A stretch of 64,000 bases of DNA, from assembly GCF_900143685.1 (NCBI RefSeq), contig NZ_LT671675.1, positions 657,111-721,110 on the forward strand. Direction: 5' to 3'. The translations under genes and the position numbers were made by a program. Position 1 is the first letter of the stretch. The number at the start of each line of letters is the position of its first letter. Positions 1-64,000 of the stretch are shown here, piece by piece. Under the pieces are notes generated by a model. The model was not told the origin of the DNA. It made no database searches and worked only from the letters and a program-made list of their open reading frames with translations. This stretch comes from Parolsenella massiliensis (GTDB lineage Bacteria > Actinomycetota > Coriobacteriia > Coriobacteriales > Atopobiaceae).

Positions 1-58
1 GGGCGTTTCGCCGTTCGCGGATGGGAAAGGTCACACCCTTGCGAAATGGGGTATCCCT

Positions 59-73
59 ATGCACCGTGTGCAT
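59..73. promoter_or_regulatory. Palindrome upstream of SDR gene, possible operator
   Basis: ATGCAC-CGT-GTGCAT is a perfect 6-3-6 palindrome 43 bp before the start of the short-chain dehydrogenase. Its position and size fit a dimeric repressor or activator site. No regulator gene is adjacent in the window, and no clear -35/-10 pair was found around it, so the role is inferred from symmetry alone. Confidence 0.3.
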
Positions 74-115
74 CCGGCGCCACCCGGGGCGGTGGCATGA
101 GAAAAGGGGAGTCAA

Positions 116-919
116 ATGACGAATCTGCGCGAGAAGTACGGCGAGTGGGGCGTTGTTCTTGGTGCCACCGAGGGCGTGGGCGAGGCCTTCTGCAAGAAGC
201 TCGCCGAGGGCGGCATGAACCTGGTCATGGTGGGCCGCCGCGAGGAGCTGCTGCGCGAGAAGGGCGAGAAGTTCCACGAGGAGTACGGCGTTGACTATAA
301 GGTCGTGCGCGCCGACCTGTCCTGTCCCGACGAGGCCTGCGAGGCGGTCTTCTCGGCCACCGAGGGTCTTGACCTGGGCTTCATGAGCTACGTTGCCTGC
401 CTGCACCACTTTGGCAAGTTCCAGAACACCTCGCTTGAGGACCACGAGAAGATGGTGAACGTCAACGTCATCAGCTTCCTGCGCATGTTCCATCACTTCA
501 TGGGCATCTTCGCCGCCCAGGACCGTGGCGCCGTGATCAACGTCTCGTCCATGACGGGCATCTCGAGTTCCCCGTGGAACGCCGAGTACGGCGCGGGCAA
601 GGCCTACATCCTGAAGCTCACCGAGGCCGTGGCCTGCGAGTGCGAGAAGACGGGCGTCGACGTGGAGGTCTGCACGCTTGGCACCACGCTCACGCCCACG
701 GCCATCAAGAACTTCCCCAAGGGCCCGGTGGGCGATCAGGTCGTCAAGCTCGCGCTCACGCCCGACGAGGTCGCCGACGAGGCGTTCGAGAAGCTCGGCA
801 AGGAGTTCTCCATCATCACGGGCGAGCGCAACAAGAAGAGCGTGCATGACTGGAAGGCCAACCACACCGAGGACGAGTACATCCGCTACATGGGCTCGTT
901 CTACGCCGACCAGGACTAG
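116..919 (+). CDS. SDR family NAD(P)-dependent oxidoreductase
   Basis: A 267-residue classical short-chain dehydrogenase. The Rossmann glycine motif appears as GATEGVG near residues 17-23. The catalytic part carries INVSS and the YGAGK form of YxxxK near residues 159-163. The family reduces ketones or oxidises alcohols with NAD(P)H in the cytosol; the substrate cannot be read from sequence. The ATG at 116 follows an AAAAGGGGAG ribosome site. The gene stands alone: a strong hairpin closes it and the next genes run the opposite way. The C-terminal 50 residues are more charged and less typical of the family, possibly a substrate-specific cap. Confidence 0.85.
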   Translation: MTNLREKYGEWGVVLGATEGVGEAFCKKLAEGGMNLVMVGRREELLREKGEKFHEEYGVDYKVVRADLSCPDEACEAVFSATEGLDLGFMSYVACLHHFGKFQNTSLEDHEKMVNVNVISFLRMFHHFMGIFAAQDRGAVINVSSMTGISSSPWNAEYGAGKAYILKLTEAVACECEKTGVDVEVCTLGTTLTPTAIKNFPKGPVGDQVVKLALTPDEVADEAFEKLGKEFSIITGERNKKSVHDWKANHTEDEYIRYMGSFYADQD

Positions 920-954
920 CGCCTGGGCGTTTTTGAGCAGCACGCCTATGCAGG

Positions 955-990
955 AAGGGCCCGTCTCGCCATCGTGCGAGGCGGGCCCTT
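955..990 (+). terminator. Terminator-like hairpin after SDR gene
   Basis: The arms AAGGGCCCGTCTCGC and GCGAGGCGGGCCCTT pair over 15 bp with one G-U wobble and a 6-nt loop, 35 nt after the SDR stop. The T-run is weak, so it may act in both directions between this gene and the convergent acylphosphatase. Confidence 0.6.
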
Positions 991-1000
991 CGCTTGGTGT

Positions 1001-1030
1001 ACCTGCAAAGGGGACGCTCCCTTTGCAGGT
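1001..1030. repeat. GGGGACG-family palindrome (copy 1)
   Basis: ACCTGCAAAGGG and CCCTTTGCAGGT form a perfect 12-bp inverted repeat around the 6-nt loop GACGCT. It abuts the stop codon of the acylphosphatase gene. Together with copies near 4170, 5190, 20710, 26565, 36500, 38240 and 46730, it makes up a family with a GGGGACG-like centre and a copy-specific paired word. Confidence 0.6.
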
Positions 1031-1401
1031 CAGACGCGGACCTCGAAGTCCGCGCGCTTGCCGCCGAGGTCCTGGCAAGCGATCTGCTCGCAAGAGGCCA
1101 CGGAGAAGCCCAAGCCCATGCGGCGCAGGAACTCGTACCTGCTGCGGGCGTCTGCGAACTGGTCGCGGATGCCGGTGAGCACCCGCGCGCAGGCGTGCCC
1201 CGTGCCCTGGAGCTCGGCGGTGACCGTGCCGTCGTCCATGTTTCTCACCCAGCCGCCCACGCCGGCCTGCCGGGAGAGGGCCTGCATGGTCCAGCGAAAG
1301 CCCACGCCCTGCACCGTGCCGCAGAAGGTGAGGGCAAGGCGTATCTCGCCGTCCACGTCCCAGCGCTCGATGACCTCGTCGATGTCTGCGGGCGCGGCCA
1401 T
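1030..1401 (-). CDS. Acylphosphatase
   Basis: A 123-residue protein with one acylphosphatase domain. The signature GTVQGVGFR (residues ~28-36) holds the phosphate-binding loop and catalytic Arg, and GWVRNMDDG (~50-58) holds the catalytic Asn. The family hydrolyses acyl phosphates such as acetyl phosphate or 1,3-bisphosphoglycerate in the cytosol. It is about 30 residues longer than the usual ~92, the extra being a 20-residue N-terminal lead and a C-terminal tail. The ATG lies 2 nt after the stop of the upstream alcohol dehydrogenase, so the two are almost certainly cotranscribed and coupled. Confidence 0.85.
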   Translation of the reverse strand: MAAPADIDEVIERWDVDGEIRLALTFCGTVQGVGFRWTMQALSRQAGVGGWVRNMDDGTVTAELQGTGHACARVLTGIRDQFADARSRYEFLRRMGLGFSVASCEQIACQDLGGKRADFEVRV

Positions 1402-1403
1402 GG

Positions 1404-2636
1404 CTACAGTGCGCTCTCATAGATCTTGCGGGCGTCCTCCATCGTGAGGCGCTTGAGCTGGCCGAACTCGGCGCCCTTGTTCTGCTCGAGCGTCTCGAGA
1501 AGCGCCGGCACGTCCTCTGCCGTGACGCCGAGCTCGCCGAGCGTGCGGGGCATGCCCAGCGAGGTGAAGAAGGCCTGCAACTCGTCGATCGTGGCGAGCA
1601 CGGCGTCCTCGACGGCCTCCTCGGGCGTGGCGTCGATGCAGTCCTCCACCACGTCGACCGGCTCGATGTCGAACGCGCGCGCACCCAGGGTCAGGAAGCG
1701 CTCGGGGTTTGCCTGCCACACGTAACGCATCCACGCGGGCATGATGACGGCAAGGCCCGCGCCGTGGGCGACCTTGGGATCGTGGGCGGAGAGCTCGTGC
1801 TCCATGCCGTGGCTCTCCCAGCCGCCGGCGCGGCCGCCGCCCACGCCACGTCCGCAACCGGCGAGGTCGTTGTGGGCAAGGGTGCCGGCCCACATGATGT
1901 TGGCGCGTGCGTCATAGTCCTCGGGATTCTCGATGGCGCGGGGCGCCTCCTCGACGAGCGCGCGGATGAGGCCGCAGTCGAGCTCATCGGTGACGGGGAC
2001 GGGGCCGCTCGTGGAGAAGAAGCGCTCGAGGATGTGCGCACAGATGTCGGTGACGCCAGCGGCCGTCTGGTAGGCAGGCAGCGTGAAGGTGAGCTCGGGG
2101 TCCATGATTGCCACGACGGGGCGGTTGAGCTCGGTGGACAGACCCTTCTTGAGCAGCGTCTCGTCGTTGGTGAGCACGCTCGAGGCGCTGGCCTCAGACC
2201 CTGCGGCCGGGATGGTGAGCACGCAGGCCACGGGCAGCTTGCCGGCCGCGACGGGCGCGGCGGCGTGGGTGTAGAGGTCCCAGACGTCGCCCTCGTAAGG
2301 CACGCCCAGCGCGATGCCCTTGGCCGTGTCGATGGCCGAGCCCCCGCCCACGGCAAGCACGACGTCGGCGCCGCAGGCACGTGCCGCCTCGATGCCCTCG
2401 CGCGCGTGGGCGAGGCTCGGGTTGGGGCGGGCGCCGCCGAACTCGGTGTGGGCCACGCCGGCGGCGTCGAGAGAGGTGAGCACGCGGTCGAGCGTGCCGG
2501 TGCGCACCACCGAGCCCTGCCCGTAGACGACGAGGGCGTGGGAGAAGCCGCGCGAGGCGAGCTCGGCGCCGGCGCGGTCGGTGACGCCGCGACCGAACAC
2601 GACCTGGGTGGGCATGGAGAAGGTGAAGTCGTTCAT
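1404..2636 (-). CDS. Iron-containing alcohol dehydrogenase, butanol dehydrogenase type
   Basis: A 410-residue group III alcohol dehydrogenase. The N-terminal half binds NAD(P)H through GGGSAIDTAKG; the C-terminal helical half supplies metal ligands (DICAHI, then ESHGMEHEL and KVAHGAG). This resembles the YqhD/BdhA subgroup, which reduces aldehydes to alcohols during fermentation. The reading frame stays open to 3200, but the start is placed at 2636, where GAGAGGAA precedes ATG; the upstream residues are low complexity and cross another gene. The loop before the metal histidines is unusually glycine rich (CGRGVGGGRAGG) and lacks a counterpart in YqhD. It is the first gene of a pair with acylphosphatase. 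Confidence 0.85.
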   Translation of the reverse strand: MNDFTFSMPTQVVFGRGVTDRAGAELASRGFSHALVVYGQGSVVRTGTLDRVLTSLDAAGVAHTEFGGARPNPSLAHAREGIEAARACGADVVLAVGGGSAIDTAKGIALGVPYEGDVWDLYTHAAAPVAAGKLPVACVLTIPAAGSEASASSVLTNDETLLKKGLSTELNRPVVAIMDPELTFTLPAYQTAAGVTDICAHILERFFSTSGPVPVTDELDCGLIRALVEEAPRAIENPEDYDARANIMWAGTLAHNDLAGCGRGVGGGRAGGWESHGMEHELSAHDPKVAHGAGLAVIMPAWMRYVWQANPERFLTLGARAFDIEPVDVVEDCIDATPEEAVEDAVLATIDELQAFFTSLGMPRTLGELGVTAEDVPALLETLEQNKGAEFGQLKRLTMEDARKIYESAL

Positions 2637-2723
2637 GTGGGTTCCTCTCGGCGCGTCTGTGTGGGCCTTGGTATGCTTGTGCCATTGTAAGCGCGCGTGC
2701 GCGGGCGACAGGGAGGCAAATCG

Positions 2724-3041
2724 ATGGGGGATACGGGAATCGGGCGTGCGGCCGTGGCGGCGTTGCTCGGCGTGTGCGTGGCCGTGGCCGGCCCCTATGC
2801 GCTTGCGGGCGTCGTCGTGGCCTGGCAGCGCATCGTGATGCTGTCGCTTCTGCTCGCCTGCGTGGCCCTGCTCGTGGCCACCGTCGTCCTGTCGATGGTG
2901 GCGGAGATGTGTGCGCGTAGCGGCTCGGGGCGCTCCGAGCGTGTGCTTGCGATCGCTGACGCGTTCGTGATCTCCTCTGCGGGAATGATGCTCGTCACAT
3001 GCGTCTTCTCGTTCGTCCTGGCCGTCATCCGCATGGCGTAG
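2724..3041 (+). CDS. Hypothetical small membrane protein
   Basis: A 105-residue protein with three hydrophobic stretches of about 20 residues (near residues 8-28, 32-54 and 80-102), separated by a short basic, serine-rich loop (CARSGSGRSER). It is predicted to be an integral membrane protein; no family is recognised. The ATG at 2724 follows a clear GGGAGG site 7 nt upstream and is preferred to the GTG at 2697. It sits divergently from the alcohol dehydrogenase, so the 87-bp gap probably holds promoters for both. Confidence 0.6.
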   Translation: MGDTGIGRAAVAALLGVCVAVAGPYALAGVVVAWQRIVMLSLLLACVALLVATVVLSMVAEMCARSGSGRSERVLAIADAFVISSAGMMLVTCVFSFVLAVIRMA

Positions 3042-3129
3042 CGAGGGCGCGCGAGGGTGCGCAGGCGCGCTTCCCCTGCTCCCAAAATGACTACGGATGT
3101 GCGAACAACTTGCCCATCTAGCAGCAAAT

Positions 3130-3172
3130 TTGCATAATGGTCGCGAGTGTGGCCGCCGCACGCGGCTATACT
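3130..3172 (+). promoter_or_regulatory. Probable promoter region of fba
   Basis: TATACT at 3167-3172 is a near-consensus -10 hexamer, 46 nt before the fba ATG. No -35 hexamer is at ideal spacing; TTGCAT at 3130 is too far (31 nt). A perfect 10-nt palindrome, GCAAATTTGC, lies at 3124-3133. The same TATACT hexamer recurs before the flavodoxin-like gene and the Asp23 gene. Confidence 0.45.
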
Positions 3173-3217
3173 GTTTGCGGTTAGTGTTTGTCGCTTGCAA
3201 AGCTATGGAGGTAAGAC

Positions 3218-4090
3218 ATGCTCGTTAACGCTGCGCACATGCTCCAGTCTGCCGAGAAGGGCCACTACGGCCTCGGCGCGTTCAACACGAACAACATCGA
3301 GTGGACCTACGGCATCCTCACGGCTGCCGAGGAGCTCCAGAGCCCGCTCATCATCCAGTGCACTGCTGGCGCCGCCAAGTGGATGACCAGCTTCAAGCTG
3401 TGCCACGACGTCGTCGTCGACATGATGGACACCCTCAACATCACCGTGCCGGTTGCCCTTCACCTCGATCACGGCTCCTACGAGGACTGCTTCAAGGCCA
3501 TCGAGGCTGGCTTCTCCTCCATCATGTATGACGGCTCCCACGAGAAGGACTTCGAGACGAACCTCGAGCACACCGCTGAGCTCGTCAAGCTTGCCCACTC
3601 CAAGGGCCTGTCCATCGAGGCCGAGGTTGGCGGCATCGGCGGCGTCGAGGACGGCGTTGCCTCCGAGGGCGAGCTCGCCGACCCCGACCAGTGCAAGGCC
3701 ATCGCCGACCTGGGCGTCGACTTCCTCGCCTGCGGCATCGGCAACATCCACGGCCTGTACCCGGCCGACTGGAAGGGCCTGTCCTTCGACCAGCTCGCGG
3801 CCATCAAGGCCAAGACGGGCGACCTGCCGCTCGTGCTCCACGGTGGCACCGGCATCCCTGTCGACCAGGTCAAGAAGGCCGTCTCCATGGGCATCTGCAA
3901 GGTGAACGTCAACACCGACCTGCAGGTCGTCTTCGCCCAGGGCGTGCGCGAGTACGTCGAGGCCGGCAAGGACAAGCAGGGCAAGGGCTATGACCCGCGC
4001 AAGATGCTCAAGCCTGGCCGCGACGCCATCGTCGAGCGCACCAAGGAGCTCATCCGCGAGTTCGGCTCCGACGGCAAGGCCTGGAACTAA
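3218..4090 (+). CDS. fba: Class II fructose-bisphosphate aldolase
   Basis: A 290-residue zinc-dependent class II aldolase that splits fructose 1,6-bisphosphate into dihydroxyacetone phosphate and glyceraldehyde 3-phosphate, in glycolysis and gluconeogenesis. The first zinc site and catalytic Asp are in HLDHG (residues ~83-87); further ligands are in EAEVG, NIHG and LHGGTG. NVNTD near the C-terminus is the phosphate-binding end. Length fits the shorter FbaA/GatY group, so tagatose-bisphosphate aldolase activity is possible, but no tagatose or galactitol genes are nearby. The gene is monocistronic, with its own TATACT promoter and a strong terminator. Its codon use is the most biased in the first 10 kb, consistent with high expression. 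Confidence 0.92.
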   Translation: MLVNAAHMLQSAEKGHYGLGAFNTNNIEWTYGILTAAEELQSPLIIQCTAGAAKWMTSFKLCHDVVVDMMDTLNITVPVALHLDHGSYEDCFKAIEAGFSSIMYDGSHEKDFETNLEHTAELVKLAHSKGLSIEAEVGGIGGVEDGVASEGELADPDQCKAIADLGVDFLACGIGNIHGLYPADWKGLSFDQLAAIKAKTGDLPLVLHGGTGIPVDQVKKAVSMGICKVNVNTDLQVVFAQGVREYVEAGKDKQGKGYDPRKMLKPGRDAIVERTKELIREFGSDGKAWN

Positions 4091-4118
4091 CGCCTCACGC
4101 CATACGGCTATGCATGCA

Positions 4119-4152
4119 GGGCCGGCTCGCACATGCGGGTCGGCCCTTTTTT
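4119..4152 (+). terminator. Rho-independent terminator of fba
   Basis: GGGCCGGCTCGC pairs with GCGGGTCGGCCC across a 4-nt loop (ACAT) and is followed directly by six T residues. It lies 29 nt after the fba stop. Confidence 0.85.
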
Positions 4153-4163
4153 GTTGGGCAGCC

Positions 4164-4185
4164 GACAGGGGGCGGTCCCTTTGTC
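4164..4185. repeat. GGGGACG-family palindrome (copy 2, imperfect)
   Basis: GACAGGGGGCGGTCCCTTTGTC is an imperfect palindrome just after the fba terminator, with outer GACA/TGTC and inner GGG/CCC pairing. A TTTGCAAG word follows it, echoing the TTTGCAGGT arm of the copy at 1001. It looks like a degenerate member of the family. Confidence 0.35.
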
Positions 4186-4254
4186 AACTTTGCAAGCAGC
4201 CGCATGCCCGCAGGGTCGAAGTGCGATACTAGGTACGAAGAAAGGAAGTTAGCC

Positions 4255-5139
<885 letters not shown>

Positions 5140-5164
5140 CGACAGCGGCGGCAACAATCGCGTG

Positions 5165-5210
5165 CAATGGGGCGGTGCTGGGTCTACGGACCTGACACCG
5201 CCCCTTATTG
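5165..5210. repeat. GGGGACG-family long palindrome (copy 3) after map
   Basis: CAATGGGGCGGTG pairs with CACCGCCCCTTATTG (a TT bulge), and inside it GGGTC pairs with GGACC around TAC. This gives one long hairpin between map and the convergent downstream gene, and probably a two-way terminator. The core here is GGGGCGGTG rather than GGGGACGG. Confidence 0.5.
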
Positions 5211-5236
5211 TGACGCGAGGCGGCCGTGCGCCCCGG

Positions 5237-5714
5237 CTAGCCGGCGATGCTCTCCCAGTAGAGGTAGGCGGCAGTCGCCGGGTCCTCGCAGCCGAGCCAG
5301 GTGAAGTAGTCCTCGGCATCCGCTTCGTAGTCGTCTGGGTCGTCGTAGTCCCAGCCCGCCGTCTATGACCTCGCCCGTCTCGTCGGGCTCGCCAAGGTAG
5401 GTGCCGGCGAGAAGTGCCTCGGGCATGCCCTTCCAGGGCAAGGCTTGAGCCAGGGGTTTGCCGTCTGGGTTTGCCGTGGGAAGGGCCTCCTCGGTCGCCG
5501 GCGTGCTAGCCGTGGAAGGCTTGGTCATGGCGTCGATCCTGGCCTGGTTCTCCGCGAGGCGCTGCCGCTCCTGCGCGATCTGAGTCTCTGCGAGGTCGAG
5601 GTTCACGTGGGTCGATGCGGGCTTTGGCTGTGGCGCCATGACCAAGGCGCAGAGCGAGAGCGGCAGCATGAGAACCAGTATGCCGAGAATGCTGAGCAAC
5701 GTGCTGTGCCTCAT
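5237..5714 (-). pseudogene. Small exported/anchored protein gene with a one-base frameshift
   Basis: The gene starts at ATG 5714 behind a GGGGAGG site. It encodes a signal peptide or membrane anchor (LLSILGILVLMLPLSLCALV), a helical Q/E-rich segment (ETQIAQERQRLAENQARID), an S/T/P-rich linker and a domain reading EALLAGTYLGEPDETGEV. At 5355-5357 the frame must shift by one base to continue: the original frame turns into arginine-rich shadow, while the other frame gives an acidic, aromatic tail (GWDYDDPDDYEADAEDYF, then WLGCEDPATAAYLYWESIAG) ending at a TAG at 5237. Removing one G from the GGG run restores one ~158-residue protein. No family is recognised. A recent mutation, a sequencing error or slippage at the G-run are all possible. 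Confidence 0.6.
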
Positions 5715-5811
5715 GACAACCTCCCCAATCGATGAAGAGAGTCTATCCCAGCTTGCGGACAATAGGCCCAATCGCCTGTATGCTTAGCTAAACCAAAGGT
5801 TGGAGGCCCAC

Positions 5812-6399
5812 ATGGCGCTCATCGACGACATCCGTGCGTACGTTCCCGCAAACGAGCAGGAGCGGGTTGACCGCGAGCTCATCCTCGACAGGCTCGAGCG
5901 CGACCCAGACGTGGCGAGTCGTCGTTCGCTTGCGCACCTCACGACGAGCGCGTGGACCGTTGACGCGGCGGGGAAGCGCACGCTTTTGTGCTACCACAAC
6001 ATCTACGACTCCTGGAGCTGGGTGGGAGGACATGCCGACGGCGAGCTTGACCTTGCCCGGGTGGCCGCGCGCGAGCTTGCCGAGGAGACGGGCGTCACGG
6101 GTGCCCACCTTGTGGATGCGGGGGCGGGCGGCATCGCGTCTCTCGAGGTGCTCACCGTTGACGGGCACGAGAAGCGCGAGCGCTACGTGGGTTCGCACCT
6201 CCATCTCAACGTGACCTACCTGTTCGTGGCAGACCCCACGCTTCCCCTGCGAGCGAAGCCCGACGAGAACAGCGGCGTTCGCTGGGTTGGCCTCGCGGAC
6301 GTCTGTGCCCTCTCGAGCGAGCCGTGGATGTGCGAGCGTATGTACGAGAAGCTCATTGCCCGCACGCGCTCTCTTGCGGCAGTCGGCCTGCTTGGCTGA
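5812..6399 (+). CDS. NUDIX hydrolase
   Basis: A 195-residue NUDIX protein of the type hydrolysing nucleoside diphosphate derivatives or related pyrophosphates. The Nudix box runs GGHADGELDLARVAARELAE followed by ETGV; the REL-EE-G core is intact, while the first conserved Glu of the box lies one residue early, as in some GGHADGD-type relatives. The ATG at 5812 follows GGAGG. It converges on the ogt gene, with only 8 bp between stops. The substrate is not predictable. Confidence 0.85.
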   Translation: MALIDDIRAYVPANEQERVDRELILDRLERDPDVASRRSLAHLTTSAWTVDAAGKRTLLCYHNIYDSWSWVGGHADGELDLARVAARELAEETGVTGAHLVDAGAGGIASLEVLTVDGHEKRERYVGSHLHLNVTYLFVADPTLPLRAKPDENSGVRWVGLADVCALSSEPWMCERMYEKLIARTRSLAAVGLLG

Positions 6400-6407
6400 G
6401 GTGAGCC

Positions 6408-6959
6408 CTACAGCGCCGTCCCACGCGTTGGCACCGTGAGCCCCTCGAGGTCTGCGCCCTCGTGCTTGAGCAGGGCGACCTTTGTCTGGATTCCGCCGCC
6501 AAACCCCGTGAGGCTGCCCGAGGCCCCCACGACGCGGTGGCAGGGAACGATGATGCCCACGGGATTTGCACCAACGGCCCCGCCCACGGCGCGCGCCGAT
6601 GTACCCACGCCCCGCAGCTCTTCCACGCGCTGCGCCACCCATCCGTACGTGACCGTCTGGCCGTAGGGGATGGACGTCAGCACCTCCCAGACGGCCTGGC
6701 GAAACGGCGTTCCGTGCGGGGTGAGCGCCAGCTCGGTGGGGCTGGGGCGCTCGCCGGCAAAGTAGCGGTCGAGCCAGGTGCGGGCCCGGCTGATGATGGG
6801 CGCGTCGCCGGCACGCTCGCCGCCGTCCCAACTGAACTTCCGGGCGTCCCTGCCCGAGGTGAACTGACAGACGCACAGCGTGGTCCCATCCTCGCTCCCA
6901 AGGACGAGCGGGGCGATTACCTGTGACTCGTAGACCGAATAGAGCATCAGCTTCCTCAT
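6408..6959 (-). CDS. ogt: Methylated-DNA--protein-cysteine methyltransferase
   Basis: A 183-residue suicide repair protein that moves the methyl group from O6-methylguanine to its own cysteine. The active site is PCHRVVG, preceded by the DNA-binding helix region (YGWVAQRV) and followed by GFGGG and KVALLKHEGA. The start at 6959 overlaps the stop of the upstream glycosylase gene by ATGA, so translation is coupled. Two alkylation-repair activities in one operon is a common arrangement (AlkA with Ogt). Confidence 0.9.
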   Translation of the reverse strand: MRKLMLYSVYESQVIAPLVLGSEDGTTLCVCQFTSGRDARKFSWDGGERAGDAPIISRARTWLDRYFAGERPSPTELALTPHGTPFRQAVWEVLTSIPYGQTVTYGWVAQRVEELRGVGTSARAVGGAVGANPVGIIVPCHRVVGASGSLTGFGGGIQTKVALLKHEGADLEGLTVPTRGTAL

Positions 6960-7663
6960 GTCTTTCTCGCATGCGCCCGAGCCCGGGCTCGGGCCTTTTT
7001 CTGTGCCACTGTGAGCGGGGCGTAGTCCCTCTCGAACCCGGGAATGCCACCTCCGGCGATGGCCCACAGATAGAGGCTGGCTACGCTGCTGTACGGGCTG
7101 TACCTGCGGCGATAGCGCTCGAACTGCTCGCGTGTGACCTTGCGGTGGTGATAGACCATGCGCATGCCGCGCTGTATGGCCAAGTCATCGAAGCTCAGGA
7201 CGTCCGGGCGCTCGAGACAGAAGAGCAAAAGCATCTCGGCCGTCCAGGTGCCGATGCCCCTCAGCGAACAGAGGGCGGCTATGGCGTCCGCGTCCTCCAT
7301 GTGCTCCACGGCGGCAAGGTCGAACTCGCCGCTGTTGACCTTGTGGGCGAAGTCCTTGATGTAGCTGGCCTTCTTGAACGTCATACCGCAGGCCTGGAGC
7401 TCCTCGACGCTTGCCTCGTTCACGCGGGAGGCGTTGACACTGCCAAGTGCCTGCTGCAAACGGGCCCAGACGGTTCGCTGCGCGGCGGTGGAAATCTGCT
7501 GCCCGACGATGTGATGGACGACGGCCGAGAACAGGTCCTCGTCCACCTCCCTGAGCACGTGGCCGCGTGCCTCGTCAACGGCGGCAATCGCCTGGCCCAG
7601 GCGCTTGTCGCGAGAGGCGAGGTAGCTCGTGGCCTCACTCGTGTAGGTGAAGTAGCTGGGCAT
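6956..7663 (-). CDS. DNA-3-methyladenine glycosylase II (AlkA-type)
   Basis: A 235-residue helix-hairpin-helix glycosylase that excises 3-methyladenine and other alkylated bases. The hallmark is the HhH loop LRGIGTWTAEM followed by the catalytic aspartate in DVLSFDDLAI. HHIVGQQIS near residue 60 is typical of the HhH-GPD fold. The ATG at 7663 has GGGAGG upstream; the longer open frame to 7708 has no ribosome site. It forms a two-gene alkylation-repair operon with ogt. The C-terminal tail is very basic (KKARARARAHARKT). Confidence 0.88.
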   Translation of the reverse strand: MPSYFTYTSEATSYLASRDKRLGQAIAAVDEARGHVLREVDEDLFSAVVHHIVGQQISTAAQRTVWARLQQALGSVNASRVNEASVEELQACGMTFKKASYIKDFAHKVNSGEFDLAAVEHMEDADAIAALCSLRGIGTWTAEMLLLFCLERPDVLSFDDLAIQRGMRMVYHHRKVTREQFERYRRRYSPYSSVASLYLWAIAGGGIPGFERDYAPLTVAQKKARARARAHARKT

Positions 7664-7743
7664 CTTGGGCCTCCCGTTGTCTCCTTGGGCACAGAATAGC
7701 ATACACATGTTCGATTTTTACGAAAGAATCTCGGGCGGCCGGG

Positions 7744-7749
7744 TATACT
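7744..7749 (+). promoter_or_regulatory. Candidate -10 box for the flavodoxin-like gene
   Basis: TATACT in the 138-bp gap between the divergent glycosylase and flavodoxin-like genes, 52 nt before the start. No good -35 at 16-18 nt. Confidence 0.35.
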
Positions 7750-7801
7750 CGACCCAAGCAAATAAGGCCGCCGGGGAGCGGCATGAGGAGAGGGGACGCC
7801 C

Positions 7802-8434
7802 ATGAAGGTCATGCTCGTCAACGGAAGCCCGCACAAGAACGGGTGCACGAACAGGGCGCTCGAGGAGGTGGCCCGCGCGCTCGAGACGGACGGCGTGGAG
7901 GCGGAGATCTTCTGGATCGGGGCCAAGCCGCAGGGAGGCTGCGTTGCCTGCGGGAGCTGTACCAAGACCGGAGAGTGCGCCTTTGGCGAGGTCGTGAACG
8001 AGTTCAGGGCAAAGGCGGCTACGGCGGACGGTTTCGTGTTCGGCGGGCCCGTCCACTATGCCCATGCCTGCTCGTCGCTTCTGGGCTTCATGGACCGGCT
8101 CTTCTACTCGAACGGCCGCGCCGGTACCCCCAACGTGCTTGCGAGAAAGCCGGCCGCAGCGGTGGCGAGTGCGCGCCGCGCGGGCACCACGGCCTCGCTC
8201 GATGACATCAACAAGTTCTTTACCATCTCACAGATGCCCGTCGTGAGCTCGTACTACTGGAACAACGTCCATGGCGCCACGCCCGCAGACGTCGAGCAGG
8301 ACGAGGAGGGCATGAGCGTCATGCGCCAGCTTGGCCACAACATGGCCTGGATGCTTCGGTGTCTGGAGGCGGGCCGTGCCGCCGGCGTGAGGCCCGTTGA
8401 CGAGCCGCGCTCCTGGACGAGCTTCATCCACTAG
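7802..8434 (+). CDS. Flavodoxin family protein / NADPH-dependent FMN reductase
   Basis: A 210-residue flavoprotein of the NADPH-dependent FMN reductase/iron-sulfur flavoprotein superfamily. The N-terminal FMN phosphate loop is NGSPHKNGCTNRAL. The segment GGCVACGSCTKTGEC supplies a four-cysteine cluster (CxxCxxC then C) that could bind a [4Fe-4S] centre as in Isf-type proteins. GGPVHYAHACSSLLGFMDRL is the second flavin-binding loop. Likely a cytosolic electron carrier or quinone/nitro reductase in an anaerobe; the partner is unknown. It stands alone and ends in a strong hairpin. Confidence 0.82.
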   Translation: MKVMLVNGSPHKNGCTNRALEEVARALETDGVEAEIFWIGAKPQGGCVACGSCTKTGECAFGEVVNEFRAKAATADGFVFGGPVHYAHACSSLLGFMDRLFYSNGRAGTPNVLARKPAAAVASARRAGTTASLDDINKFFTISQMPVVSSYYWNNVHGATPADVEQDEEGMSVMRQLGHNMAWMLRCLEAGRAAGVRPVDEPRSWTSFIH

Positions 8435-8448
8435 GGTGCCTCTTAGGG

Positions 8449-8483
8449 GGACGCGCCCGTGGCACGGGGCCGCGGGCGCGTCC
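8449..8483. terminator. Two-way terminator hairpin
   Basis: GGACGCGCCCG and CGGGCGCGTCC form a perfect 11-bp stem around a 13-nt loop, between the convergent flavodoxin-like and aldo/keto reductase genes. There is no T-run. The GGGGGACG entry to the stem resembles the palindrome family. Confidence 0.55.
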
Positions 8484-8515
8484 AGGTAGAGGCTTGACTG
8501 CTGCCGTACCGGGCC

Positions 8516-9667
8516 TTAGGCCTTCTCGGCGGGGCCGAATAGCTCGATGGAGCGGGCGAGCTCGTCTCTGATCTTGATGTGCTGGGGACACGCCTGCTCG
8601 CACCTGCCGCACTTGATGCAGTCGTCCGCCGGCCTCTTGCCGTGGCGGTCCACCTGCCAGGTGCGCTCCTTCTTGGCCGTCTCGAGGTCGCCGTAGAGCG
8701 TGTGCATGTTCATGGCCGTGAACGTGCCGGAGATGCCGATCTCGTTGGGGCAGACCTTGGCGCAGTAGTTGCAGCGCGTGCAGGGGATGAGGGGGATCTT
8801 GGCGAGCTCGTGCTGAGCGCGCTCGATCGTGGCGCGCTGGGCGTCCGTGAGAGTCTCGAACGTGCGCATGTAGGAGAGGTTATCCTGCATCTGCGCCACG
8901 TCGCTCATGCCGGACAGCACGGTGATGACGCCCGGCAGGCTCGCGGCGAAGCGGATGGCCCAGCTGGCGACGCTCGAGTTGGGCTCGGCGACCTTCAGTA
9001 CGCTGGCCACCTGCTCGGGCGGGTTGGCGAGCATGCCGCCCTTGACGGGCTCCATGATGATGACGGGCTTGTGGTGCTTGCGTGCCACCTCGTAGCAGCG
9101 GCGGCTCTGCACGGCGGGGTTGTCCCAGTCGGCGTAGTTGATCTGGAGCTGCACGAACTCCATCTCCGGGTGGGCGCTCAGAAGCTCGTCGAGCTCCTCG
9201 GGCGTGGAGTGGAAGGAGAAGCCGGCGTGCCTGATGACGCCCTCGGCCTTCTTCTCGGCAATCCAGTCCCACATGCCCCACTGGTCAAAGAAGTGCGTGC
9301 GAAACTCGCCGAGGTTGTGAAGGAGGTAGAAGTCGAAGTAGCCCGCCCCTGTCTGCTTGAGGGAGGTCTCGAGCTGGGCTATGGCGTCCTCGCGGCTCTC
9401 GCAGCCAATCCAGGGCGCCGCCTTCGTGGCGAGCTGGAAGCTCTCGCGCGGGTAGCGCTCGACGAGCGCCTCGCGGATGGCGTCCTCGCTGCCCGCATAG
9501 GCCCAGGCCGTGTCGAAGTAGGTGAAGCCCGCGTCCATGAACAGGTCGACCATCTGCTTGGTCTGCTCGACGTCGATGGCCTCGCCCGCCTTGGGCAGGC
9601 GCATGAGGCCAAAGCCAAGCTTCTTGATGCCGTGGGCTCCGTCCTCGCCAATGGAATAGCTTGCCAT
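8516..9667 (-). CDS. Aldo/keto reductase with C-terminal dicluster ferredoxin domain
   Basis: A 383-residue protein. Residues ~15-270 form an AKR barrel with the tetrad residues in FDTAWAYAGSE, LATKAAPW and YLLHNLG. The C-terminal ~90 residues carry two cysteine clusters, CTRCNYCAKVCP and CIKCGRCEQACP, each able to hold a [4Fe-4S] centre. Such fusions are common in anaerobes and probably take electrons from ferredoxin. The physiological substrate is unknown. The ATG at 9667 follows GAGAGGAG. The TetR gene lies 77 bp upstream in the same direction, so it may control this gene. Confidence 0.87.
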   Translation of the reverse strand: MASYSIGEDGAHGIKKLGFGLMRLPKAGEAIDVEQTKQMVDLFMDAGFTYFDTAWAYAGSEDAIREALVERYPRESFQLATKAAPWIGCESREDAIAQLETSLKQTGAGYFDFYLLHNLGEFRTHFFDQWGMWDWIAEKKAEGVIRHAGFSFHSTPEELDELLSAHPEMEFVQLQINYADWDNPAVQSRRCYEVARKHHKPVIIMEPVKGGMLANPPEQVASVLKVAEPNSSVASWAIRFAASLPGVITVLSGMSDVAQMQDNLSYMRTFETLTDAQRATIERAQHELAKIPLIPCTRCNYCAKVCPNEIGISGTFTAMNMHTLYGDLETAKKERTWQVDRHGKRPADDCIKCGRCEQACPQHIKIRDELARSIELFGPAEKA

Positions 9668-9744
9668 GGTGCTCCTCTCGCTTGTGGGCGCGTCCCCGCG
9701 CACCCGCTTTCATATGGGAGGTGCCTGCTGTGCGCTCGCCTTCG

Positions 9745-10389
9745 CTAGCGCCTGCGGTACCACTTGATGCACATGGTGATGAAGTCTTGCATGCCGCTCG
9801 TGAAGTTCGGGCGCGTGGGCTCGACGCCCAGCTGGCGCACGGCCTGTTGCACGAGGGGGTTGTTGAGGCAGGACCCGGCGAGCCCCACCGCGTGGTGGTA
9901 GACGGTGTTGGTGAGCTCGGGCACGTCGCCGGCGCGCACGCCAAGGGCGCTTGCGAGCGTGCGGCACATGGAGTCGAGCCCGTCGTAGTAGCCGCGCTTG
10001 AAGTCCATGAGTTTCTCGAGGGAGACGTTCGTCTCGATCACGGTGTAGAGGAGGTCCCCGTAGCGAAAGTAGGTCTCGTGGGCCGTGGCGACACGTGCCC
10101 AGCAGGCCGCGAGCGTGGCGGCGTCATCGCTTGGGGCGCTTGCGAGCTCTCGGAGCAGGTCGTCCGTGTAGGCATCTCGCATGTCGCCCATGAGCAGGAG
10201 GAAGATCTCCTCCTTCGTGGTGACGTACTTGTACAGGTTTGCGCGTGACCAGCCGAGCTCGTCGGCAATCGTGGTGAGCGTGATCTGGTGATAGGGGTGC
10301 GTCTCGAACAGGCGGGCGGCGGCAGACTTGATGTCGGCCATGCGCTGTTCCTTCTGCTCGGCGCTTCTCGCGCGCACGAAATCGCTCAT
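9745..10389 (-). CDS. TetR family transcriptional regulator
   Basis: A 214-residue regulator. The N-terminal helix-turn-helix is seen in ITLTTIADELGWSRANLYKY (residues ~36-55), followed by FLLLMGDM. The C-terminal ligand domain is all helical, with a cysteine and aromatic-rich stretch. It is followed in the same direction by the aldo/keto reductase, the likely target, and lies just downstream of a LysR gene. Confidence 0.85.
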   Translation of the reverse strand: MSDFVRARSAEQKEQRMADIKSAAARLFETHPYHQITLTTIADELGWSRANLYKYVTTKEEIFLLLMGDMRDAYTDDLLRELASAPSDDAATLAACWARVATAHETYFRYGDLLYTVIETNVSLEKLMDFKRGYYDGLDSMCRTLASALGVRAGDVPELTNTVYHHAVGLAGSCLNNPLVQQAVRQLGVEPTRPNFTSGMQDFITMCIKWYRRR

Positions 10390-10422
10390 GAGACCAGCTC
10401 CCTAGAAGTGACGGTTCGTCTC

Positions 10423-11322
10423 TTATGGTACCTCAGGCGTACCCGCGCTCTGCCCGGGCGTCCCGTCGGTCCCGCAGAGAAAGTCGATGAACGCCTGCGT
10501 GAGCGCCGTGGGCCTGCGACCACGCGTCGTGGCGATGCCGATGTCCCTGTGGCGCGCGGGGCGCAAGGGACGCGTGGTGAGGTCGATGCCACAGCTCTCC
10601 ACGATGAGGCGCGGCATGACCGAGACGCCGAAGCCGCCGTTCACCATCGCGAGCGTGGAGAGGTCGTCGTTGAGCACGTAGCGGATCGTGACCTCGTGGT
10701 GGTCGAGGTCAAGCACGTTGCGGATGTCGTTGTCCGAGCCGCGCATGGGCATGATGATCGGCTCGGCGCGCACCTCGTCGAGCGTCACGGAGCCCTTGGC
10801 GGCAAGCGGGTGGCTTGGCGCGAGCACGGCGAGCATGGGGTCGTCGTACAGGTGGCGAAACTCGAGGGTGGGGGACACCGGCAGGCTGAGGAAGCCGCAA
10901 TCGATGCGGCCCTCCTCGAGTCGCGTCGTGATCTCGTCGTAGTCGCCGGTCCAGATCTCGAACTCCACGCCGGGGTGGCGGCGCTGGAACTCGCCCACGA
11001 TGCGGGGGAGCCACTTGGTGGAGACGCTCGTGAAGCTGCCGAGGCGCAGCGTTCCCTCGACGGTGCCGCGGATGGCGCCCATGGCCTGCTCGAGGGAACG
11101 CTGGGCATTCACGAGCTCGCGCATGGGGGCCAGAAGCGCCTCGCCAGCGGGTGTGAGCGCCATGCCGGAGGCGCTGCGGATGAACAGCGGAAACCCCGCC
11201 TGACGCTCGAGCTTGGCGATGGCGTGGCTCGCGCCGGTCTGCGTGTAGCCGAGCGCCGCCGCGGCCCGGGTGACGCTGCCAAGCTCGGCAACCTTGAGGA
11301 AGATGTCATAGCCGCTGCTCAT
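10423..11322 (-). CDS. LysR family transcriptional regulator
   Basis: A 299-residue LTTR. The N-terminal winged HTH reads SVTRAAAALGYTQTGASHAI (residues ~16-35); the co-inducer domain follows from residue ~90. The start at 11322 (MSSGYD) has GGGAGC upstream and matches normal LTTR length; the frame stays open for 55 more residues without a ribosome site. It is divergent from an EamA exporter, with a 5-7-5 palindrome of LTTR type in the gap, so it most likely controls that exporter and itself. Confidence 0.87.
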   Translation of the reverse strand: MSSGYDIFLKVAELGSVTRAAAALGYTQTGASHAIAKLERQAGFPLFIRSASGMALTPAGEALLAPMRELVNAQRSLEQAMGAIRGTVEGTLRLGSFTSVSTKWLPRIVGEFQRRHPGVEFEIWTGDYDEITTRLEEGRIDCGFLSLPVSPTLEFRHLYDDPMLAVLAPSHPLAAKGSVTLDEVRAEPIIMPMRGSDNDIRNVLDLDHHEVTIRYVLNDDLSTLAMVNGGFGVSVMPRLIVESCGIDLTTRPLRPARHRDIGIATTRGRRPTALTQAFIDFLCGTDGTPGQSAGTPEVP

Positions 11323-11371
11323 GGGGATGCTCCCATCGATGTCGTTGCCTTCCGCCATGGTAGTACAAACG

Positions 11372-11388
11372 TGCATGAGAACTATGCA
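11372..11388. promoter_or_regulatory. LysR-type operator candidate
   Basis: TGCAT-GAGAACT-ATGCA is a perfect 5-7-5 palindrome, the geometry of LTTR T-N11-A sites. It lies between the divergent lysR and EamA genes, just upstream of the candidate EamA promoter. Confidence 0.5.
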
Positions 11389-11398
11389 ATACAGTCTC

Positions 11399-11427
11399 TT
11401 CTTGAATGGCTCGCGCTCGCGTATACC
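11399..11427 (+). promoter_or_regulatory. Candidate promoter of EamA gene
   Basis: TTCTTG (11399-11404), 17-nt spacer, TATACC (11422-11427). The leader to the GTG start at 11508 is about 75 nt. Confidence 0.4.
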
Positions 11428-11507
11428 TAGATGCGGACAAATGCCGCCCGGAGAGCGGGCGATGGCGGGGCCGTTCGGCTCCCGCATGAGCGCAAGGGGA
11501 GCGGGAC

Positions 11508-12425
11508 GTGGAAAAGAGCGGGGCCAAGGGACTCACGAGCACGGCGGCGGACATCCTGCTTGCCGTCATCGCGTGCGCCTGGGGGAGCTCGTATCTGCTC
11601 ATGAAGGTGGGCACGGGCGCCGTGCCGCCGTTCTCGCTCATCGCCCTGCGCTTTGGCATCGCGTTTCTCGTGGTGGGGGCCATCTTCTTCCGCCGCCTGG
11701 GCAAGACGCGCCCCTCGACGCTCGCTCGCGCCGCGGTGCTCGGCCTGCTCATGTTCGCGCTGTTCGGCTTTCTCATGACCGGCATCGGCCAGACAAGCGC
11801 CTCGAACGCGGGGTTCCTCACGAGCCTGGCCGTCGTGTTTGTGCCCATCATCAACGCCGCGCTGCGTCGCCGCGCCCCCGGTGCGCGCATGACGGCGGGT
11901 GTCGCGGTGACGCTTGCCGGTATCGCCCTCTTGAGCCTCCATGGCTCGCTCACGCTGTCCTCCGGAGACGCACTGTGCGTCATGGGCTCGATTTTCTATG
12001 CCATCTTCATCGTGGCGACCGATCGCCTCTCTGCCAAGGAGGACCCGCTTCTGCTGGGCGTCTGGCAGCTGGGGTTCGCGGCGCTCTTTGGCCTTGTGGC
12101 CACGAACCTGTTCGAGGTGCCCGCCCTGCCGGCCGACCCCATCCACTGGGGCGCCGTTCTGGGCCTTGCCCTCGTGTGCAGCGCGTTTGGCTTTGTGGCA
12201 CAGCCCGTCGCACAGAGGTCCACCACGGCCGAGCATGCGGCCCTGCTGTTTGCGCTCGAGCCCGTGTCGAGCGCCGTCCTCGCGTTCGGGTTCCTCGGCG
12301 AGACGCTGAGCGCGCGAGGCATGCTTGGCGCCGTGCTCGTCGTGGCGGGCGTGCTCGTGGCGTCTGTGCCGGCGCGCCGCAGCGCCGATGTCTCCCGCCG
12401 GCGCGAGCAGGGCGTGCGCGCATAG
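11508..12425 (+). CDS. EamA/DMT family transporter
   Basis: A 305-residue inner-membrane protein with ten hydrophobic segments in two EamA repeats. The first repeat opens with WGSSYLLMKVG, the signature of the family, and FALEPVSSAVLAF marks the second. Such transporters export amino acids, metabolites or drugs. Starts with GTG behind AGGGGAG. It is divergently paired with a LysR gene, which suggests induction by the exported compound. Confidence 0.85.
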   Translation: MEKSGAKGLTSTAADILLAVIACAWGSSYLLMKVGTGAVPPFSLIALRFGIAFLVVGAIFFRRLGKTRPSTLARAAVLGLLMFALFGFLMTGIGQTSASNAGFLTSLAVVFVPIINAALRRRAPGARMTAGVAVTLAGIALLSLHGSLTLSSGDALCVMGSIFYAIFIVATDRLSAKEDPLLLGVWQLGFAALFGLVATNLFEVPALPADPIHWGAVLGLALVCSAFGFVAQPVAQRSTTAEHAALLFALEPVSSAVLAFGFLGETLSARGMLGAVLVVAGVLVASVPARRSADVSRRREQGVRA

Positions 12426-12449
12426 CCGCCTTCCTTGCTAGCTCATGAA

Positions 12450-12501
12450 AAGGGGGCCCATCCCGCAGCGACGAAAGATGCGTCGCCGGGATGGGCCCCT
12501 T
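12450..12501. terminator. Two-way terminator
   Basis: GGGGCCCATCCC pairs with GGGATGGGCCCC, enclosing a second stem (GCGACG/CGTCGC). It lies between the convergent EamA and 3-hydroxyacyl-CoA dehydrogenase genes. Confidence 0.75.
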
Positions 12502-12531
12502 CGCGCACGGGCGCGTCAGCGCGCCCGTGCG

Positions 12532-13470
12532 CTAGGCGCCGTAGAAGGTCTCGCCTGCATCGAGCATGGCCTTGAGCTTCGCGGCGATGGCCTTGTAGTT
12601 GTAGGGCAGCATCATCTTCTTGAACAGCGGATTGAGCAGCCCCGGCACGCCCTGGTACTGCATGACGATGTTGTAGGCGGTGTTGAGGCCCACGGTGTCA
12701 ATGACCTGGAAGGGGCCCTTGGGTGCGCCCGTTCCATGCGTCCAGGCAATGTCGATGCTCTTGGGGTCGGACACGCCGCCTGCCCACAGGTCCAGGCCCG
12801 AGAGCAGGAACGGCACGAGCATGGAGTTGAGGAGGTATCCGCTCTTCTCCTTGCGCACCGGCAGTGCGATCATGCGGATCTGGCCGGCGAACTCGACCAT
12901 CTCATCGAAGTGGGCAGGGTCGGTGAGCGACTGGCCCATGACCTCGGCCGTGTTGTTCTTCCAGATGGAGTTGGCGAAGTGCAGCGACAGGTACTTGTCG
13001 GGGCGTCCCGTGGCCTTGGCGAACTGGCTGGGCAGAAGCGTCGAGGAGTTCGTGGCGATGACGGTCTTGGCGGGAAGCACGGGCGCGAGCTTGGCGTAGA
13101 ACTCGTTCTTGGCCTTTGCCTCCTCGGCCATGGACTCGATGACGAGGTCGGCGTCGGCCACGGCGGCGGCGAGGTCGAGCTCAAGTTTGATGCCGTCGTG
13201 CGCGGCGCGGGCGCGTGCGAGGCAGGCCTGCTCATCGATGGGCTGGCCGGGCTCGGCGATGCCGCAGCACCAGTCGCCGGTGCCCGTCGCCATGTCGTGG
13301 ATGGCCCGCTCGTAGGTCCCAAGCAGGTGGTCGAGCTTGGGCTGCGTGCGCCCGATGCTGCCCTCGCTGCGAAGCCACACGGTGACGTCGAAGCCGCAGT
13401 AGGCGGCCTGGAACGCGATCTGGCTGCCCAGCACGCCGCCTCCGGCGACGACGACCTTCTTGAATGCCAT
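12532..13470 (-). CDS. 3-hydroxyacyl-CoA dehydrogenase
   Basis: A 312-residue NAD-dependent 3-hydroxyacyl-CoA dehydrogenase-type protein. Rossmann motif VVVAGGGVLGSQIAFQAAYC at residues ~6-25; VIESMAEE and NSSTLLPSQFA follow as in the family; LSLHFANSIWKNN replaces the common MHFFNPV. The C-terminal helical domain is present. It could serve in butyrate-type fermentation or fatty acid metabolism, but no thiolase or crotonase is adjacent in this window. The ATG at 13470 has AAGGAG upstream. Confidence 0.85.
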   Translation of the reverse strand: MAFKKVVVAGGGVLGSQIAFQAAYCGFDVTVWLRSEGSIGRTQPKLDHLLGTYERAIHDMATGTGDWCCGIAEPGQPIDEQACLARARAAHDGIKLELDLAAAVADADLVIESMAEEAKAKNEFYAKLAPVLPAKTVIATNSSTLLPSQFAKATGRPDKYLSLHFANSIWKNNTAEVMGQSLTDPAHFDEMVEFAGQIRMIALPVRKEKSGYLLNSMLVPFLLSGLDLWAGGVSDPKSIDIAWTHGTGAPKGPFQVIDTVGLNTAYNIVMQYQGVPGLLNPLFKKMMLPYNYKAIAAKLKAMLDAGETFYGA

Positions 13471-13694
13471 TGCTCACTCCTTGTGCTTATACCAGAAGAT
13501 ATACGTAGCTGCGGCGTTGAATAATGTGTCAACCATACGGGAGCGCCGCGTGGCAAAGACGGGCGCGATGGGCGAGCGGCCGAGTTTCTCGCGCGGGCGG
13601 AAGGGGGAGTGGCTCTTGGCCCAGGCCGCGGCCGTGCCCACCAGGGGACTATGATGGGTGCGTATGCACGCCCATCATTTCGAGGTGACCTCCC

Positions 13695-14570
13695 ATGTGG
13701 ATGGCGGCGGCCGTGGCGTCGGCGCTCTTTGCCGGCCTTACGTCCATCCTTGCCAAGTGCGGCATTCGCAACACGGACTCCGACGTGGCGACGGCCATAC
13801 GCACGCTCGTCGTTCTCGTGTTTGCTTGGGTCATGGCGCTCATCACCGTGCCCGACGTGCCCACGGCGCTCGGGGCCATCTCGGCGCGCTCCTACGTGTT
13901 CCTCGCGCTGTCGGGCCTGGCGACGGGCGGCAGCTGGATCTGCTACTTCAAGGCGCTGTCGGTGGGAGACGTCAACAAGGTGGTGCCCATCGACAAGTCG
14001 AGCACGGCGCTCTCCACGCTTCTGGCCATCGTGCTGTTTGGCGAGACGAGCCACTTGGCCGTGAAGCTCGTGGCCACCGTGGCGATCCTCGCGGGCACCC
14101 TCATGATGATCGAGCGCCATGAGCAGACGGGGGAGGCGGTGAGCGGGACCGGCTGGCTCGTGCCCGCCGTGCTCTCGGCGGTGTTTGCGGCCCTCACCTC
14201 GATTCTCGCCAAGGTGGGCATCGAGGGGGTCGACTCAAACCTCGCGACGGCGCTGCGCACGTGCGTCGTGCTCGTCATGGCGTGGGCAATCGTCGCCGGT
14301 CGAGGAAAGCTGCCGCTCGTGAGGCGGGCGCGTGGCCGTGAGCTGGCGTTTCTGTGCGCGTCGGGCCTGGCGACGGGCGCGAGCTGGCTGTGCTACTACT
14401 ACGCGGTGCAGACGGGGCAGGTGAGCGTCGTCGTGCAGCTCGACAAGCTGTCGATCCTGGTGTCCATCGCGTTCTCGCGCCTGGCGTTTGGCGAGCGGCT
14501 CTCGAGGCGCGCGGCGGCGGGGCTTGCCGCCATCGTGCTCGCGACGGCCGCGATGGTCGCCTGGGCGTAG
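13695..14570 (+). CDS. EamA/DMT family transporter
   Basis: A 291-residue membrane protein with two clear internal repeats: AGLTSILAKCGI...DSDVATAIRTLVV in the first half matches AALTSILAKVGI...DSNLATALRTCVV in the second, and GLATGGSWICYFKAL matches GLATGASWLCYYYAV. The near-identity of the halves is striking. Probably an exporter of small metabolites. The ATG follows GAGG. The 312-nt region after it holds only a structured repeat and no gene. Confidence 0.85.
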   Translation: MWMAAAVASALFAGLTSILAKCGIRNTDSDVATAIRTLVVLVFAWVMALITVPDVPTALGAISARSYVFLALSGLATGGSWICYFKALSVGDVNKVVPIDKSSTALSTLLAIVLFGETSHLAVKLVATVAILAGTLMMIERHEQTGEAVSGTGWLVPAVLSAVFAALTSILAKVGIEGVDSNLATALRTCVVLVMAWAIVAGRGKLPLVRRARGRELAFLCASGLATGASWLCYYYAVQTGQVSVVVQLDKLSILVSIAFSRLAFGERLSRRAAAGLAAIVLATAAMVAWA

Positions 14571-14621
14571 CAGCGCATGCACCGCTACGGGCGCGTCCGC
14601 ATGCCGACGCGAAATAATGCG

Positions 14622-14742
14622 CGAAGTGGGTATCCTCTTTCCCCATGGCCGAGTAGAAACCGATTTTGCTTCAGTTTTCCTGCGGGTTTGAGCTCACGGG
14701 AGGCAGCGTGCCCCGGACTTCCGAAAGTGGATACTCACTTCG
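14622..14742. repeat. Inverted-repeat element of ~120 bp
   Basis: The left arm 14622-14641 (CGAAGTGGGTATCCTCTTTC) and right arm 14723-14742 (GAAAGTGGATACTCACTTCG) are inverted copies with two mismatches, separated by about 80 bp. A TTTTT run follows the right arm. It may be the EamA terminator, a small mobile element or a non-coding RNA. No other gene or signal is visible in 14571-14882. Confidence 0.45.
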
Positions 14743-14882
14743 TGGGCTTTTTCTTGTAGACACTCCCGAATTTGCCATCTGCCATGCATCCTGCGAATGT
14801 CAGAGCGTTCGTGATAGGTATTTGCCCGCCATTCGCACAGGGCGTGTAATTGAGCCAGGCAAACTATGGCGAGGGGAGCCCC

Positions 14883-15592
14883 ATGGAGTGCGCGCGTCTT
14901 GGTCATTCGGGCATCGAGGTCTCGCGCCTGTGCCTCGGCGGCATGAGCTTTGGCGAGGCGAGCCCGCGCTTCCACCAGTGGACGATCGGCCTGCAGGAGA
15001 CGCGCGCTGGCAAGGCCCCCGCGCTCGGGGCGAGCGAGGCGTACGCCTACCAGCTCCATAACCTGCAGGACGTCGCCGAGCGCGAGGGGTTCACGAAGTT
15101 TACGAGCATGCAGTGCCACTACAACCTGCTCTACCGCGAGGACGAGCGCGAGATGATCCCCGTGTGCCGCCAGTTCGACATGGCGCTCATGCCCTACAGC
15201 CCCATGGCGAGCGGCCACCTGTGCCGCCCCACGTGGGACACGGACTCCAAGCGCTCCGAGACGGACTCCACCATGGTGAACAAATACGGCGGCGCTCGCG
15301 AGGAGGACCTTCCCATCATCGCGTGCGCCGCCGAGGTGGCGGCCCGCCACGAGGTGCCCATGGCCCGCGTGGCACTCGCGTGGCACTGGGCCAGGGCGTC
15401 GAGTCGCCCATCGTGGGCTGCTCCACCTCAGAGCGCGTCGACGACGCCGTGGCGGCCCTGGACGTTGCGCTCACGGCCGATGAGCTCGACTATCTCAAGG
15501 AACCCTATCGCGCCCACGAGCTCGTGGGGCCAAAGCCGCGCCCGGGCGAGAAGCCGCTCGCGGGCACCACGAAGGTGAATCTCACCAAGTAG
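14883..15592 (+). pseudogene. Aldo/keto reductase remnant
   Basis: The N-terminus (MECARLGHSGIEVSRLCLGG, MSFGEASPRFHQWTI) is that of a normal AKR. After residue ~40 the sequence jumps to AGKAPALGASEAYAYQLHNL, which in full-length relatives lies over 100 residues further on. The segment with the catalytic Asp, Tyr and Lys is gone. Near 15390 a further frameshift is needed to continue into GVESPIVGCSTSERVDDAVA. A ribosome site (GGGGAG) and ATG at 14883 remain. An internal deletion plus frameshift make activity very unlikely. Confidence 0.8.
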
Positions 15593-15599
15593 CGACGGG

Positions 15600-15626
15600 G
15601 GCGGGGCCGCGACGCGTGGCCCCGCC
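15600..15626. terminator. Two-way terminator
   Basis: GGCGGGGCC and GGCCCCGCC form a perfect 9-bp stem with a 9-nt loop, between the AKR remnant and the convergent MATE gene. Confidence 0.65.
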
Positions 15627-15646
15627 TTGGCTTTATCCAGCCGTCC

Positions 15647-17020
15647 CTAGGCGTTTTGCGTGGCGTAGATCCTGCTCGGCCGGATGACCATGAGGGCCAC
15701 GAATACCAGCAGCGTGGTGCAGCCAAGGCTGATGGGATAGATGGCCAGCAGCGTGAGGAACGTCGGCGAGGCGGGGAACACCACGCTCACCCAGAAGAAG
15801 CGCCAGCCACAGACGCTGAGCGCCGTGATGAGCGCCGGGGGCAGCGAGATGCCAAACCCTCGCAGGTAGCCGCTCATGTTCTCGTAGGCCATGCTGAACA
15901 TGTAGGACGGGAACAGGATGCAGATGCGCAGGTACCCAAGCTCGACGACGGCTGGGTCGGGGTTGAACGCCGCCACGATCTGGCGTCCGAGCCCCAGCAG
16001 GATGGCGAGCATGACGAGCTCGGCCACCTCGGCCTCCACGAGCGACACGAGAAGGACGCGCTTGCAGCGCCCCACGTTGGACGCGCCGAAGTTCTGGCCC
16101 ACGAAGGTGGTGCACGCCTGGCTGAACGAGTTCAGGAGGCTGTAGACCACGTACTCGAGCGAGATCACGGCCGAGCTCGCCGCCATGACCTCGGTCCCCA
16201 GGCTGTTGATGCAGGCCTGGATCACGATGTTGGCAAGCGAGAACACGGCGCTCTGCAGACCGGCGGGAAGGCCGATCCTCACCACGCGCGCGAGCACCGC
16301 CCGGTCTATGCTGAGCTCGCGCGGGTTCAGGCGGATCGGCGAGTCGATGCGCGTGAGCCGGACGAACAGGACGGCCGCGCTCACCGTGTAGCTGATCGCC
16401 GTTGCGGCCGCGGCCCCTACCACGCCCCAGCCCATAACGGGTATGAACAGCCACACGAGCGCGACGTTGATGAGCGAGGAGAGCGCGAGCGCTTGGAGCG
16501 GCATCTTGGTGATGCCGACGCTCCTGAAGATGGCTGCCTCGAAGTTGTAGAGCAGGATGGAGGGCATGCCCAGCAGGTAGACGCGCAGGAAGGCGAGGGC
16601 CTGGTCAAAGTTCTCGGCGGGGACGCTCAGGAGGTGGAGCAGCGGCGCAGCCGCAAGCTCGCCCACAACGGTGACGATGACGCCCGCCGCGGCGAAGGCG
16701 ACGGAGCTGTGGACCGCCTTGTGGATGGTCCGCTCGTCGCCCGACCCGATGGCGTTGGCGATGACGACGTTGGTGCCGAGCGCGATGCCGATGAAGAGGT
16801 TCAGCAGCAGGCTCGTGATGGGCGTGTTTGACCCGACGGCCGCCATCGCGGCGGGCCCCGCGTCACCGGAGAGGTGCCCCACCATCATCGTGTCGATGAG
16901 CGAGCTCATCTGCTCAAGGATGCCGGTGGCGGCGACGGGCAGCGCAAAGGCGGGAATCGACTTCCACAGCGACCCCGAGAGCATGTCGAGTCCTCGCTTG
17001 TCCTGCGCTTCCTTGCCCAT
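15647..17020 (-). CDS. MATE family efflux transporter
   Basis: A 457-residue integral membrane protein with twelve hydrophobic segments in two related halves. Typical MATE features include SIPAFALPVAATGILEQMSS at the N-terminus, DTMMVGHLSG, IANAIGSGDE and, in the second half, ACTTFVGQNFGASN. The family uses Na+ or H+ gradients to export drugs or metabolites. The ATG at 17020 has GAAGAGGA upstream; the open frame beyond it has no ribosome site. Confidence 0.9.
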   Translation of the reverse strand: MGKEAQDKRGLDMLSGSLWKSIPAFALPVAATGILEQMSSLIDTMMVGHLSGDAGPAAMAAVGSNTPITSLLLNLFIGIALGTNVVIANAIGSGDERTIHKAVHSSVAFAAAGVIVTVVGELAAAPLLHLLSVPAENFDQALAFLRVYLLGMPSILLYNFEAAIFRSVGITKMPLQALALSSLINVALVWLFIPVMGWGVVGAAAATAISYTVSAAVLFVRLTRIDSPIRLNPRELSIDRAVLARVVRIGLPAGLQSAVFSLANIVIQACINSLGTEVMAASSAVISLEYVVYSLLNSFSQACTTFVGQNFGASNVGRCKRVLLVSLVEAEVAELVMLAILLGLGRQIVAAFNPDPAVVELGYLRICILFPSYMFSMAYENMSGYLRGFGISLPPALITALSVCGWRFFWVSVVFPASPTFLTLLAIYPISLGCTTLLVFVALMVIRPSRIYATQNA

Positions 17021-17205
17021 ATGTCCTCTTCTTCCGGCACCGTCAGCCCCTAGAGAGTTTAGTGACGCAGCGTCAGCAAGGTGAGCGCGGCCCCAATCGT
17101 TCATCGTTTTGACGCATAGGGGAGCGACGGGGCGGCCCTGTGGGGCATCGTCTCGGGGCGTTATAGTCTTTGTCCGAGAAGGCCTGCCGAGAGGAACGAT
17201 GACCC

Positions 17206-19701
<2,496 letters not shown>

Positions 19702-19714
19702 CGCGGGTACGGCG

Positions 19715-20656
19715 CTAGCCGTAGGTAACGGCCTCGACACTCGCGACGTGCTCGGTGGCGATGCGCACGAACTCGTCGACGACGGGCCAGCGGTAGCCGC
19801 CGGCAGGCAGCGCGTAGCTGATGGCGTAGGAGGCGTCGGCGCCCAGCTCGTAGGAGATGAGGCTGCGCTTCTGCTCGGGCGTGCCGGTGTCGTTCAGCAG
19901 ATCAAGCGGGCAGATGCAGACGCCAACGCTTCTGAGGGCGAGTGACAGCAGCGTTGCCATGTTGCGCGAGAAGGCCTTGACGTGGGGCCTGAACCCCGCG
20001 CGCTCGATGATCTTGAGTCCCTGCTGGCCCGAGATGTCCTCCGGCGGGCTCAGGACGAACGGGCATCCGGCAAGCGGCGAGACGTCCCCGGCCATCAGGG
20101 GCGCCGCGAGCTCGTCGACCGACAGTCCGTTTCTCTCGAGCAGCTCGCGCGTGGCGAGAAGCACCATGCGCTCGTCGAAGAAGGGGTGCGCCTCGATGAG
20201 CGGCTCGTTTCCCGAGAAGACCCCTATGGCCACGTCGAGCCTGCGGGCCATGAGGTTTGCCGCGAGCGTCTCGTTCGTGTCCTCGCGCAGGTCAACGGTG
20301 ACGTTGGGGTAGAGCTCGCAGAAGCGCTCGATGGCTCCGGGTAAGATCGTGCGTCCTCGCGTGAACGAGATGCCCACGCGAAGGGTGCCTGACTGCAGCT
20401 GGCTGGGGCCCGCGATCTCTCGACGCAGGTCGGCAAGGCCGCGACCGAAGCGTTTGGCGTAGGAGAGGAACGTCTCGCCCTCGTGCGTGAGGCGAAGCGG
20501 CGTGGAGCGAACGATGAGCTTTGTCCCCAGCTCGCGCTCGACGCCGGCGATGTGCGCCGAGAGCGTCTGCTGCGTCACGTGCAGCTGCTCGGCGGCCTTC
20601 GTGAAGCTCCTCTGCTCGGCGATGGCACGGAAGTACTCCATGGTCTGGAAGTTCAT
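19715..20656 (-). CDS. LysR family transcriptional regulator
   Basis: A 313-residue LTTR. HTH: SFTKAAEQLHVTQQTLSAHI (residues ~18-37); the effector domain starts near residue 90. The ATG at 20656 (MNFQTMEY) has GGGGAGGG upstream and gives the normal length; the open frame extends 80 residues further through a repeat. It is divergent from an NhaC-type antiporter and separated from it by a palindrome-family copy and a 5-7-5 operator, so it probably regulates that transporter. Confidence 0.87.
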   Translation of the reverse strand: MNFQTMEYFRAIAEQRSFTKAAEQLHVTQQTLSAHIAGVERELGTKLIVRSTPLRLTHEGETFLSYAKRFGRGLADLRREIAGPSQLQSGTLRVGISFTRGRTILPGAIERFCELYPNVTVDLREDTNETLAANLMARRLDVAIGVFSGNEPLIEAHPFFDERMVLLATRELLERNGLSVDELAAPLMAGDVSPLAGCPFVLSPPEDISGQQGLKIIERAGFRPHVKAFSRNMATLLSLALRSVGVCICPLDLLNDTGTPEQKRSLISYELGADASYAISYALPAGGYRWPVVDEFVRIATEHVASVEAVTYG

Positions 20657-20686
20657 GGCCGCCCTCCCCGCGAACGGTGGCAGTTT

Positions 20687-20729
20687 GACCCCGTCCCCAC
20701 GTGTCACGGTGACAGTCGGGGACGGGATC
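20687..20729. repeat. GGGGACG-family palindrome (copy 4)
   Basis: The outer arms GACCCCGTCCCC and GGGGACGGGATC and inner arms TGTCAC and GTGACA make one long hairpin. The copy-specific word here is TGTCAC. It lies directly upstream of the lysR start in the divergent lysR/nhaC gap. Confidence 0.7.
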
Positions 20730-20739
20730 ATACTGACAC

Positions 20740-20756
20740 CACAAATTAGACTTGTG
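20740..20756. promoter_or_regulatory. LysR-type operator candidate
   Basis: CACAA-ATTAGAC-TTGTG, a perfect 5-7-5 palindrome with the same geometry as the site at 11372, in the gap between divergent lysR and the NhaC-type gene. Confidence 0.45.
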
Positions 20757-20846
20757 ACAGTAACGAATAGTAACAGTTTGTAATCGTGGAGCATGGGGCC
20801 GATAGTACTCGGTGCAGGTTCGTTCGCTTGAGGGGAGATTCGCCGC

Positions 20847-22193
20847 ATGCTCGAGATGGTCACGTTGGGAGCCTTCTGCTTCGAGCTCATCGTCATGGTC
20901 GCGCTTGGCGTGCCGGTGCTCGTGCCGCTCGTCGTGGGCTTCGTGCTGTTCGTGGCCTACGGGCTCGTGCGCGGTCACGGCATGGCAGAGCTCATGCGCA
21001 TGGCGGCGTCTGGCGTGTCCACGGCGAGCGGCGTCATCGAGTCGTTCGTGCTCATCGGCATCCTCACGGCGCTGTGGCGCGCCGCCGGCACGATCTCTGA
21101 GGTCGTCGTGCTCGCGGCGCCCCTCATCACGCCGGGCGTGGCCCCGCTTGCGGTCTTTCTGCTTACCTCGCTCATGTCGTTTCTCATGGGCACGGCGTTT
21201 GGCACGGCCGCCACGATGGGCGTCGTGTGCATGACGATTGCCTCGTCCATGGGCGCGAACGCGCTGCTGTGCGGCGGGGCGGTCCTGGCGGGCGCCTACT
21301 TTGGCGACCGTTGCTCGCCCATGAGCTCGAGCTCCCTGCTTGTTCGCTCCGTCACGCACACGAGCCTTGGCGCCAACTTCCGCGCCATGGTGCGCTCCTC
21401 GCTCGTGCCGCTCATTCTCACGGTGGCGGTGTATGGTGCTGCGGGCCTGGCCCTGGCTCCGTCTGGCACCGGTGCCGCCCAGCAGACGGTTGGCCTTCTG
21501 GGCTCCTACTTCTCGCAGGGGCTTGTGGCCCTCGTGCCCGTCATCCCCGTGCTTATCCTGCCGCTGCTTCGCGTGGGCATGAGGCGCTCGATGTGCGCGA
21601 GCATTGCGCTCGCCGTCGTGGTCTGCGTGGTGGCCCGCGGCATGACCGTGCCAGACATCGCCACGAGCGCGGTTCTGGGCTTTGTGCCCTCCGACGCCCA
21701 GGTCGCCGCCATCATGAGTGGCGGCGGGATCGTCTCCATGGCAAACGTCACGGCCATCGTCTGCCTGAGTTCGAGCTTCTCGGGCCTGTTTGCGGGCACC
21801 GGCATCCTGTCGGGCGTGCGCGAGAGGATGGGCTCGCTTGCGAGGCGCGTCACGCCGTTCGGCGCCGTGCTCGCGGTGGCCGTGCCCGCGTCGATGGTTG
21901 CCTGCAACCAGACCTTGGGAACGATGCTTGCCAGTGAGCTGTGCGAGGGCCTCGAGGACAGCGCCGGCGCGCTCGCGCTCGACCTGGAGGACTCCGCCAT
22001 CGTCGTGTCGCCGCTCGTGCCGTGGAGCACGGCGTGCGCCGCCGTCGTGACGATGTGCGGGGCGCCTGTCCTGTGCTGGGCCACGGCCTTCTACCTGTGG
22101 CTCATTCCGATGTGGCACCTCATGGCCTCGCTTGCCGCCCGCCGAGACACGCGCGCCTCGCGCAGCGTGGCGCGCCTCGCGCTCACGGCCTAG
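20847..22193 (+). CDS. NhaC family Na+/H+ antiporter-like transporter
   Basis: A 448-residue membrane protein with about eleven hydrophobic segments. AGAYFGDRCSPMSSSSLLV matches the conserved GAFFGDKxSPLSD region of NhaC, and MGTAFGTAATMGVVCM is the first-half equivalent. Family members exchange Na+ for H+ or, in the MleN type, malate for lactate; the substrate here is unknown. Its stop TAG overlaps the stop of the convergent downstream gene in a shared CTAG. The LysR gene upstream is the likely regulator. Confidence 0.82.
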   Translation: MLEMVTLGAFCFELIVMVALGVPVLVPLVVGFVLFVAYGLVRGHGMAELMRMAASGVSTASGVIESFVLIGILTALWRAAGTISEVVVLAAPLITPGVAPLAVFLLTSLMSFLMGTAFGTAATMGVVCMTIASSMGANALLCGGAVLAGAYFGDRCSPMSSSSLLVRSVTHTSLGANFRAMVRSSLVPLILTVAVYGAAGLALAPSGTGAAQQTVGLLGSYFSQGLVALVPVIPVLILPLLRVGMRRSMCASIALAVVVCVVARGMTVPDIATSAVLGFVPSDAQVAAIMSGGGIVSMANVTAIVCLSSSFSGLFAGTGILSGVRERMGSLARRVTPFGAVLAVAVPASMVACNQTLGTMLASELCEGLEDSAGALALDLEDSAIVVSPLVPWSTACAAVVTMCGAPVLCWATAFYLWLIPMWHLMASLAARRDTRASRSVARLALTA

Positions 22194-24862
22194 GCGCGCG
22201 GGCGGTAGCTGGGGTCGACCTCCTGCAGCTCGGCGAACGAGTCGATCTCGATGATGTGGGAGGGGTCGCACTCGCGCACGTGCACGTTGTAGGAGTCCGC
22301 GCAGATGCGGCAGGGGATGTCGTCCCAGAAGATCTGGCGGTTCTCCTCGCTGGCCTCGAACGTGGTCGGCAGGTCTCGGGCCAGGCGCGCCCCGTCCTCG
22401 GCACTCCAGAAGGAGAGCCCCACCATCTGCCAGCAGTCGTGGCCCAGGTCCTTGGCGAGCTTGGTGATGCGGCCCTCATCGTTTGCCTCGAAGTACCAGT
22501 CGCGGGTCTCGTCCACGTGAAAGCCCAGGTAGTTGCTCTGGTACTGGTACTTTGAGATGTAGCCGGGGTCTGTGAGGTACAGGTCGCTCTCGAAGGCGTA
22601 CGCCTGCTCGAAGCACCTTGGCGCCGCCTTCACCGCGGCCACGGCCGAGGAGATGTTGTTCGTCTCGTCATAGAGCGGGTTGTCGATAAAGCGGATCTGC
22701 GGGTACTTCTTGAGCAGGATGTCGAACTCGTCGGCGAGGTAGCCGCGGACCACGTAGATCTCCTCGATGCCCGCCGCGATCACCGCGTCGAGCAGCCGCT
22801 CGATGAAGCGCTTGCCGTGGACGCGCACGAGGGGCTTGGGCGTGTTCACCGTGATGGGCAGCATGCGGCTGCCAAAGCCCGCCGCGAAGAACACGGCGCG
22901 CCTTGCGCGGTAGGGCTCGAGCGCCATGAAGCCTGCCGTGGTGAGCCTGGCCGAGCCACCCTCGCCCTCGTTCGAGACGAGCCCCTCCTGCGCAAGCGAG
23001 GCCATGACCTTGGCGTTCGCCTGGGCGGCGTGGCCTCCCTCGACGGCCGTGAGCGCGTCGAACTCCGGGCGCGAGAGGGCGTGCAGCCCCGCGCAGCTCT
23101 CGTCGAGCATCCGTTGGGCTGCGGCGCCGAAGCGCTTGGCGGCGTCGTACCAGATGCGCGTCCACTTGCCCACAGGCGAGCCCTTGCACTCCTTGAACAG
23201 GGCCCACACGTACCAGTACCAGCCCACGACGGCCACGCACGCCATGCAGTGGAGGCGCTCCTCGTCGGTGGGGACGCGGCCAAAGTAGTAGGGAAGCACC
23301 GCGAGCGCCCGGTCGACGTCGTAGCCCGACCCCTGCGCCACGAAGTTTCCAAAGTCACAGCCGTAGTCGCCCATCGCCGCGTACTCCCAGTCGATGAGGC
23401 AGATGTCGTCGCCGCGCACGAGCAGGTTGGGGCCGTAGAAGTCGTTGTGGCAGAGTACCGGCTTGCCAGCGCCGGCCCGCATGGGTCCCACGAGCCTGCC
23501 GATCTGCTCGGCGAGCTCGGAGAAGTCCGCGGGAAGCGGCCAGCCCTCGCCCTCGAGCAGGCGCCAGATCTTTCTGCCCTCGTCATAGAAGTCGAACTTC
23601 CAGGGGGAGGAGGCGTCGCTTTCGTGAAGCGTCCGGGCAATCTGGAGCGCGCGCGTGACCTCGGCCTCGTTACCGTAGTCGAACTCCTCGCAGCCCTCGA
23701 TGAAGCGGCTGATCTTCCACCCCACCTTGGGATCCTCGTAGATGAAGCTCGTGTCGAGCCCGAGCTTCGAGGCCACCTTGAGCGCGTAGGTCTCGGCCTC
23801 GCGGTTCACGATCTCGTCGGTGCCGGCGCCGGGGTGGCGGTAGACGTAGCGCGCCCCCTTGCAGCTGAAGAGCACCGACAGGTTGGTGAGGCCCGCGTCG
23901 AGCGGCCGCACGTCGGTGATGTCGTCTCGGGAGCACCCGAGCGTGCGGCAGATGTTGTCGAGGATGTCCGAGTCGACGTTGTCCATGAAGGCGGTGTCGA
24001 AGGCGCACAGGTCGCCCAGGTAGTCGAACTCGTGAATCGTGTCGCGCACGAGCTTGTGGGCGAACATGTGCAGCTCGTCGACGTGCTCGATGAAGATGGT
24101 CTCCCACAGCTTGCCCTCGGTCTCGGGCAGGTTGTACTCCTGCTCGAGGATGTCGAGGTAGTCCTCGGAGAACTCGCGGTCGAGGTAGGCGGGGCCGGCC
24201 ATGCGCCACGCCTCGCTCGTGTCCTTGCGCGCGGCCACGATGAGGTCGTTGGCGCCCAGGTCGAAGGCCTGCTTGGCGCCCTTGCCCTGGGCGCGGATCG
24301 CCACGCAGTTCGAGCGGTACTCGAAGGGGTGGAAGAAGTTCTCTTCGTAGTACTGGTCTGCGGGGCACACGTAGGCGTTGGCCAGGTGGTCGCGGGCGCT
24401 CCACAGCGAGGCGTGGTTGTTTCTCGTGGCGTACTCCGTCGTCTGGACGAGGTGTACGCCGAGCTTGTCCTCCAGGTAGTAGAAGCTCTCCTTCATGGGG
24501 CCCACGACCACGTAGATGTCGGAGACGCCAGACTGGCGCAGCTGGCGGATGAGACGCTCGATGAGTACCTCGCCCCTCACGCGGAACAGCGCCTTGGGCC
24601 GCTCGAACGACAACGGGGCGAACCTCCTGCCCAGGCCCGCCGCCAGGATGACGGCGCCGCGCACGCGGAAGGGCTTGAGCGCCTCTCGGCCGGCGTCGGT
24701 GACGTCGAGCCCCTCGGTGACGAGGCCCGCCGAGCCAAGCGAGCGAAGCGCCTTGTTGGCAGAGCCCAGCGAGACGCCCGCGTGGGCCGCGAGCTCGCGC
24801 TGCGTGGCGGCGCTTCTCGTGGCGAGAGACGACAGGACGCGGAATTCCAGGTAGGTGATCAT
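22190..24862 (-). CDS. Fused double LicC-type nucleotidyltransferase with LicA-type choline kinase
   Basis: An 890-residue multidomain protein. Order: winged HTH (1-65), sugar/choline nucleotidyltransferase I (~68-300; VILAAGLGRRFAPLSFERPK), choline/ethanolamine kinase (~300-590; HNDFYGPNLL at 472, then IDWEYAAMGDYG), second HTH (~600-650), nucleotidyltransferase II (~655-890; FFAAGFGSRMLPITVNTPKP). LicA phosphorylates choline and LicC makes CDP-choline for phosphocholine decoration of surface polymers. Here both steps are in one chain, with the transferase duplicated. The two transferases differ: domain I is longer before the kinase. No LicD is visible in the window. It lies 15 bp after the amidohydrolase gene, in one operon. 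Alternative: activation of another amino alcohol or sugar. Confidence 0.85.
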   Translation of the reverse strand: MITYLEFRVLSSLATRSAATQRELAAHAGVSLGSANKALRSLGSAGLVTEGLDVTDAGREALKPFRVRGAVILAAGLGRRFAPLSFERPKALFRVRGEVLIERLIRQLRQSGVSDIYVVVGPMKESFYYLEDKLGVHLVQTTEYATRNNHASLWSARDHLANAYVCPADQYYEENFFHPFEYRSNCVAIRAQGKGAKQAFDLGANDLIVAARKDTSEAWRMAGPAYLDREFSEDYLDILEQEYNLPETEGKLWETIFIEHVDELHMFAHKLVRDTIHEFDYLGDLCAFDTAFMDNVDSDILDNICRTLGCSRDDITDVRPLDAGLTNLSVLFSCKGARYVYRHPGAGTDEIVNREAETYALKVASKLGLDTSFIYEDPKVGWKISRFIEGCEEFDYGNEAEVTRALQIARTLHESDASSPWKFDFYDEGRKIWRLLEGEGWPLPADFSELAEQIGRLVGPMRAGAGKPVLCHNDFYGPNLLVRGDDICLIDWEYAAMGDYGCDFGNFVAQGSGYDVDRALAVLPYYFGRVPTDEERLHCMACVAVVGWYWYVWALFKECKGSPVGKWTRIWYDAAKRFGAAAQRMLDESCAGLHALSRPEFDALTAVEGGHAAQANAKVMASLAQEGLVSNEGEGGSARLTTAGFMALEPYRARRAVFFAAGFGSRMLPITVNTPKPLVRVHGKRFIERLLDAVIAAGIEEIYVVRGYLADEFDILLKKYPQIRFIDNPLYDETNNISSAVAAVKAAPRCFEQAYAFESDLYLTDPGYISKYQYQSNYLGFHVDETRDWYFEANDEGRITKLAKDLGHDCWQMVGLSFWSAEDGARLARDLPTTFEASEENRQIFWDDIPCRICADSYNVHVRECDPSHIIEIDSFAELQEVDPSYRPRA

Positions 24863-24877
24863 GCGTGGTCCTTCTTG

Positions 24878-26443
24878 CTAGCAGGTGCCGTGACCGAGCA
24901 TGCCGTGGGCGATGGCGGCGGCGACGCCCTGGCGCTGGGGCTCGTAGGGGCGCCCCGCCAGGATGAGGCCCTCGACCCTAAGCTCGCCTAGGCGGCTCGC
25001 GCCCAGCTCGTAGGGGTTGGCAGACAGTATCGCCACGTCGGCGAGCTTGCCCGGCTCGAGCGAGCCGCGGTCGCGCTCGTCGAAGGTGGTCCAGACGCCG
25101 TTGTAGGTGGCCGCGCGCAGCGCCTCGGCCACGGTGAGCGACTGCGCCGGGTTGCTGTGGTTGCAGGCGCGCTGCATCCACAGGATGGGGTTTGGGTCCG
25201 TGCAGGGGGCGTCCGAGCCAAACGAGAGCGTGACGCCGGCGTCCCAGATGTCGCGAAGCGGGTTCAGCCTGGCCGTGCGCGCCGGCCCGAGCAGGCGCTC
25301 GAGGTAGGCGTCTGGCTCCTGGGGCCAGTCGATGAAGGAGGACTGCATGGGGAACTGGATGCCGTACTCCGCGCAGATGTCGAGGCCCTCAGGCGTGGGC
25401 AGGCAGTCGTGGATGATGCCGTGACGCGCGTCTTGGCGCGGGTGGTCGTCGAGCGCCGCCTTGAGCGCTCGGCACGCCTGGTCAAACGCCGCGTCACCGA
25501 TGGCGTGCATCTCGATCTGCAGGCCCGCGCGGTTCGCCCGCTTGCAGAAGTCGGTCACCTGCTCGTCGGTGTAGTAGAGCACGCCCGTCTCGTCCGTGCC
25601 CTCGTAGGGCTCGCGCATCGCGGCGTCGGCCGAGCCAAAGCAGCCGTCGAGCGCGCAGGCGAAGCATCCGCCGATCCTGGGGAGGTGCCGCCGGGTGGCA
25701 ACCGAGACGTCAATGGACTGGGGAAAGACGCGGACCTGGAAACCGCTCTGGGCGCTTCTCGCAAGCCAGGTCTCCAGGGAGACATCGAGGTTGCCGGCAA
25801 ATCCCACGCCCGAGACGTCGTGGACCATGCCGATGCCGCGGCTCGCGAGGTAGTCCATGGCGCGCTGGATGTTGCCCACGAGCTCGGGGATGGAGAGCGA
25901 GCCGGTGATGTGGTCGGAAACCGCGAAGAACGCCTCCTGGTTCATCTCGCCCGTTTCGGGGTGATAGCCGCGCAGGGAGCGCACCTTGGCGTCGACCTCC
26001 TTGAGCAGGGCGGTGTTGACCACGCAGGCGTGTCCGTCGTACTTCACGAGCATGAGCGGGCGGTCCGGGCAGGCGCGGTCGAGCTCTTCGCGCGAGACGA
26101 GGCGTCCCTCGGCGACGGAGTGGGGCGAGGCGCCAAAGGCGATGAGGGTCTTGGAGGTGGACCTTTCGGCGAAGTGCCCCACCATCTCGCAGATCTGGGC
26201 GTTCGTGCGCGCCTCCATCACGTTGAGGCCGGCGTTGAACGTGGCGAAGCTCGCGAGGTGCTCGTGCGTGTCCACGAAACTCGGGCACAGCGCCCGGTCG
26301 CCCAGCTCCACGCGCGGCGCCGCCTCGTAGCGCCCGGGCAGTTCGTTGCCGACGTAGACGATGCGCCCGCCGTCCTCCACGAGGTAGCGCGCGACGTCGT
26401 CGTCCTCGTTCACCGTGAGGATGGAACCCTCGTAGACCACCAT
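24878..26443 (-). CDS. Amidohydrolase family protein (YtcJ-type)
   Basis: A 521-residue metal-dependent hydrolase. The YtcJ-like metal ligands are seen in FVDTHEHLASF (HxH), the central lysine region MLVKYDGHACVVN, EMHAIGDAAFD and LSFGSDAPCTDPN (Asp). These enzymes hydrolyse amides or related C-N bonds of diverse compounds. Starts at ATG 26443 behind AAAGGAG. It is the first gene of the operon that continues into the lic-type fusion, which suggests a substrate that yields an amino alcohol or similar compound, but this is speculation. A 9-bp inverted-repeat operator lies about 40-75 bp upstream. Confidence 0.85.
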   Translation of the reverse strand: MVVYEGSILTVNEDDDVARYLVEDGGRIVYVGNELPGRYEAAPRVELGDRALCPSFVDTHEHLASFATFNAGLNVMEARTNAQICEMVGHFAERSTSKTLIAFGASPHSVAEGRLVSREELDRACPDRPLMLVKYDGHACVVNTALLKEVDAKVRSLRGYHPETGEMNQEAFFAVSDHITGSLSIPELVGNIQRAMDYLASRGIGMVHDVSGVGFAGNLDVSLETWLARSAQSGFQVRVFPQSIDVSVATRRHLPRIGGCFACALDGCFGSADAAMREPYEGTDETGVLYYTDEQVTDFCKRANRAGLQIEMHAIGDAAFDQACRALKAALDDHPRQDARHGIIHDCLPTPEGLDICAEYGIQFPMQSSFIDWPQEPDAYLERLLGPARTARLNPLRDIWDAGVTLSFGSDAPCTDPNPILWMQRACNHSNPAQSLTVAEALRAATYNGVWTTFDERDRGSLEPGKLADVAILSANPYELGASRLGELRVEGLILAGRPYEPQRQGVAAAIAHGMLGHGTC

Positions 26444-26481
26444 GTGCCCATGCTCCTTTGATTTGGTCTTTGCGAGGGATA

Positions 26482-26519
26482 GTGTTCACGAATGTCAGCA
26501 TTCTGTAAAGCGTGAACAC
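26482..26519. promoter_or_regulatory. Inverted-repeat operator upstream of amidohydrolase operon
   Basis: GTGTTCACG (26482-26490) and CGTGAACAC (26511-26519) are perfect 9-bp inverted copies with 20 bp between them. TTTACA on the minus strand lies between the arms and could be a -35. This looks like a repressor site, or two half-sites. Confidence 0.4.
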
Positions 26520-26548
26520 GCGTCAAATACGTGAGCGCGCGCTGCCCG

Positions 26549-26579
26549 CGTCCCAAAGGGGCCTGACCCCTTTGGGACG
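26549..26579. repeat. GGGGACG-family palindrome (copy 5)
   Basis: CGTCCCAAAGGGG and CCCCTTTGGGACG form a perfect 13-bp stem around CCTGA. The copy-specific word is CCAAAGG. It lies between the divergent amidohydrolase and Asp23 genes. Confidence 0.7.
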
Positions 26580-26657
26580 GGTTTACATAACGATGCGATA
26601 TGCAGCGATGTTGTCGAGAAGGCCGGGCGCGCCATGTGCCGCCGCGAGCCTTCGCGC

Positions 26658-26663
26658 TATACT
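26658..26663 (+). promoter_or_regulatory. Candidate -10 box for the asp23-recG-coaD operon
   Basis: TATACT, 65 nt before the Asp23 gene start; no convincing -35. Confidence 0.4.
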
Positions 26664-26727
26664 CCTGTGGATATATGAAGTCTCAGTAGCGGCGGCGCGA
26701 GCCGTCGCCCTGTGAGAGGAGAGACGC

Positions 26728-27075
26728 ATGGCACAAACCATCCCCGGAACCCTCCGGGTCTCCAATGACGTCATCGCCGACCTCGCCGGCTACGCCGCGC
26801 TCGAGTGCTACGGCGTCGTGGGCATGGCCTACACGGACGCCCAGGACAACATCGTGCGCCTGCTCTCGCTCGGCAGCCTGCGCAAGGGCATCGACGTGAG
26901 CACGTGCGAGGGCCGCGTCAAGGTCGACCTGCACACGGTGCTCGAGCAGGGCGTCAACATGGCGAGCGTCTCGCGCAACCTCGAGAGCGCCGTTCGCTTC
27001 ACGCTCAAGGAGGTCGCGGAGATCGAGGACGCCGACGTCACAGTGCACGTTGAGGACCTTCGCGCCAACAAGTAG
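26728..27075 (+). CDS. Asp23/Gls24 family protein
   Basis: A 115-residue Asp23-family protein (the YloU group). Family signature: LAGYAALECYGVVGMAY near the N-terminus and the conserved VKVDLHTVLEQGVN strand. Members are linked to envelope stress or to the membrane; YloU is nearly always encoded next to the DAK2-domain fatty acid kinase YloV, as here. ATG 26728 behind AGGAGAG. First gene of a five-gene block running to coaD. Confidence 0.88.
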   Translation: MAQTIPGTLRVSNDVIADLAGYAALECYGVVGMAYTDAQDNIVRLLSLGSLRKGIDVSTCEGRVKVDLHTVLEQGVNMASVSRNLESAVRFTLKEVAEIEDADVTVHVEDLRANK

Positions 27076-27087
27076 CAAGCTGCTTCT

Positions 27088-27109
27088 CGACCCGGCCCGC
27101 GCCGGGTCG
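27088..27109 (+). other. Intercistronic hairpin between asp23 and DAK2 genes
   Basis: CGACCCGGC and GCCGGGTCG pair perfectly over 9 bp with a 4-nt loop (CCGC). There is no T-run, so it is more likely a processing or stability element than a terminator. Confidence 0.5.
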
Positions 27110-27164
27110 TTGCACGCCCAGGCGCGACCGCGTGCCTGCCATACGATTTGGAGAATTCCCAGAC

Positions 27165-28832
27165 ATGATTGCCAACGTGATTCGCTCGTGCTTCCCCGTG
27201 GCCGCCCAGGCCGTCGCCGACAAGTCCGAGGACATCAACAAGCTCAACGTCTTCCCCGTACCCGACGGTGACACCGGCACGAACATGTCGCTGACGCTCG
27301 GCACCGTCGTCCGCGAGGTCGCCGCGCTGCCGGCGGGCTCGGACATGGCGGCCGTCGCCAAGGCGATCACCCACGGCTCGCTCATGGGCGCGCGCGGCAA
27401 CTCGGGCGTCATCACGAGCCAGATCCTTCGTGGCATGGCCGAGAGCCTCGTGGGCGCCCACGACCCGGTGACGGCCGACGACATCGCCGTTGCCTTCCGC
27501 AACAGCGTCAAGGTCGCGTTCAAGGCCGTCCGCAAGCCTGTCGAGGGCACGATTCTCACCGTCATCCGCGACATCTCCTCCCGTGCGGACCGTTGCGCCA
27601 AGGAGAAGATGGCTGTCCCCGAGATGCTCGAGGCCCTCGTCGTCGAGGCCTACGAGTCCGTTGCCCGCACGCCCGACCTGCTGCCCGTGCTCAAGGAGAA
27701 CGGCGTGGTGGACTCCGGCGCCTACGGCTTCGCCACGTTCGTCGAGGCCTTCGTGAACGCCGCCCTTGGCAAGTCCGGCGCCTCCATCGACTTCGACACC
27801 TCCGTCGCCACGGCCTCGGGCGCCCACAACGCCGCCGACGCGCGCGTGGCCATCGAGCTCAACGACGACTGGGAGGGCTCGGAGTACCGCTACTGCAACG
27901 AATTCCTCTTCAAGGCCGAGGAGGGCTTCGACCCGGATGCCGCCCTCTCTCACCTCGCCACGCTCGGCGACTGTGAGCTCGTCGTGGGCTCCTTCCCCGA
28001 CTTCAAGGTTCACGTGCACTCCAACGAGCCCAACCGCGTGCTCGAGTACATGCTCAAGTACGGCCAGGTCTACGAGGTCTTCATCCACAACATGGACATG
28101 GAGGCACACGACCGCACGGCCGGCATCGCCGCAGACCAGGCTGCCGCCAAGCCCTCCGAGCCCAAGAAGCCGCTGGGATTCGTGGCCGTCGCCGCCGGTG
28201 ACGGCGAGGCCGAGATCCTGAAGTCGCTCGGCGTGGACGTCGTGGTCTCCGGTGGCCAGACGATGAACCCCTCCACGGCCGACATCCTCGACGCCGCCGC
28301 CGTGGCGAACGCCGAGAGCGTCATCGTGCTTCCCAACAACGGCAACATCCGCATGGCCGCCGAGGCCGCCGCGAGCGCGAGCGAGGACTTCAAGATCGTC
28401 GTCGTCCCCACCAAGACCGTGCCGCAGGCCTTCGCCGCCATGTTCGCCGTTGACATGGACGCCAGTGCCGAGGAGAACGCCAAGGCCATGGTCGACGCCA
28501 TTGCCGAGGTGCGCGATGGCGAGGTCACCCACGCCGTGCGCGACTCCCAGGCCGCAGACGGCACGCCCATCCATGACGGCGACATCATGGGCATCGCCGG
28601 TGGCGACATCGCCATCGTGGGCTCCGACGTCGAGCAGGTCACGCTCGACCTCATCAACAAGATGCAGGCCGAGCAGGAGGGCGACACCCTCACGATCCTG
28701 GCCGGCAAGGACATGGACGACGCGCGCTTCGAGGCCCTGTGCGACCGCGTCGAGGACGCCCAGCCCGACCTCGAGGTCGACGCCCACCGTGGTGGCCAGC
28801 CGCTCTACCCGGTCATCTTCTCCATCGAGTAG
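27165..28832 (+). CDS. DAK2 domain protein, fatty acid kinase FakA/YloV-like
   Basis: A 555-residue DAK2-family kinase. NVFPVPDGDTGTNM is the Mg-ATP binding signature, and GARGNSGVITSQILRGMAE completes the DhaL-like domain (to ~residue 200). The middle and C-terminal parts match YloV/FakA, which phosphorylates fatty acids bound to FakB (DegV) partners. The start is uncertain: ATG 27165 fits the length of YloV (553) with GGAG 11 nt upstream; a GTG at 27132 would add 11 residues but has no ribosome site. Second gene of the asp23-recG block. Confidence 0.88.
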   Translation: MIANVIRSCFPVAAQAVADKSEDINKLNVFPVPDGDTGTNMSLTLGTVVREVAALPAGSDMAAVAKAITHGSLMGARGNSGVITSQILRGMAESLVGAHDPVTADDIAVAFRNSVKVAFKAVRKPVEGTILTVIRDISSRADRCAKEKMAVPEMLEALVVEAYESVARTPDLLPVLKENGVVDSGAYGFATFVEAFVNAALGKSGASIDFDTSVATASGAHNAADARVAIELNDDWEGSEYRYCNEFLFKAEEGFDPDAALSHLATLGDCELVVGSFPDFKVHVHSNEPNRVLEYMLKYGQVYEVFIHNMDMEAHDRTAGIAADQAAAKPSEPKKPLGFVAVAAGDGEAEILKSLGVDVVVSGGQTMNPSTADILDAAAVANAESVIVLPNNGNIRMAAEAAASASEDFKIVVVPTKTVPQAFAAMFAVDMDASAEENAKAMVDAIAEVRDGEVTHAVRDSQAADGTPIHDGDIMGIAGGDIAIVGSDVEQVTLDLINKMQAEQEGDTLTILAGKDMDDARFEALCDRVEDAQPDLEVDAHRGGQPLYPVIFSIE

Positions 28833-28833
28833 A

Positions 28834-28852
28834 GACACGGCCTACCCGTGTC
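28834..28852 (+). promoter_or_regulatory. Hairpin covering the recG start codon
   Basis: GACACGG (28834-28840) and CCGTGTC (28846-28852) form a perfect 7-bp stem with a CCTAC loop. The downstream arm contains the GTG at 28848 assigned as the recG start, so the stem would hide the initiation codon unless ribosomes arriving from the upstream gene melt it. Confidence 0.45.
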
Positions 28853-31055
28853 CGAGGTGAGCGGAGCCGCCCGCGGCGGCACCCTTCCAAACATAGGCGA
28901 GGCGTCCGTGCGCCTCGCGCGCACGCAGGCGTGGGACGGCGATGTCTCGCGCCTGCGCTTTGCTCGCGGCGCGCGTGCCGAGGCCCTGGAGCGTCTAGGG
29001 GTCTCCACCGTCCGAGACGCGCTGCAGCACGTTCCTCATCGCTACCTCGACTTCACGCGCATCACGCCCGTGGCGGGCGCCGACGTGGGCGCCGAGGCCA
29101 CGGTCGTGGGTGCCGTGGACAAGGTGACGCTCAAGCGCCCCCGCCCGCGCCTGCAGATCGTGGAGGTGGCGCTCGTGGACGCCACGGGCGTGCTCATGTG
29201 CGCCTTCTTCAAGCAGCCCTGGCTTGCCGAGCAGATCCACGTGGGGGACACGCTCGCGGTGTCTGGCAAGGTGACGTTTGCCTACGGCTTCAAGCAGATG
29301 ACGCCGCAGTTCCACGAGGTCGTCGCCAAGGCGGGGGAGAGCAACGCCGTGTCCGCCTCCTTTGCGCGCATGCTGCCCGTGCACGGCGTCACCGAGGGCC
29401 TGAGCCCCGCGTGGATGCGACGCATCGAGAGTGCCGCCCTTGCGGACTATGGTGACGCCTGCGACTTCATGCCCGCCTCGCTCGTGGCCTCTCGCGCCCT
29501 CATGACCGAGGCCCGGGCGCTGCGAGAGGCGCACTTCCCAAGCTCGCGCCCGGCTGCCGAGCGCGCCCGCCGACGCCTTGCCTATGACGAGCTGCTCTGC
29601 CTGCAGGTGGCGCTTCTCGCACGCCGTGCCATCGAGCTTGCCGACGTGAGGCCCCACGAGCACGTCGTGGATGGCCCGCATATGGCGGCCCTTCTGAAGG
29701 CGCTGCCCTTCTCGCTCACGGACGAGCAGCGCCAGGCCGCAGACGAGATTCTTGCGGACATGGCGGCGCCCTGTCCCATGAACCGGCTGCTTCTGGGTGA
29801 CGTCGGCACGGGAAAGACGGCGGTGGCGGCCGTGGCGCTCGCCGCCGTCGCAGACTCGCTCACCCAGGCCGCCGTCATGGCGCCCACCTCCGTGCTCGCT
29901 CGCCAGTACGCCGAGAAGCTCGGTCCCGTGCTCGAGCGCGCCGGCGTCGCCTGGGCGCTCGTCACGGGCGCCACGCCGGCGCCCGAGCGCGCGGCCACCG
30001 CGGATGCCCTGGCGTCGGGCGAGCTCTCCGTCCTGTTTGGCACCACGGCGGTTCTCGGCGATGACCTCGTGTTTCATGACCTGTCGCTCGTCGTGGTGGA
30101 CGAGCAACATCGCTTTGGCGTGGGACAGCGGGCACGGCTTCGCTCCAAGGGCACCGCTCCTGACCAGCTCACGATGACGGCGACGCCTATACCGCGCACG
30201 CTGGCGCTGTCCGTCTACGGTGACCTCTCGTGCTCGCGCATCTCCAAGCGTCCGCACGCCGGCGCGGGCGTCACCACGAAGGTCATCACGCCCGAGAACG
30301 CAGACCTTGCGCACACCGCCATCGCCGAGGCCGTGGCGGCGGGGCATCAGGCCTACGTGATCTGCCCGCTCGTGGACGATGCGGACGACGGCGAGACGCT
30401 CGACGACGTCCCGGCCGCCGAGCTTGCTCAGACGAGCGTCCGTCCGCACTCGGCCCAGGCCGTCTACGAGCGCCTTCGCGACCGCATCTTCAAGGACGTG
30501 CGCGTGGGGCTCGTGACGGGCCGCATGAGCGCCGCCGAGAAGGACGAGGTCATGGCCGCCTTCAGGGCGGGCGAGGTCAAGGTGCTCGTCTCGACCACGG
30601 TCGTGGAGGTGGGCGTCGACGTGTCCAACGCCACGGTCATGATGGTGTGGGATGCCGACCGCTTTGGCCTGGCCACGCTCCATCAGCTTCGCGGCCGCGT
30701 GGGCCGAGGCGAGACGGCTGGCACGGTGTTTCTCGTGAGCGCTGCGCGTGGCACGAGCCCGGCGCGCAAGCGGCTGCGCGCGCTCGAGAAGACGAGTGAC
30801 GGCTTTGCGCTGGCCGAGATGGACCTGCGCCTTCGCCACGAGGGCGAGGTGCTGGGATACCGCCAGAGCGGTGGCGTGATGCTGCGGCTCGTTGACATGA
30901 TCGCCGACGCCGACCTCGTGTCGTTTGCCCACGAGGACGCCGAGGCGCTCGTGGGGGCGGACCCCTCGCTCGCGGATGCGCGGCACGTGCCGCTCGCGCA
31001 CGAGGTGGTAAGAAGGTTCGGCGCATACTTCAAGGGAGAGAGGGGAGACCGATGA
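28848..31055 (+). CDS. recG: ATP-dependent DNA helicase RecG
   Basis: A 735-residue RecG, the helicase that regresses stalled replication forks and processes branched DNA. An N-terminal wedge/OB region (PHRYLDFTRI) precedes the helicase core: Walker A GDVGTGKT at 317-324, DEQH box at 418-421 (VVDEQHRFGVGQR), TATPIPRTLA, and QLRGRVGRGE with the C-terminal RecG region. The GTG start at 28848 has no good ribosome site and sits inside a hairpin, so it may rely on coupling with the upstream gene, whose stop is 15 nt away. It overlaps rsmD by 4 nt (ATGA). Confidence 0.93.
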   Translation: MSEVSGAARGGTLPNIGEASVRLARTQAWDGDVSRLRFARGARAEALERLGVSTVRDALQHVPHRYLDFTRITPVAGADVGAEATVVGAVDKVTLKRPRPRLQIVEVALVDATGVLMCAFFKQPWLAEQIHVGDTLAVSGKVTFAYGFKQMTPQFHEVVAKAGESNAVSASFARMLPVHGVTEGLSPAWMRRIESAALADYGDACDFMPASLVASRALMTEARALREAHFPSSRPAAERARRRLAYDELLCLQVALLARRAIELADVRPHEHVVDGPHMAALLKALPFSLTDEQRQAADEILADMAAPCPMNRLLLGDVGTGKTAVAAVALAAVADSLTQAAVMAPTSVLARQYAEKLGPVLERAGVAWALVTGATPAPERAATADALASGELSVLFGTTAVLGDDLVFHDLSLVVVDEQHRFGVGQRARLRSKGTAPDQLTMTATPIPRTLALSVYGDLSCSRISKRPHAGAGVTTKVITPENADLAHTAIAEAVAAGHQAYVICPLVDDADDGETLDDVPAAELAQTSVRPHSAQAVYERLRDRIFKDVRVGLVTGRMSAAEKDEVMAAFRAGEVKVLVSTTVVEVGVDVSNATVMMVWDADRFGLATLHQLRGRVGRGETAGTVFLVSAARGTSPARKRLRALEKTSDGFALAEMDLRLRHEGEVLGYRQSGGVMLRLVDMIADADLVSFAHEDAEALVGADPSLADARHVPLAHEVVRRFGAYFKGERGDR

Positions 31056-31627
31056 GAATCGTAGGCGGGGAGTGGAAGGGCCACCCCATCGAGGCGCCCG
31101 AGGGTCGCGACGTCACGAGGCCCACGACGGACCGCGTGCGCGAGGCTGTCTCGTCCATGCTGCTGTCCGCCCGAGGCCTCTCGCTTGACGGTGCGAGCGT
31201 GCTCGATGCCTTCGCGGGATCGGGTGCGCTGGGCCTGGAGCTTCTGAGCCGCGGTGCCGCGCACGCCACGTTCGTGGACCTCGACCGCGGCGCCTGCGCC
31301 CGCGTGCGTCGCAACGCCGCTGCCCTGGGGGCTGCGGGCTCGCGCGTCTCGGTCACGCGTGGCGACGTCTGCCGCCTGGCGGCTGCGGGCTCGCTTGCGG
31401 GCGCCCCGTTCGACATCGTCGTTCTCGACCCGCCGTACGCCACCGACGTCGCCGTTGTGGCAGGCCTCGTCGAGGCGCTCGCCGCGGGCGGGCTTCTCGC
31501 ACCGGACGCGCTCGTGCTCTACGAGCGCAGCGCCAGCAGGCCCACGATCGAGTCGGCCGGGTTTGAGGCGCTCAAGCAGAAGCGCTATGGTCAGACGGCC
31601 GTCGATCTTCTCGGCAGGACGGAGTAG
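31052..31627 (+). CDS. rsmD: 16S rRNA (guanine(966)-N2)-methyltransferase RsmD
   Basis: A 191-residue SAM-dependent methyltransferase. MRIVGGEWKG at the N-terminus, VLDAFAGSGALGLELLSRGA for SAM binding and the catalytic VLDPPY are the RsmD signatures. It methylates G966 of 16S rRNA. It overlaps recG by ATGA and is followed after 3 nt by coaD, the usual rsmD-coaD pair. Confidence 0.92.
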   Translation: MRIVGGEWKGHPIEAPEGRDVTRPTTDRVREAVSSMLLSARGLSLDGASVLDAFAGSGALGLELLSRGAAHATFVDLDRGACARVRRNAAALGAAGSRVSVTRGDVCRLAAAGSLAGAPFDIVVLDPPYATDVAVVAGLVEALAAGGLLAPDALVLYERSASRPTIESAGFEALKQKRYGQTAVDLLGRTE

Positions 31628-31630
31628 GGC

Positions 31631-32152
31631 ATGGAGGGCGTTGTGGAGCACGCAGGTCTTATCGAGCACGTCGTGGTGCCGGGCACGTTCGATCCCATCA
31701 CGTACGGGCACATCGACGTGGTGAGGCGCGCGCGGCGCATCGCCGGCCGCGTCACCGTTGCCGTGGCGGCGAGCCTGGGCAAGAACGGGACGGGTCCCGT
31801 GCTCACGCTTGACGAGCGCGTCGAGCTCGCGCGCCAGGCCTTGGCGGACGAGGGCGTGAGCGAGGGCGTGGACGTCCGTCCGCTCACCGGCCTTCTCGTG
31901 GACTTCTGCCACGAGGTGGGGGCGGGCGCGGTCGTGAAGGGCCTGCGCGCCATGACCGACTTCGAGTACGAGCTGCAGCAGGCCGACCTCAACTTCCGCC
32001 TGGCCCCAGACGTCGAGAGCATCTTCGTGATGAGCAACCCCGCCTACGGCTACGTCTCGAGCTCCATCGTGCGCGAGCTCGCCGGGCTGGGCGCCGATGT
32101 CTCCATGCTCGTGCCCCCCTGCGTCGTCAGGAAGCTGCAGGAGCACTTCTAG
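31631..32152 (+). CDS. coaD: Phosphopantetheine adenylyltransferase
   Basis: A 173-residue CoaD, which makes dephospho-CoA from 4'-phosphopantetheine and ATP. The nucleotidyltransferase motif GTFDPITYGH (T/HxGH form) and the C-terminal YVSSSIVREL loop are clear, with KGLRAMTDFEYE between. Slightly longer than usual owing to a 12-residue N-terminal lead. Last gene of the block; a 25-bp inverted repeat follows. Confidence 0.93.
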   Translation: MEGVVEHAGLIEHVVVPGTFDPITYGHIDVVRRARRIAGRVTVAVAASLGKNGTGPVLTLDERVELARQALADEGVSEGVDVRPLTGLLVDFCHEVGAGAVVKGLRAMTDFEYELQQADLNFRLAPDVESIFVMSNPAYGYVSSSIVRELAGLGADVSMLVPPCVVRKLQEHF

Positions 32153-32176
32153 GCATCGCGCCTTTCCCGCATTCGT

Positions 32177-32248
32177 CGTGAGCGCTGCAAATCGGTCACT
32201 AATCGGCCCCCCCCGGGCTCCTATAGTGACCGATTTGCAGCGCTCACG
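32177..32248. repeat. Perfect 25-bp inverted repeat after coaD
   Basis: The left arm 32177-32201 and right arm 32224-32248 match perfectly over 25 bp (left arm begins CGTGAGCGCTGCAAATCGG), with a 22-nt loop holding a run of eight C. It lies between coaD and the MarR promoter. It could terminate the coaD transcript, but the perfect match and lack of a T-run suggest a mobile or REP-type element. It is unlike the GGGGACG family. Confidence 0.75.
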
Positions 32249-32259
32249 CCCATTCGTGC

Positions 32260-32288
32260 TTGTGATTCGTACGAGAACGGACTATCAT
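32260..32288 (+). promoter_or_regulatory. Promoter of the marR-ABC operon
   Basis: TTGTGA (32260-32265), 17-nt spacer, TATCAT (32283-32288). Initiation near 32295 would leave a leader of only ~17 nt to ATG 32312, or ~32 nt to GTG 32327. Confidence 0.55.
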
Positions 32289-32311
32289 GGCGAACGTTCG
32301 TCTGAATTCGG

Positions 32312-32821
32312 ATGATTTGGAGTTCCGTGGAGACACCCAAACCCATCTCGCGCGATGCCGACGGCCTGCTCTCGCTCGACGTGTGGAACCGCAGCCTCGA
32401 CAGGCTGTATCGCAAGTCCGACCAGCTCTACCACGACATCGCGCTTGACTGCGGTATCTCGGAGACCGGCTACTGGCTGATGTATGCCATCTACGTGCAC
32501 GATGGCGCCGTGTCTGTGCGCGACGTCGCCGAGGAGTGCTGCTACCCCAAGCAGACGATCAGCTCGGCGCTGCGCATGCTCGAGGGTCGGGGCCTTGTCG
32601 AGACCTCGTTTCTCGAGGGCAGCCGCAAGGCCAAGCGCGTCTCGTTCACACAGGCGGGCCGTGCGTTCGTGGCCGAGAAGATCGTGCCGGCGAGCCGCGC
32701 CGAGCGTCGCGCGTTCAACGTGCTCACGCAGGGGGAGCAGACGGAGATGCTCAGGCTCGTCGACAAGTACGTCGCGGCCATCCAGGAACAGATCGATGCC
32801 ATGAGGGGAGTTGCCAAGTGA
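32312..32821 (+). CDS. MarR family transcriptional regulator
   Basis: A 169-residue winged-helix regulator. The recognition region is VSVRDVAEECCYPKQTISSA, followed by RMLEGRGLVE and the wing RKAKRVSFTQAG. The adjacent cysteine pair (ECCYP) could sense oxidants. The start is ambiguous: ATG 32312 has no ribosome site, while GTG 32327 follows GGAG by 4 nt. Its stop overlaps the GTG start of the first ABC gene (GTGA). MarR-ABC-ABC operons usually encode drug exporters repressed by the MarR protein. Confidence 0.85.
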   Translation: MIWSSVETPKPISRDADGLLSLDVWNRSLDRLYRKSDQLYHDIALDCGISETGYWLMYAIYVHDGAVSVRDVAEECCYPKQTISSALRMLEGRGLVETSFLEGSRKAKRVSFTQAGRAFVAEKIVPASRAERRAFNVLTQGEQTEMLRLVDKYVAAIQEQIDAMRGVAK

Positions 32822-34623
32822 GTGAGACCACCATCGAGCATGAGCTGAGGCGCGAGGCCAAGGAGCGCCACGGCCGTCCCACCCGCCCGTCGCTTTCGCT
32901 GCTCGCAAGTCTCGTGGCGCCCTATCGTGGCCTGGCGGTGGCAACGCTCGTTGCCATGCTGTTCGACCTGTCGGGCATGCTGCTCATCCCCACGCAGCTC
33001 TCGGCCATGATCAACACGGCCGTGACCACGCAGGACGCAAGCGAGTTTCTCGTCCATGGCGCCCTCATGCTGGCGGCCGCGCTCGCGGGATCGGCCGGCT
33101 ACATCACCTCGACGTGGCTCGCGTCTCGCCTGTGCGCCAATGTGGGCCGAGACCTGCGCATGCGCGTCTACCGCGCCTCGCTTTCCTTCTCGACCACGGA
33201 CTTCAACCGATTTGGCACCGGCTCCATGATCACGCGCACGCTCTCGGATGCGAACGTGGTCCAGCAGACGCTGCTCATGACCATCCTCATGATCTTCCCC
33301 GTGCCCATCATGTGTGCCATCTCGGTGGGGCTGACGTTTGCCACGGACTTCGTCATGGGCTGGGTGCTGCTTGCCGTGACGCTCGTGACGCTTGCCATCT
33401 CGCTCGTGGCCATTCGCGGCACGGCGCCGGTGTTCACGCGCCTGCAGGGCTTCATCGACGCGATGAACGCGCGCCTGCGCGAGGCCATCACTGGCGTGCG
33501 CGTCGTTCGCGCCTTTGGTCGCGAGCGGCTGACGCGCGAGCGGCTCGACGAGACGTTCGATGCGTACGCGAGAAACGCCATCCGCGTGAACTACGTGTTC
33601 GCCACGACCGACCTCATGACGTTCTTCATCATGAACGGCGTGGAGTCGCTCATCATGTGGCTCGGCGCGGACCGCGTGGGGGCGCACGCCATGCAGATCG
33701 GCTCCATCTCGGCCCTCATCGAGTACGCCATGCTCATCCTGTTCTTCATGATGATGGCGCAGTTCGCGATGCTGTCCGTGCCGCGCGCCCTGGCGTGCCT
33801 CGACCGCGCGGTCGAGGTGCTCGAGGTCTCGCCCCAGATCCGTGACGCCGAGGAGTGCAAGGAGCCGGCCATGGTGGGCGAGGAGGTCGCGCGCTTCGAC
33901 CATGCGTCGCTTCGCTACGCGGACGCCGATGAGGACACCCTGCGAGACCTCGACTTCTCCATCCGCCGCGGGCAGGTGTGCGCCATCATCGGCAACACCG
34001 GCTCGGGCAAGTCCACCGTGGCAAAGATGTTGCTTCGCTTCTGCGACGCCACGGAGGGCTCCCTGCGCTTTGGCGGCGTCGACGTGCGCGAGATTACCCA
34101 GGAGACGCTGCGCTCCCACATCGCCTACGTGCCGCAGAAGGCGTGGCTGTTCAGCGGCACGATCGCCGAGAACCTCCGTCACGGGCGCGCGGATGCCACC
34201 GACGAGGAGCTGTGGCACGCGCTTGACGTGGCCCAGGCGAGCTTCGTGCGCGAGCTTCCCGACGGCCTCGGCTCCCGCGTGGCCCAGGGCGGCACGAACT
34301 TCTCGGGAGGGCAGAGGCAGCGCCTCGCCATCGCCCGAGCGCTCGTGCGCCGGGCGGACCTGTACGTGTTCGACGACTCGTTCTCAGCGCTCGACTTCAA
34401 GACCGACGCGGCGCTTCGTCACGCGCTCGCGTCCGAGCTGGCGGGCGCGGCCACGCTCATCATCGCCCAGCGCGTGAGCACGATTCACGACGCCAACCAG
34501 ATCGTGGTGCTCAAGGACGGGCGCATCGTGGGGCTTGGCACCCATGACGCGCTCATGCAGACGTGCGAAACGTACCGCGCCATCGCCCAGTCCCAGGCAA
34601 GGAAGGAGGACATCCGTGGCTAA
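32818..34623 (+). CDS. ABC transporter ATP-binding protein/permease, degenerate-site subunit
   Basis: A 601-residue half-transporter: six hydrophobic helices (to ~residue 310), then an ATPase domain with Walker A GNTGSGKST (392-400), Q-loop region VPQKAWLF, intact signature SGGQ (496-499) and Walker B VFDD, where Asp520 stands in for the catalytic Glu. This is the mark of the subunit that builds the degenerate ATP site in heterodimeric exporters such as TM287/288. Starts with GTG overlapping the marR stop, and its end overlaps the next ABC gene by 8 nt. Confidence 0.9.
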   Translation: MSETTIEHELRREAKERHGRPTRPSLSLLASLVAPYRGLAVATLVAMLFDLSGMLLIPTQLSAMINTAVTTQDASEFLVHGALMLAAALAGSAGYITSTWLASRLCANVGRDLRMRVYRASLSFSTTDFNRFGTGSMITRTLSDANVVQQTLLMTILMIFPVPIMCAISVGLTFATDFVMGWVLLAVTLVTLAISLVAIRGTAPVFTRLQGFIDAMNARLREAITGVRVVRAFGRERLTRERLDETFDAYARNAIRVNYVFATTDLMTFFIMNGVESLIMWLGADRVGAHAMQIGSISALIEYAMLILFFMMMAQFAMLSVPRALACLDRAVEVLEVSPQIRDAEECKEPAMVGEEVARFDHASLRYADADEDTLRDLDFSIRRGQVCAIIGNTGSGKSTVAKMLLRFCDATEGSLRFGGVDVREITQETLRSHIAYVPQKAWLFSGTIAENLRHGRADATDEELWHALDVAQASFVRELPDGLGSRVAQGGTNFSGGQRQRLAIARALVRRADLYVFDDSFSALDFKTDAALRHALASELAGAATLIIAQRVSTIHDANQIVVLKDGRIVGLGTHDALMQTCETYRAIAQSQARKEDIRG

Positions 34624-36448
34624 CGACAACGAGGAGCTCGAGTACCAGGCGCCCGAGCCCGAGGAGGAGCTCGAGGTGCCCGAGAACGCGCTTGCGACCG
34701 TGCATCGCCTGTGGGAGGCCATGGCCGGCCTTCGCTGGCGCATCGTGGCGTGCGCCGTGTCCGCCGTGCTCTACGTGGTGGCCACGCTTGCCGCGGTGGG
34801 CTTCAGCGCAAGCGTCGTCGACATGCTGTGGGACAAGATCCAGGCGAGCTTCTCGGCCGGCGAGCCGTTCACGCTTACGCTCGAGAACGGCGGCCTTCGC
34901 GTGCTGACGTTTCTTGGCATCTGGACGGCCGCGTGGGTGTTCTACTCGTTCAACGACATCGTCATGGCGAGCTTTGCCGAGCGCCTGAACCTGAGCCTGC
35001 GCGAGAAGATCTCGGCGAAGCTCTCGCGCCTGCCGCTGTCCTACTTCGACGCACACCAGCCCGGCGACACTATCAGCCGTGCCACGAACGACCTCGACAA
35101 GCTCTCCGAGGTCCTGCAGCGCGGCGTGTTGCAGCTGCTCACGAGCGTCATGACCGTGGCGGGCGCCGTGCTCGTCATGCTCACGGTGGACGTGCGCCTC
35201 ACCTGCATCTTCCTGGCGTTCGCGGCGGTGGCGCTCGTGGTGACGAAGCTGTTCGCCAGCCGCACGATCAAGGTGGCCGCCGCCCGGCAGGCATCGCTCG
35301 GCACGCTCACGGGACGCATCGAGGAGGCCTACAGCGGGCGCACCGTCATCAAGGCGTTCGGCCGCGACGAGGCGAGCGCCGTCGAGATTGAGCAGGCGGC
35401 ACAACGCCTTGCTGCCACGTCGGCCTCGTCTGACTTCCTCACGAACGCCGTGGGGCCGGCCATCCGCTTCGTCATGCGCCTGTGCCAGGTCACGATCGCG
35501 GTGCTCGCGGGCCAGATGCTCATCGCCGGCCAGCTGTCCGTGGGCGTGTTCCAGGCCTTCTTCCAGTACGTCACCTCTGCCTCTGAGCCGCTCACGCAGC
35601 TGGGCCTCACGGTGAACATGCTGCAGGGCGCGCTTGCCGCCGCCGAGCGCGTGTTCCGCCTGCTTGATGAGGACGAGGTGGAGCCAGACCCGACCTGTCC
35701 GCTGGCACTCGTGGAGCCCGTGCGTGGTCGCGTGGCCTTCGAGCACGTGCGCTTTGGCTACAGCGCCGACAAGCCCCTCATGCGCGACGTGTCTCTCGTG
35801 GCCGAGCCTGGCCAGAAGGTGGCCATCGTGGGCGCCACGGGCGCGGGCAAGACGACGCTCATCAACCTGCTCATGCGCTTCTACGAGGTGGACGGCGGCC
35901 GCATCACGCTCGATGGCGTCGACACCCGGCAGATGCGCGCGGCAGACCTGCGTCGCGAGTTTGGCATGGTGTTGCAGGACGCATGGCTGTTCGAGGGCAC
36001 GATTGCCGACAACATCGCCTACGGCCGCGCGGACGCCACGCGCGAGGAGGTCGTCGCGGCCGCCAAGGCGGCGCACGTGGACTACTTCATCCGCACGCTG
36101 CCGCAGGGCTACGACACCGTGCTCGCCAACGACGCGGAGGCGGTGAGTGCGGGCCAGCGCCAGCTGCTCACGATCGCGCGCGCCATGCTGTGCGACCCGG
36201 CCATCCTCATCCTGGACGAGGCCACCTCGAGCGTGGACACGCGCACGGAGCAGGCCATCGTGCACGCCATGGAGACGCTCATGAGCGGGCGCACGAGCTT
36301 CGTCATCGCGCACCGCCTGTCCACGATCGTGGACGCCGACCTCATCCTGGTCATGGACCACGGCACCATCGTGGAGCAGGGCACCCACGACGAGCTCATG
36401 GCCGCCGGCGGCGCCTACGCCGACCTCTACCTCAGCCAGTTCGCCTAG
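34616..36448 (+). CDS. ABC transporter ATP-binding protein/permease, consensus-Walker B subunit
   Basis: A 610-residue half-transporter: an acidic N-terminal tail (~30 residues rich in Glu), six hydrophobic helices, then an ATPase domain with Walker A GATGAGKTT (406-414), signature altered to SAGQ (511-514) and intact Walker B LDEA (Asp534, Glu535). Together with the upstream partner (Asp for Glu, intact SGGQ) this gives one competent and one degenerate ATP site. GTG start at 34616 behind AAGGAGGA. A probable drug or lipid exporter. Confidence 0.9.
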   Translation: MANDNEELEYQAPEPEEELEVPENALATVHRLWEAMAGLRWRIVACAVSAVLYVVATLAAVGFSASVVDMLWDKIQASFSAGEPFTLTLENGGLRVLTFLGIWTAAWVFYSFNDIVMASFAERLNLSLREKISAKLSRLPLSYFDAHQPGDTISRATNDLDKLSEVLQRGVLQLLTSVMTVAGAVLVMLTVDVRLTCIFLAFAAVALVVTKLFASRTIKVAAARQASLGTLTGRIEEAYSGRTVIKAFGRDEASAVEIEQAAQRLAATSASSDFLTNAVGPAIRFVMRLCQVTIAVLAGQMLIAGQLSVGVFQAFFQYVTSASEPLTQLGLTVNMLQGALAAAERVFRLLDEDEVEPDPTCPLALVEPVRGRVAFEHVRFGYSADKPLMRDVSLVAEPGQKVAIVGATGAGKTTLINLLMRFYEVDGGRITLDGVDTRQMRAADLRREFGMVLQDAWLFEGTIADNIAYGRADATREEVVAAAKAAHVDYFIRTLPQGYDTVLANDAEAVSAGQRQLLTIARAMLCDPAILILDEATSSVDTRTEQAIVHAMETLMSGRTSFVIAHRLSTIVDADLILVMDHGTIVEQGTHDELMAAGGAYADLYLSQFA

Positions 36449-36464
36449 CCGAATCAAAGCCAAA

Positions 36465-36600
36465 GGGGACGGGTACAAGTGGTCGCAAAACTAACAAATC
36501 GTTGTTGGTTCTGATGCCAAGCGAACCCGTCCCCAGTGGCATGACAGAGGGACCCGTCCCCAATGGCATGACAGAGGGACCCGTCCCCAATGGCATAGTG
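36465..36600. repeat. GGGGACG-family cluster with 27-bp tandem repeats (copy 6)
   Basis: GGGGACGGG at 36465-36473 faces three same-direction complement copies. From 36526, 36553 and 36580 the unit CCCGTCCCCA(A/G)TGGCAT repeats with a 27-bp period (GACAGAGGGA as linker). The third copy is partial. A short AT-rich segment (ACTAACAAATCGTTGTTGG, itself partly palindromic) separates the opposing copies. It fills the 189-bp gap between the ABC operon and the dipeptidase gene. Confidence 0.75.
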
Positions 36601-36637
36601 CTACCCTCGACTGCGGACCCAATCGCAAGGAGGCAAC

Positions 36638-38197
36638 ATGCCCTGCACCACCATTCTCATCGGCAAGAAGGCCAGCTACGACGGCTCCACGATCGTGGCG
36701 CGCAACGAGGACTCCTCAAACGGCCAGTTCGAGAGCAAGCGACTCGTCGTCGTGCAGCCCAGCGAGCAGCCGCGCCACTACCGCTCGGTCATCTCGCACG
36801 TCCAGATTGACCTGCCCGATGACCCTCAGCGCTATACCGCCGTCCCCAACGCCAACCTCTCCCAGGGCATCTGGGGCGAGGCGGGCTTCAATGCCAACCA
36901 GGTGGCGATGAGCGCCACTGAGACGCTCACCACCAACGAGCGCGTGCTCGGCGCCGACCCGCTCGTGGAGCTCGTGCCCGCGCGCGGTCGCGAGGGCGAG
37001 GAGGGCTACGTGCCCGAGGTGCCCGGTGGCATCGGCGAGGAGGACTTCCTCACCATCGTTTTGCCCTACGTCCACACGGCCCGCGAGGGAGTGCTGCGCC
37101 TGGGCGCGCTGCTCGAGCGCTACGGCACCTACGAGATGAACGGCACGGCCTTCTCGGATGCCGATGAGATCTGGTGGATGGAGACCGTGGGCGGCCACCA
37201 CTGGATCGCGCGTCGCGTGCCCGACGAGGCCTACGTCACCATGCCCAACCAGCTGGGCATCGACGAGTTCGACCTTGACGACGCCTTTGGCGAGCAGCGC
37301 GACTGCCTGTGCTCGGCAGACCTGCGCGAGTGGATGGCCGCCAACCACCTCGACCTCACGCTCTCCGACGCGGACCTGGGCCTGGACACCTGCGACGCCG
37401 CCACGGCCGCCGCAGACGGCGTGCACGCCTGCTTTAACCCGCGCGAGGCGTTTGGCTCGCACTCCGAGCGCGACCACGTCTACAACACGTGCCGTGCCTG
37501 GGCCATGCAGCGCGCGCTCAACCCGTCCGACTACTGGGACGGCCCGGACGCCGACTACACGCCCGAGAGCGACGACATCCCCTGGTGCCGCGTGCCCGAG
37601 CGCAGGCTCACCATCGAGGACGTCAAGGACGTGCTGTCCAACCACTACGAGGGCACGCCGTATGACCCCTACGGCTCGAAGGGCACCGCGGCAGACGCCC
37701 ACAGGTTCCGTCCCATCGGCATCAACCGCAACTGCCAGCTTGCCGTGCTGCAGATTCGTCCCTACGCGCCCGAGGCGTGCCGCTGCGTGCAGTGGATGGC
37801 CATGGGCTCGAACGCCTTCAACACGCTTGTGCCCTTCTACGGCCTCGTGAGCGACACGCCCGCCTACCTGCGCGACACCACCGACCACGTGACCACGGAC
37901 AGCTTCTACTGGGCAAACCGCCTCGTCGCGGCCATCGCCGACCCCCACTTTGGCGACAACGTCAACACGATCGACAACTACCGCGAGCGCACAATGTCGT
38001 TTGGCCACAGGGTGCTTCGCGAGACGGACGCCGAGGTGGCCGCGCTTCCCGACGGCGACGACGTGACGCTCGTCCTCGAGGCGGCCAACGAGCGCATTGC
38101 CTCCGAGCTGCGCGACGAGACCGACAAGCTCCTCTCGAAGGTCCTCTACACCTCGAGCATGCTCATGAGAAACGGGTTCTCGCTCTCTGACCACTAG
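36638..38197 (+). CDS. C69 family dipeptidase
   Basis: A 519-residue Ntn-type dipeptidase (PepD/peptidase U34). Cys3 in MPCTTILIGKKAS is the nucleophile exposed after removal of the first residues; DGSTIVARNEDS follows as in the family. These enzymes cleave broad-range dipeptides in the cytosol. ATG 36638 behind AAGGAGG. Monocistronic, closed by the hairpin at 38262. Confidence 0.9.
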   Translation: MPCTTILIGKKASYDGSTIVARNEDSSNGQFESKRLVVVQPSEQPRHYRSVISHVQIDLPDDPQRYTAVPNANLSQGIWGEAGFNANQVAMSATETLTTNERVLGADPLVELVPARGREGEEGYVPEVPGGIGEEDFLTIVLPYVHTAREGVLRLGALLERYGTYEMNGTAFSDADEIWWMETVGGHHWIARRVPDEAYVTMPNQLGIDEFDLDDAFGEQRDCLCSADLREWMAANHLDLTLSDADLGLDTCDAATAAADGVHACFNPREAFGSHSERDHVYNTCRAWAMQRALNPSDYWDGPDADYTPESDDIPWCRVPERRLTIEDVKDVLSNHYEGTPYDPYGSKGTAADAHRFRPIGINRNCQLAVLQIRPYAPEACRCVQWMAMGSNAFNTLVPFYGLVSDTPAYLRDTTDHVTTDSFYWANRLVAAIADPHFGDNVNTIDNYRERTMSFGHRVLRETDAEVAALPDGDDVTLVLEAANERIASELRDETDKLLSKVLYTSSMLMRNGFSLSDH

Positions 38198-38229
38198 CCG
38201 CTCGGCGGTTTCGGGAAGCGTCTCGTAGG

Positions 38230-38261
38230 CGTCCCAGAGGGCTACGTCCCCTTTGGGATGC
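38230..38261. repeat. GGGGACG-family palindrome (copy 7, imperfect)
   Basis: CGTCCCAGAGGG faces CCCCTTTGGGATGCG; the arms pair with two mismatches around CTACGT. The paired word CCAAAGG is the one used by the copy at 26549. Confidence 0.45.
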
Positions 38262-38301
38262 GGGCGCCATCGGTGGCGGTCGCCGGTGGCGCCCTTATTT
38301 G
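38262..38301 (+). terminator. Terminator after C69 dipeptidase gene
   Basis: GGGCGCCA (38262-38269) pairs with TGGCGCCC (38287-38294); an inner GGCG/CGCC stem continues the helix. TTATTTG follows. Confidence 0.75.
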
Positions 38302-38393
38302 TGCCGCTCGCAAGGGGTGGCGCACATGCGAACCTGTCTCTTCGTCGCGCGTCGGATGAGCATGGAAGCGTCATTCGATGCGAGGGGGAGCAT

Positions 38394-39506
38394 ATGGGCG
38401 AGGACAGAGCGGCGCTGTGCGGCCACAGGGTCATCGACGCATATTCCGGGCGCGTGTTGGGGCAGCTTGGCCTGCCGGCGGGCTGGCGGGTGGGCGAGGC
38501 GTGCCTCGAGCGCCTGAGCTCGTTCGAGCGACCTCTGCAGGTGCGGGCGAGCGTTGCCGGCCCGCACGGTGAGTCCATCAGCTTCAGGAGCGGTGAGCGC
38601 TACCTGAGCAGTGGCGTCGCGCTCAAGGGCATGAACGTGCTTGCGGGGCTCTACGGCGTGGCGAGCTCCGCCCAGAACGAGGAACGGGCATACGCCGCGG
38701 CGGCCCCGTTTGCCGATGCGGAGGCGGCAGCGCTTGCGCGCGGCCTGGGCGCGTCGGTGGCGCTTCTCGAGGCCCGTCGCTATCCTGGTCTGGACTTGCC
38801 GAGTGCCGAGCAGCGCGTGCGCATGGAGGCGAACAACGACGCGGCGCTGCAGGGTGCGCGCTTCGCGAGCGTGCGCGTGGGCGTCACGGCGGCGCTGCGC
38901 GTCTATCGCCTTGCGACGCCCGACGGCCGCGAGCTGCGTACATGCGTCATGGCGATCGTCGATGGCTACGAAACGGGCGTTGGCGCGGCGTCGATGTCGG
39001 AGATGGGGGAGCGCGTAAGCTCGGCCATCGGAGGCCTTGTCGGGCGCCTCGGCGGCGGAGCGAGCGCCTGGTGGCCTCGTGCGCAGCAGGCTGCGGCTCC
39101 GGCTGCGCCCGCGGCGTTCGGCACGCCCGGCGCGGGCGAGGTCGTCGTGTGGGGACCTCGCAACCTCGCCGTGCTCGTGTGCGAGCCGGTACATCTCGAG
39201 GAGGGCATTCGCGCCATGGAGGCCCTCGTGGCCACGTATCGGCCCGACGCTGCGGTGGGGCAGGAGGAGATGGCCACGAAGCACAACCTGGCCTCGTCCC
39301 AGCAACAGCAGGCCGTCATGGCCCAACAGCGCCAGCAGGCGCAGTTCGCCGCCATGCGGCAGGCCGTGAACACGCAGCGCCAGGCCATCGACGACTATCA
39401 GCGAGCGGCGCAGGCACGCTCGGACGCCCAGTGGGCCGCCGAGCGGGCGCGCTCTGGCGTGGGTGCGGACTCGGGCGCGGGCTGGACGGAGCTCCACCAG
39501 AAGTGA
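38394..39506 (+). CDS. Hypothetical protein with Q-rich C-terminal helix
   Basis: A 370-residue protein of unknown function. Residues 1-300 form a mixed, alanine-rich region without a recognised domain (FRSGERYLSSGVALKGMNVL; WGPRNLAVLVCEP). The last ~80 residues are strongly helical and rich in Gln and Ala (SSQQQQAVMAQQRQQAQF), probably a coiled coil. No signal peptide. ATG 38394 behind GAGGGGGAG; the frame is open for 47 residues upstream without a better site. Convergent on mnmA with a 47-bp gap. Confidence 0.65.
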   Translation: MGEDRAALCGHRVIDAYSGRVLGQLGLPAGWRVGEACLERLSSFERPLQVRASVAGPHGESISFRSGERYLSSGVALKGMNVLAGLYGVASSAQNEERAYAAAAPFADAEAAALARGLGASVALLEARRYPGLDLPSAEQRVRMEANNDAALQGARFASVRVGVTAALRVYRLATPDGRELRTCVMAIVDGYETGVGAASMSEMGERVSSAIGGLVGRLGGGASAWWPRAQQAAAPAAPAAFGTPGAGEVVVWGPRNLAVLVCEPVHLEEGIRAMEALVATYRPDAAVGQEEMATKHNLASSQQQQAVMAQQRQQAQFAAMRQAVNTQRQAIDDYQRAAQARSDAQWAAERARSGVGADSGAGWTELHQK

Positions 39507-39553
39507 TGGGGGCTCTCGGGCTTCCAAAGCGTCAAAGACTCTTGGGCACCGTG

Positions 39554-40633
39554 CTATTCCACGCTCTCGATCGTGCCGCCGCCGAGAACCTCGTCGTCGT
39601 CGTAGAGGACTGTGGCCTGTCCCGGCGTGATGGCGCGCTGGGGGTCTGCGAACTCGAGGCGAATGCGGCCGTCTGGCAGGGATGTGGCGACGCAGGGTTG
39701 GTCGGGCTGGTGGTAGCGCACCTTGGCCGCCGCGTGGATGGGACCCGCCGGGGCCTGCCCGCTCACCCAGTTCCAGTCGGCGGCCACAAGCGTGTCTGCC
39801 ATGAGCCGATCGGAGTCGCCAAGCGTCACGGTGTTGGCGCGCGTGTCGATGGCACAGACGTAGATGGGGTGCGCGGCGGCCACGCCCAGGCCCTTGCGCT
39901 GCCCAAGCGTGTAGCGAAGAGCGCCCTCGTGCCGGCCTATGACGTTGCCGTCCGTGTCGAGGATGTCGCCCGCGGGGGCCGTGTGCCCTGAGCGCTCCTC
40001 AATAAAGCGCAGGTGGTCGCCGCCGGGAACGAAGCAGATGCCCTCCGAGTCCCTCTTGTGCGCGCTTGAGAGCCCCAGGCGCTCGGCCAGGGCGCGCACC
40101 TCGGTGGCCTTGTGCATCTCACCCAGCGGGAACAAGACGTGGGCGAGGCGCTCCTGCGTGAGGCCGAACAAGAAGTAGCTCTGGTCCTTGGCGCCGTCCA
40201 CACCCTTGAGCAGGTGGTAGCCGCGCTCGTCGTGCGTCACGCGGGCGTAGTGCCCCGTGGCGAGGTGGTCGCAGCCAAGCTCGAGCGCGCGGTCGAGAAG
40301 TGCCCCGAACTTGAGGTGCCGGTTGCAGGCCACGCACGGGTTGGGCGTGAGGCCCGCCTCATAGGCGGCCACGAACGGGTCGATGACGTCTTTCTCGAAC
40401 TCGCGCGTGTAGTCGAAGACGTGGTGGCGGATGCCGGCGTCCCAACAGGCCTGGCGGGCGTCGGCGATGTCGTCGGTGCTGCAGCAGGTGCGCTCGCCCG
40501 GGCGGTCGTCCTCGTTGGTGGCCAGGCGCATCGTGGCGCCGATGCACTCGTAGCCTTGGCTCGTGAGCAGGTTGGCGACCACGCTCGAGTCCACGCCGCC
40601 GCTCATGGCCACGAGCACGCGGCCGCGACTCAT
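39554..40633 (-). CDS. mnmA: tRNA-specific 2-thiouridylase MnmA
   Basis: A 359-residue PP-loop enzyme that makes 2-thiouridine at wobble position 34 of tRNA Lys, Glu and Gln. PP-loop AMSGGVDSSV at residues ~9-18; catalytic cysteines in NPCVACNRHLKFG and GICFVPGG; DQSYFLFGL and GQRKGLG are further MnmA signatures. The ATG overlaps the stop of the cysteine desulfurase gene (ATGA), so the sulfur donor and user are translated together. Confidence 0.93.
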   Translation of the reverse strand: MSRGRVLVAMSGGVDSSVVANLLTSQGYECIGATMRLATNEDDRPGERTCCSTDDIADARQACWDAGIRHHVFDYTREFEKDVIDPFVAAYEAGLTPNPCVACNRHLKFGALLDRALELGCDHLATGHYARVTHDERGYHLLKGVDGAKDQSYFLFGLTQERLAHVLFPLGEMHKATEVRALAERLGLSSAHKRDSEGICFVPGGDHLRFIEERSGHTAPAGDILDTDGNVIGRHEGALRYTLGQRKGLGVAAAHPIYVCAIDTRANTVTLGDSDRLMADTLVAADWNWVSGQAPAGPIHAAAKVRYHQPDQPCVATSLPDGRIRLEFADPQRAITPGQATVLYDDDEVLGGGTIESVE

Positions 40634-41802
40634 CGGGCACCCCCGCGGAGGCGTGCCGCAACCTCGGCAAGCGCAGAGGCCGCCGTGTCGATGTCTTGCG
40701 CGCTGTTCTCGGACGCGTCGATGGAGACGCGCAGGTAGGTGCGCGCCACCTCGGGCGACGCGCCCATGGCGGACAGCACATGGCTGGTCTCGACGGCTCC
40801 GGCCGCGCAGGCCGACCCTGCGCTCACACACACGCCCGCTTCGTCGAGCAGCACGAGCGCAGGCTCGTGGTCCACGCCGTCCACCGTGAGGGCCACGATG
40901 CCGGGAAGGCGCAGGCTCGCGTCCGCCGGCCCCAGCACGTGAACGCCGCCAATCTGGGACACACGTGCGGCAAATCGCTCTCGCAAGCGTTCTACCTGGG
41001 ATTTATTGGCTTCAAGCGCATCACTTGCCTCGCGCAGCGCCATGGCCATGCCAGCTGCGCCCGCCACGTTTGCGGTCCCTGCCCGGTGTCCGCGCTCCTG
41101 GGCGCCTCCCAGGACGAGCGAGGTGGGCACCACGCGGTGCGAGCACAGGAGCGCCCCTGTGCCTCGCGGCCCGTGGAACTTGTGCGCCGAGACGGACAGC
41201 AGGTCAAACCCATCGCGCGTGAAGTCGATGGGAAGGTGCCCCGCGGCCTGGACGGCGTCTGTGTGAAAGAGAATGCCGCGCTTGCGGCACATGCGGCAGA
41301 CGTCTCGCACCGGCTGGACGGAGCCCACCTCGTTGTTGGCGTACATGAGCGAGACGAGGCAGGTATCCTCGCGAAGGGCCTCCTTGACGGCCGCCACGCT
41401 CACGACGCCCCCCTCGTTGGGACGCACGAGCGTCACGTCGAAGCCGCCGCCAAAGGGGCCGTCTGCGCTTGCGAGCCAGTCAAGCATGCGCAGCACGCTT
41501 GCGTGCTCGATGGCTGAGGCCACGATGTGGCGCCTGCCCTCGCGAGCTCCGTAGGCAGCCCCCGTGAGCAGGGCCTGGTTGTTTGCCTCCGAGCCGCACG
41601 AGACGAACTCAACCTCGTTGGGGCGGGCATGCAGGCAGGCTGCCACCTCGCGCCTGGCCCCCTCGAGGGCGCGCAGTGCGGCGTCGCCGGCGGCGTGCTG
41701 GCTCGCGGGGTTTGCGAACGCCTCGCCCTCCATGACGCGTCGCATGGCATCGATGGCGGCCGCGCTCGTGCGCGTCGTGGCGGCGTTGTCGAGGTAGGCC
41801 AT
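40630..41802 (-). CDS. Cysteine desulfurase (IscS/NifS family)
   Basis: A 390-residue PLP enzyme that takes sulfur from cysteine for tRNA thiolation or Fe-S clusters. AYLDNAATT at the N-terminus, PLP lysine in SAHKFHGPRGTGAL, and the persulfide cysteine in SAGSACAAGAVE. Short active loop, IscS-like. The start at 41802 has GGAG upstream; longer open frame has none. Placed between the HD gene (5 nt) and mnmA (overlap), it probably serves MnmA. Confidence 0.92.
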   Translation of the reverse strand: MAYLDNAATTRTSAAAIDAMRRVMEGEAFANPASQHAAGDAALRALEGARREVAACLHARPNEVEFVSCGSEANNQALLTGAAYGAREGRRHIVASAIEHASVLRMLDWLASADGPFGGGFDVTLVRPNEGGVVSVAAVKEALREDTCLVSLMYANNEVGSVQPVRDVCRMCRKRGILFHTDAVQAAGHLPIDFTRDGFDLLSVSAHKFHGPRGTGALLCSHRVVPTSLVLGGAQERGHRAGTANVAGAAGMAMALREASDALEANKSQVERLRERFAARVSQIGGVHVLGPADASLRLPGIVALTVDGVDHEPALVLLDEAGVCVSAGSACAAGAVETSHVLSAMGASPEVARTYLRVSIDASENSAQDIDTAASALAEVAARLRGGAR

Positions 41803-41806
41803 GTGG

Positions 41807-42397
41807 TTACTCCGCGCTCGTCTCGGCGTCCTGGCCGTGCGGGGCGCTCGGGGCCTCGCGCATGGCCAGAATCGTCTTCTCCATGAGCTCGGGCAGCTCC
41901 CAGTCCAGGCGAGCCGCGCCCTGCTCGATGACGTCACGCGAGCAGCCGGCGGCAAAGCGCTTGTCCTTGAACTTCTTCTTGAGCGACTTCACCGTGAGGT
42001 CGTCCACGCTCTTGGACGGGCGCATGAGCACGGCGGCGCCGATGAGCCCGGTGAGCTCGTCGACGGCGAACAGGGTGCGCTCGAGGTCGCTCTCGGGCTC
42101 ATAGGGAGTGCCCGTGAGGCCCCAGCCGTGGCTGCAGCAGGCGCGGATGACGGTCTCGTCAATGCCCGCCTCGCGCATGAGGGTCTCCTCGCGCACGCAG
42201 TGCTCCTCGGGCCAGCGCTCGAAGTCGAGGTCGTGCAGAGTGCCCACGACCTGCCACAGATCAGCCTCGTCGGCATGCCCCATGTCGGTGGCAAACCAGC
42301 GCAGAGTCTCGCCCACGATGCGGCCGTGGGCGAGGTGGAACGGGTCTTCGTTGTACTGGGCGAGAAGCTCGTAGGCCTCTTGCGGCGTGGGAACCAT
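41807..42397 (-). CDS. HD domain-containing hydrolase
   Basis: A 196-residue HD-family metal-dependent phosphohydrolase. VVGTLHDLDFERWPEEH carries the HD motif, with an upstream His in HLAHGRIVGETLRWF and a second His set in CCSHGW. It lacks large extra domains. Substrate unknown; possibly a nucleotide. ATG 42397 behind AAAGGAGG. First gene of the HD-desulfurase-mnmA operon. Confidence 0.82.
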   Translation of the reverse strand: MVPTPQEAYELLAQYNEDPFHLAHGRIVGETLRWFATDMGHADEADLWQVVGTLHDLDFERWPEEHCVREETLMREAGIDETVIRACCSHGWGLTGTPYEPESDLERTLFAVDELTGLIGAAVLMRPSKSVDDLTVKSLKKKFKDKRFAAGCSRDVIEQGAARLDWELPELMEKTILAMREAPSAPHGQDAETSAE

Positions 42398-42447
42398 GGT
42401 GCCTCCTTTGGGTGACGCGCATTTGTGCGCTCGCCGTTGTTATCGCA

Positions 42448-42487
42448 TTGATTTCCCTATATCCTATGATATAGATAGGAAATTGAT
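42448..42487. promoter_or_regulatory. Palindromic operator overlapping the rrf2 promoter
   Basis: CTATATC-CTAT-GATATAG at 42457-42474 is a perfect 7-4-7 palindrome, extended by ATTGATTTCC/GGAAATTGAT on the outside. TTGATT (42448-42453) and TATAGA (42470-42475) at 16-nt spacing form a promoter toward rrf2 inside it. It lies in the divergent gap between the HD-iscS-mnmA operon and rrf2, so Rrf2 may control both. Confidence 0.65.
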
Positions 42488-42554
42488 ACGCCTGCAACTC
42501 ATGCCATGGTACGCCGCCTTGCGCTGCCGTGCCCGCGGGCCGATGGAGGATGCC

Positions 42555-42980
42555 ATGCTCGTTTCCACGAAGGGGCGCTACGCCCTGCGCGTCATGATCG
42601 ACCTCGCCGAGCACGAGGGCGACGGTTACCTGCCGCTTCGCGACGTCGCGGCTCGCCAGGCCATCTCGGACAAGTACCTCGAGAGCATCCTCAAGTCGCT
42701 CGTGAAGGGCAGACTCGTCTCGAGCCTGCGCGGCAAGAACGGTGGCTACAAGCTCGCCCGTCCCGCGAGCGACTACACGGTGGGCGAGGTCCTGCGCGCC
42801 ACGGAAGGAAAGCTTGCCGCCGTGAGCGGCATGGACGATCTGGAGCAGTTCCGAGCCGAGGAGCCCCGCTGCCACGAGATGTGGGAGCGCCTGGGCGCCA
42901 TCGTCGAGGACTTCCTCGACGGCATTCGCGTCTCGGACCTGTGCGTGACCTCGCTTGCCGGCAACGACTACGTGATCTAG
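42555..42980 (+). CDS. Rrf2 family transcriptional regulator
   Basis: A 141-residue Rrf2 regulator. MLVSTKGRYALRVMIDLAEH is the typical N-terminus; the HTH reads LRDVAARQAISDKYLESILK; then GKNGGYKLARP forms the wing. IscR-type Fe-S ligands (three closely spaced Cys) are missing: only two cysteines, ~25 residues apart, are present. It may respond to cysteine metabolism (CymR-like) or other signals. The neighbouring divergent cysteine desulfurase operon is the likely target. Stop overlaps the convergent antiporter stop in a shared CTAG. Confidence 0.88.
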   Translation: MLVSTKGRYALRVMIDLAEHEGDGYLPLRDVAARQAISDKYLESILKSLVKGRLVSSLRGKNGGYKLARPASDYTVGEVLRATEGKLAAVSGMDDLEQFRAEEPRCHEMWERLGAIVEDFLDGIRVSDLCVTSLAGNDYVI

Positions 42981-44443
42981 GGGCGTCTGGCGTCCCGCTC
43001 GTCGCGCCGCCTCTCGCGGATCTGCTCGAGCTCCTCGCGGCTGTGCGCGTTGATGCGGCGCAGGTTCTCGTGGTGCTCGCGCCTGATGTGCTCGGCCTGG
43101 GCGAGGAAGTCTGCCGCGGAGAGCCGCACGCCTCGCTCGCGCAGCGCCACGCGCTCGTCGTGGAAGAGCTCCGCCGCCTCGCGGACGTTCTCGCGGTGCT
43201 CGATTAGGACCTCGCGCGCCGTCTCTGGGTGCTCGGCGATCTGGTGCGCGGCCTGGATGGGGCGAGCGGCGATCGCCACGCGCGAGACGTTCGTGATCAC
43301 GGGGATCACGAGCACGGTGATCGCCCCCGCCGTCACGAGTACGCTCGCCATGGCATCGCTCATGGCACCGGCGCCCGTGGCCGCCTCGGTGAGCGCCACG
43401 ATGAGCGGCAGCGCCATGGTGCAGTACAGGCTCGCGGCGACCTTCTCGCCCACGGGCATGGCGCGCGTCTCGCAGAAGAGCTGCAGACACACGCCAACGG
43501 GCAGCGCCCTCACAAGCAGAAGCAGGCCCACAAACGTGGCGAGCAGCGCGGGGTTGGCGCCCACGGCGGCAAAGTTGATGCCCATGGCCGAGTACACGAA
43601 GAACACCGGGATGAGAAACCCGTTGCCCATGACCTCGACCTTCTCGATGAGGCGGGCGCCCGACTCATCTGGCAGCACGTGGCACAGGATGAAGCCGGCC
43701 GCGAACGCCGCGAGCACGGCGTCGAGGTCGAGTACGGCGGCCAGCGCCAGCAACCCCACGAGCAGAAGCAGCGTGGCGCGAAGCGTGGCCTGCGAGCTCG
43801 TCTCGGCGTTGTCTGCCACCCAGCGAGCAAGCCTGCCGCCCCATGCCCGGGCGCGCTGCCCCTGCACCGCAACGGTGACGCACAGGACGAGAAAGCCGAG
43901 TAGAACCCCCACGTTTGCCGCCATGGAGCGCTGGGGCGAGAGCATGATCGACATCGCCACGACGGGCAGAAGCTCGCCCATGGCGCCGTAGGACTCGATG
44001 ACGCCGCCCACGGCCGTTCCCGCGAGCTGGCGATCGCGCATGATGGGGACGAGCGTGCCATAGGCCGTCGTGGTGAGGGCGATGGCAAACGCCGCCGTGC
44101 CGGCGGGGGAGAGGCCCAGACCTAGCGCGAGCGTGGCGGCCGTGGCCAGCGCCATGCAGACGACCCAGCAGACGGCGCCGTGGCGCCCGGCACGCCCCGT
44201 GAGCTCGCGCAGGTCGAGCTCATAGCCCGCGATGAGGAACAGGACGCCCATCCCTAAGCGGCTGAGCAACGCAAGCCCTGCGGTCTCATGGATGACGCCC
44301 AGGCAGTTGGGGCCCATGACGGCGCCCGCCACCACGAAGAACACGACCTCGGGGATGGGCCTGCCCGGGATGAGGCTCGCCAGAAACGACGAGCACACCA
44401 CGAGCGTGAGCATCGTGGCGAGTATCGTGAGCTGTTCTGCCAT
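42977..44443 (-). CDS. Cation:proton antiporter (CPA2/Kef type)
   Basis: A 488-residue membrane protein with about twelve hydrophobic segments. GVLFLIAGYELDLRELTGR and the paired-helix region FAAGFILCHVLP fit the Na+/H+ or K+/H+ exchanger fold. The cytosolic C-terminal ~85 residues are highly charged and helical (LIEHRENVREAAELFHDERV, EHHENLRRINAHSREELEQI), probably a coiled coil instead of the usual TrkA-N domain. ATG 44443 behind AAGGAGG. Confidence 0.85.
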   Translation of the reverse strand: MAEQLTILATMLTLVVCSSFLASLIPGRPIPEVVFFVVAGAVMGPNCLGVIHETAGLALLSRLGMGVLFLIAGYELDLRELTGRAGRHGAVCWVVCMALATAATLALGLGLSPAGTAAFAIALTTTAYGTLVPIMRDRQLAGTAVGGVIESYGAMGELLPVVAMSIMLSPQRSMAANVGVLLGFLVLCVTVAVQGQRARAWGGRLARWVADNAETSSQATLRATLLLLVGLLALAAVLDLDAVLAAFAAGFILCHVLPDESGARLIEKVEVMGNGFLIPVFFVYSAMGINFAAVGANPALLATFVGLLLLVRALPVGVCLQLFCETRAMPVGEKVAASLYCTMALPLIVALTEAATGAGAMSDAMASVLVTAGAITVLVIPVITNVSRVAIAARPIQAAHQIAEHPETAREVLIEHRENVREAAELFHDERVALRERGVRLSAADFLAQAEHIRREHHENLRRINAHSREELEQIRERRRDERDARRP

Positions 44444-44504
44444 GCGTCCTCCTTGCGTGGCGACAATCGAGGCCGTCCCCAACTGTCACCTGTGATACCC
44501 AAGT

Positions 44505-44533
44505 TTGGGCATGGCGGCAAACGGTCGTATCAT
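44505..44533 (+). promoter_or_regulatory. Candidate promoter of the M20 dipeptidase gene
   Basis: TTGGGC (44505-44510), 17-nt spacer, TATCAT (44528-44533). The upstream 44471-44490 segment (GGCCGTCCCCAACTGTCACC) looks like a half copy of the GGGGACG-family palindrome, with the same TGTCAC word as the copy at 20687. Confidence 0.5.
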
Positions 44534-44572
44534 GAACGTGGAAAAATGCGACACGCTTTGATGGGAGCGACC

Positions 44573-46009
44573 ATGACCGAGAACAACGCCCAGCTCAAGG
44601 CAGAGATCGACGAGTACGTCGATCGCGTGTGGCCCGAGGTGCTCGATGACATCGAGTCTCTCGTGAGTCATCGCAGCGTGGAGGACCTCGCCGCCGCCGA
44701 GGACAACGCCCCGTGGGGCCCGGGCCCGCGCGAGGCGCTCGACGAGGCCCTGTGCATCGCCAACGTCTGCGGCCTGGACGCCCATGACTGCGACGGCTAC
44801 CTGGGATACGCGGACTTGCCCGGCAAGTCCGACAAGCAGATTGCCGCGATCGCCCACGTGGACGTCGTGCCCGAGGGGCCGGGCTGGCACACGGACCCCT
44901 ATCAGATGGTTCGCCGAGACGGCTGGCTGCTCGGCCGCGGCGTCATCGACGACAAGGGTCCGGCCGTGCTGTCGATGTATGCAGGCCGCTTCTTCGCCGA
45001 GCGCGTCGAGGCCACAGGTGAGCGCCTGCCCTACACCCTGCGCGTCATCCTCGGGGCGAACGAGGAGACGAACATGGGCGACGTCGAGTACTACCTCGCC
45101 CACTATCCCGAGCCCGACTTCCTCTTCACGCCCGACGCCGAGTTCCCGGTCTGCTGCGGCGAGAAGGGTCTGTACGGCGCCACGTTCGTCTCGGCGCCCA
45201 TCGCAGGCGGCGTCTCCGGCTCCGTCATCGCCTCCATCGAGGGCGGCAGCGCCACGAATGCCATCCCGAGCCTTGCCTCGGCCGTCGTGCGCGCGGACGC
45301 CTCGGCGCTCGCGTCGGCGGACGGCATCGAGCTCGAGGTGGCAGGCGAGGGGCTTGCCCGCGTGACGGCGCACGGCGTTGGCGGCCACGCCTCGATGCCT
45401 GCGGGCACGCGCAACGCCATCGGCATGCTGTGCGGCTATCTGCTCGACCAAGGCCTGTGCTCGGACGCCGAGCGCGCGTTCCTCGAGCTCGAGCGCACCA
45501 TCCACGCCTCAACGGACGGCAGCTCGCTGGGCATCGCCGCCACGGACGACGTCTTCGAGCCGCTCACCTGCATTGGTGGCACCATCGAGCTTCGCGAGGA
45601 CGGGCGCATCGAGCAGACCGTCGACGCGCGCTTCCCCAAGTCCACGACCGCAGATGCCATCACGGAGCGTCTCTCGCAGGTTGCCGCAGACTTTGGCTGC
45701 GAGCTCAAGGCAGGCCGCGCCGTGGCGCCGTTCTACGTGAGCCCCGACTCGCCCGAGATCCAGACGCTCGTGCGCTGCTACAACGAGTACACCGGCAAGG
45801 ACACGAAGCCCTTCACCATTGGCGGCGGCACCTATGCCCGTCACTTCGCCAACGCCGCGAGCTTTGGCCCCGAGGACAACGAGCTTAAGACGCCGGAGTG
45901 GGTGGGCCAGATGCATGGCGCCGACGAAGGCGCGAGCGAGGCGCAGCTGTGCGAGGCGCTCAAGATCTACATCTATGCCATCAACGAGCTTATGAAGCTC
46001 GACCTTTAG
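44573..46009 (+). CDS. M20 family dipeptidase (PepV-like)
   Basis: A 478-residue M20 metallopeptidase. Metal ligands: IAAIAHVDVVPEGPGW (His, then Asp), LGRGVIDDKGP (bridging Asp), GANEETNMGDVEY (catalytic Glu-Glu) and the C-terminal GGGTYARHFANAASFGP (His). The inserted lid region is seen between. The family cleaves dipeptides or Xaa-His peptides in the cytosol. ATG 44573 behind GGGAGCG. The DUF1275 gene follows after 13 nt, so they are cotranscribed. Confidence 0.9.
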   Translation: MTENNAQLKAEIDEYVDRVWPEVLDDIESLVSHRSVEDLAAAEDNAPWGPGPREALDEALCIANVCGLDAHDCDGYLGYADLPGKSDKQIAAIAHVDVVPEGPGWHTDPYQMVRRDGWLLGRGVIDDKGPAVLSMYAGRFFAERVEATGERLPYTLRVILGANEETNMGDVEYYLAHYPEPDFLFTPDAEFPVCCGEKGLYGATFVSAPIAGGVSGSVIASIEGGSATNAIPSLASAVVRADASALASADGIELEVAGEGLARVTAHGVGGHASMPAGTRNAIGMLCGYLLDQGLCSDAERAFLELERTIHASTDGSSLGIAATDDVFEPLTCIGGTIELREDGRIEQTVDARFPKSTTADAITERLSQVAADFGCELKAGRAVAPFYVSPDSPEIQTLVRCYNEYTGKDTKPFTIGGGTYARHFANAASFGPEDNELKTPEWVGQMHGADEGASEAQLCEALKIYIYAINELMKLDL

Positions 46010-46022
46010 GGGGAGCCTGGTT

Positions 46023-46706
46023 TTGGAGCGTGCAAAGCAGACATCGGAGTCCATCGAGCTGGGCGTGCTTCTCGCGCTTGCGGGCGGCTTCATGGACGCC
46101 TACTCCTACATCGCCCGAGACGGCGTGTTCGCCAACGCGCAGACGGGCAACATCCTGCTCGTGGGCGTCAACCTGTCCGAGGGAGATCTCATGCGCGCGG
46201 GGCGCTACTTCTTCCCGGTGCTGGCGTTTGCCCTAGGCATCATGCTCGCCGATCTCATCCACGAGCGCTTCTCGAGCCTGTTCCACTGGCGCCAGCTCAC
46301 GGTGTTTCTCGAGGCGGTCATCCTGCTGGGCGTAAGCTTCATCCCTGGCACGGCCAACCTCGTGGCCAACTGCCTCACGTCGTTCGCGTGCGGCATGCAG
46401 GTGGAGAGCTTCCGAAAGATCCACGGGCACGGTATCGCCACCACCATGTGCATCGGAAACCTCCGCAGCGCGCTGCAGAGCGTCGATGACTACATCATCA
46501 CGCACAACAAGGGCTTTCTCGAGAACGGCCTTTTGTACTTTGGAGTCATTCTCACGTTCGTGGTGGGTGCCGTCCTCGGCAACCTCTGCATCGGCTGGAT
46601 GGGCCTTCACGCGATAGCCGTGGCGGCCGTGCTTCTCGCCGGGTGCTTCCTCATCATGTTCATCGACCGAGAGACGGGGGCCAAGAAGGTCCAGCGACTC
46701 GGCTAG
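46023..46706 (+). CDS. DUF1275 (YoaK) family membrane protein
   Basis: A 227-residue membrane protein with six hydrophobic segments. GGFMDAYSYIARDGVFANAQ leading to TGNILLVG is the signature of the YoaK/DUF1275 family, whose function is unknown. The start is TTG at 46023, 7 nt after AGGGGGAG; no ATG or GTG gives the conserved N-terminus. It shares an operon with the M20 dipeptidase. Confidence 0.87.
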   Translation: MERAKQTSESIELGVLLALAGGFMDAYSYIARDGVFANAQTGNILLVGVNLSEGDLMRAGRYFFPVLAFALGIMLADLIHERFSSLFHWRQLTVFLEAVILLGVSFIPGTANLVANCLTSFACGMQVESFRKIHGHGIATTMCIGNLRSALQSVDDYIITHNKGFLENGLLYFGVILTFVVGAVLGNLCIGWMGLHAIAVAAVLLAGCFLIMFIDRETGAKKVQRLG

Positions 46707-46714
46707 CCTCGAGG

Positions 46715-46749
46715 TGCCATTGGGGACGGGTTCCAATGGCAGCTTTTTT
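46715..46749. terminator. GGGGACG-family palindrome acting as terminator (copy 8)
   Basis: TGCCATTGG and CCAATGGCA are a perfect 9-bp inverted repeat around GGACGGGTT, followed by TTTTTT. The paired word CATTGG/CCAATG is the one in the 36.5-kb tandem copies. It separates convergent genes and has all features of a terminator for the + strand. Confidence 0.7.
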
Positions 46750-46755
46750 CTTGGC

Positions 46756-49152
46756 CTAGCGGTCGGGCTCGTGCTCGATGGACTCCATGACGCCGTTCAT
46801 GACGTCGTCTCCCGTGAGCGCGCCGAGAAGGGTTGCGAAGCTGCGGGCCACGGGGAAGACCTCGGCGTCCGTCGAGGCCTGCGCGGCCTCCACGAGCACG
46901 CCGATGACGCGCTCGGTGGGGGCGAGCGGCACGCCCGCGCCCTCGAGCGTCTCGTCGACGTGGGTGGGCTCGATGGTGCCAGAGCCGCTGAGCGCGCGCA
47001 TCGTGTGCAGCTCTAACGCGGCGGCGCCTGCACACGAGGCGTGGCTCACGGCCGCCTTCTGGTAGCAGGCGTCGGCCACGTCGACGTTTCCGCGCTTCCA
47101 CTCGATGAAGGCGAGGCGATAGTAGCCCACGCCGATGCCCTGCGGGTCAAAGGCCACGTCGAGCCAGCGACGCAGCTCGGAGGCCGCGGCGTCGAGGTCT
47201 CCTGCGAGCTCGTGGCAGCGAACGATGCGCAGCATTCCGGCCATGTCGAGCGGGTCCAGGTCCTGGGCGCGGCGGGCAAATCCGAGCGCCTCGCTGGCGC
47301 GGCCCTGCGCGATGAAGGCGCTCGCCATGAGCAGCTGCGCCCCGTAGTAGGCGTCGGGCACGAGGTGCGTGTGCTCGGCGGGCTTGGCAAGAAGGCGGTT
47401 GTACAGCGCTCGCGACACGTAGCTCATGAACTGGCGCCAGGTGTCGTCGCCGCTGTCCCGGTAGGTGTCGATCGCGTCGATGGGCGCGAGCATGTCCGTG
47501 AGCACGTCGATGGCCTCGTCGTTCTTGCCCTGCTGGAGCAGGTCCATGGCGCGGTCGCACGAGCGGGAGAGCGCGTCTCCCTCCACGAAGTCGTCCACGA
47601 AGGCGATGGGGTCGCCGGCGGAGAGCGACCCGTCGATGAGGCGGCTCGCGCAGCGGCGGCCCGCCTCGCGCACCGTGGCGTCCGGGTCGTTCTCGGTGAG
47701 GCGCAAGATCCGGCGTACGGAGCGCTCCGTGGACCCCCCAAGCTCGCGGACGACCTCCTGGGCCTTGCTCGCGCGCCGGGCGCTCTCGTTGATGGACAGG
47801 TCGCACACGTGCTCGGCGCCCAAGAGGCTCGCCTCGAAGCTCGGCAGGATCCTTCCCGAGAGGTCCACGGTCTCATAGCGGCCGCGCGGGCAGAAGCGCT
47901 CGGAGTCGAGCTCGAAGCCCTGCTTGATCGGGAGGAGCGAGTCCTCCTCGGTGGAGAAGCGAAGGCCCAGATCGCGGGCGAGCGCCCTGGCGTCGAAGTC
48001 CTCGGACAGGTCGTGCTCGCGCAGCAGGTCGCGCGAGACGTCTCCCGAGACGAGGCAGGCGTGATGCGAGGGCGTCTCGAGGCAGATCGCCACGAACGCG
48101 TGGCACAGGCGCCTGGAGCTGCGGAAGGCGTGCGCGGCGAGCATGAGGGCGCAGCGCAGGGCGTAGTCGGTGGCCATGCGCTCGCGCATCTGGTGCGAGG
48201 CCATGACGACGCGCCCGAGCTCGGGCGACCACACCGAGGCGGGCTGGGCACCCGCCGGTATGAACGACGCCACGATGGCGGCGTCCCCGCCCATGAGGTT
48301 CACGCGGAAGCGCGCCGAGAGACGAAGCGGCAGGCGAAACGTCTCGATGCCGGCAGAGATCGTCTGGCGCACGCCCCACTCGCCGAGCATGTCGCTCATG
48401 CTCGCTCGGGGGATGGGCTCGGGTCCCAGCTGTGCGGTGATGGAGCTCGCGAGCGCCTGGTTGAAGCGGTAGAAGTCCTCGATGGTGACGTCATCTGCGG
48501 GCATGGAGCCGTCTGCGTGCTTGCGGAAGTGCTCCCACGCGAACAGGGCCCGGTTGAGTGCGCCCTCGATGGCGAGGATGCGCAGCATGTCTCCCCAGGC
48601 AACCGAGGAGCTGGAGACACGCAGGAAGAACGTGTGGCTGCGGCCCGTGTAGACCACGGCGACCTCGGGCCAGTGGGCATCCGCGTCGAGGACGCCCGCC
48701 TCGCGAAGGCCCCTCGCGAGGTAGCTCGAGATGGCGTCTGGCTGCTCGGCTGTGCCCTCGTCTGCGCGCCGCTCGGCGTGCTCGACCGTCCTTACGAGGC
48801 TTTTGAGCTGTGCTATGGGGTCGCTTGCCTCGCGCAGCTCGCGGGCGAGCCCCTCCATGTCGATGGGCTCGGGCGCGGGCTCGAGGGCGGGGGCGGGATG
48901 TGCCTCTTCCGTGGGCTCTGCCGGTGCGGGAGCGTCTGACGCGATAGGTGTCAGCTGGGGTGCCTCGGCGGCCGTTGGTGCGCTCGCCGTGTTGGCGGCG
49001 TCGACGTAGCCAGCCGGTGGCACGGGGGAGAGCGCGGCGTCCGAGTGCCTGCGGGCGCGTCGATGGGCGAGACGGACGCCAAGCCCCGCCGCCACGGCCC
49101 CGGCGGCGCCCCCAACGATGAGGGCTATGAGATTGAGGCTTGGGGCCGTCAT
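46756..49152 (-). CDS. Large membrane-anchored TPR-like hypothetical protein
   Basis: A 798-residue protein of unknown function. A single hydrophobic anchor at residues ~6-28 (LNLIALIVGGAAGAVAAGLG) is followed by basic residues and a ~60-residue Ala/Pro/Glu-rich linker. The middle part (100-520) has no recognised domain. The C-terminal ~270 residues show tetratricopeptide-like helical pairs (MDLLQQGKNDEAIDVLTDML; FIAQGRASEALGFARRAQDL; YYRLAFIEWKRGNVDVADAC). Probably a scaffold facing the cytosol. The 111-bp gap upstream separates it from the divergent small gene at 49264. Confidence 0.7.
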   Translation of the reverse strand: MTAPSLNLIALIVGGAAGAVAAGLGVRLAHRRARRHSDAALSPVPPAGYVDAANTASAPTAAEAPQLTPIASDAPAPAEPTEEAHPAPALEPAPEPIDMEGLARELREASDPIAQLKSLVRTVEHAERRADEGTAEQPDAISSYLARGLREAGVLDADAHWPEVAVVYTGRSHTFFLRVSSSSVAWGDMLRILAIEGALNRALFAWEHFRKHADGSMPADDVTIEDFYRFNQALASSITAQLGPEPIPRASMSDMLGEWGVRQTISAGIETFRLPLRLSARFRVNLMGGDAAIVASFIPAGAQPASVWSPELGRVVMASHQMRERMATDYALRCALMLAAHAFRSSRRLCHAFVAICLETPSHHACLVSGDVSRDLLREHDLSEDFDARALARDLGLRFSTEEDSLLPIKQGFELDSERFCPRGRYETVDLSGRILPSFEASLLGAEHVCDLSINESARRASKAQEVVRELGGSTERSVRRILRLTENDPDATVREAGRRCASRLIDGSLSAGDPIAFVDDFVEGDALSRSCDRAMDLLQQGKNDEAIDVLTDMLAPIDAIDTYRDSGDDTWRQFMSYVSRALYNRLLAKPAEHTHLVPDAYYGAQLLMASAFIAQGRASEALGFARRAQDLDPLDMAGMLRIVRCHELAGDLDAAASELRRWLDVAFDPQGIGVGYYRLAFIEWKRGNVDVADACYQKAAVSHASCAGAAALELHTMRALSGSGTIEPTHVDETLEGAGVPLAPTERVIGVLVEAAQASTDAEVFPVARSFATLLGALTGDDVMNGVMESIEHEPDR

Positions 49153-49263
49153 GCTATCCTCCGTGCAGGCGTGACTGTGATACCTATCTACTATACCCAG
49201 GCACAGGTATGATGCCTTCGTAGGGAAGGCGCGCGTAACACAACGGACGGCACGGGAGGACCC

Positions 49264-49647
49264 ATGGCCATCGACATGAACCAGCTCGCAGACAAGATCG
49301 CAGGCGCGGTCGCGGCCGCTCCCGAGCTCGCCCAGCAGCTCGTGGAGAGCCCCGCGCAGGCGGTCGAGCGCATAACGGGCGTGGCCGGAGGCTATGACCT
49401 CACCGAGCTCTTTCGCCTTAGCCTGGACAGGCTTGCCCAGGTGGGTGCCGACCTGTCTGAGGTGGACCTGGGCAAGTTGGACCTGTCCGCCATCGACGTC
49501 TCGAAGCTCAATCCCGATGAGCTGATGCGCCTGGCGGCCAAGCTCAACGTTGACGTGTCAAAGGTGGACATGGCGGCCATTGCGAGCAAGATGCTTGGCT
49601 CGAGCGGGCTTGGGGGCCTTCTCGGTGGCCTGTTTGGCGGCAGGTAG
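49264..49647 (+). CDS. Small hypothetical protein with glycine-rich tail
   Basis: A 127-residue acidic, helical protein with a leucine/aspartate repeat pattern in the middle (VDLGKLDLSAIDVSKLNPDE) and a hydrophobic glycine-rich end (GSSGLGGLLGGLFGGR) like a short membrane-active or self-associating helix. No family recognised, no signal peptide. ATG 49264 with GGGAGGACCC upstream. Confidence 0.65.
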   Translation: MAIDMNQLADKIAGAVAAAPELAQQLVESPAQAVERITGVAGGYDLTELFRLSLDRLAQVGADLSEVDLGKLDLSAIDVSKLNPDELMRLAAKLNVDVSKVDMAAIASKMLGSSGLGGLLGGLFGGR

Positions 49648-49676
49648 GACGCGCGGAGAGTTCGCGTGGCCATTCT

Positions 49677-49850
49677 TGCAAAAAATGCGAGAGGTTTGTG
49701 CGCTGAGGTGGCAACTCGAGTGGCCTAGAGCCGCCAAAGGAGCCTCAAAAGACTTGCTATGGCGAATAACGACCGCGTTTTGCAATCCAGGTGCTTGCAT
49801 TTTTGGCCAGGATGCCCTTTTTAGCGCACAAACCTAGGGTGTTTTTTGCA
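49677..49850. repeat. AT-rich inverted-repeat element
   Basis: The arms 49677-49704 and 49823-49850 pair as an outer 9-bp stem (TGCAAAAAA/TTTTTTGCA) and an inner 12-bp stem (GGTTTGTGCGCT/AGCGCACAAACC), joined by a 7-nt internal loop. The 118-bp centre is also AT-rich and offers an alternative pairing (AAAAATGC at 49681 with GCATTTTT at 49797). Base composition is far below the neighbouring genes. It could be a non-coding RNA or a small mobile element. Confidence 0.5.
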
Positions 49851-49871
49851 TAAAGCTCACAGTGAACTTTC

Positions 49872-50534
49872 CTAGGCAAACCTATGCACAAGAAGACCCT
49901 CGCCGGGCAGCAGGTCTGCCGAGCCGATGGCGAGCTCGGCCTCGCTGACGAGCAGCGCGAGCGGGTGGAGCGCGGCCGCGCGCGGGTCCAGCTCAGGCCG
50001 TGCCTTGCGGGCTCGCCTCGCCACCTCCTGCGCGGCTGCTGCCTCGAGCTGCCCTGCCACCACGTGACCCTCGATGGTGGCAAACGTTGCCGTCACGGCC
50101 TCGATGGCCTCCGGGCGGCTCATGCGCCACACGACGAGCTGGTCGGCCCCGTTCGAGAGGTTGTACAGCGGCGTCGCCGAGCGCGCCGCGCCCAAGATGA
50201 GGTCGAGTGCCATGTTGCCCTCGTAGGCAATCGTGATGGGTCGCGCGTGGGCGCCGAGCGCCTCCAGCTCGCCTGCCCGCGCCAGCGCTGCGCCCTCCTC
50301 GACCTGCTCGCATGCGATCTTGCCATCTAGCTCGTCTGCCGAGCAGCAGCAGGCGACGCCTGTCGTCACGGCATCGCCGTGCCTTCGTGCCACAAGGTAG
50401 AGCGCCCGCGAGACATCGGTGGTGTAGGCGTCTGCGGCCACGAGTGCATCGAGCTCGGCGGCCGTGGCACAGGCCCGCATGGCGTCCATGTGCTCGGGCT
50501 GCGGCCTCGTGCACGAGAAGCCCTGAATCTGCAT
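49872..50534 (-). CDS. Shortened DUF1015-like protein
   Basis: A 220-residue protein. Its middle follows the DUF1015 pattern: ALYLVARRHGDAVTTGVACC for ALYVYR...QTGLVACV, then the EQVEEGAALARAGELEALGA and GNMALDLILGAARSATPLYN stretches, and VVWRMSRPEAIEAVTATFAT. The family's conserved ADGHHR motif is replaced by VVAGQLEAAAA, and the ~150-residue N-terminal part is missing. DUF1015 genes accompany serC-serA in many Clostridia and archaea, as here. Function unknown; it may be a degenerate paralogue. ATG 50534 behind GGAGGG. Confidence 0.6.
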   Translation of the reverse strand: MQIQGFSCTRPQPEHMDAMRACATAAELDALVAADAYTTDVSRALYLVARRHGDAVTTGVACCCSADELDGKIACEQVEEGAALARAGELEALGAHARPITIAYEGNMALDLILGAARSATPLYNLSNGADQLVVWRMSRPEAIEAVTATFATIEGHVVAGQLEAAAAQEVARRARKARPELDPRAAALHPLALLVSEAELAIGSADLLPGEGLLVHRFA

Positions 50535-50540
50535 GGTCCC

Positions 50541-50583
50541 TCCAAAGAAAAGCGGCCGGCCGCCCGCAATGGGCGCCGGCCGC
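50541..50583 (-). terminator. Terminator/attenuator between serA and the DUF1015-like gene
   Basis: GCGGCCGGC pairs with GCCGGCCGC, with an inner CGCCC/GGGCG stem and a GCAAT loop. On the minus strand TTTTCTTT follows, and then directly the ribosome site of the DUF1015-like gene (7 nt from its start). Expression of that gene would depend on read-through. Confidence 0.8.
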
Positions 50584-50604
50584 ACGCTTGCGTATGCCTA
50601 GATG

Positions 50605-51768
50605 CTACTTGATGACGCGCACGCGGTACACGGCTGGAATCGCCTTCAGGGCGTCGATCGTGGAGTCCTCGAGGTGCTCGTCGGTGTCGAACATCGTGTA
50701 GGCGTTCTCGCCGGCGCTCTCGTTGACCATGCGCTGCACGTTGGCGTTGTCTTTGGCAAGGATCGCCGTGATCTGGCCGATCATGTTGGGGACGTTGGCG
50801 TGCAGGCATGCCACGCGGCTCGCGGCGCGGGCCTTGCCCATGGAGCAGGCGGGGTAGTTCACCGAGTTGGCGATGTTGCCGTTCTCGAGGTAGTCCTTGA
50901 GCTCGGAGATCGCCATGTCGGCGCAGTTGGCCTCGGCCTCGCCCGTGCCGGCGCCGGAGTGGGTCGTGATGAACGTGTTGGGCATGGCCACGGTCTTGGG
51001 CGTGGCGAAGTCGGTGGCAAACCACGAGAGGCGCCCACCCTGAAGCGCGGCGTCCACGGCGTCCTCGTCCACGATCGTCTCGCGGGCGTAGTTGATGAGC
51101 ACCGCTCCCGGGTTGAGAAGGCCCAGGACGTCGGCATCGATCATGCCGATGGTGTCTGCCTTGCTGGGGACGTGGACGGTGAGGTAGTCGCAGCCGCGGC
51201 ACAGGTCCTCGAGCGTGCCGACGCGCTGGACGTCGCGACTGAGCGCCCAGGCGTGCTCAACGGAGATGAACGGGTCGTAGCCATAGACCTGCATGCCGAG
51301 GTCGACGCAGGCGTTCGCCACCTTGGAGCCCACGTTGCCCAGGCCCACGACGCCGATACGCTTGCCCTTGAGCTCGCGGCCCACGAACGCCTTCTTGGCC
51401 TTCTCGGCATCCACGAGGATGTTGGGGTCGTCGGCGTGGGCGCGCACCCACTTCATGGACTGCACGACGCCGCGGCTCGAGAGGATGAGCATGGCGATGA
51501 CGAGCTCCTTGACGGCGTTGGAGTTGGCGCCGGGGGAGTTGAACACGACGACGCCCTTCTTGGCGTACTCGTCGATGGGGATGTTGTTCACGCCGGCGCC
51601 GCAGCGCGCGATGGCGCGGATGGAGGAGGGCAGCTCGTAGCCGTGGAGGTCCGTGGAGCGCATGAGGATGGCGTCTGCCTCCTCGGTAGCCTCGACGAAG
51701 TCATAGCCCTCGCCGAACTCGACCTTTCCGTCCTTGGTGATGTCGTCGATCGTCTTGATGTGGCGCAT
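50605..51768 (-). CDS. serA: D-3-phosphoglycerate dehydrogenase
   Basis: A 387-residue SerA, first step of serine synthesis from 3-phosphoglycerate. NAD motif GVVGLGNVGSKVANACVDLG at residues ~139-158; the substrate/catalytic regions RCGAGVNNIP and NSPGANSNAVKEL; INYARETIVDEDA and the catalytic TTHSGAGT. The C-terminal ~70 residues form an ACT-type domain (NVPNMIGQITAILAKDNANV), likely for serine feedback. Follows serC by 66 nt on the same strand. Confidence 0.92.
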   Translation of the reverse strand: MRHIKTIDDITKDGKVEFGEGYDFVEATEEADAILMRSTDLHGYELPSSIRAIARCGAGVNNIPIDEYAKKGVVVFNSPGANSNAVKELVIAMLILSSRGVVQSMKWVRAHADDPNILVDAEKAKKAFVGRELKGKRIGVVGLGNVGSKVANACVDLGMQVYGYDPFISVEHAWALSRDVQRVGTLEDLCRGCDYLTVHVPSKADTIGMIDADVLGLLNPGAVLINYARETIVDEDAVDAALQGGRLSWFATDFATPKTVAMPNTFITTHSGAGTGEAEANCADMAISELKDYLENGNIANSVNYPACSMGKARAASRVACLHANVPNMIGQITAILAKDNANVQRMVNESAGENAYTMFDTDEHLEDSTIDALKAIPAVYRVRVIK

Positions 51769-51834
51769 GTGATGCTCCCTGAGAGTAAATGTTGCGCGGC
51801 CGCCTCGCCCGAGACCTGCCCGGGCTGGTGGTCA

Positions 51835-52932
51835 CTACCTGGTGTGCTCGGCCTCGAACTCGGCCATGTAGTCCACGAGCGCGCGCACGCCCTCGACGGG
51901 CACGGCGTTGTAGACGCTCGCGCGCATGCCGCCCACGAGGCGGTGCCCCTTGACGCCCACGAGGCCGCGTTCGGTGGCGCCGGCCACAAACGCGGCGTCG
52001 AGGCGCTCGTCGCCCGTGCGGAACGTTACGTTGGCGATGGAGCGGCTGGCGGGCTGGGCGTGGCCATGGAACAGGTGAGACTGGTCGAGGTAGTCGTAGA
52101 GAAGGCCGCTCTTCTCGCGGTTCATGCGCTCCATGGCCGCAAGGCCACCCTGCGCCTCGATCCAGTGGTAGACCTTGCCGCACAGGTAGATGCCAAACGT
52201 GTTGGGCGTGTTCAGCATCGAGCCCTTCTTGGCCTGCTCGCGATAGTCGAGGTAGGTGGGACAGATGGGCAGCGCCGGGCCGTTCTCGATGAGGTCGTCT
52301 CGCACGATGACCACGGTGACGCCGGCGCACCCGGCGTTCTTCTGGGCGCCCGCGTAGACGAGGCCGTAGCGGGCGACGTCGATGGGCTCGGCCAGAAAGC
52401 AGCTCGAGACGTCGGAGACGAGCGGGACCTCGCCGGTCTGCGGCAGCTCGTGGTACTGCGTGCCAAAGATCGTGTTGTTCTGGCAGATGTAGACGTAGTC
52501 GTAGCCCGTGGCCTCGGCAAGCTCGCCCACGCCGGCGACGTCGGGGATGCGGTCGAAGCCGGTGTACTCGCTCGTGGCGAGCACGTCCACCCCGCCGTAC
52601 TTGCGGGCCTCCTTCTCGGCCTTGGCGGCGAAGTTGCCCGTCACGAGATAGCCCGCTCGCCCGCTTTCCATGAGGTTCATCGGGATGCCGGCGAACTGCA
52701 GCGTGGCGCCTCCCTGGAGGAACAGCACCTTGTAGTTGCTCGGGATGTCGGCGATGCGGCGAAGCGTCGCCTCGGCGTCGTCGAAGATCTCCTGGTAGGC
52801 ACTAGATCGATGGCTCATCTCCAGCACGCTCATGCCACAGCCGTGGTAGTCGAGCATCTCGGCCGCGCACTCGGCGAGCACGCTCTCGGGCAGCGCCGAC
52901 GGGCCTGCCGCGAAGTTGAAGACTCGAGCCAT
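51835..52932 (-). CDS. serC: Phosphoserine aminotransferase
   Basis: A 365-residue class V PLP aminotransferase, second step of serine synthesis. FNFAAGPSALPESVL at the N-terminus, HRSS, FLQGGATLQFAGIPMNL, and the PLP lysine in YAGAQKNAGCAGVT are SerC signatures. ATG 52932 behind AAGGAGG; the longer frame lacks a ribosome site. First gene of serC-serA-DUF1015-like. No serB is visible. Confidence 0.93.
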   Translation of the reverse strand: MARVFNFAAGPSALPESVLAECAAEMLDYHGCGMSVLEMSHRSSAYQEIFDDAEATLRRIADIPSNYKVLFLQGGATLQFAGIPMNLMESGRAGYLVTGNFAAKAEKEARKYGGVDVLATSEYTGFDRIPDVAGVGELAEATGYDYVYICQNNTIFGTQYHELPQTGEVPLVSDVSSCFLAEPIDVARYGLVYAGAQKNAGCAGVTVVIVRDDLIENGPALPICPTYLDYREQAKKGSMLNTPNTFGIYLCGKVYHWIEAQGGLAAMERMNREKSGLLYDYLDQSHLFHGHAQPASRSIANVTFRTGDERLDAAFVAGATERGLVGVKGHRLVGGMRASVYNAVPVEGVRALVDYMAEFEAEHTR

Positions 52933-53034
52933 ACATCCTCCTTGCCTCCTGTGCCCCGTCCCCCTTGGACGAAGCCAATTCATATAAGGATACCCTCGGC
53001 GGGCAAAGGGATGGTTACGCCCTCGTAACGTAAA

Positions 53035-53067
53035 AGGCGCCCCGTACCGCTCGGGCTCGGGGCGCCT
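53035..53067 (-). terminator. Terminator of the YheO-like regulator gene
   Basis: AGGCGCCCCG and CGGGGCGCCT are a perfect 10-bp inverted repeat with a 13-nt loop; on the minus strand TTTTA follows. It lies 20 nt after the regulator stop. Confidence 0.75.
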
Positions 53068-53086
53068 GACATGGGGTGGGGCTTCG

Positions 53087-53743
53087 CTAGCCCTGGTCGC
53101 TCTTGGCCTCGTCCAGGTAACTGTAGAGCGTGTACTTGGAGATGCCGAAGTACTTGCACACCTTGGGGCCCGACTTCGTGATGAGGAAGGCGCCGGCGTC
53201 GTTGAGGTAGCGGATGGCGCGCACGCGCTCGTCCTTGCTCATGAGGGCGGCCGGCTTCCCCACGAGCGCCACGCTCTGCTCGATGAGGTCGTCGAGCAGG
53301 TCTGCGACGCTGCGAACGATGGGCTCGGGGTCGCCGGTGGGATCGTCTCCCGGGCCCGTGCCCGTCATGGCGTTCAGGGTGTCGGCGGCGGCGCTCAGCA
53401 CCGTGATGTCGTAGTTGATGCCCAGGATGCCCACGGGCACGTTCTCGGCGCTGCGGATGAAGACGGTCGAGGAGCGCAGGATGCGGCCGTCGGTCGTCTT
53501 GGTGAGGTAGGCAAGGCGGTCCGACAGCTTGTGGACCTTGCCGGCCTTCACCGCGTCGAGCACGATGTGGCTGGGGCCGTCTCCCACGGAGCGGCCGGTG
53601 ACGTGGCCGTTCTCGATGGCCACGATGGAGCGCTCGGGGTCGTCGGTCTCGAGGTCATGGACGACGACCTCGCAGTTCGAGCCAAACTGCACGGCGATGG
53701 CGTGGGCGAGTCGAGCGTAGAAGTCTGTCTGGGCGGCATCCAT
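53087..53743 (-). CDS. YheO/DauR-type PAS-HTH transcriptional regulator (1)
   Basis: A 218-residue regulator. The N-terminal YheO-type PAS domain has EVVVHDLETDDPERSIVAIE and NGHVTGRSVGDGPSH; GILGINYDITVL ends it. The C-terminal HTH is RAIRYLNDAGAFLITKSGPK and then YFGISKYTLYSYL. Members such as DauR repress catabolic genes and respond to small ligands. ATG 53743 behind GAAAGG. It is divergent from a second regulator of the same family and lies just upstream of the purine genes. Confidence 0.85.
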   Translation of the reverse strand: MDAAQTDFYARLAHAIAVQFGSNCEVVVHDLETDDPERSIVAIENGHVTGRSVGDGPSHIVLDAVKAGKVHKLSDRLAYLTKTTDGRILRSSTVFIRSAENVPVGILGINYDITVLSAAADTLNAMTGTGPGDDPTGDPEPIVRSVADLLDDLIEQSVALVGKPAALMSKDERVRAIRYLNDAGAFLITKSGPKVCKYFGISKYTLYSYLDEAKSDQG

Positions 53744-53801
53744 GTGAGACCTTTCGCGAAGCTGCGCGAATCGCTGCGTCACAGCGTTTCAGGTTGAAGG
53801 A

Positions 53802-53860
53802 TATAATCCGTTCTAGCTGCACAAACTAACACAAAGTATGGCTGACCCACAATATATAAT
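53802..53860. promoter_or_regulatory. Divergent promoter region between the two YheO-type regulators
   Basis: Two perfect TATAAT hexamers, at 53802-53807 and 53855-53860, lie on the + strand in this AT-rich gap. The second starts 35 nt before the assigned ATG of the right-hand regulator. No clear -35 hexamers. Confidence 0.45.
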
Positions 53861-53894
53861 TCAAACGGTATCCGCTGACGGAAAGAGAGAACGC

Positions 53895-54587
53895 ATGAAC
53901 GAGAAGGTCGCAGAGCTCATCCCCTTCGTGGACTTTTTGGGAGCCGCCCTGGGCTCTGCCACCGAGATTGCGCTGCATGACCTCTCGGACCCCGCGCACT
54001 CCATCGTCAAGATCGTCAACGGCCACGTCTCGGGTCGCACCGTGGGCGCCCCCGCCACCGCGTTCTCGCTCAAGATGGCCGAGCAGCTCGAGCTTAGCGA
54101 GGACTGCTTCGTGAGCGACTACGTCTCCACCACGGCCGACGGCCGCCCACTTCAGAGCTCCTCGTACTTCGTGCGTGACGCGGGCAAGATCGTGGGCATC
54201 CTGTGCGTCAACATCGACCCGCAACCCTTCCGTACGCTCGAGGACGGCATCAAGGCCTTCATGGAGGCATACCGCCACGGCGGCTCGGAGGAGTTCCGCG
54301 ACACGAACCTCGAGGCGGTGCGCAGCGCCTATAGGGCCTCGAGCGTAGAGACCCTTTCCATCGGCGGGGCCGAGACGGGCGTGGCCGAGCAGGTGCGCTC
54401 CCTTCTCGGGGCGCTCGGCAAGACGTCGAGCGAGCTTGACCAGGCCGGTCGCGTCGACGTCATCCGCAGGCTTGACGCCGCGGGGACGTTTCTCATCAAA
54501 GGCGCCGCGGCAGACGTCGCCGGCGAGCTGCATGTCTCCGTGCCGAGCGTCTACCGCTATCTGCAGAGGGTTCGCCGCGAGGGGTAG
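53895..54587 (+). CDS. YheO/DauR-type PAS-HTH transcriptional regulator (2)
   Basis: A 230-residue paralogue of the divergent gene at 53087. EIALHDLSDPAHSIVKIVNG and HVSGRTVGAPAT form the PAS domain; GILCVNIDPQPF ends it; the C-terminal HTH is RLDAAGTFLIKGAAADVAGE and then LHVSVPSVYRYLQRV. The ATG at 53895 with GAGAGAAC upstream is preferred; an ATG at 53838 lies before a TATAAT box. A terminator follows. The best guess for its targets is the downstream purine genes, as nothing else nearby is catabolic. Confidence 0.85.
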   Translation: MNEKVAELIPFVDFLGAALGSATEIALHDLSDPAHSIVKIVNGHVSGRTVGAPATAFSLKMAEQLELSEDCFVSDYVSTTADGRPLQSSSYFVRDAGKIVGILCVNIDPQPFRTLEDGIKAFMEAYRHGGSEEFRDTNLEAVRSAYRASSVETLSIGGAETGVAEQVRSLLGALGKTSSELDQAGRVDVIRRLDAAGTFLIKGAAADVAGELHVSVPSVYRYLQRVRREG

Positions 54588-54622
54588 GGGCCTTTCCGCC
54601 GTCGGCCGCTGACTGGTTTGCA

Positions 54623-54669
54623 CGGGCAAACTCAGGCTTTCCCTGCCGAGCCTGCCCGTTATTTTTCTT
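54623..54669 (+). terminator. Terminator after YheO-type regulator (2)
   Basis: CGGGCA...AGGCT pairs with AGCCTGCCCG (5-nt bulge), followed by TTATTTTTCTTT. An alternative hairpin GTTTGC-ACGG-GCAAAC (54617-54632) competes with its left arm. Confidence 0.7.
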
Positions 54670-54745
54670 TGGCGATAACGTTTTTTCGGCCCTCTGACCT
54701 CGGAAAACGCCGCTCGCGGATGGTTTTCTACCGTCCGCAACAAGA

Positions 54746-54772
54746 AATTATTATCAACCAATAGTAATAATT
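54746..54772. promoter_or_regulatory. AT-rich palindrome upstream of permease remnant
   Basis: AATTATTA (54746-54753) and TAATAATT (54765-54772) are a perfect inverted repeat with an 11-nt centre in the most AT-rich part of the 54588-55001 gap. TTATTACAAATAGTTA at 58326, before ssnA, resembles its TTATTATCAACCAATAGT half. It may be a shared site for a purine regulator. Confidence 0.4.
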
Positions 54773-54860
54773 AATAATCGAGATACCCAATCGGGCCGGC
54801 ACCGTCCTTTCGCGAAGGAGCGGATGGCCGCCCCGTGACCAACGGCATGCACCCAAGGCC

Positions 54861-54954
54861 GGCTCGCATTCGTACGGTGCGAGACCTCGCTGCGATGCCG
54901 GGGCTGCATGCGCGAGCCGCTGACGCTCGCGCGGTTATGCGGGCATGCGCCCGC
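54861..54954 (+). promoter_or_regulatory. Stem-loop array in leader of permease remnant
   Basis: Successive stems: CTCGCA/TGCGAG (54863-54883), CGCGAGC/GCTCGCG (54911-54931) and GCGGGC/GCCCGC (54939-54954). They occupy the GC-rich half of the 414-bp gap just before the permease start. The style is the same as in the guaD and ssnA-ygfK spacers. Confidence 0.45.
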
Positions 54955-55001
54955 GGTGGCATGCGGGCGCAAGGCTCGCAGCGGTCTCAGGGGAGAATCT
55001 C

Positions 55002-55245
55002 ATGGAAGAGAAGCTCGACAAGCTGTTCCACCTCAAGGAACGCGGCGCTACGGTGAGAACCGAGGTGCTCGCGGGCCTCACCACGTTCGTGACGGCCGCC
55101 TACGCGCTGGCCGTCAACCCCTCGGTCATGAGCGCCACGGGTCTCCTACGTGGGCATCAACCTGCTGTGCGGCAACCACAAGAAGGTCAGCCCCATGATG
55201 TATGTGCTGGCGGTCGTGTTCATCTTGAAGTACGTGCTCATCTAG
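55002..55245 (+). pseudogene. NCS2 family purine permease, internally deleted
   Basis: ATG 55002 behind GGGGAGA starts with the usual AzgA-type N-terminus (KLFHLKERGATVRTEVLAGL, TTFVTAAYALAVNPSVMSAT). At ~55141 it stops matching, and in another frame the C-terminal end of the same family follows (VSYVGINLLCGNHKKVSPMM, YVLAVVFILKYVLI, stop at 55245). Full-length relatives have about 450 residues, so roughly 370 codons are missing and the join is out of frame. The gene is dead as a transporter but its leader and neighbours are intact. Confidence 0.82.
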
Positions 55246-55249
55246 CGTG

Positions 55250-55316
55250 TGCGTGGTCGTCCCAGGGGCGGCCACGCATCATCCCCTCCGTGTAGGTCCC
55301 GGCGGCCTCGGCCGCC
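55250..55316 (+). promoter_or_regulatory. Stem-loops in the guaD leader
   Basis: TGCGTGGTCG/CGGCCACGCA (55250-55278, one wobble) and GGCGGCC-TC-GGCCGCC (55301-55316, perfect) fill the 91-bp space between the permease remnant and guaD. The second ends 8 nt before the ribosome site. Confidence 0.45.
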
Positions 55317-55336
55317 CATCAGATAGGAGCCACCCC

Positions 55337-56614
55337 ATGGATTCCAAGTCATTCGTCCTCAAGGGCAACGTCTGCTACAACACCACGCCCCAGGAGGTGT
55401 GCTGCGTCGAGGGCGGCTATGCCGTGTGTGTAGACGGCGTCTCCGCCGGCGTGTTCGACGAGCTGCCCGAGAAGTACGCGGGCCTGCCGCTTGTCGACTG
55501 CGGCGACAACCTCGTTATCCCGGGCATGAGCGACATCCACATCCACGCCCCGCAGTACGCGTTTCGCGGCCTAGGCATGGACCTTGAGCTGCTCGACTGG
55601 CTGAACACCCACACGTTTCCCGAGGAGGCCCACTACGCAGACCTCGCCTACGCCGAGCGCGCCTACGGCATCTTTGCGAGCGACCTGCGCCATTCGCCCA
55701 CGACGCGCGCCGTCGTCTTTGGCACGATGCACGTCGAGGCCACCGAGCTGCTCATGGACAAGCTCGAGGTCACGGGCCTTGCCACGTATGTGGGCAAGGT
55801 GAACATGGACCGCAACGGCGGCGAGAACCTTGAGGAGGACACCGCCCAGTCCGCTGCTGACACCCGTCGCTGGCTCGCAGACGTCGAGGGCCGCTACGAC
55901 CACACGGCGCCCATCATCACGCCACGCTTCACCCCGAGCGTCACCGACGGGCTCATGGCCGAGCTTGCCGACATCGCGCACGAGTTGGGCCTGCCCGTCC
56001 AGAGCCACCTGTCCGAGAACCCCTCGGAGTGCGGCTGGGTCAAGGAGCTGTGCCCGTGGTCGAGCTGCTATGGCGACGCCTACGACCACTTTGGCCTGCT
56101 TGGCCCGCGCACGGTCATGGCCCACTGCATTTACTCCGATAAGACCGAGACCGAGCTTCTGCGTAGCAGCGGCACCTACGTGGCCCACTGCCCGCAGTCA
56201 AACGCCCAGCTCTCGAGCGGCATCGCGCCCATCCGCCGCTACCTTGACCTGGGCATGAACGTGGGCCTGGGCACCGACGTCGCCGGCGGCGCCAACCTGT
56301 CGATGTTCCGCTGCATGGCAGACGCCGTGGCCGTCTCGAAGCTGCGCTGGAGACTCGTGGACGACTCGCTTCCCGCGCTCACCACGCAGGAAGCGCTGTG
56401 GCTCGCCACGGCCGGCGGCGGCTCGTTCTTTGGCCGTGTTGGCTCGCTTGCCGAGGGCTACGAGTTCGATGCCCTCGTGCTCGACGACTCCAACATCGCC
56501 ACCCCGCGTGACCTTAGCGTCTGGGAGCGCCTCGAGCGCTACGTCTACCTGGCGGAGGAGGGCGGCCGCCTCGTGCGCAAGTACGTCTCGGGCCGCGAGA
56601 TTGATCTCTCCTAG
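55337..56614 (+). CDS. guaD: Guanine deaminase
   Basis: A 425-residue amidohydrolase-fold enzyme that converts guanine to xanthine and ammonia. Zinc ligands: HIHAPQYAFRG (His68 and His70), VQSHLSENPSE, MAHCIYSD and GLGTDVAGGANLSM (Asp). CPQSNAQLSSG is the usual guanine-deaminase loop. The product xanthine would feed the molybdenum hydroxylase and purine ring-opening genes beginning at 58551. The start ATG 55337 follows AGGAG; the frame is open 30 residues further upstream through hairpins. Probably in one transcript with the dead permease. Confidence 0.9.
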   Translation: MDSKSFVLKGNVCYNTTPQEVCCVEGGYAVCVDGVSAGVFDELPEKYAGLPLVDCGDNLVIPGMSDIHIHAPQYAFRGLGMDLELLDWLNTHTFPEEAHYADLAYAERAYGIFASDLRHSPTTRAVVFGTMHVEATELLMDKLEVTGLATYVGKVNMDRNGGENLEEDTAQSAADTRRWLADVEGRYDHTAPIITPRFTPSVTDGLMAELADIAHELGLPVQSHLSENPSECGWVKELCPWSSCYGDAYDHFGLLGPRTVMAHCIYSDKTETELLRSSGTYVAHCPQSNAQLSSGIAPIRRYLDLGMNVGLGTDVAGGANLSMFRCMADAVAVSKLRWRLVDDSLPALTTQEALWLATAGGGSFFGRVGSLAEGYEFDALVLDDSNIATPRDLSVWERLERYVYLAEEGGRLVRKYVSGREIDLS

Positions 56615-56696
56615 GGAGGCGGTTCCCCGGCTCATCCTGGGCCGTCCGCCGCAAACGGCCATTCGCGTGGCCATTCCCTTCCGTCCACGCGTGGCA

Positions 56697-56711
56697 GGGC
56701 CCCTCTCGACT
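56697..56711 (+). terminator. guaD terminator, left half (split by IS)
   Basis: GGGCCCCTCTCG is the left arm; its partner CGGGAGGGGCCC is at 58162-58173. ACT (56709-56711) is the original loop and is now the target-site duplication of the inserted element. Confidence 0.8.
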
Positions 56712-56748
56712 TGAACTGCGCCCCAAAACTTGGACGCCTGAATAGCGA

Positions 56749-57653
56749 CTAGGCCGTGAGGGCCTGTCTCCGGAACTCCTCCGGGGTCAGGCCCTTCAAT
56801 CTTACCTGCCTCCGGCGCGTGTTCCAGTGGACGACGTACGCCTCGAGGTCGCGCTTGAAGTCCTCGAAGCTGTCCCACTCGCAGCCCCGGTAGAACTCGT
56901 CCTTGACGTGGCCGAAGAGCTGCTCGGTGGCGGCGTTGTCGATGCAGTTGCCCTTGCGGGACATGCTCTGGGCGATGCCAGCCTCCCTGAGCCTCGCCGC
57001 GTACCGCTCGTGCTGATACTGCCAGCCCATGTCCGAGTGCATGACCGGCGACGCCCCCTCCGGGAGCCTCGCCAGGAGCTCATCCAGCATCCTAAGCTGC
57101 TGGGTCATGTCGGGCGAGGCCGAGACGTCGCTCGCCACGATCTCCTTGGTGCAGAAGTCCAGCGTGGGCGCCCAATAGGCCTTGCCGCCGGCCACCTTGA
57201 ACTCGGTGACGTCCGTGCCGAGCTTCTCCCACGGGGCGCCGGCGGCGAAGTCCCGGGCGAGCAGGTTCTCGAACGTGCTGCCCACGACTCCCCTGTACGA
57301 GCTGTACCTGTGGTAGGCGGTCTCGCGGCGTATGCCGCAGCGGATCCCCATCTCGCGCATCATCTTGAGCACCGTCTTGTCGGCGATCACGGCGCCCTCC
57401 TCCGCCCTGAGGCACATCGCGACCTGGCGGTGGCCGCAGCCGTTGGCGGTGCGGGAGAAGATCTCGGCCGCCGCCTCCCAGAGCTCCGGTCTCGTCGGCC
57501 GCGGCGGGTGCGCCAGGGCGTAGTAGTAGGTCGACCTTGCGAGCCCCGAGCACGCGAGCAGGTGCCGCAGCGAGTGCCCCTCGGCGCGCAGGGCCGCGAC
57601 CGCCTCGGCCTTCGCCCCGGTCAGAGCCCGTCCCGCTCGGCCAGGGCGCGCAA
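56749..57653 (-). CDS. IS3-family transposase OrfB (frameshift product)
   Basis: About 300 residues read in the -1 frame relative to OrfA. The integrase core has the DDE triad: TDVTEFKV (first Asp), HSDMGWQYQH (second Asp) and DNAATEQLFGHVKDE (Glu). HTH_21-like region RSTYYYALAHPP precedes it. It has no good start of its own; the slippery A7 at 57654-57660 lets ribosomes move from OrfA (KK|IARPG) to give the full OrfAB transposase. Confidence 0.9.
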
Positions 57654-58112
57654 TTTTTTTAGGTAGGCGACCTCGGCCTCGAGCCTGCGGCAGCGTTCCT
57701 CGAGCTCCTCCTCGCGGCTCCTCGGCCCGGGCCCCGCGGCCTTCGGCCTGCCCCTGGGCTTCGGGCGCAGCGCCTCCGCGCCGCCCTCCCGGTAGAGCCT
57801 GCACCAGCGGTCGAGGGGAGACTTCGACATGATGCCGAACCTGGCCATCGCCGCCGGCCTTGGCATCCCGCGGTCGACGACGGCCGAGGCGGCGGCGACC
57901 CTCTGCTCGTACGTGTACCTGGCCTGCTTCCCGTCCATGCGCAGCAGCACCTCGCTCCCGAACGCGCGGTATATCTCCTGCCATTTTCTCACGGCGGCAA
58001 TCGGGGCCGGGAGGCTGGCGGCGACCGACCTGCAGCCCAGTCCAGAGGAGAAGAGCTCCGCGGCCCTCCTCCTCACCCCGACGTCGTATCTAAACCTGAG
58101 GTCCGCCCGCAT
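57621..58112 (-). CDS. IS3-family transposase OrfA
   Basis: A 163-residue DNA-binding part of the transposase. Two HTH segments (RRAAELFSSGLGCRSVAASL; MARFGIMSKSPLDRWCRLYR) are followed by a basic linker and a leucine-zipper-like end (EELEERCRRLEAEVAYLKKL). The ATG at 58112 follows GGGAGG inside the element; the frame is open beyond the IS end but that start would lie in flanking DNA. Confidence 0.88.
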   Translation of the reverse strand: MRADLRFRYDVGVRRRAAELFSSGLGCRSVAASLPAPIAAVRKWQEIYRAFGSEVLLRMDGKQARYTYEQRVAAASAVVDRGMPRPAAMARFGIMSKSPLDRWCRLYREGGAEALRPKPRGRPKAAGPGPRSREEELEERCRRLEAEVAYLKKLRALAERDGL

Positions 58113-58158
58113 GAGAAAGCCTCCCATTTCTCGTGTCCAAGAAATGGGAGGCAGTTCA

Positions 58159-58180
58159 ACTCGGGAGGGGCCCTTATTTG
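58159..58180 (+). terminator. guaD terminator, right half (split by IS)
   Basis: CGGGAGGGGCCC (58162-58173) followed by TTATTTG. Joined to 56697-56708 it would give a fully paired 12-bp stem (one G-U) with loop ACT, a textbook terminator 80 nt after guaD. Confidence 0.8.
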
Positions 58181-58290
58181 TTGCCGCGCCCCGATCGCCT
58201 CCGTTGTCTTGGGCCGGACACAACGAAGCCGCTGGTACGCGAGTGTGTCCGTCTCGTGCGCAACCTACCGTTCACCGATTGCTAATAATT

Positions 58291-58318
58291 TTGCAGCAGG
58301 CCTGTTTTTCGCCATAAA
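58291..58318 (+). promoter_or_regulatory. Candidate ssnA promoter
   Basis: TTGCAG (58291-58296), 16-nt spacer, CATAAA (58313-58318), in the AT-rich stretch following the IS. If correct, the ssnA leader is about 225 nt long. The rest of 58159-58550 holds the terminator half, this stretch and the structured leader; no gene is seen. Confidence 0.35.
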
Positions 58319-58423
58319 CATGCAGTTATTACAAATAGTTAGGTTTGATAACATTCTGTTTGTCATCTGCCGTTAGGCTGAGAAGTCAGGCCGTTCGCCG
58401 CGGCCACGGAGACAATTGGCATA

Positions 58424-58480
58424 GCGACCAAATCTACTGGTCGCACGCGCGAGTGCGGGGGAGGACCCGCCATCGACCAG
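58424..58480 (+). ncRNA. Candidate cis-acting RNA in the ssnA leader
   Basis: Overlapping, mutually exclusive helices: GCGACCA/TGGTCGC (58424-58444); CTGGTCG (58437-58443) with CGACCAG (58474-58480); CGCAC/GTGCG (58442-58457); GCGGG/CCCGC (58455-58470). The word CGACCA occurs twice, at 58425 and 58474, and both can pair with the single TGGTCG between. That is the logic of a riboswitch or attenuator. No known riboswitch class is recognised, and there is no T-run, so translational control is more likely. Confidence 0.4.
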
Positions 58481-58550
58481 CCGACGCGCGGGCTCACGGA
58501 ACAGCTGTCGAAAGGCGCTAACCCCCGCCTCAGACGATGAAGGGAGCACC

Positions 58551-59921
58551 ATGCTAAGGGAGCACATGCTTATTGTCGGTAATGGTCGCGTCATCACCCG
58601 CGATGACGAGAAGCCCTACCTCGAGCACGGCGCGGTTGCCATCTACGGAGACACCATCGTTGCGGTGGGAGACGAGGCCGAGCTCAAGGCCGCCAACCCC
58701 GGCTACGAGTACGTCGACGCCCACGGCGGCGTCATCATGCCGGGCCTCGTGAACTGCCACACCCACATCTACTCGGGCCTGGCCCGCGGCCTGGCAATCG
58801 ATGGCTGCAACCCCACGAACTTCCTCGAGAACCTCGAGCAGCAGTGGTGGAAGATCGACGACAACCTCACGCTCGACGGCACGCGCGCCAGCGCCTACGC
58901 CACGATCCTCGACTCGCTTCGTGACGGCGTCACCACGATCTTCGACCACCACGCGAGCTTCTGCGAGATTCCCGGCTCCCTGTTCGCCATCAAGGACGTC
59001 GCCAAGGAGCTCGGCATGCGCTCCTGCCTGTGCTACGAGGTCTCCGACCGCCGCGGCCAGGAGAAGTGCGACCAGTCGATCGCCGAGAACGCCGAGTTCG
59101 CCCAGTGGGCCCACGACGCGCGCGAGAAGGACAACGACACGATGATCGCCGCCATGTTCGGCGGCCACGCCACGTTCACCCTCTCCGACGAGACGATGGA
59201 CAAGATGGCCGAGGCCAACAACGGCCTCACGGGCTTCCACATCCACGTCTGCGAGGGCATGAACGACGTGTGGGACTCCCGTAAGAACCGCGGCGGCATC
59301 CCGCCCGTGGAGCGCCTGCTGCAGCACAACCTGCTTGGCCCCGACACCATGCTCGGCCACTGCATCCACGTGACGCCCGCCGAGATGGACATCATCAAGG
59401 ACTCCGGCACCTGGCTCGTCAACAACCCCGAGTCCAACATGGGCAACGCCGTGGGCTGCGCCCCGGTCCTGGAGTTCATGCGCCGCGGCATCCCAGTGTG
59501 CATGGGCACGGACGCCTACACCCATGACATGCTCGAGAGCCTCAAGGTCTTCCTCGTCATCCAGCGCCACAACGCCGCCATGCCCAACGTGGGCTGGGGC
59601 GAGGCCATGACGATGCTGTTCAAGAACAACTACGCGATGGCCTCCAAGTACTTCGGCCGCACGTTCGGCAAGCTCGCCCCCGGCGCCGCCGCAGACGTCA
59701 TCGTCATGGACTACCCGGTGTTCACGCCCTTCTCCGGCGACAACATCGACGGCCACATGCTGTTCGGCATGATGGGCAAGAACTGCCGCACCACGATCGT
59801 CAACGGCCGTGTCCTCTACAAGGACCGCGAGTTCGTTGCCTTCGACGAGGAGCGCATCAACGCCTGGACGCTCGAGCAGTCCAAGAAGCTGTGGGGCACG
59901 CTGAACAACCGCAGCTACTAA
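58551..59921 (+). CDS. ssnA: Putative aminohydrolase SsnA
   Basis: A 456-residue amidohydrolase-fold protein of the SsnA family. Zinc motif NCHTHIYSG (His70, His72), HATFTLSDE, FHIHVCEGMND, GHCIHVTP and VCMGTDAYTHDM (Asp). SsnA is found in purine/urate catabolic clusters with YgfK and molybdenum hydroxylases, and probably deaminates or opens a purine-derived ring; its exact reaction is not settled by sequence. Two tandem ribosome-site/start pairs exist: AAGGGAGCACC-ATG (58551) and AAGGGAGCAC-ATG (58566). The second matches the family N-terminus (MLIVGNG). Confidence 0.9.
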   Translation: MLREHMLIVGNGRVITRDDEKPYLEHGAVAIYGDTIVAVGDEAELKAANPGYEYVDAHGGVIMPGLVNCHTHIYSGLARGLAIDGCNPTNFLENLEQQWWKIDDNLTLDGTRASAYATILDSLRDGVTTIFDHHASFCEIPGSLFAIKDVAKELGMRSCLCYEVSDRRGQEKCDQSIAENAEFAQWAHDAREKDNDTMIAAMFGGHATFTLSDETMDKMAEANNGLTGFHIHVCEGMNDVWDSRKNRGGIPPVERLLQHNLLGPDTMLGHCIHVTPAEMDIIKDSGTWLVNNPESNMGNAVGCAPVLEFMRRGIPVCMGTDAYTHDMLESLKVFLVIQRHNAAMPNVGWGEAMTMLFKNNYAMASKYFGRTFGKLAPGAAADVIVMDYPVFTPFSGDNIDGHMLFGMMGKNCRTTIVNGRVLYKDREFVAFDEERINAWTLEQSKKLWGTLNNRSY

Positions 59922-59930
59922 TCGGTATCC

Positions 59931-60105
59931 CGGGGACGCGCGCGTCCCCGCAGGCGCCGGCCGGAACCAGTTCCCAGCCGGCGCCCACCCGCGTCCGGGC
60001 CGGGGAGCCCGGGCGCGGCAGACGGCCTCCGCGGGGCCGTCGCGCGAAGGGCGCCCTGCCTTTCGCGTAACACATCTCGCCCTCGTCGCGCGGTCTCGAC
60101 GGGGC
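59931..60105 (+). ncRNA. Six-hairpin array between ssnA and ygfK
   Basis: Six successive stem-loops with almost no unpaired spacer. CGGGGACGCG/CGCGTCCCCG (59931-59950, perfect palindrome); GGCGCCGGC/GCCGGCGCC with inner GGAA/TTCC (59953-59985); GCGTCCGGGC/GCCCGGGCGC (59991-60016); GACGGCC/GGCCGTC (60021-60041); CGCGAAGGGC/GCCTTTCGCG (60043-60067); CGTCG/CGACG (60084-60101, with flanking CC/GG). The ygfK ribosome site follows at ~60106. It may stabilise or cut the polycistronic mRNA, control ygfK translation or be an independent RNA. Confidence 0.5.
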
Positions 60106-60122
60106 AGGAGAGGAGCTCAGAC

Positions 60123-63110
60123 ATGAGCGACATCATGAGGCCGATCCCGTTCGCACAGATGATGGACTGGATCCTCACCGAGCACGCCAACCTCGGCAGC
60201 GTCTTCGGCGTGCGCAAGATCGTGCGCCACGAGGGCGACGCCGACCCCATCTTCAACGAGAAGATCGAGTCGCCGTTCGGCCCGGCCGCCGGCCCCAACA
60301 GCCAGCTCGCGCAGAACATCGTTGCCTCCTACGTGGCGGGCTCTCGCTTCTTCGAGGTCAAGACCGTGCAGGTCATGGACGGCGCCGAGCTGTCCGCGTG
60401 CGTCAACAAGCCCTGCATCGTGGCCGAGGACGAGTGCTACAACTGCGAGTGGTCCACCGAGCTCGAGGTTCCGCAGGCGCTCAACGAGTACGTCAAGGCC
60501 TGGTGGGCCTGCAAGCTGCTGTCCCGCGAGCTCGGCCTGGGCGCGGCTGACGGATTCGTCTTCAACATGAGCGTGGGATATGACCTCGAGGGCATCAAGA
60601 GCGCCAAGGTCGACAACTACATCGAGAGCATGAAGGACGCGAGCAACACGGCCGTGTGGGCCGAGTGCCGCGACTGGGCGCTTGCCAACCTCGACCGCTT
60701 CGAGCACGTCGACGCCGACTTCGTGAACTCCGTGAGCCCGCACGTCTCCACGTCGGTCACCGAGTCCACGCTCCACGGCTGCCCGCCCGCAGAGATCGAG
60801 CGCATCGCCACCTACCTCATCACCGAGAAGGGCCTCAACACCTACATCAAGTGCAACCCGACGCTGCTCGGCTACGAGTACGCGCGCACGCGCCTGAACG
60901 AGCTGGGCTTCGACTACATCGCCTTCGATGACAAGCACTTCGTCGAGGACCTGCAGTGGGAGGACGCCGTTCCCATGATGCGTCGCCTCATCGAGCTGGC
61001 CGAGAGCCGCGGCCTGGCCTTTGGTGTCAAGCTCACGAATACGTTCCCCGTCGACGTCACGCGTGGCGAGCTGCCGAGCGAGGAGATGTACATGTCCGGC
61101 CGCTCGCTGTTCCCGCTGACGGTCGAGGTCGCCCGCCGCATCTCCGCCGAGTTCGACGGCAAGCTGCGCATCAGCTACTCCGGCGGCGCCGACGCCCGCA
61201 ACATCCACGACCTGTACGCCGCGGGCATCTGGCCCATCACCATGGCCACCACGGTCCTCAAGCCCGGTGGCTACGAGCGCTTCAGCCAGATTGCCGGCAT
61301 CCTTGCGGGCATGGAGCGCCGCGAGGACGTCGACGTCGAGGCCGTCACCGCGCTGGGCGAGAAGGCCACGGCCAGCAAGCTCTACCACAAGCCCATCAAG
61401 CCGGCCAAGCCGCACAAGGTGAGCGCGCCGCTGCCGCTCACGAGCTGCTTCACGGCCCCGTGCCGCTCCGGCTGCCCCATCCAGCAGGACATCCCGGCCT
61501 ACCTGCACGCCGTTGACGAGGGCAACCTCGCCGAGGCTCTGCGCATCATCGTGAGCCGCAACGCCCTGCCCCACATCACCGGCAACCTCTGCCCGCACCC
61601 CTGCGGCGCCAAGTGCGAGCGCGCCTTCTACGAGGCCGAGGGCGCCCAGATCCGCGCCAGCAAGCTCACGGCCGCCCGTGGTGGCTTCGACGAGGTCCTC
61701 GCCGAGCTCAAGGCCGCCAAGCCCGCCGGCACCTCCGACAAGAAGGTTGCCGTCATCGGCGGCGGCCCGGCCGGCCTTGCCACGGCGTTCTTCCTGACGC
61801 GCGCCGGCGCCGACGTCACCATCATCGAGCGCACCAACAGGCTCGGCGGCGTCGCCCGTCACGTCATCCCCGAGTTCCGCATCTCCCACAACGACATCGA
61901 CGCCGACGAGCAGCTGTGCCTGGCCTTCGGCGCCAAGGTCGAGCTTGGCCGCGAGGTCAAGAGCGTCGAGGAGCTCAAGGCCGAGGGCTACACGGACGTC
62001 GTCGTCTGCGTGGGCGCCTGGGCCCCGGGCCACGTGGGCCTCGAGTACGGCGAGGAGCACGACGTCCTGGAGTTCCTGCGCGCCGCCAAGGCCGGAGAGG
62101 ACCTCTCCGCGCTTGGGACCGACATCGTGATCGTGGGCGCCGGCAACACCGCCATGGACGCCGCGCGCGTCGCCAAGCGCCTGCCGGGCGTCGAGAACGT
62201 GCGCATCGTCTACCGCCGCACGAAGCGCTTCATGCCCGCCGACGAGGACGAGCTGCAGGAGGCCCTGGCCGACGGCGTCGAGTTCTGCGAGCTGCTCGCG
62301 CCCAGGGGCGTCAGGTGCGGCAAGCTCACCTGCGATGTCATGAAGCTCGGCGAGGCCGACGAGTCCGGTCGCCAGCGCCCCGTCGCTACCGGCGAGACCG
62401 TCGAGGTCCCGGCCACGGCCGTCATCTGCGCCGTGGGCGAGCACATCGAGGGTGAGGTCTTCGCCTCCGCCGGCGTCGAGGTCGACCGCAAGGGCCGCCC
62501 GGCCGGCACCGCCACGGGTGTGGACGGCGTCTGGGCTGCCGGCGACTGCCGCCGTGGCCCCGCGACGTTCGTCGAGGCCATCGCCGACGCGCAGGCCGTG
62601 GCCCGCGACATGCTCGGCGCCGACTTCAACGCCTACGCCGAGGCCAACGCCGCCGCCTCCGTCGAGCAGTGCTACGAGCGCAAGGGCACCCTCTCCACCG
62701 AGGCCGCCCCGATCAACAACAGCCGCTGCCTGGGCTGCGCCAAGGTCTGCGAGGCCTGCTGCGACGTCTGCCCCAACCGCGCCAACGTCGCCATCGAGGT
62801 GCCGGGCCTGGCCCAGCACCAGGTGGTCCACGTGGACGGCATGTGCAACGAGTGCGGCAACTGCGCCGTCTTCTGCCCGTGGGAGGGCCGCCCGTTCAAG
62901 GACAAGCTCACCCTGTTCTGGAGCGCCGAGGACATGGGCGCCTCCGAGAACCGCGGCTTCCTGCCGCAGGCCGACGGCTCGTTCCTCGTCCGCCTTGCCA
63001 CGGGCACGGGCGCCTATGACGTCGACGACGCCAACTGCGGCCTGCCCGAGGACGTCCGCCTCACGATCAAGGCCGTGCGCGACTCCTACGGCTACCTGCT
63101 CGCCAAGTAG
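60123..63110 (+). CDS. ygfK: YgfK-type flavin/iron-sulfur oxidoreductase (putative selenate reductase subunit)
   Basis: A 995-residue YgfK. The N-terminal ~430 residues are a dihydropyrimidine-dehydrogenase-like barrel (SGGADARNIHDLYA; TVLKPGGYERF). Then a GltD-like module: cysteine cluster CFTAPCRSGCP from residue 442 and CPHPCGAKCE, FAD site GGGPAG (546-551), NAD(P)H site GAGNTA (672-677). The C-terminus carries two ferredoxin-like clusters from residue 869 (CLGCAKVCEACCDVCP; CNECGNCAVFCP). It likely carries electrons between NAD(P)H, ferredoxin and a purine intermediate in anaerobic purine breakdown. The selenate reductase name comes from E. coli work and may not be the real role. Confidence 0.9.
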   Translation: MSDIMRPIPFAQMMDWILTEHANLGSVFGVRKIVRHEGDADPIFNEKIESPFGPAAGPNSQLAQNIVASYVAGSRFFEVKTVQVMDGAELSACVNKPCIVAEDECYNCEWSTELEVPQALNEYVKAWWACKLLSRELGLGAADGFVFNMSVGYDLEGIKSAKVDNYIESMKDASNTAVWAECRDWALANLDRFEHVDADFVNSVSPHVSTSVTESTLHGCPPAEIERIATYLITEKGLNTYIKCNPTLLGYEYARTRLNELGFDYIAFDDKHFVEDLQWEDAVPMMRRLIELAESRGLAFGVKLTNTFPVDVTRGELPSEEMYMSGRSLFPLTVEVARRISAEFDGKLRISYSGGADARNIHDLYAAGIWPITMATTVLKPGGYERFSQIAGILAGMERREDVDVEAVTALGEKATASKLYHKPIKPAKPHKVSAPLPLTSCFTAPCRSGCPIQQDIPAYLHAVDEGNLAEALRIIVSRNALPHITGNLCPHPCGAKCERAFYEAEGAQIRASKLTAARGGFDEVLAELKAAKPAGTSDKKVAVIGGGPAGLATAFFLTRAGADVTIIERTNRLGGVARHVIPEFRISHNDIDADEQLCLAFGAKVELGREVKSVEELKAEGYTDVVVCVGAWAPGHVGLEYGEEHDVLEFLRAAKAGEDLSALGTDIVIVGAGNTAMDAARVAKRLPGVENVRIVYRRTKRFMPADEDELQEALADGVEFCELLAPRGVRCGKLTCDVMKLGEADESGRQRPVATGETVEVPATAVICAVGEHIEGEVFASAGVEVDRKGRPAGTATGVDGVWAAGDCRRGPATFVEAIADAQAVARDMLGADFNAYAEANAAASVEQCYERKGTLSTEAAPINNSRCLGCAKVCEACCDVCPNRANVAIEVPGLAQHQVVHVDGMCNECGNCAVFCPWEGRPFKDKLTLFWSAEDMGASENRGFLPQADGSFLVRLATGTGAYDVDDANCGLPEDVRLTIKAVRDSYGYLLAK

Positions 63111-63117
63111 GTGAGTT

Positions 63118-63227
63118 GCCGGGCGGGCGTCCCTCCCGCGCCCGTCCGGCTCGATCCTCAGGGAGGATCCCCAAGTCATTTGGACGCCTGCGGGGCCTGG
63201 GCCTCGCGCCCGATCTCGCAGGCGTCC
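63118..63227 (+). promoter_or_regulatory. Three-hairpin spacer between ygfK and ferredoxin gene
   Basis: GCCGGGCGGGCG/CGCCCGTCCGGC (63118-63150, one wobble), GATCCTC-AGG-GAGGATC (63153-63169, perfect) and GGACGCCTGC/GCAGGCGTCC (63182-63227, perfect 10 bp, with inner GGGC/GCCC). They fill the 140-bp spacer almost end to end. Confidence 0.5.
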
Positions 63228-63250
63228 CGCGAGAAACGAAAGGCCGAGAC

Positions 63251-63766
63251 ATGGCCTACGAGACCAAGAACACCCAGGGCGCCAAGCCTGCTGCCAAGCG
63301 GCCGCGAAAGCCCCGCCCCGTCGCCGTCGTCATGTGCAACGGCGGCTGCGACCTGCAGGGCTGCAAGCAGGGCTGCATCGGCTGCGGAACGTGCGTGGGC
63401 GTCTGCCGCAAGAACGCCATCCGCATCAACGAGCGCGGCGTGGCCGTCGTCGACCGCGACGCCTGCATCGGCTGTGGCCTGTGCGCGCGCTCCTGCGAGC
63501 AGGGCGTCATCCAGCTCGTCGAGCGCGAGTTCACAATCACGGCGCGCTGCTCCAACACCGAGAAGGGCTCAGACGCCAAGCTCGAGTGCGACAACAGCTG
63601 CGTGGCCTGCGGCGCCTGCGAGCGCGCCTGCCCGGCCGGCGCCATCCACGTTGTCGACAACCACGCCGTCATCGACTGGGTGCACTGCATCGCCTGTGGC
63701 ATGTGCGCCACGAAGTGTCCGAGAAACGTCATCCGCGACGCCTTTGGCATCGTGGCCAAGAGGTAG
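63251..63766 (+). CDS. 4Fe-4S polyferredoxin
   Basis: A 171-residue iron-sulfur protein with several clusters: CIGCGTCVGVCRKNAI, CIGCGLCARSCEQGVI, CVACGACERACPAGAI and CIACGMCATKCPRNVI, plus an N-terminal CNGGCDLQGCKQGC. This makes four [4Fe-4S] sites possible, as in RnfB-like ferredoxin domains. The N-terminus is Lys/Pro-rich. Between ygfK and a molybdenum hydroxylase, it is probably their electron carrier. ATG 63251; the ribosome site is weak (AAAGG). Confidence 0.88.
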   Translation: MAYETKNTQGAKPAAKRPRKPRPVAVVMCNGGCDLQGCKQGCIGCGTCVGVCRKNAIRINERGVAVVDRDACIGCGLCARSCEQGVIQLVEREFTITARCSNTEKGSDAKLECDNSCVACGACERACPAGAIHVVDNHAVIDWVHCIACGMCATKCPRNVIRDAFGIVAKR

Positions 63767-63778
63767 GGGAGGAAAGAC

Positions 63779-64000
63779 ATGGCTGCCAAGTACAAGCTTC
63801 ACATCAACGGCCAGGACTACGTCACGTCCGAGAACAAGTCGATCCTGCGCTACCTGCGCGACGATCTCAACCTTACGAGCGTCAAGGACGGCTGCTCGGA
63901 GGGCGCCTGCGGCACGTGCACGATCATTGTCGACAACCAGGCCGTCAAGTCGTGCGTGCTCACCACGAAGCTCGCCCGGGGCCACGACATCGTGACGATC
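63779..64000 (+). CDS. Molybdenum hydroxylase, [2Fe-2S] N-terminal part (cut by window end)
   Basis: The first 74 residues of a xanthine dehydrogenase-family protein. The plant-type [2Fe-2S] motif is GCSEGACGTCTI (Cys39, Cys44, Cys47), with Cys59 in KSCVL. Full-length forms in similar clusters are XdhD-like selenium-dependent hydroxylases of ~850 residues, or separate small subunits; the window cannot tell which. The ATG follows GGGGAGGA by 6 nt and sits 12 nt after the ferredoxin gene. It should hydroxylate xanthine or hypoxanthine, consistent with guaD upstream. Confidence 0.88.
   Translation, partial: MAAKYKLHINGQDYVTSENKSILRYLRDDLNLTSVKDGCSEGACGTCTIIVDNQAVKSCVLTTKLARGHDIVTI

Follow-up and report, generated by a model that had tools for sequence, protein, structure and literature searches.

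A clade of IS3-family elements related to IS150 probably targets stem-loops, as exemplified by an insertion between guaD and ssnA of Parolsenella massiliensis

Many insertion sequences (IS) have little target preference, and an IS3-family element placed exactly in the 3-nt loop of a terminator-type hairpin raises the question of whether this is a coincidence or one instance of a targeting habit. The element lies between a guaD-like guanine deaminase gene (55337–56614, plus strand) and ssnA, the next downstream gene (58551–59921, plus strand), in the window, i.e., the whole 64,000-nucleotide stretch of Parolsenella massiliensis DNA that was analysed. The target hairpin begins 82 nt beyond the stop codon of guaD. 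Its left arm, GGGCCCCTCTCG (56697–56708, plus strand), is followed by the first copy of the target-site duplication (TSD), ACT (56709–56711, plus strand), which is the entire loop. Next come the IS itself, 1447 bp long and on the minus strand (56712–58158; ends TGAACTGC...GCAGTTCA, defined by comparing copies), and then, on the plus strand, the second ACT (58159–58161), the right arm CGGGAGGGGCCC (58162–58173), and a T-rich tail, TTATTT (58174–58179). After removal of the IS and one ACT, the site reads AGGGCCCCTCTCG-ACT-CGGGAGGGGCCCT and forms one hairpin with the loop ACT and a stem of 12 bp, or 13 bp with the outer A–T pair given by A 56696; the fold of 45 nt of the rebuilt site has −27.5 kcal/mol (z −3.9 against shuffles). 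Direct reading and folding confirm the original prediction of an IS3-family element in a 3-nt terminator-type loop identical to the duplicated ACT, although the stem is not “perfect”, as had been claimed, since it contains one G–T (G–U) pair, and the T-tract is weak. Of the gene names used there, SsnA is secure (615.8 bits against the NF005540 cut-off of 444), while GuaD stays below the curated cut-off of its model (TIGR02967, 328.8 against 375.4 bits). The argument that such a landing is improbable by chance also holds, as a stem score of at least 9 (defined below) is reached at 2.9% of 62,370 window positions. In a sister species with a 91% identical GuaD, the guaD–ssnA gap is IS-free and contains, at a comparable position, its own stem-loop of different sequence, followed by TTTTT.

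The element shows the hallmarks of the IS3 family. The orfB frame (56749–57660, minus strand) encodes a DDE integrase-type transposase (NF033516, 249.7 bits, cut-off 160; rve, HTH_21), in which the DD(35)E residues D150, D210, and E246 are invariant among 14 aligned proteins, with 35 residues between D210 and E246. According to its translation, orfA (57621–58112, minus strand) encodes a helix-turn-helix protein (HTH_28 and others), and the overlap of the two frames contains a slippery A7 run (57654–57660, minus strand), at which a −1 frameshift would give the OrfAB product. Nearly all copies have 5'-TG...CA-3' ends, and most clade insertions carry a TSD of 3–4 bp. We define the clade here as elements with OrfB at least 55% identical to that of the window. 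In a quickly built tree of 86 OrfB rows, with support by SH-aLRT only, all clade members are placed together (100), relatives with 48–53% identity form the sister group, and IS150, ISEnfa3, and others fall outside. The nearest named proteins to the clade OrfB are of the IS150 type, and the tree, which did not include IS2, IS51, or IS407, places these outside the clade. It is also worth noticing that the left inverted repeat of the IS pairs with a stretch containing the Shine-Dalgarno-like GGGAGG of orfA, forming a leader hairpin (58119–58152, minus strand; 13-bp perfect inverted repeat, fold z −4.2). Its arms co-vary, GCACC/GGTGC replacing CCTCCC/GGGAGG in Bifidobacterium and some other copies, which suggests that a fold on the Shine-Dalgarno-like stretch may control the transposase at the RNA level in read-through transcripts. 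In the same genome, one palindrome of about 46 bp, TGAACGGCCTCCC...GGGAGGCCGTTCA, was found (91332–91378; positions 1501–1547 of locus L006), which begins and ends with terminal bases of the IS and has AAC on either side; it looks like a miniature element made from the IS leader hairpin.

To ask whether such a target is a habit of the element, copies were collected and their target sites rebuilt. A scan of genome contigs gave 80 loci (Coriobacteriia, Schaalia, Actinomyces, Rothia, Bifidobacterium, and others). More loci came from searching 396 genomes across the class, and of these a chosen subset was used, with long contigs and multi-copy genomes taken first and one batch consisting mostly of intermediate or weaker matches. 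Of the 195 loci examined, 110 are unique insertions flanked by sequence on both sides, 36 repeat the flanks of another locus (mostly one genome in two collections), and 49 are incomplete because bases are masked or fewer than two flanks are usable; an extra match to an own-genome copy (L122) was excluded beforehand, and the IS ends of L108 were not settled. The clade set consists of 107 unique insertions from Coriobacteriia, Schaalia/Actinomyces, and Bifidobacterium. Each site was scored, with the TSD collapsed, by the best ungapped stem that places the junction within its loop, and stems with a score of at least 9 are called strong; an early measure, restricted to offsets of at most 7 on each side, missed larger loops. 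Copies from one genome are partly related events, and the p-values given below are therefore optimistic.

The genome of P. massiliensis contains five full, near-identical copies of the IS, the window copy and four others, and complementary arms flank all five, with stem scores of 9.8–15.8. The stems, given in the orientation of the window IS, are all different: GGGCCCCTCTCG, CGGGGCCGTCCG, AAAGGGCCACCGC, GTTCGGGGCCGCCTC, and AAGGGGCCGCCG. The last of them belongs to a copy (L002) without TSD, with a 12-nt loop and two G–T pairs on the transposase strand. Since the arms differ among copies whose IS is near-identical, the possibility that the hairpin arms are part of the IS was ruled out.

The same arrangement was found across the clade. 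A strong stem exactly at the junction is present in 72 of the 107 insertions (mean score 10.66), compared with 274 of 4240 pairs (6.5%) in which flanks of different insertions were swapped and 103 of 4280 random positions of the same loci. Other copies at random, non-hairpin sites, the outcome that would have spoken against the original prediction, are not the pattern observed. When the junction was displaced along the sequence, the proportion of strong stems was 67% at offsets 0 and −1, about 1% at +7 to +12, and 5–6% at −9 to −14, so that the return to near background takes about 7 nt on the right side and 9–15 nt on the left; at positions 40–120 nt from the junction, 2.9% of 17,334 reached 9. 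This profile rules out pure coincidence. A measure admitting wider loops raised the background (3.9% of 3210 far positions) and left the count at 72/107. Minimum-free-energy folding gave a weaker contrast (79/107, against 673/2140 random and 1070/2122 swapped sites) because GC-rich DNA folds readily. One further copy in another genome, outside the 107, scored 12.5. With all five own-genome copies, 72 clade insertions, and a sharp peak at the junction, the hairpin targeting proposed in the original prediction is upheld.

A score of 9 was not reached in 35 of the 107 clade insertions, some of which have longer loops or bulges. Among them, none of five copies in one genome (G314) reached 9, and these have larger loops in TGTCCCC repeats; no clear hairpin was seen at L047, L121, L168, L188, and L201. 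Hairpin insertions nevertheless occur on most branches of the OrfB tree, Bifidobacterium included. In the sister group, L205 has a clear hairpin target, the own flanks of L203 and L206 form no hairpin, and L204 and L207, which complete the set of five intermediate relatives, offer a single flank only. However, the left flank of L204 and the right flank of L203, both from genome G284, together form one hairpin with a score of 10.6, compared with 3.2 for L203 with its own flanks, as expected from recombination between copies or from an assembly joining error. For L210–L212, no short-loop hairpin was visible by eye, and L211 scored 8.2 in the loose measure.

What the target sites have in common is the pairing of their arms, not their sequence. 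The positional information is at most 0.39 bits, with almost no common sequence; the stems are GC-rich at 11–15 nt on both sides, and an A-rich left and a T-rich right side follow at 19–22 nt. By the measure used, loop lengths vary from 3 to 14 nt. Among the 64 strong sites with a TSD, the duplication lies wholly within the loop in 55 and equals the loop in seven, as it does in the window. The duplicated sequences vary freely across copies, contrary to the ACT-like targets that had been expected, and a fixed target of this kind is ruled out. In some hosts the targets are repeated palindromes: near-identical GACGAGGCCGGGG arms enclose several copies in Schaalia, and CCTTTGTGGTGG arms enclose four copies in a Collinsella genome (G140). 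An A-rich tail on the left only accompanies 13 of the 72 strong stems, a T-rich tail on the right only 11, both occur in 5, and neither in 43; there is no bias in IS orientation relative to the tail among the strong sites. Because such a tail is present at only 29/72 strong sites, it is safer to call the targets “stem-loops, often terminators” than “terminators”. The proposed targeting of terminators was therefore correct as to hairpins and went too far as to terminator status, some targets being repeated REP-like palindromes.

A TSD of 3–4 bp was found in 87 of the 107 insertions, three of them with one extra base, and none in the remaining 20. Two of these three cases are the own-genome copies L004 and L005 (at 1356940 and 406754), in which the extra base lies between the IS 3' end and the TSD. 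Strong stems are more frequent among TSD-bearing insertions (64/87) than among those without (8/20; p 0.007). For IS150, adjacent deletions without duplication are reported in the available part of one source (PMC11708052), and the TSD-less copies are probably recombinants or products of adjacent deletions.

Is this a general property of IS3 elements? Other IS3 elements from eight actinobacterial genomes, whose insertions are under the same kind of selection as those of the clade, reached 9 in none of 24 insertions, against 72/107 in the clade (Fisher p 2e-10); two of the 24, both at one repeated site, reached 7. For this comparison, 30 loci were fetched and six dropped, namely G073 copies in repeats of their own ends and two G561 copies with uncertain ends. 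The second IS3 element of the own genome scored 2.9 and 4.3 at its two sites with short loops; with loops of up to 24 nt, however, the values were 12.1 and 8.0, which counts against the contrast. Another IS3 element with the ends GGGGGTGCGGAC is present in G075 (L305–L307) and in the own genome (L095/L096), and it may be sequence-specific, because all three G075 copies lie at one repeated sequence, GGCGTTT/TTTGTGAACG. Of the four copies of the G073 element (L301–L304, ends TGATGTGGC...GCCACATCA), three are embedded in repeats of the element's terminal 9-mer. With short loops, none of seven unique E. coli sites of IS150 (17 loci) reached 7. A relative on an E. coli plasmid scored 8.1 and ISEnfa3 5.8, one site each, and IS150-like elements may therefore have a milder tendency toward hairpins. 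Most of the chromosomal IS150 copies sampled from E. coli (L226–L240) neighbour hokA or hokB, and some of the sampled copies are at imperfect, widely spaced GCCcC...GaGGC repeats. The search of E. coli genomes with IS150 DNA matched mostly IS150 and did not find IS1397; of its other matches, the IS3 relative L223 is broken and L224 is short, and neither was used.

As judged from the rebuilt sequences, the analysis showed that the arms are complementary, that the stem-loop is centred on the junction, that the TSD lies mostly in the loop, and that the other IS3 elements tested differ. These data support the view that the window insertion is one instance of a genuine targeting preference rather than coincidental. 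We regard it as quite probable that an IS3 clade related to IS150 inserts in the loops of stem-loops, with a 3-bp stagger in or at the loop and hardly any demand on the bases. The choice would be made by the transposase and not by the host, because comparable hosts contain other IS3 elements that show no such targeting. In the proposed mechanism, the OrfAB transposase, perhaps via the helix-turn-helix of OrfA, would capture the palindrome as an extruded cruciform or a single-strand hairpin and join the 3' ends across the unpaired loop. The common stem-loops of GC-rich actinobacteria would be intrinsic terminators and REP-like palindromes, so that the IS would collect at gene ends, where insertions probably do little harm. 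That the transposase of this clade, across several actinobacterial families, picks DNA by shape, accepting extruded hairpins of any sequence and joining across the loop, is a proposal to which we give an even chance. If it is correct, then targeting of terminators could be independent of both sequence and guide RNA.

The 3-bp stagger over the loop fits such joining to a cruciform or hairpin, and the traces would look no different if a dimer had bound the palindrome as duplex DNA. The transposase may thus read two symmetric GC-rich half-sites in duplex DNA with no extruded hairpin, an explanation that we consider possible, if somewhat doubtful. The mirror-image GC peak at 11–15 nt and the A/T-rich positions at 19–22 nt on both sides are in its favour, and the GC block could be a weak duplex motif; the available part of PMC1525189 also suggests that IS3 transposases read REP palindromes in the manner of regulators. 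However, the information of at most 0.39 bits per position, loop lengths that vary from 3 to 14, and arm pairing that is specific to each site, falling from 67% to 6.5% when arms are swapped, argue against such half-sites. Sequence could also enter in another way, if one repeated REP-like family were targeted in the manner of IS1397 and terminators were hit by resemblance. The repeated arms in Schaalia (GACGAGGCCGGGG) and around the four G140 copies (CCTTTGTGGTGG) would agree with this, yet the five targets of the own genome differ in both stem and loop and a clade-wide consensus is absent, which makes it distinctly improbable.

Targeting might also be indirect, with the IS drawn to RNA polymerase that has paused or is terminating, or to forks with their single-stranded DNA, and the hairpin merely marking the place. 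In our estimate this is unlikely: the terminator-like tail at 29/72 strong sites is what would be expected, but by the criterion used the tail is absent at 43/72, and tails on the A side (13) and T side (11) are about equal, and therefore no direction of transcription is preferred. Selection by itself would require that insertions occur anywhere, that those in genes are lost, and that the survivors remain in terminator-rich gaps at gene ends. Terminators do lie in such gaps, and insertions there are likely to be mild. Nevertheless, the background is regained within about 7–15 nt inside the same gaps, with 2.9% at 40–120 nt, and other IS3 elements under the same selection gave 0/24. Pure selection is ruled out by the offset profile unless it acts to the base, and we hold it to be scarcely credible.

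If the targeting of stem-loops is accepted, then a clade that lands a few bases from hairpin loops, from Collinsella to Schaalia to Bifidobacterium, is a natural set for studying how DDE transposases sense shape, and its comparison with IS150, about 40% identical and without the habit in the tested sites, may show which domain decides the target. The clade also bears on the idea, suggested by IS1272 and REP-targeting elements, that terminators in general offer mobile elements a safe place to insert. Its insertions split terminators, and read-through may change. The pairs of hairpin arms flanking an IS can further serve to reveal whether copies have since recombined with each other.

In the open-licence literature, which mostly leaves out subscription journals and is thus weak evidence of absence, no paper was found that describes this clade or a general targeting of terminators by IS3 elements, and the available parts of PMC6211511 and PMC12915315 do not mention such targets. 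Several known systems share some of its features; what is said of them from the literature follows the available parts of the cited sources. IS150, the nearest named relative tested (OrfB 39.6% identity), makes 3-bp duplications like the clade, from which it differs in its E. coli target sites (0/7 reaching 7, short loops). ISPsy8, an IS3 element of Pseudomonas syringae, resembles the clade in its 3-bp duplication and its insertion at the symmetry axis of a predicted hairpin, but it uses a fixed position of one REP family, whereas the hairpins of the clade are of unrelated sequence (PMC1525189). IS1397 and ISKpn1, also of the IS3 family, have palindromic targets and a choice attributed to the transposase, as in the clade (cited in PMC1525189). 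Unlike the clade, and compared by description alone, they are specific for REP sequences of E. coli and Klebsiella (PMC1525189); a single repeated palindrome family of the IS1397 type is not what the clade uses, its targets having no consensus. IS1272/TnSha1, of the IS1182 family, target hairpins without sequence consensus, like the clade (PMC4923244, PMC5678879), and several target hairpins of IS1272 were confirmed as terminators by RNA-seq (PMC4923244). Their transposase belongs to another family, and their insertion leaves no TSD and removes the stem-loop partly or wholly (PMC4923244, PMC5678879). Such replacement of the stem-loop is not what the clade shows, most of whose insertions keep both arms and carry a TSD. 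REP-targeting IS3 elements and IS1272 at terminators were thus known; what appears to be new, from the sequences compared here, is an IS3 clade that makes duplications and uses hairpins of unrelated sequence.

Follow-up and report, generated by a model that had tools for sequence, protein, structure and literature searches.

Three described systems are close to the RNA structure reported here. The first comprises cis-regulatory leader RNAs that contain loop-loop or H-type pseudoknots, compact folds with conserved loops upstream of a metabolic gene's ribosome-binding site, and the spacer between the genes ssnA and ygfK resembles them in all these respects. It differs from them in being intercistronic rather than at the start of an operon, in occurring with one gene only, and in having no known ligand or Rfam family. 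The stem-loops of selective RNA processing and stabilisation are likewise stable hairpins between genes of the same operon whose expression may have to be unequal. Such processing and stabilising stem-loops are usually generic stems, whereas two of the hairpins in this spacer (H4 and H6) have invariant and mutually complementary loops. The third system, REP/REPIN-like palindromes, forms similar-looking hairpins and is found in the same spacer of Olsenella relatives, but the element described here is single-copy in its own genome and conserved across families.

The locus lies in a 64,000-nucleotide stretch of the Parolsenella massiliensis genome (the whole of which is called the window). Both flanking genes belong to the anaerobic urate pathway, in which the ssnA-ygfK steps were elucidated recently (PMC12507026). 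Urate is reduced to yanthine, YgfK dearomatises the yanthine and SsnA next opens the ring (PMC12507026). The product of ssnA matches the NCBIfam model NF005540 (putative aminohydrolase SsnA) with 615.8 bits (cut-off 444), and that of ygfK matches TIGR03315 (putative selenate reductase subunit YgfK) with 1277 bits (cut-off 835). The annotated gene order in Collinsella is permease, ssnA, ygfK, 4Fe-4S protein and selenium-dependent xanthine dehydrogenase. In the window the junction is composed as follows:

58551..59921, + strand: ssnA, aminohydrolase of the reductive urate pathway, upstream of the spacer (NCBIfam NF005540)
59922..60122, + strand: structured ssnA-ygfK intercistronic spacer (78% GC; fold z -4.28; top stability in 64 kb)
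60107..60113, + strand: Shine-Dalgarno-like GGAGAGG of ygfK, read from the sequence
60123..63110, + strand: ygfK, flavin/Fe-S reductase of the reductive urate pathway, downstream of the spacer (NCBIfam TIGR03315)

The ssnA stop at 59921 and the ygfK ATG at 60123 leave a spacer of 201 nt, the length given by an earlier sequence-only reading of this DNA. Upstream of the pair, an IS3-family transposase gene (56749-57984, minus strand) sits between a guanine-deaminase-like gene and ssnA, and it possibly separates these two genes from a shared promoter.

The best explanation of the spacer, judged from sequence comparisons, is that it holds a new RNA element which acts in cis, in the leader of ygfK within the urate-reduction operons of Coriobacteriales, and which probably tunes YgfK synthesis. 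The probability of this reading is put at roughly 55%. Anaerobic urate breakdown by gut bacteria is relevant to hyperuricaemia and gout, and the conserved RNA at this fixed site ahead of ygfK would be a directly testable control point in Collinsella and Olsenella relatives.

The minimum-energy fold of the spacer (RNAfold) consists of six hairpins in a row, H1-H6, which agrees with the six back-to-back stem-loops of the sequence-only reading. The absence of a terminator T-run, claimed in the same place, also held when the spacer sequence was read directly: no T-run follows any of the six hairpins. An intrinsic terminator was ruled out, these being GC hairpins without a T-run. The hairpins and the two loop strands proposed to pair are:

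59931..59950, + strand: H1, hairpin directly after the ssnA stop (structure retained, sequence altered in the sister species)
59953..59985, + strand: H2, hairpin (long stem of different sequence in the sister species)
59989..60018, + strand: H3, 12-bp hairpin (pairing retained in the sister species)
60021..60041, + strand: H4, conserved hairpin (stem GACGGCC/GGCCGTC; invariant loop TCCGCGG at 60028-60034)
60029..60033, + strand: CCGCG in the H4 loop, proposed 5' kissing strand (complementary to 60089-60093 in 22/22 distinct sequences)
60042..60068, + strand: H5, optional hairpin between H4 and H6 (a stem is here in some relatives too)
60081..60104, + strand: H6, conserved hairpin core (stem CCTCGTCG/CGACGGGG; invariant loop CGCGGTCT at 60089-60096)
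60089..60093, + strand: CGCGG in the H6 loop, proposed 3' kissing strand (complementary to 60029-60033)

The predicted folding energy of -127.3 kcal/mol compares with a dinucleotide-shuffle mean of -106.4 (sd 4.9; z -4.28). None of 200 shuffles was as stable, so the excess stability survives the shuffle check proposed for it; the sister-species spacer has a folding z of -4.42. As a baseline, 201-nt windows were folded across the 64-kb stretch on both strands, and none of the 2552 matched the stability of the spacer. Relative to the GC trend of these windows the spacer lies about 2.7 sd low, so composition accounts for part of its stability. A few other sites are more extreme for their GC, for example a convergent-gene region near 12.4 kb. 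Very stable hairpins lie there between two convergent genes (12445-12540; z of a 250-nt fold -5.5), probably a bidirectional terminator with a very short T-run.

The conserved unit comprises only two of the six hairpins, H4 and H6. The sister species (G001) keeps all six, and its H1-H3 sequence is altered with compensatory changes; H3 differs by a double change (G-C to C-G) and by a U.G to U-A change, with its pairing intact. H1-H3 and H5 form stems in the sister species, and their sequence is not traceable in other relatives. Across genera other stems stand in place of H1-H3, H4 and H6 remain recognisable by sequence, and H5 is absent from the Olsenella/Thermophilibacter group.

The version found in the window's genus, near genera, the Olsenella/Thermophilibacter group and Collinsella is here called type C. 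In all 22 distinct type C sequences, which come from two families, the H4 loop UCCGCGG and the H6 loop CGCGGUCU are invariant. The stems carry two-sided changes in 10 pairs (38 cells), and in the H6 stem 7 of the 8 pairs show two-sided changes among relatives. The covariation score of the alignment is 0.270 against 0.094 in shuffles, and on all five measures none of 500 shuffles scored as high; slid registers of the alignment gave at most 0.069. Having been fitted to a model with the same structure, the alignment leans towards it, but an unfitted MAFFT alignment of 17 sequences gave the same result. A lack of conservation in related genomes, which would have told against the sequence-only reading, did not occur. 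Type C pairs include G.U 14 times and A.C 5 times, an excess which favours an RNA read from the + strand. The CCGCG/CGCGG helix itself is unvarying in type C and so shows no covariation, and 5-bp matches between loops are not rare at such GC; the complementarity of the two loops suggests that they form a kissing interaction.

SsnA was sought in 140 genomes of the family, and about 60 of the downstream spacers were read. Covariance models were then run on 399 genomes of the order and 400 of the class, with 80 named loci added. Model R1 found matches in 43 of the 399 order genomes, in two families and exactly one per genome, and all 30 of those with loci fetched lie between ssnA and ygfK. Model R2 gave 15 strong matches, all at ssnA-ygfK by coordinates. 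One weak R2 match (G019), across the beginning of a HisZ-like reading frame, was taken as chance. The element is classed as a cis-acting ygfK leader because it has a fixed site upstream of one gene and one copy per genome.

In its own genome R1 finds one significant copy (next-best E about 0.9) and there is no further exact copy of the H4 core, which ruled out a dispersed repeat of REP/REPIN type. A second DNA match of the spacer (L002) was set aside, being short and in apparent coding sequence. With one mismatch allowed, the H6 loop core occurs at 51 places in this genome against 62 for a reversed-pattern control, so the short string alone is uninformative.

No Rfam 15 family matched in the 64-kb window at the gathering threshold, and at permissive thresholds the spacer and 13 loci related to it gave chance-level matches only. 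Literature searches on ygfK or ssnA with a riboswitch or RNA motif turned up no RNA element in the urate pathway. The main text of a large human-microbiome RNA survey (PMC8040213) does not mention ygfK; a prior listing in its supplementary tables or in Weinberg 2017 is possible. The sequence-only reading had proposed an undescribed structured RNA, and the fixed position, covarying stems, invariant loops and lack of an Rfam match all support it. Its other suggestion, an array for mRNA processing, stays a candidate, with a conserved unit made up of just two of the six hairpins.

The element is missing in several relatives with the same operon, and it is therefore regarded as a modulator that tunes the pathway, not as an essential part of it. 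Several Olsenella relatives keep the operon without it; there the spacer carries paired palindromes that look mobile, or a short stem, or measures just 57 nt. In Firmicutes with the same ssnA-ygfK order most spacers are short and without the element. In some species of Collinsella and Enorma the spacer is different and lacks the H4/H6 motif.

In seven loci (L012, L014, L016, L019, L024, L032, L033) the element is replaced by palindrome pairs such as GTGCAAAAGGGACAGTCACTTTTGCAC, mostly inverted copies with mutually complementary loops, which look like REP/REPIN-type mobile repeats. In Collinsella ihumii, Enorma phocaeensis and an uncultured Collinsella (L149, L154, L173) the spacers are GC-rich, about 204 nt long and contain inverted repeats without the H4/H6 motif; they are possibly a further architecture.

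Other genera of the window's family have, in the same place, a hairpin with CCGYGG (type A) or CCCGCG (type B) within its loop and a complementary single strand downstream. Partner strands were sought by explicit patterns, a generic hairpin-plus-complement screen being too permissive in GC-rich DNA. The type A helix CCGYGG/CCRCGG is paired in 10 of 10 distinct sequences, with U-A in 7 and C-G in 3; this switch may be a single event (the three rows are grouped, with weak support). The type A stem covaries. The type B helix CCCGC/GCGGG is paired in 7/7, a count that includes L062 and L064, overlooked by the explicit pattern used with the ygfK tree; its covariation is no better than in shuffles, the sequences being too few and too alike. 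In the ygfK tree types A and B fall on one side and type C on the other. We infer that the three types are one RNA with three architectures, a kissing loop in type C and two H-type pseudoknots in types A and B. Three versions of one loop-pairing core would be a natural series for the evolution of such folds.

The proposed mechanism is as follows. The element lies inside the ssnA-ygfK-(4Fe-4S)-xdh urate-reduction operon, before the ygfK ribosome-binding site, and its core would be H4, with a CCGCGG loop that pairs to a strand further downstream. In the window this strand would be displayed in the H6 loop, giving a kissing-loop pseudoknot through a putative loop-loop contact; in other genera it would be single-stranded, giving an H-type pseudoknot. 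The compact fold may then adjust ygfK expression relative to that of ssnA, either at translation initiation or by protecting the mRNA downstream. H1-H3, probably stems of a generic kind, would insulate or stabilise the ssnA 3' end.

General occlusion of the Shine-Dalgarno sequence was considered and rejected. H6 in full is imperfect and spans about 60075-60113, and the minimum-energy fold extends it onto part of the Shine-Dalgarno. In the window it reaches this site via UCUC/GAGA, but the UCUC is not kept in other genera; the GAGAGG of the Shine-Dalgarno is retained in element-carrying relatives. In some relatives palindromes between H6 and the Shine-Dalgarno place the element tens of bases from it. 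Since this distance varies and the window's Shine-Dalgarno pairing is not conserved, simple occlusion is not general.

The strongest competitor of a cis-acting ygfK leader is intercistronic processing and stabilisation, a tentative explanation that we consider possible and distinctly less probable. The transcript would be cut in the spacer, H1-H3 would guard the 3' end of ssnA and the H4-H6 fold the 5' end of ygfK-xdh, and unequal amounts of the two proteins would follow without any ligand. In its favour, many genera have a strong hairpin of variable sequence after the ssnA stop, and H1-H3 are retained by compensatory change in the sister species. The variable distance between element and Shine-Dalgarno also fits a role in stability. 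However, generic protective hairpins need no loops that are invariant across families, and H4 and H6 have them.

A riboswitch is unlikely. Here the H4-H6 fold would bind a metabolite of the pathway (urate, xanthine, yanthine or a cofactor) and gate ygfK expression. The invariant loops, the optional middle stem, the pseudoknot core and the site before a catabolic gene are consistent with the general form of such RNAs, and YgfK acts on yanthine made from urate (PMC12507026). Arguing against it, the element occurs with only one gene per genome, no known aptamer matches, and the partner strand differs among types A, B and C, so that no shared binding pocket is evident. The narrower proposal of a new riboswitch class, in which a kissing-loop or H-type pseudoknot would sense a reductive-urate purine or a YgfK/Xdh cofactor and control ygfK in gut Coriobacteriales, is a little more doubtful still.

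That the spacer has no specific function, being GC-rich DNA with mobile palindromes and generic hairpins, is very improbable: several Olsenella relatives do carry palindromes instead and retain the operon, and GC content does account for part of the stability, but the loops are invariant across two families, a single copy is fixed at one junction, the window's H4 and H6 are not a dispersed repeat, and the covarying stems largely refute it.

Near the urate cluster in the window there are also two divergent, mutually similar open reading frames (53087-53782, minus strand; 53838-54587, plus strand). Neither had an NCBIfam match, and they have the look of PAS/HTH regulators. A PAS-domain gene likewise lies near the urate cluster of Collinsella (L101).
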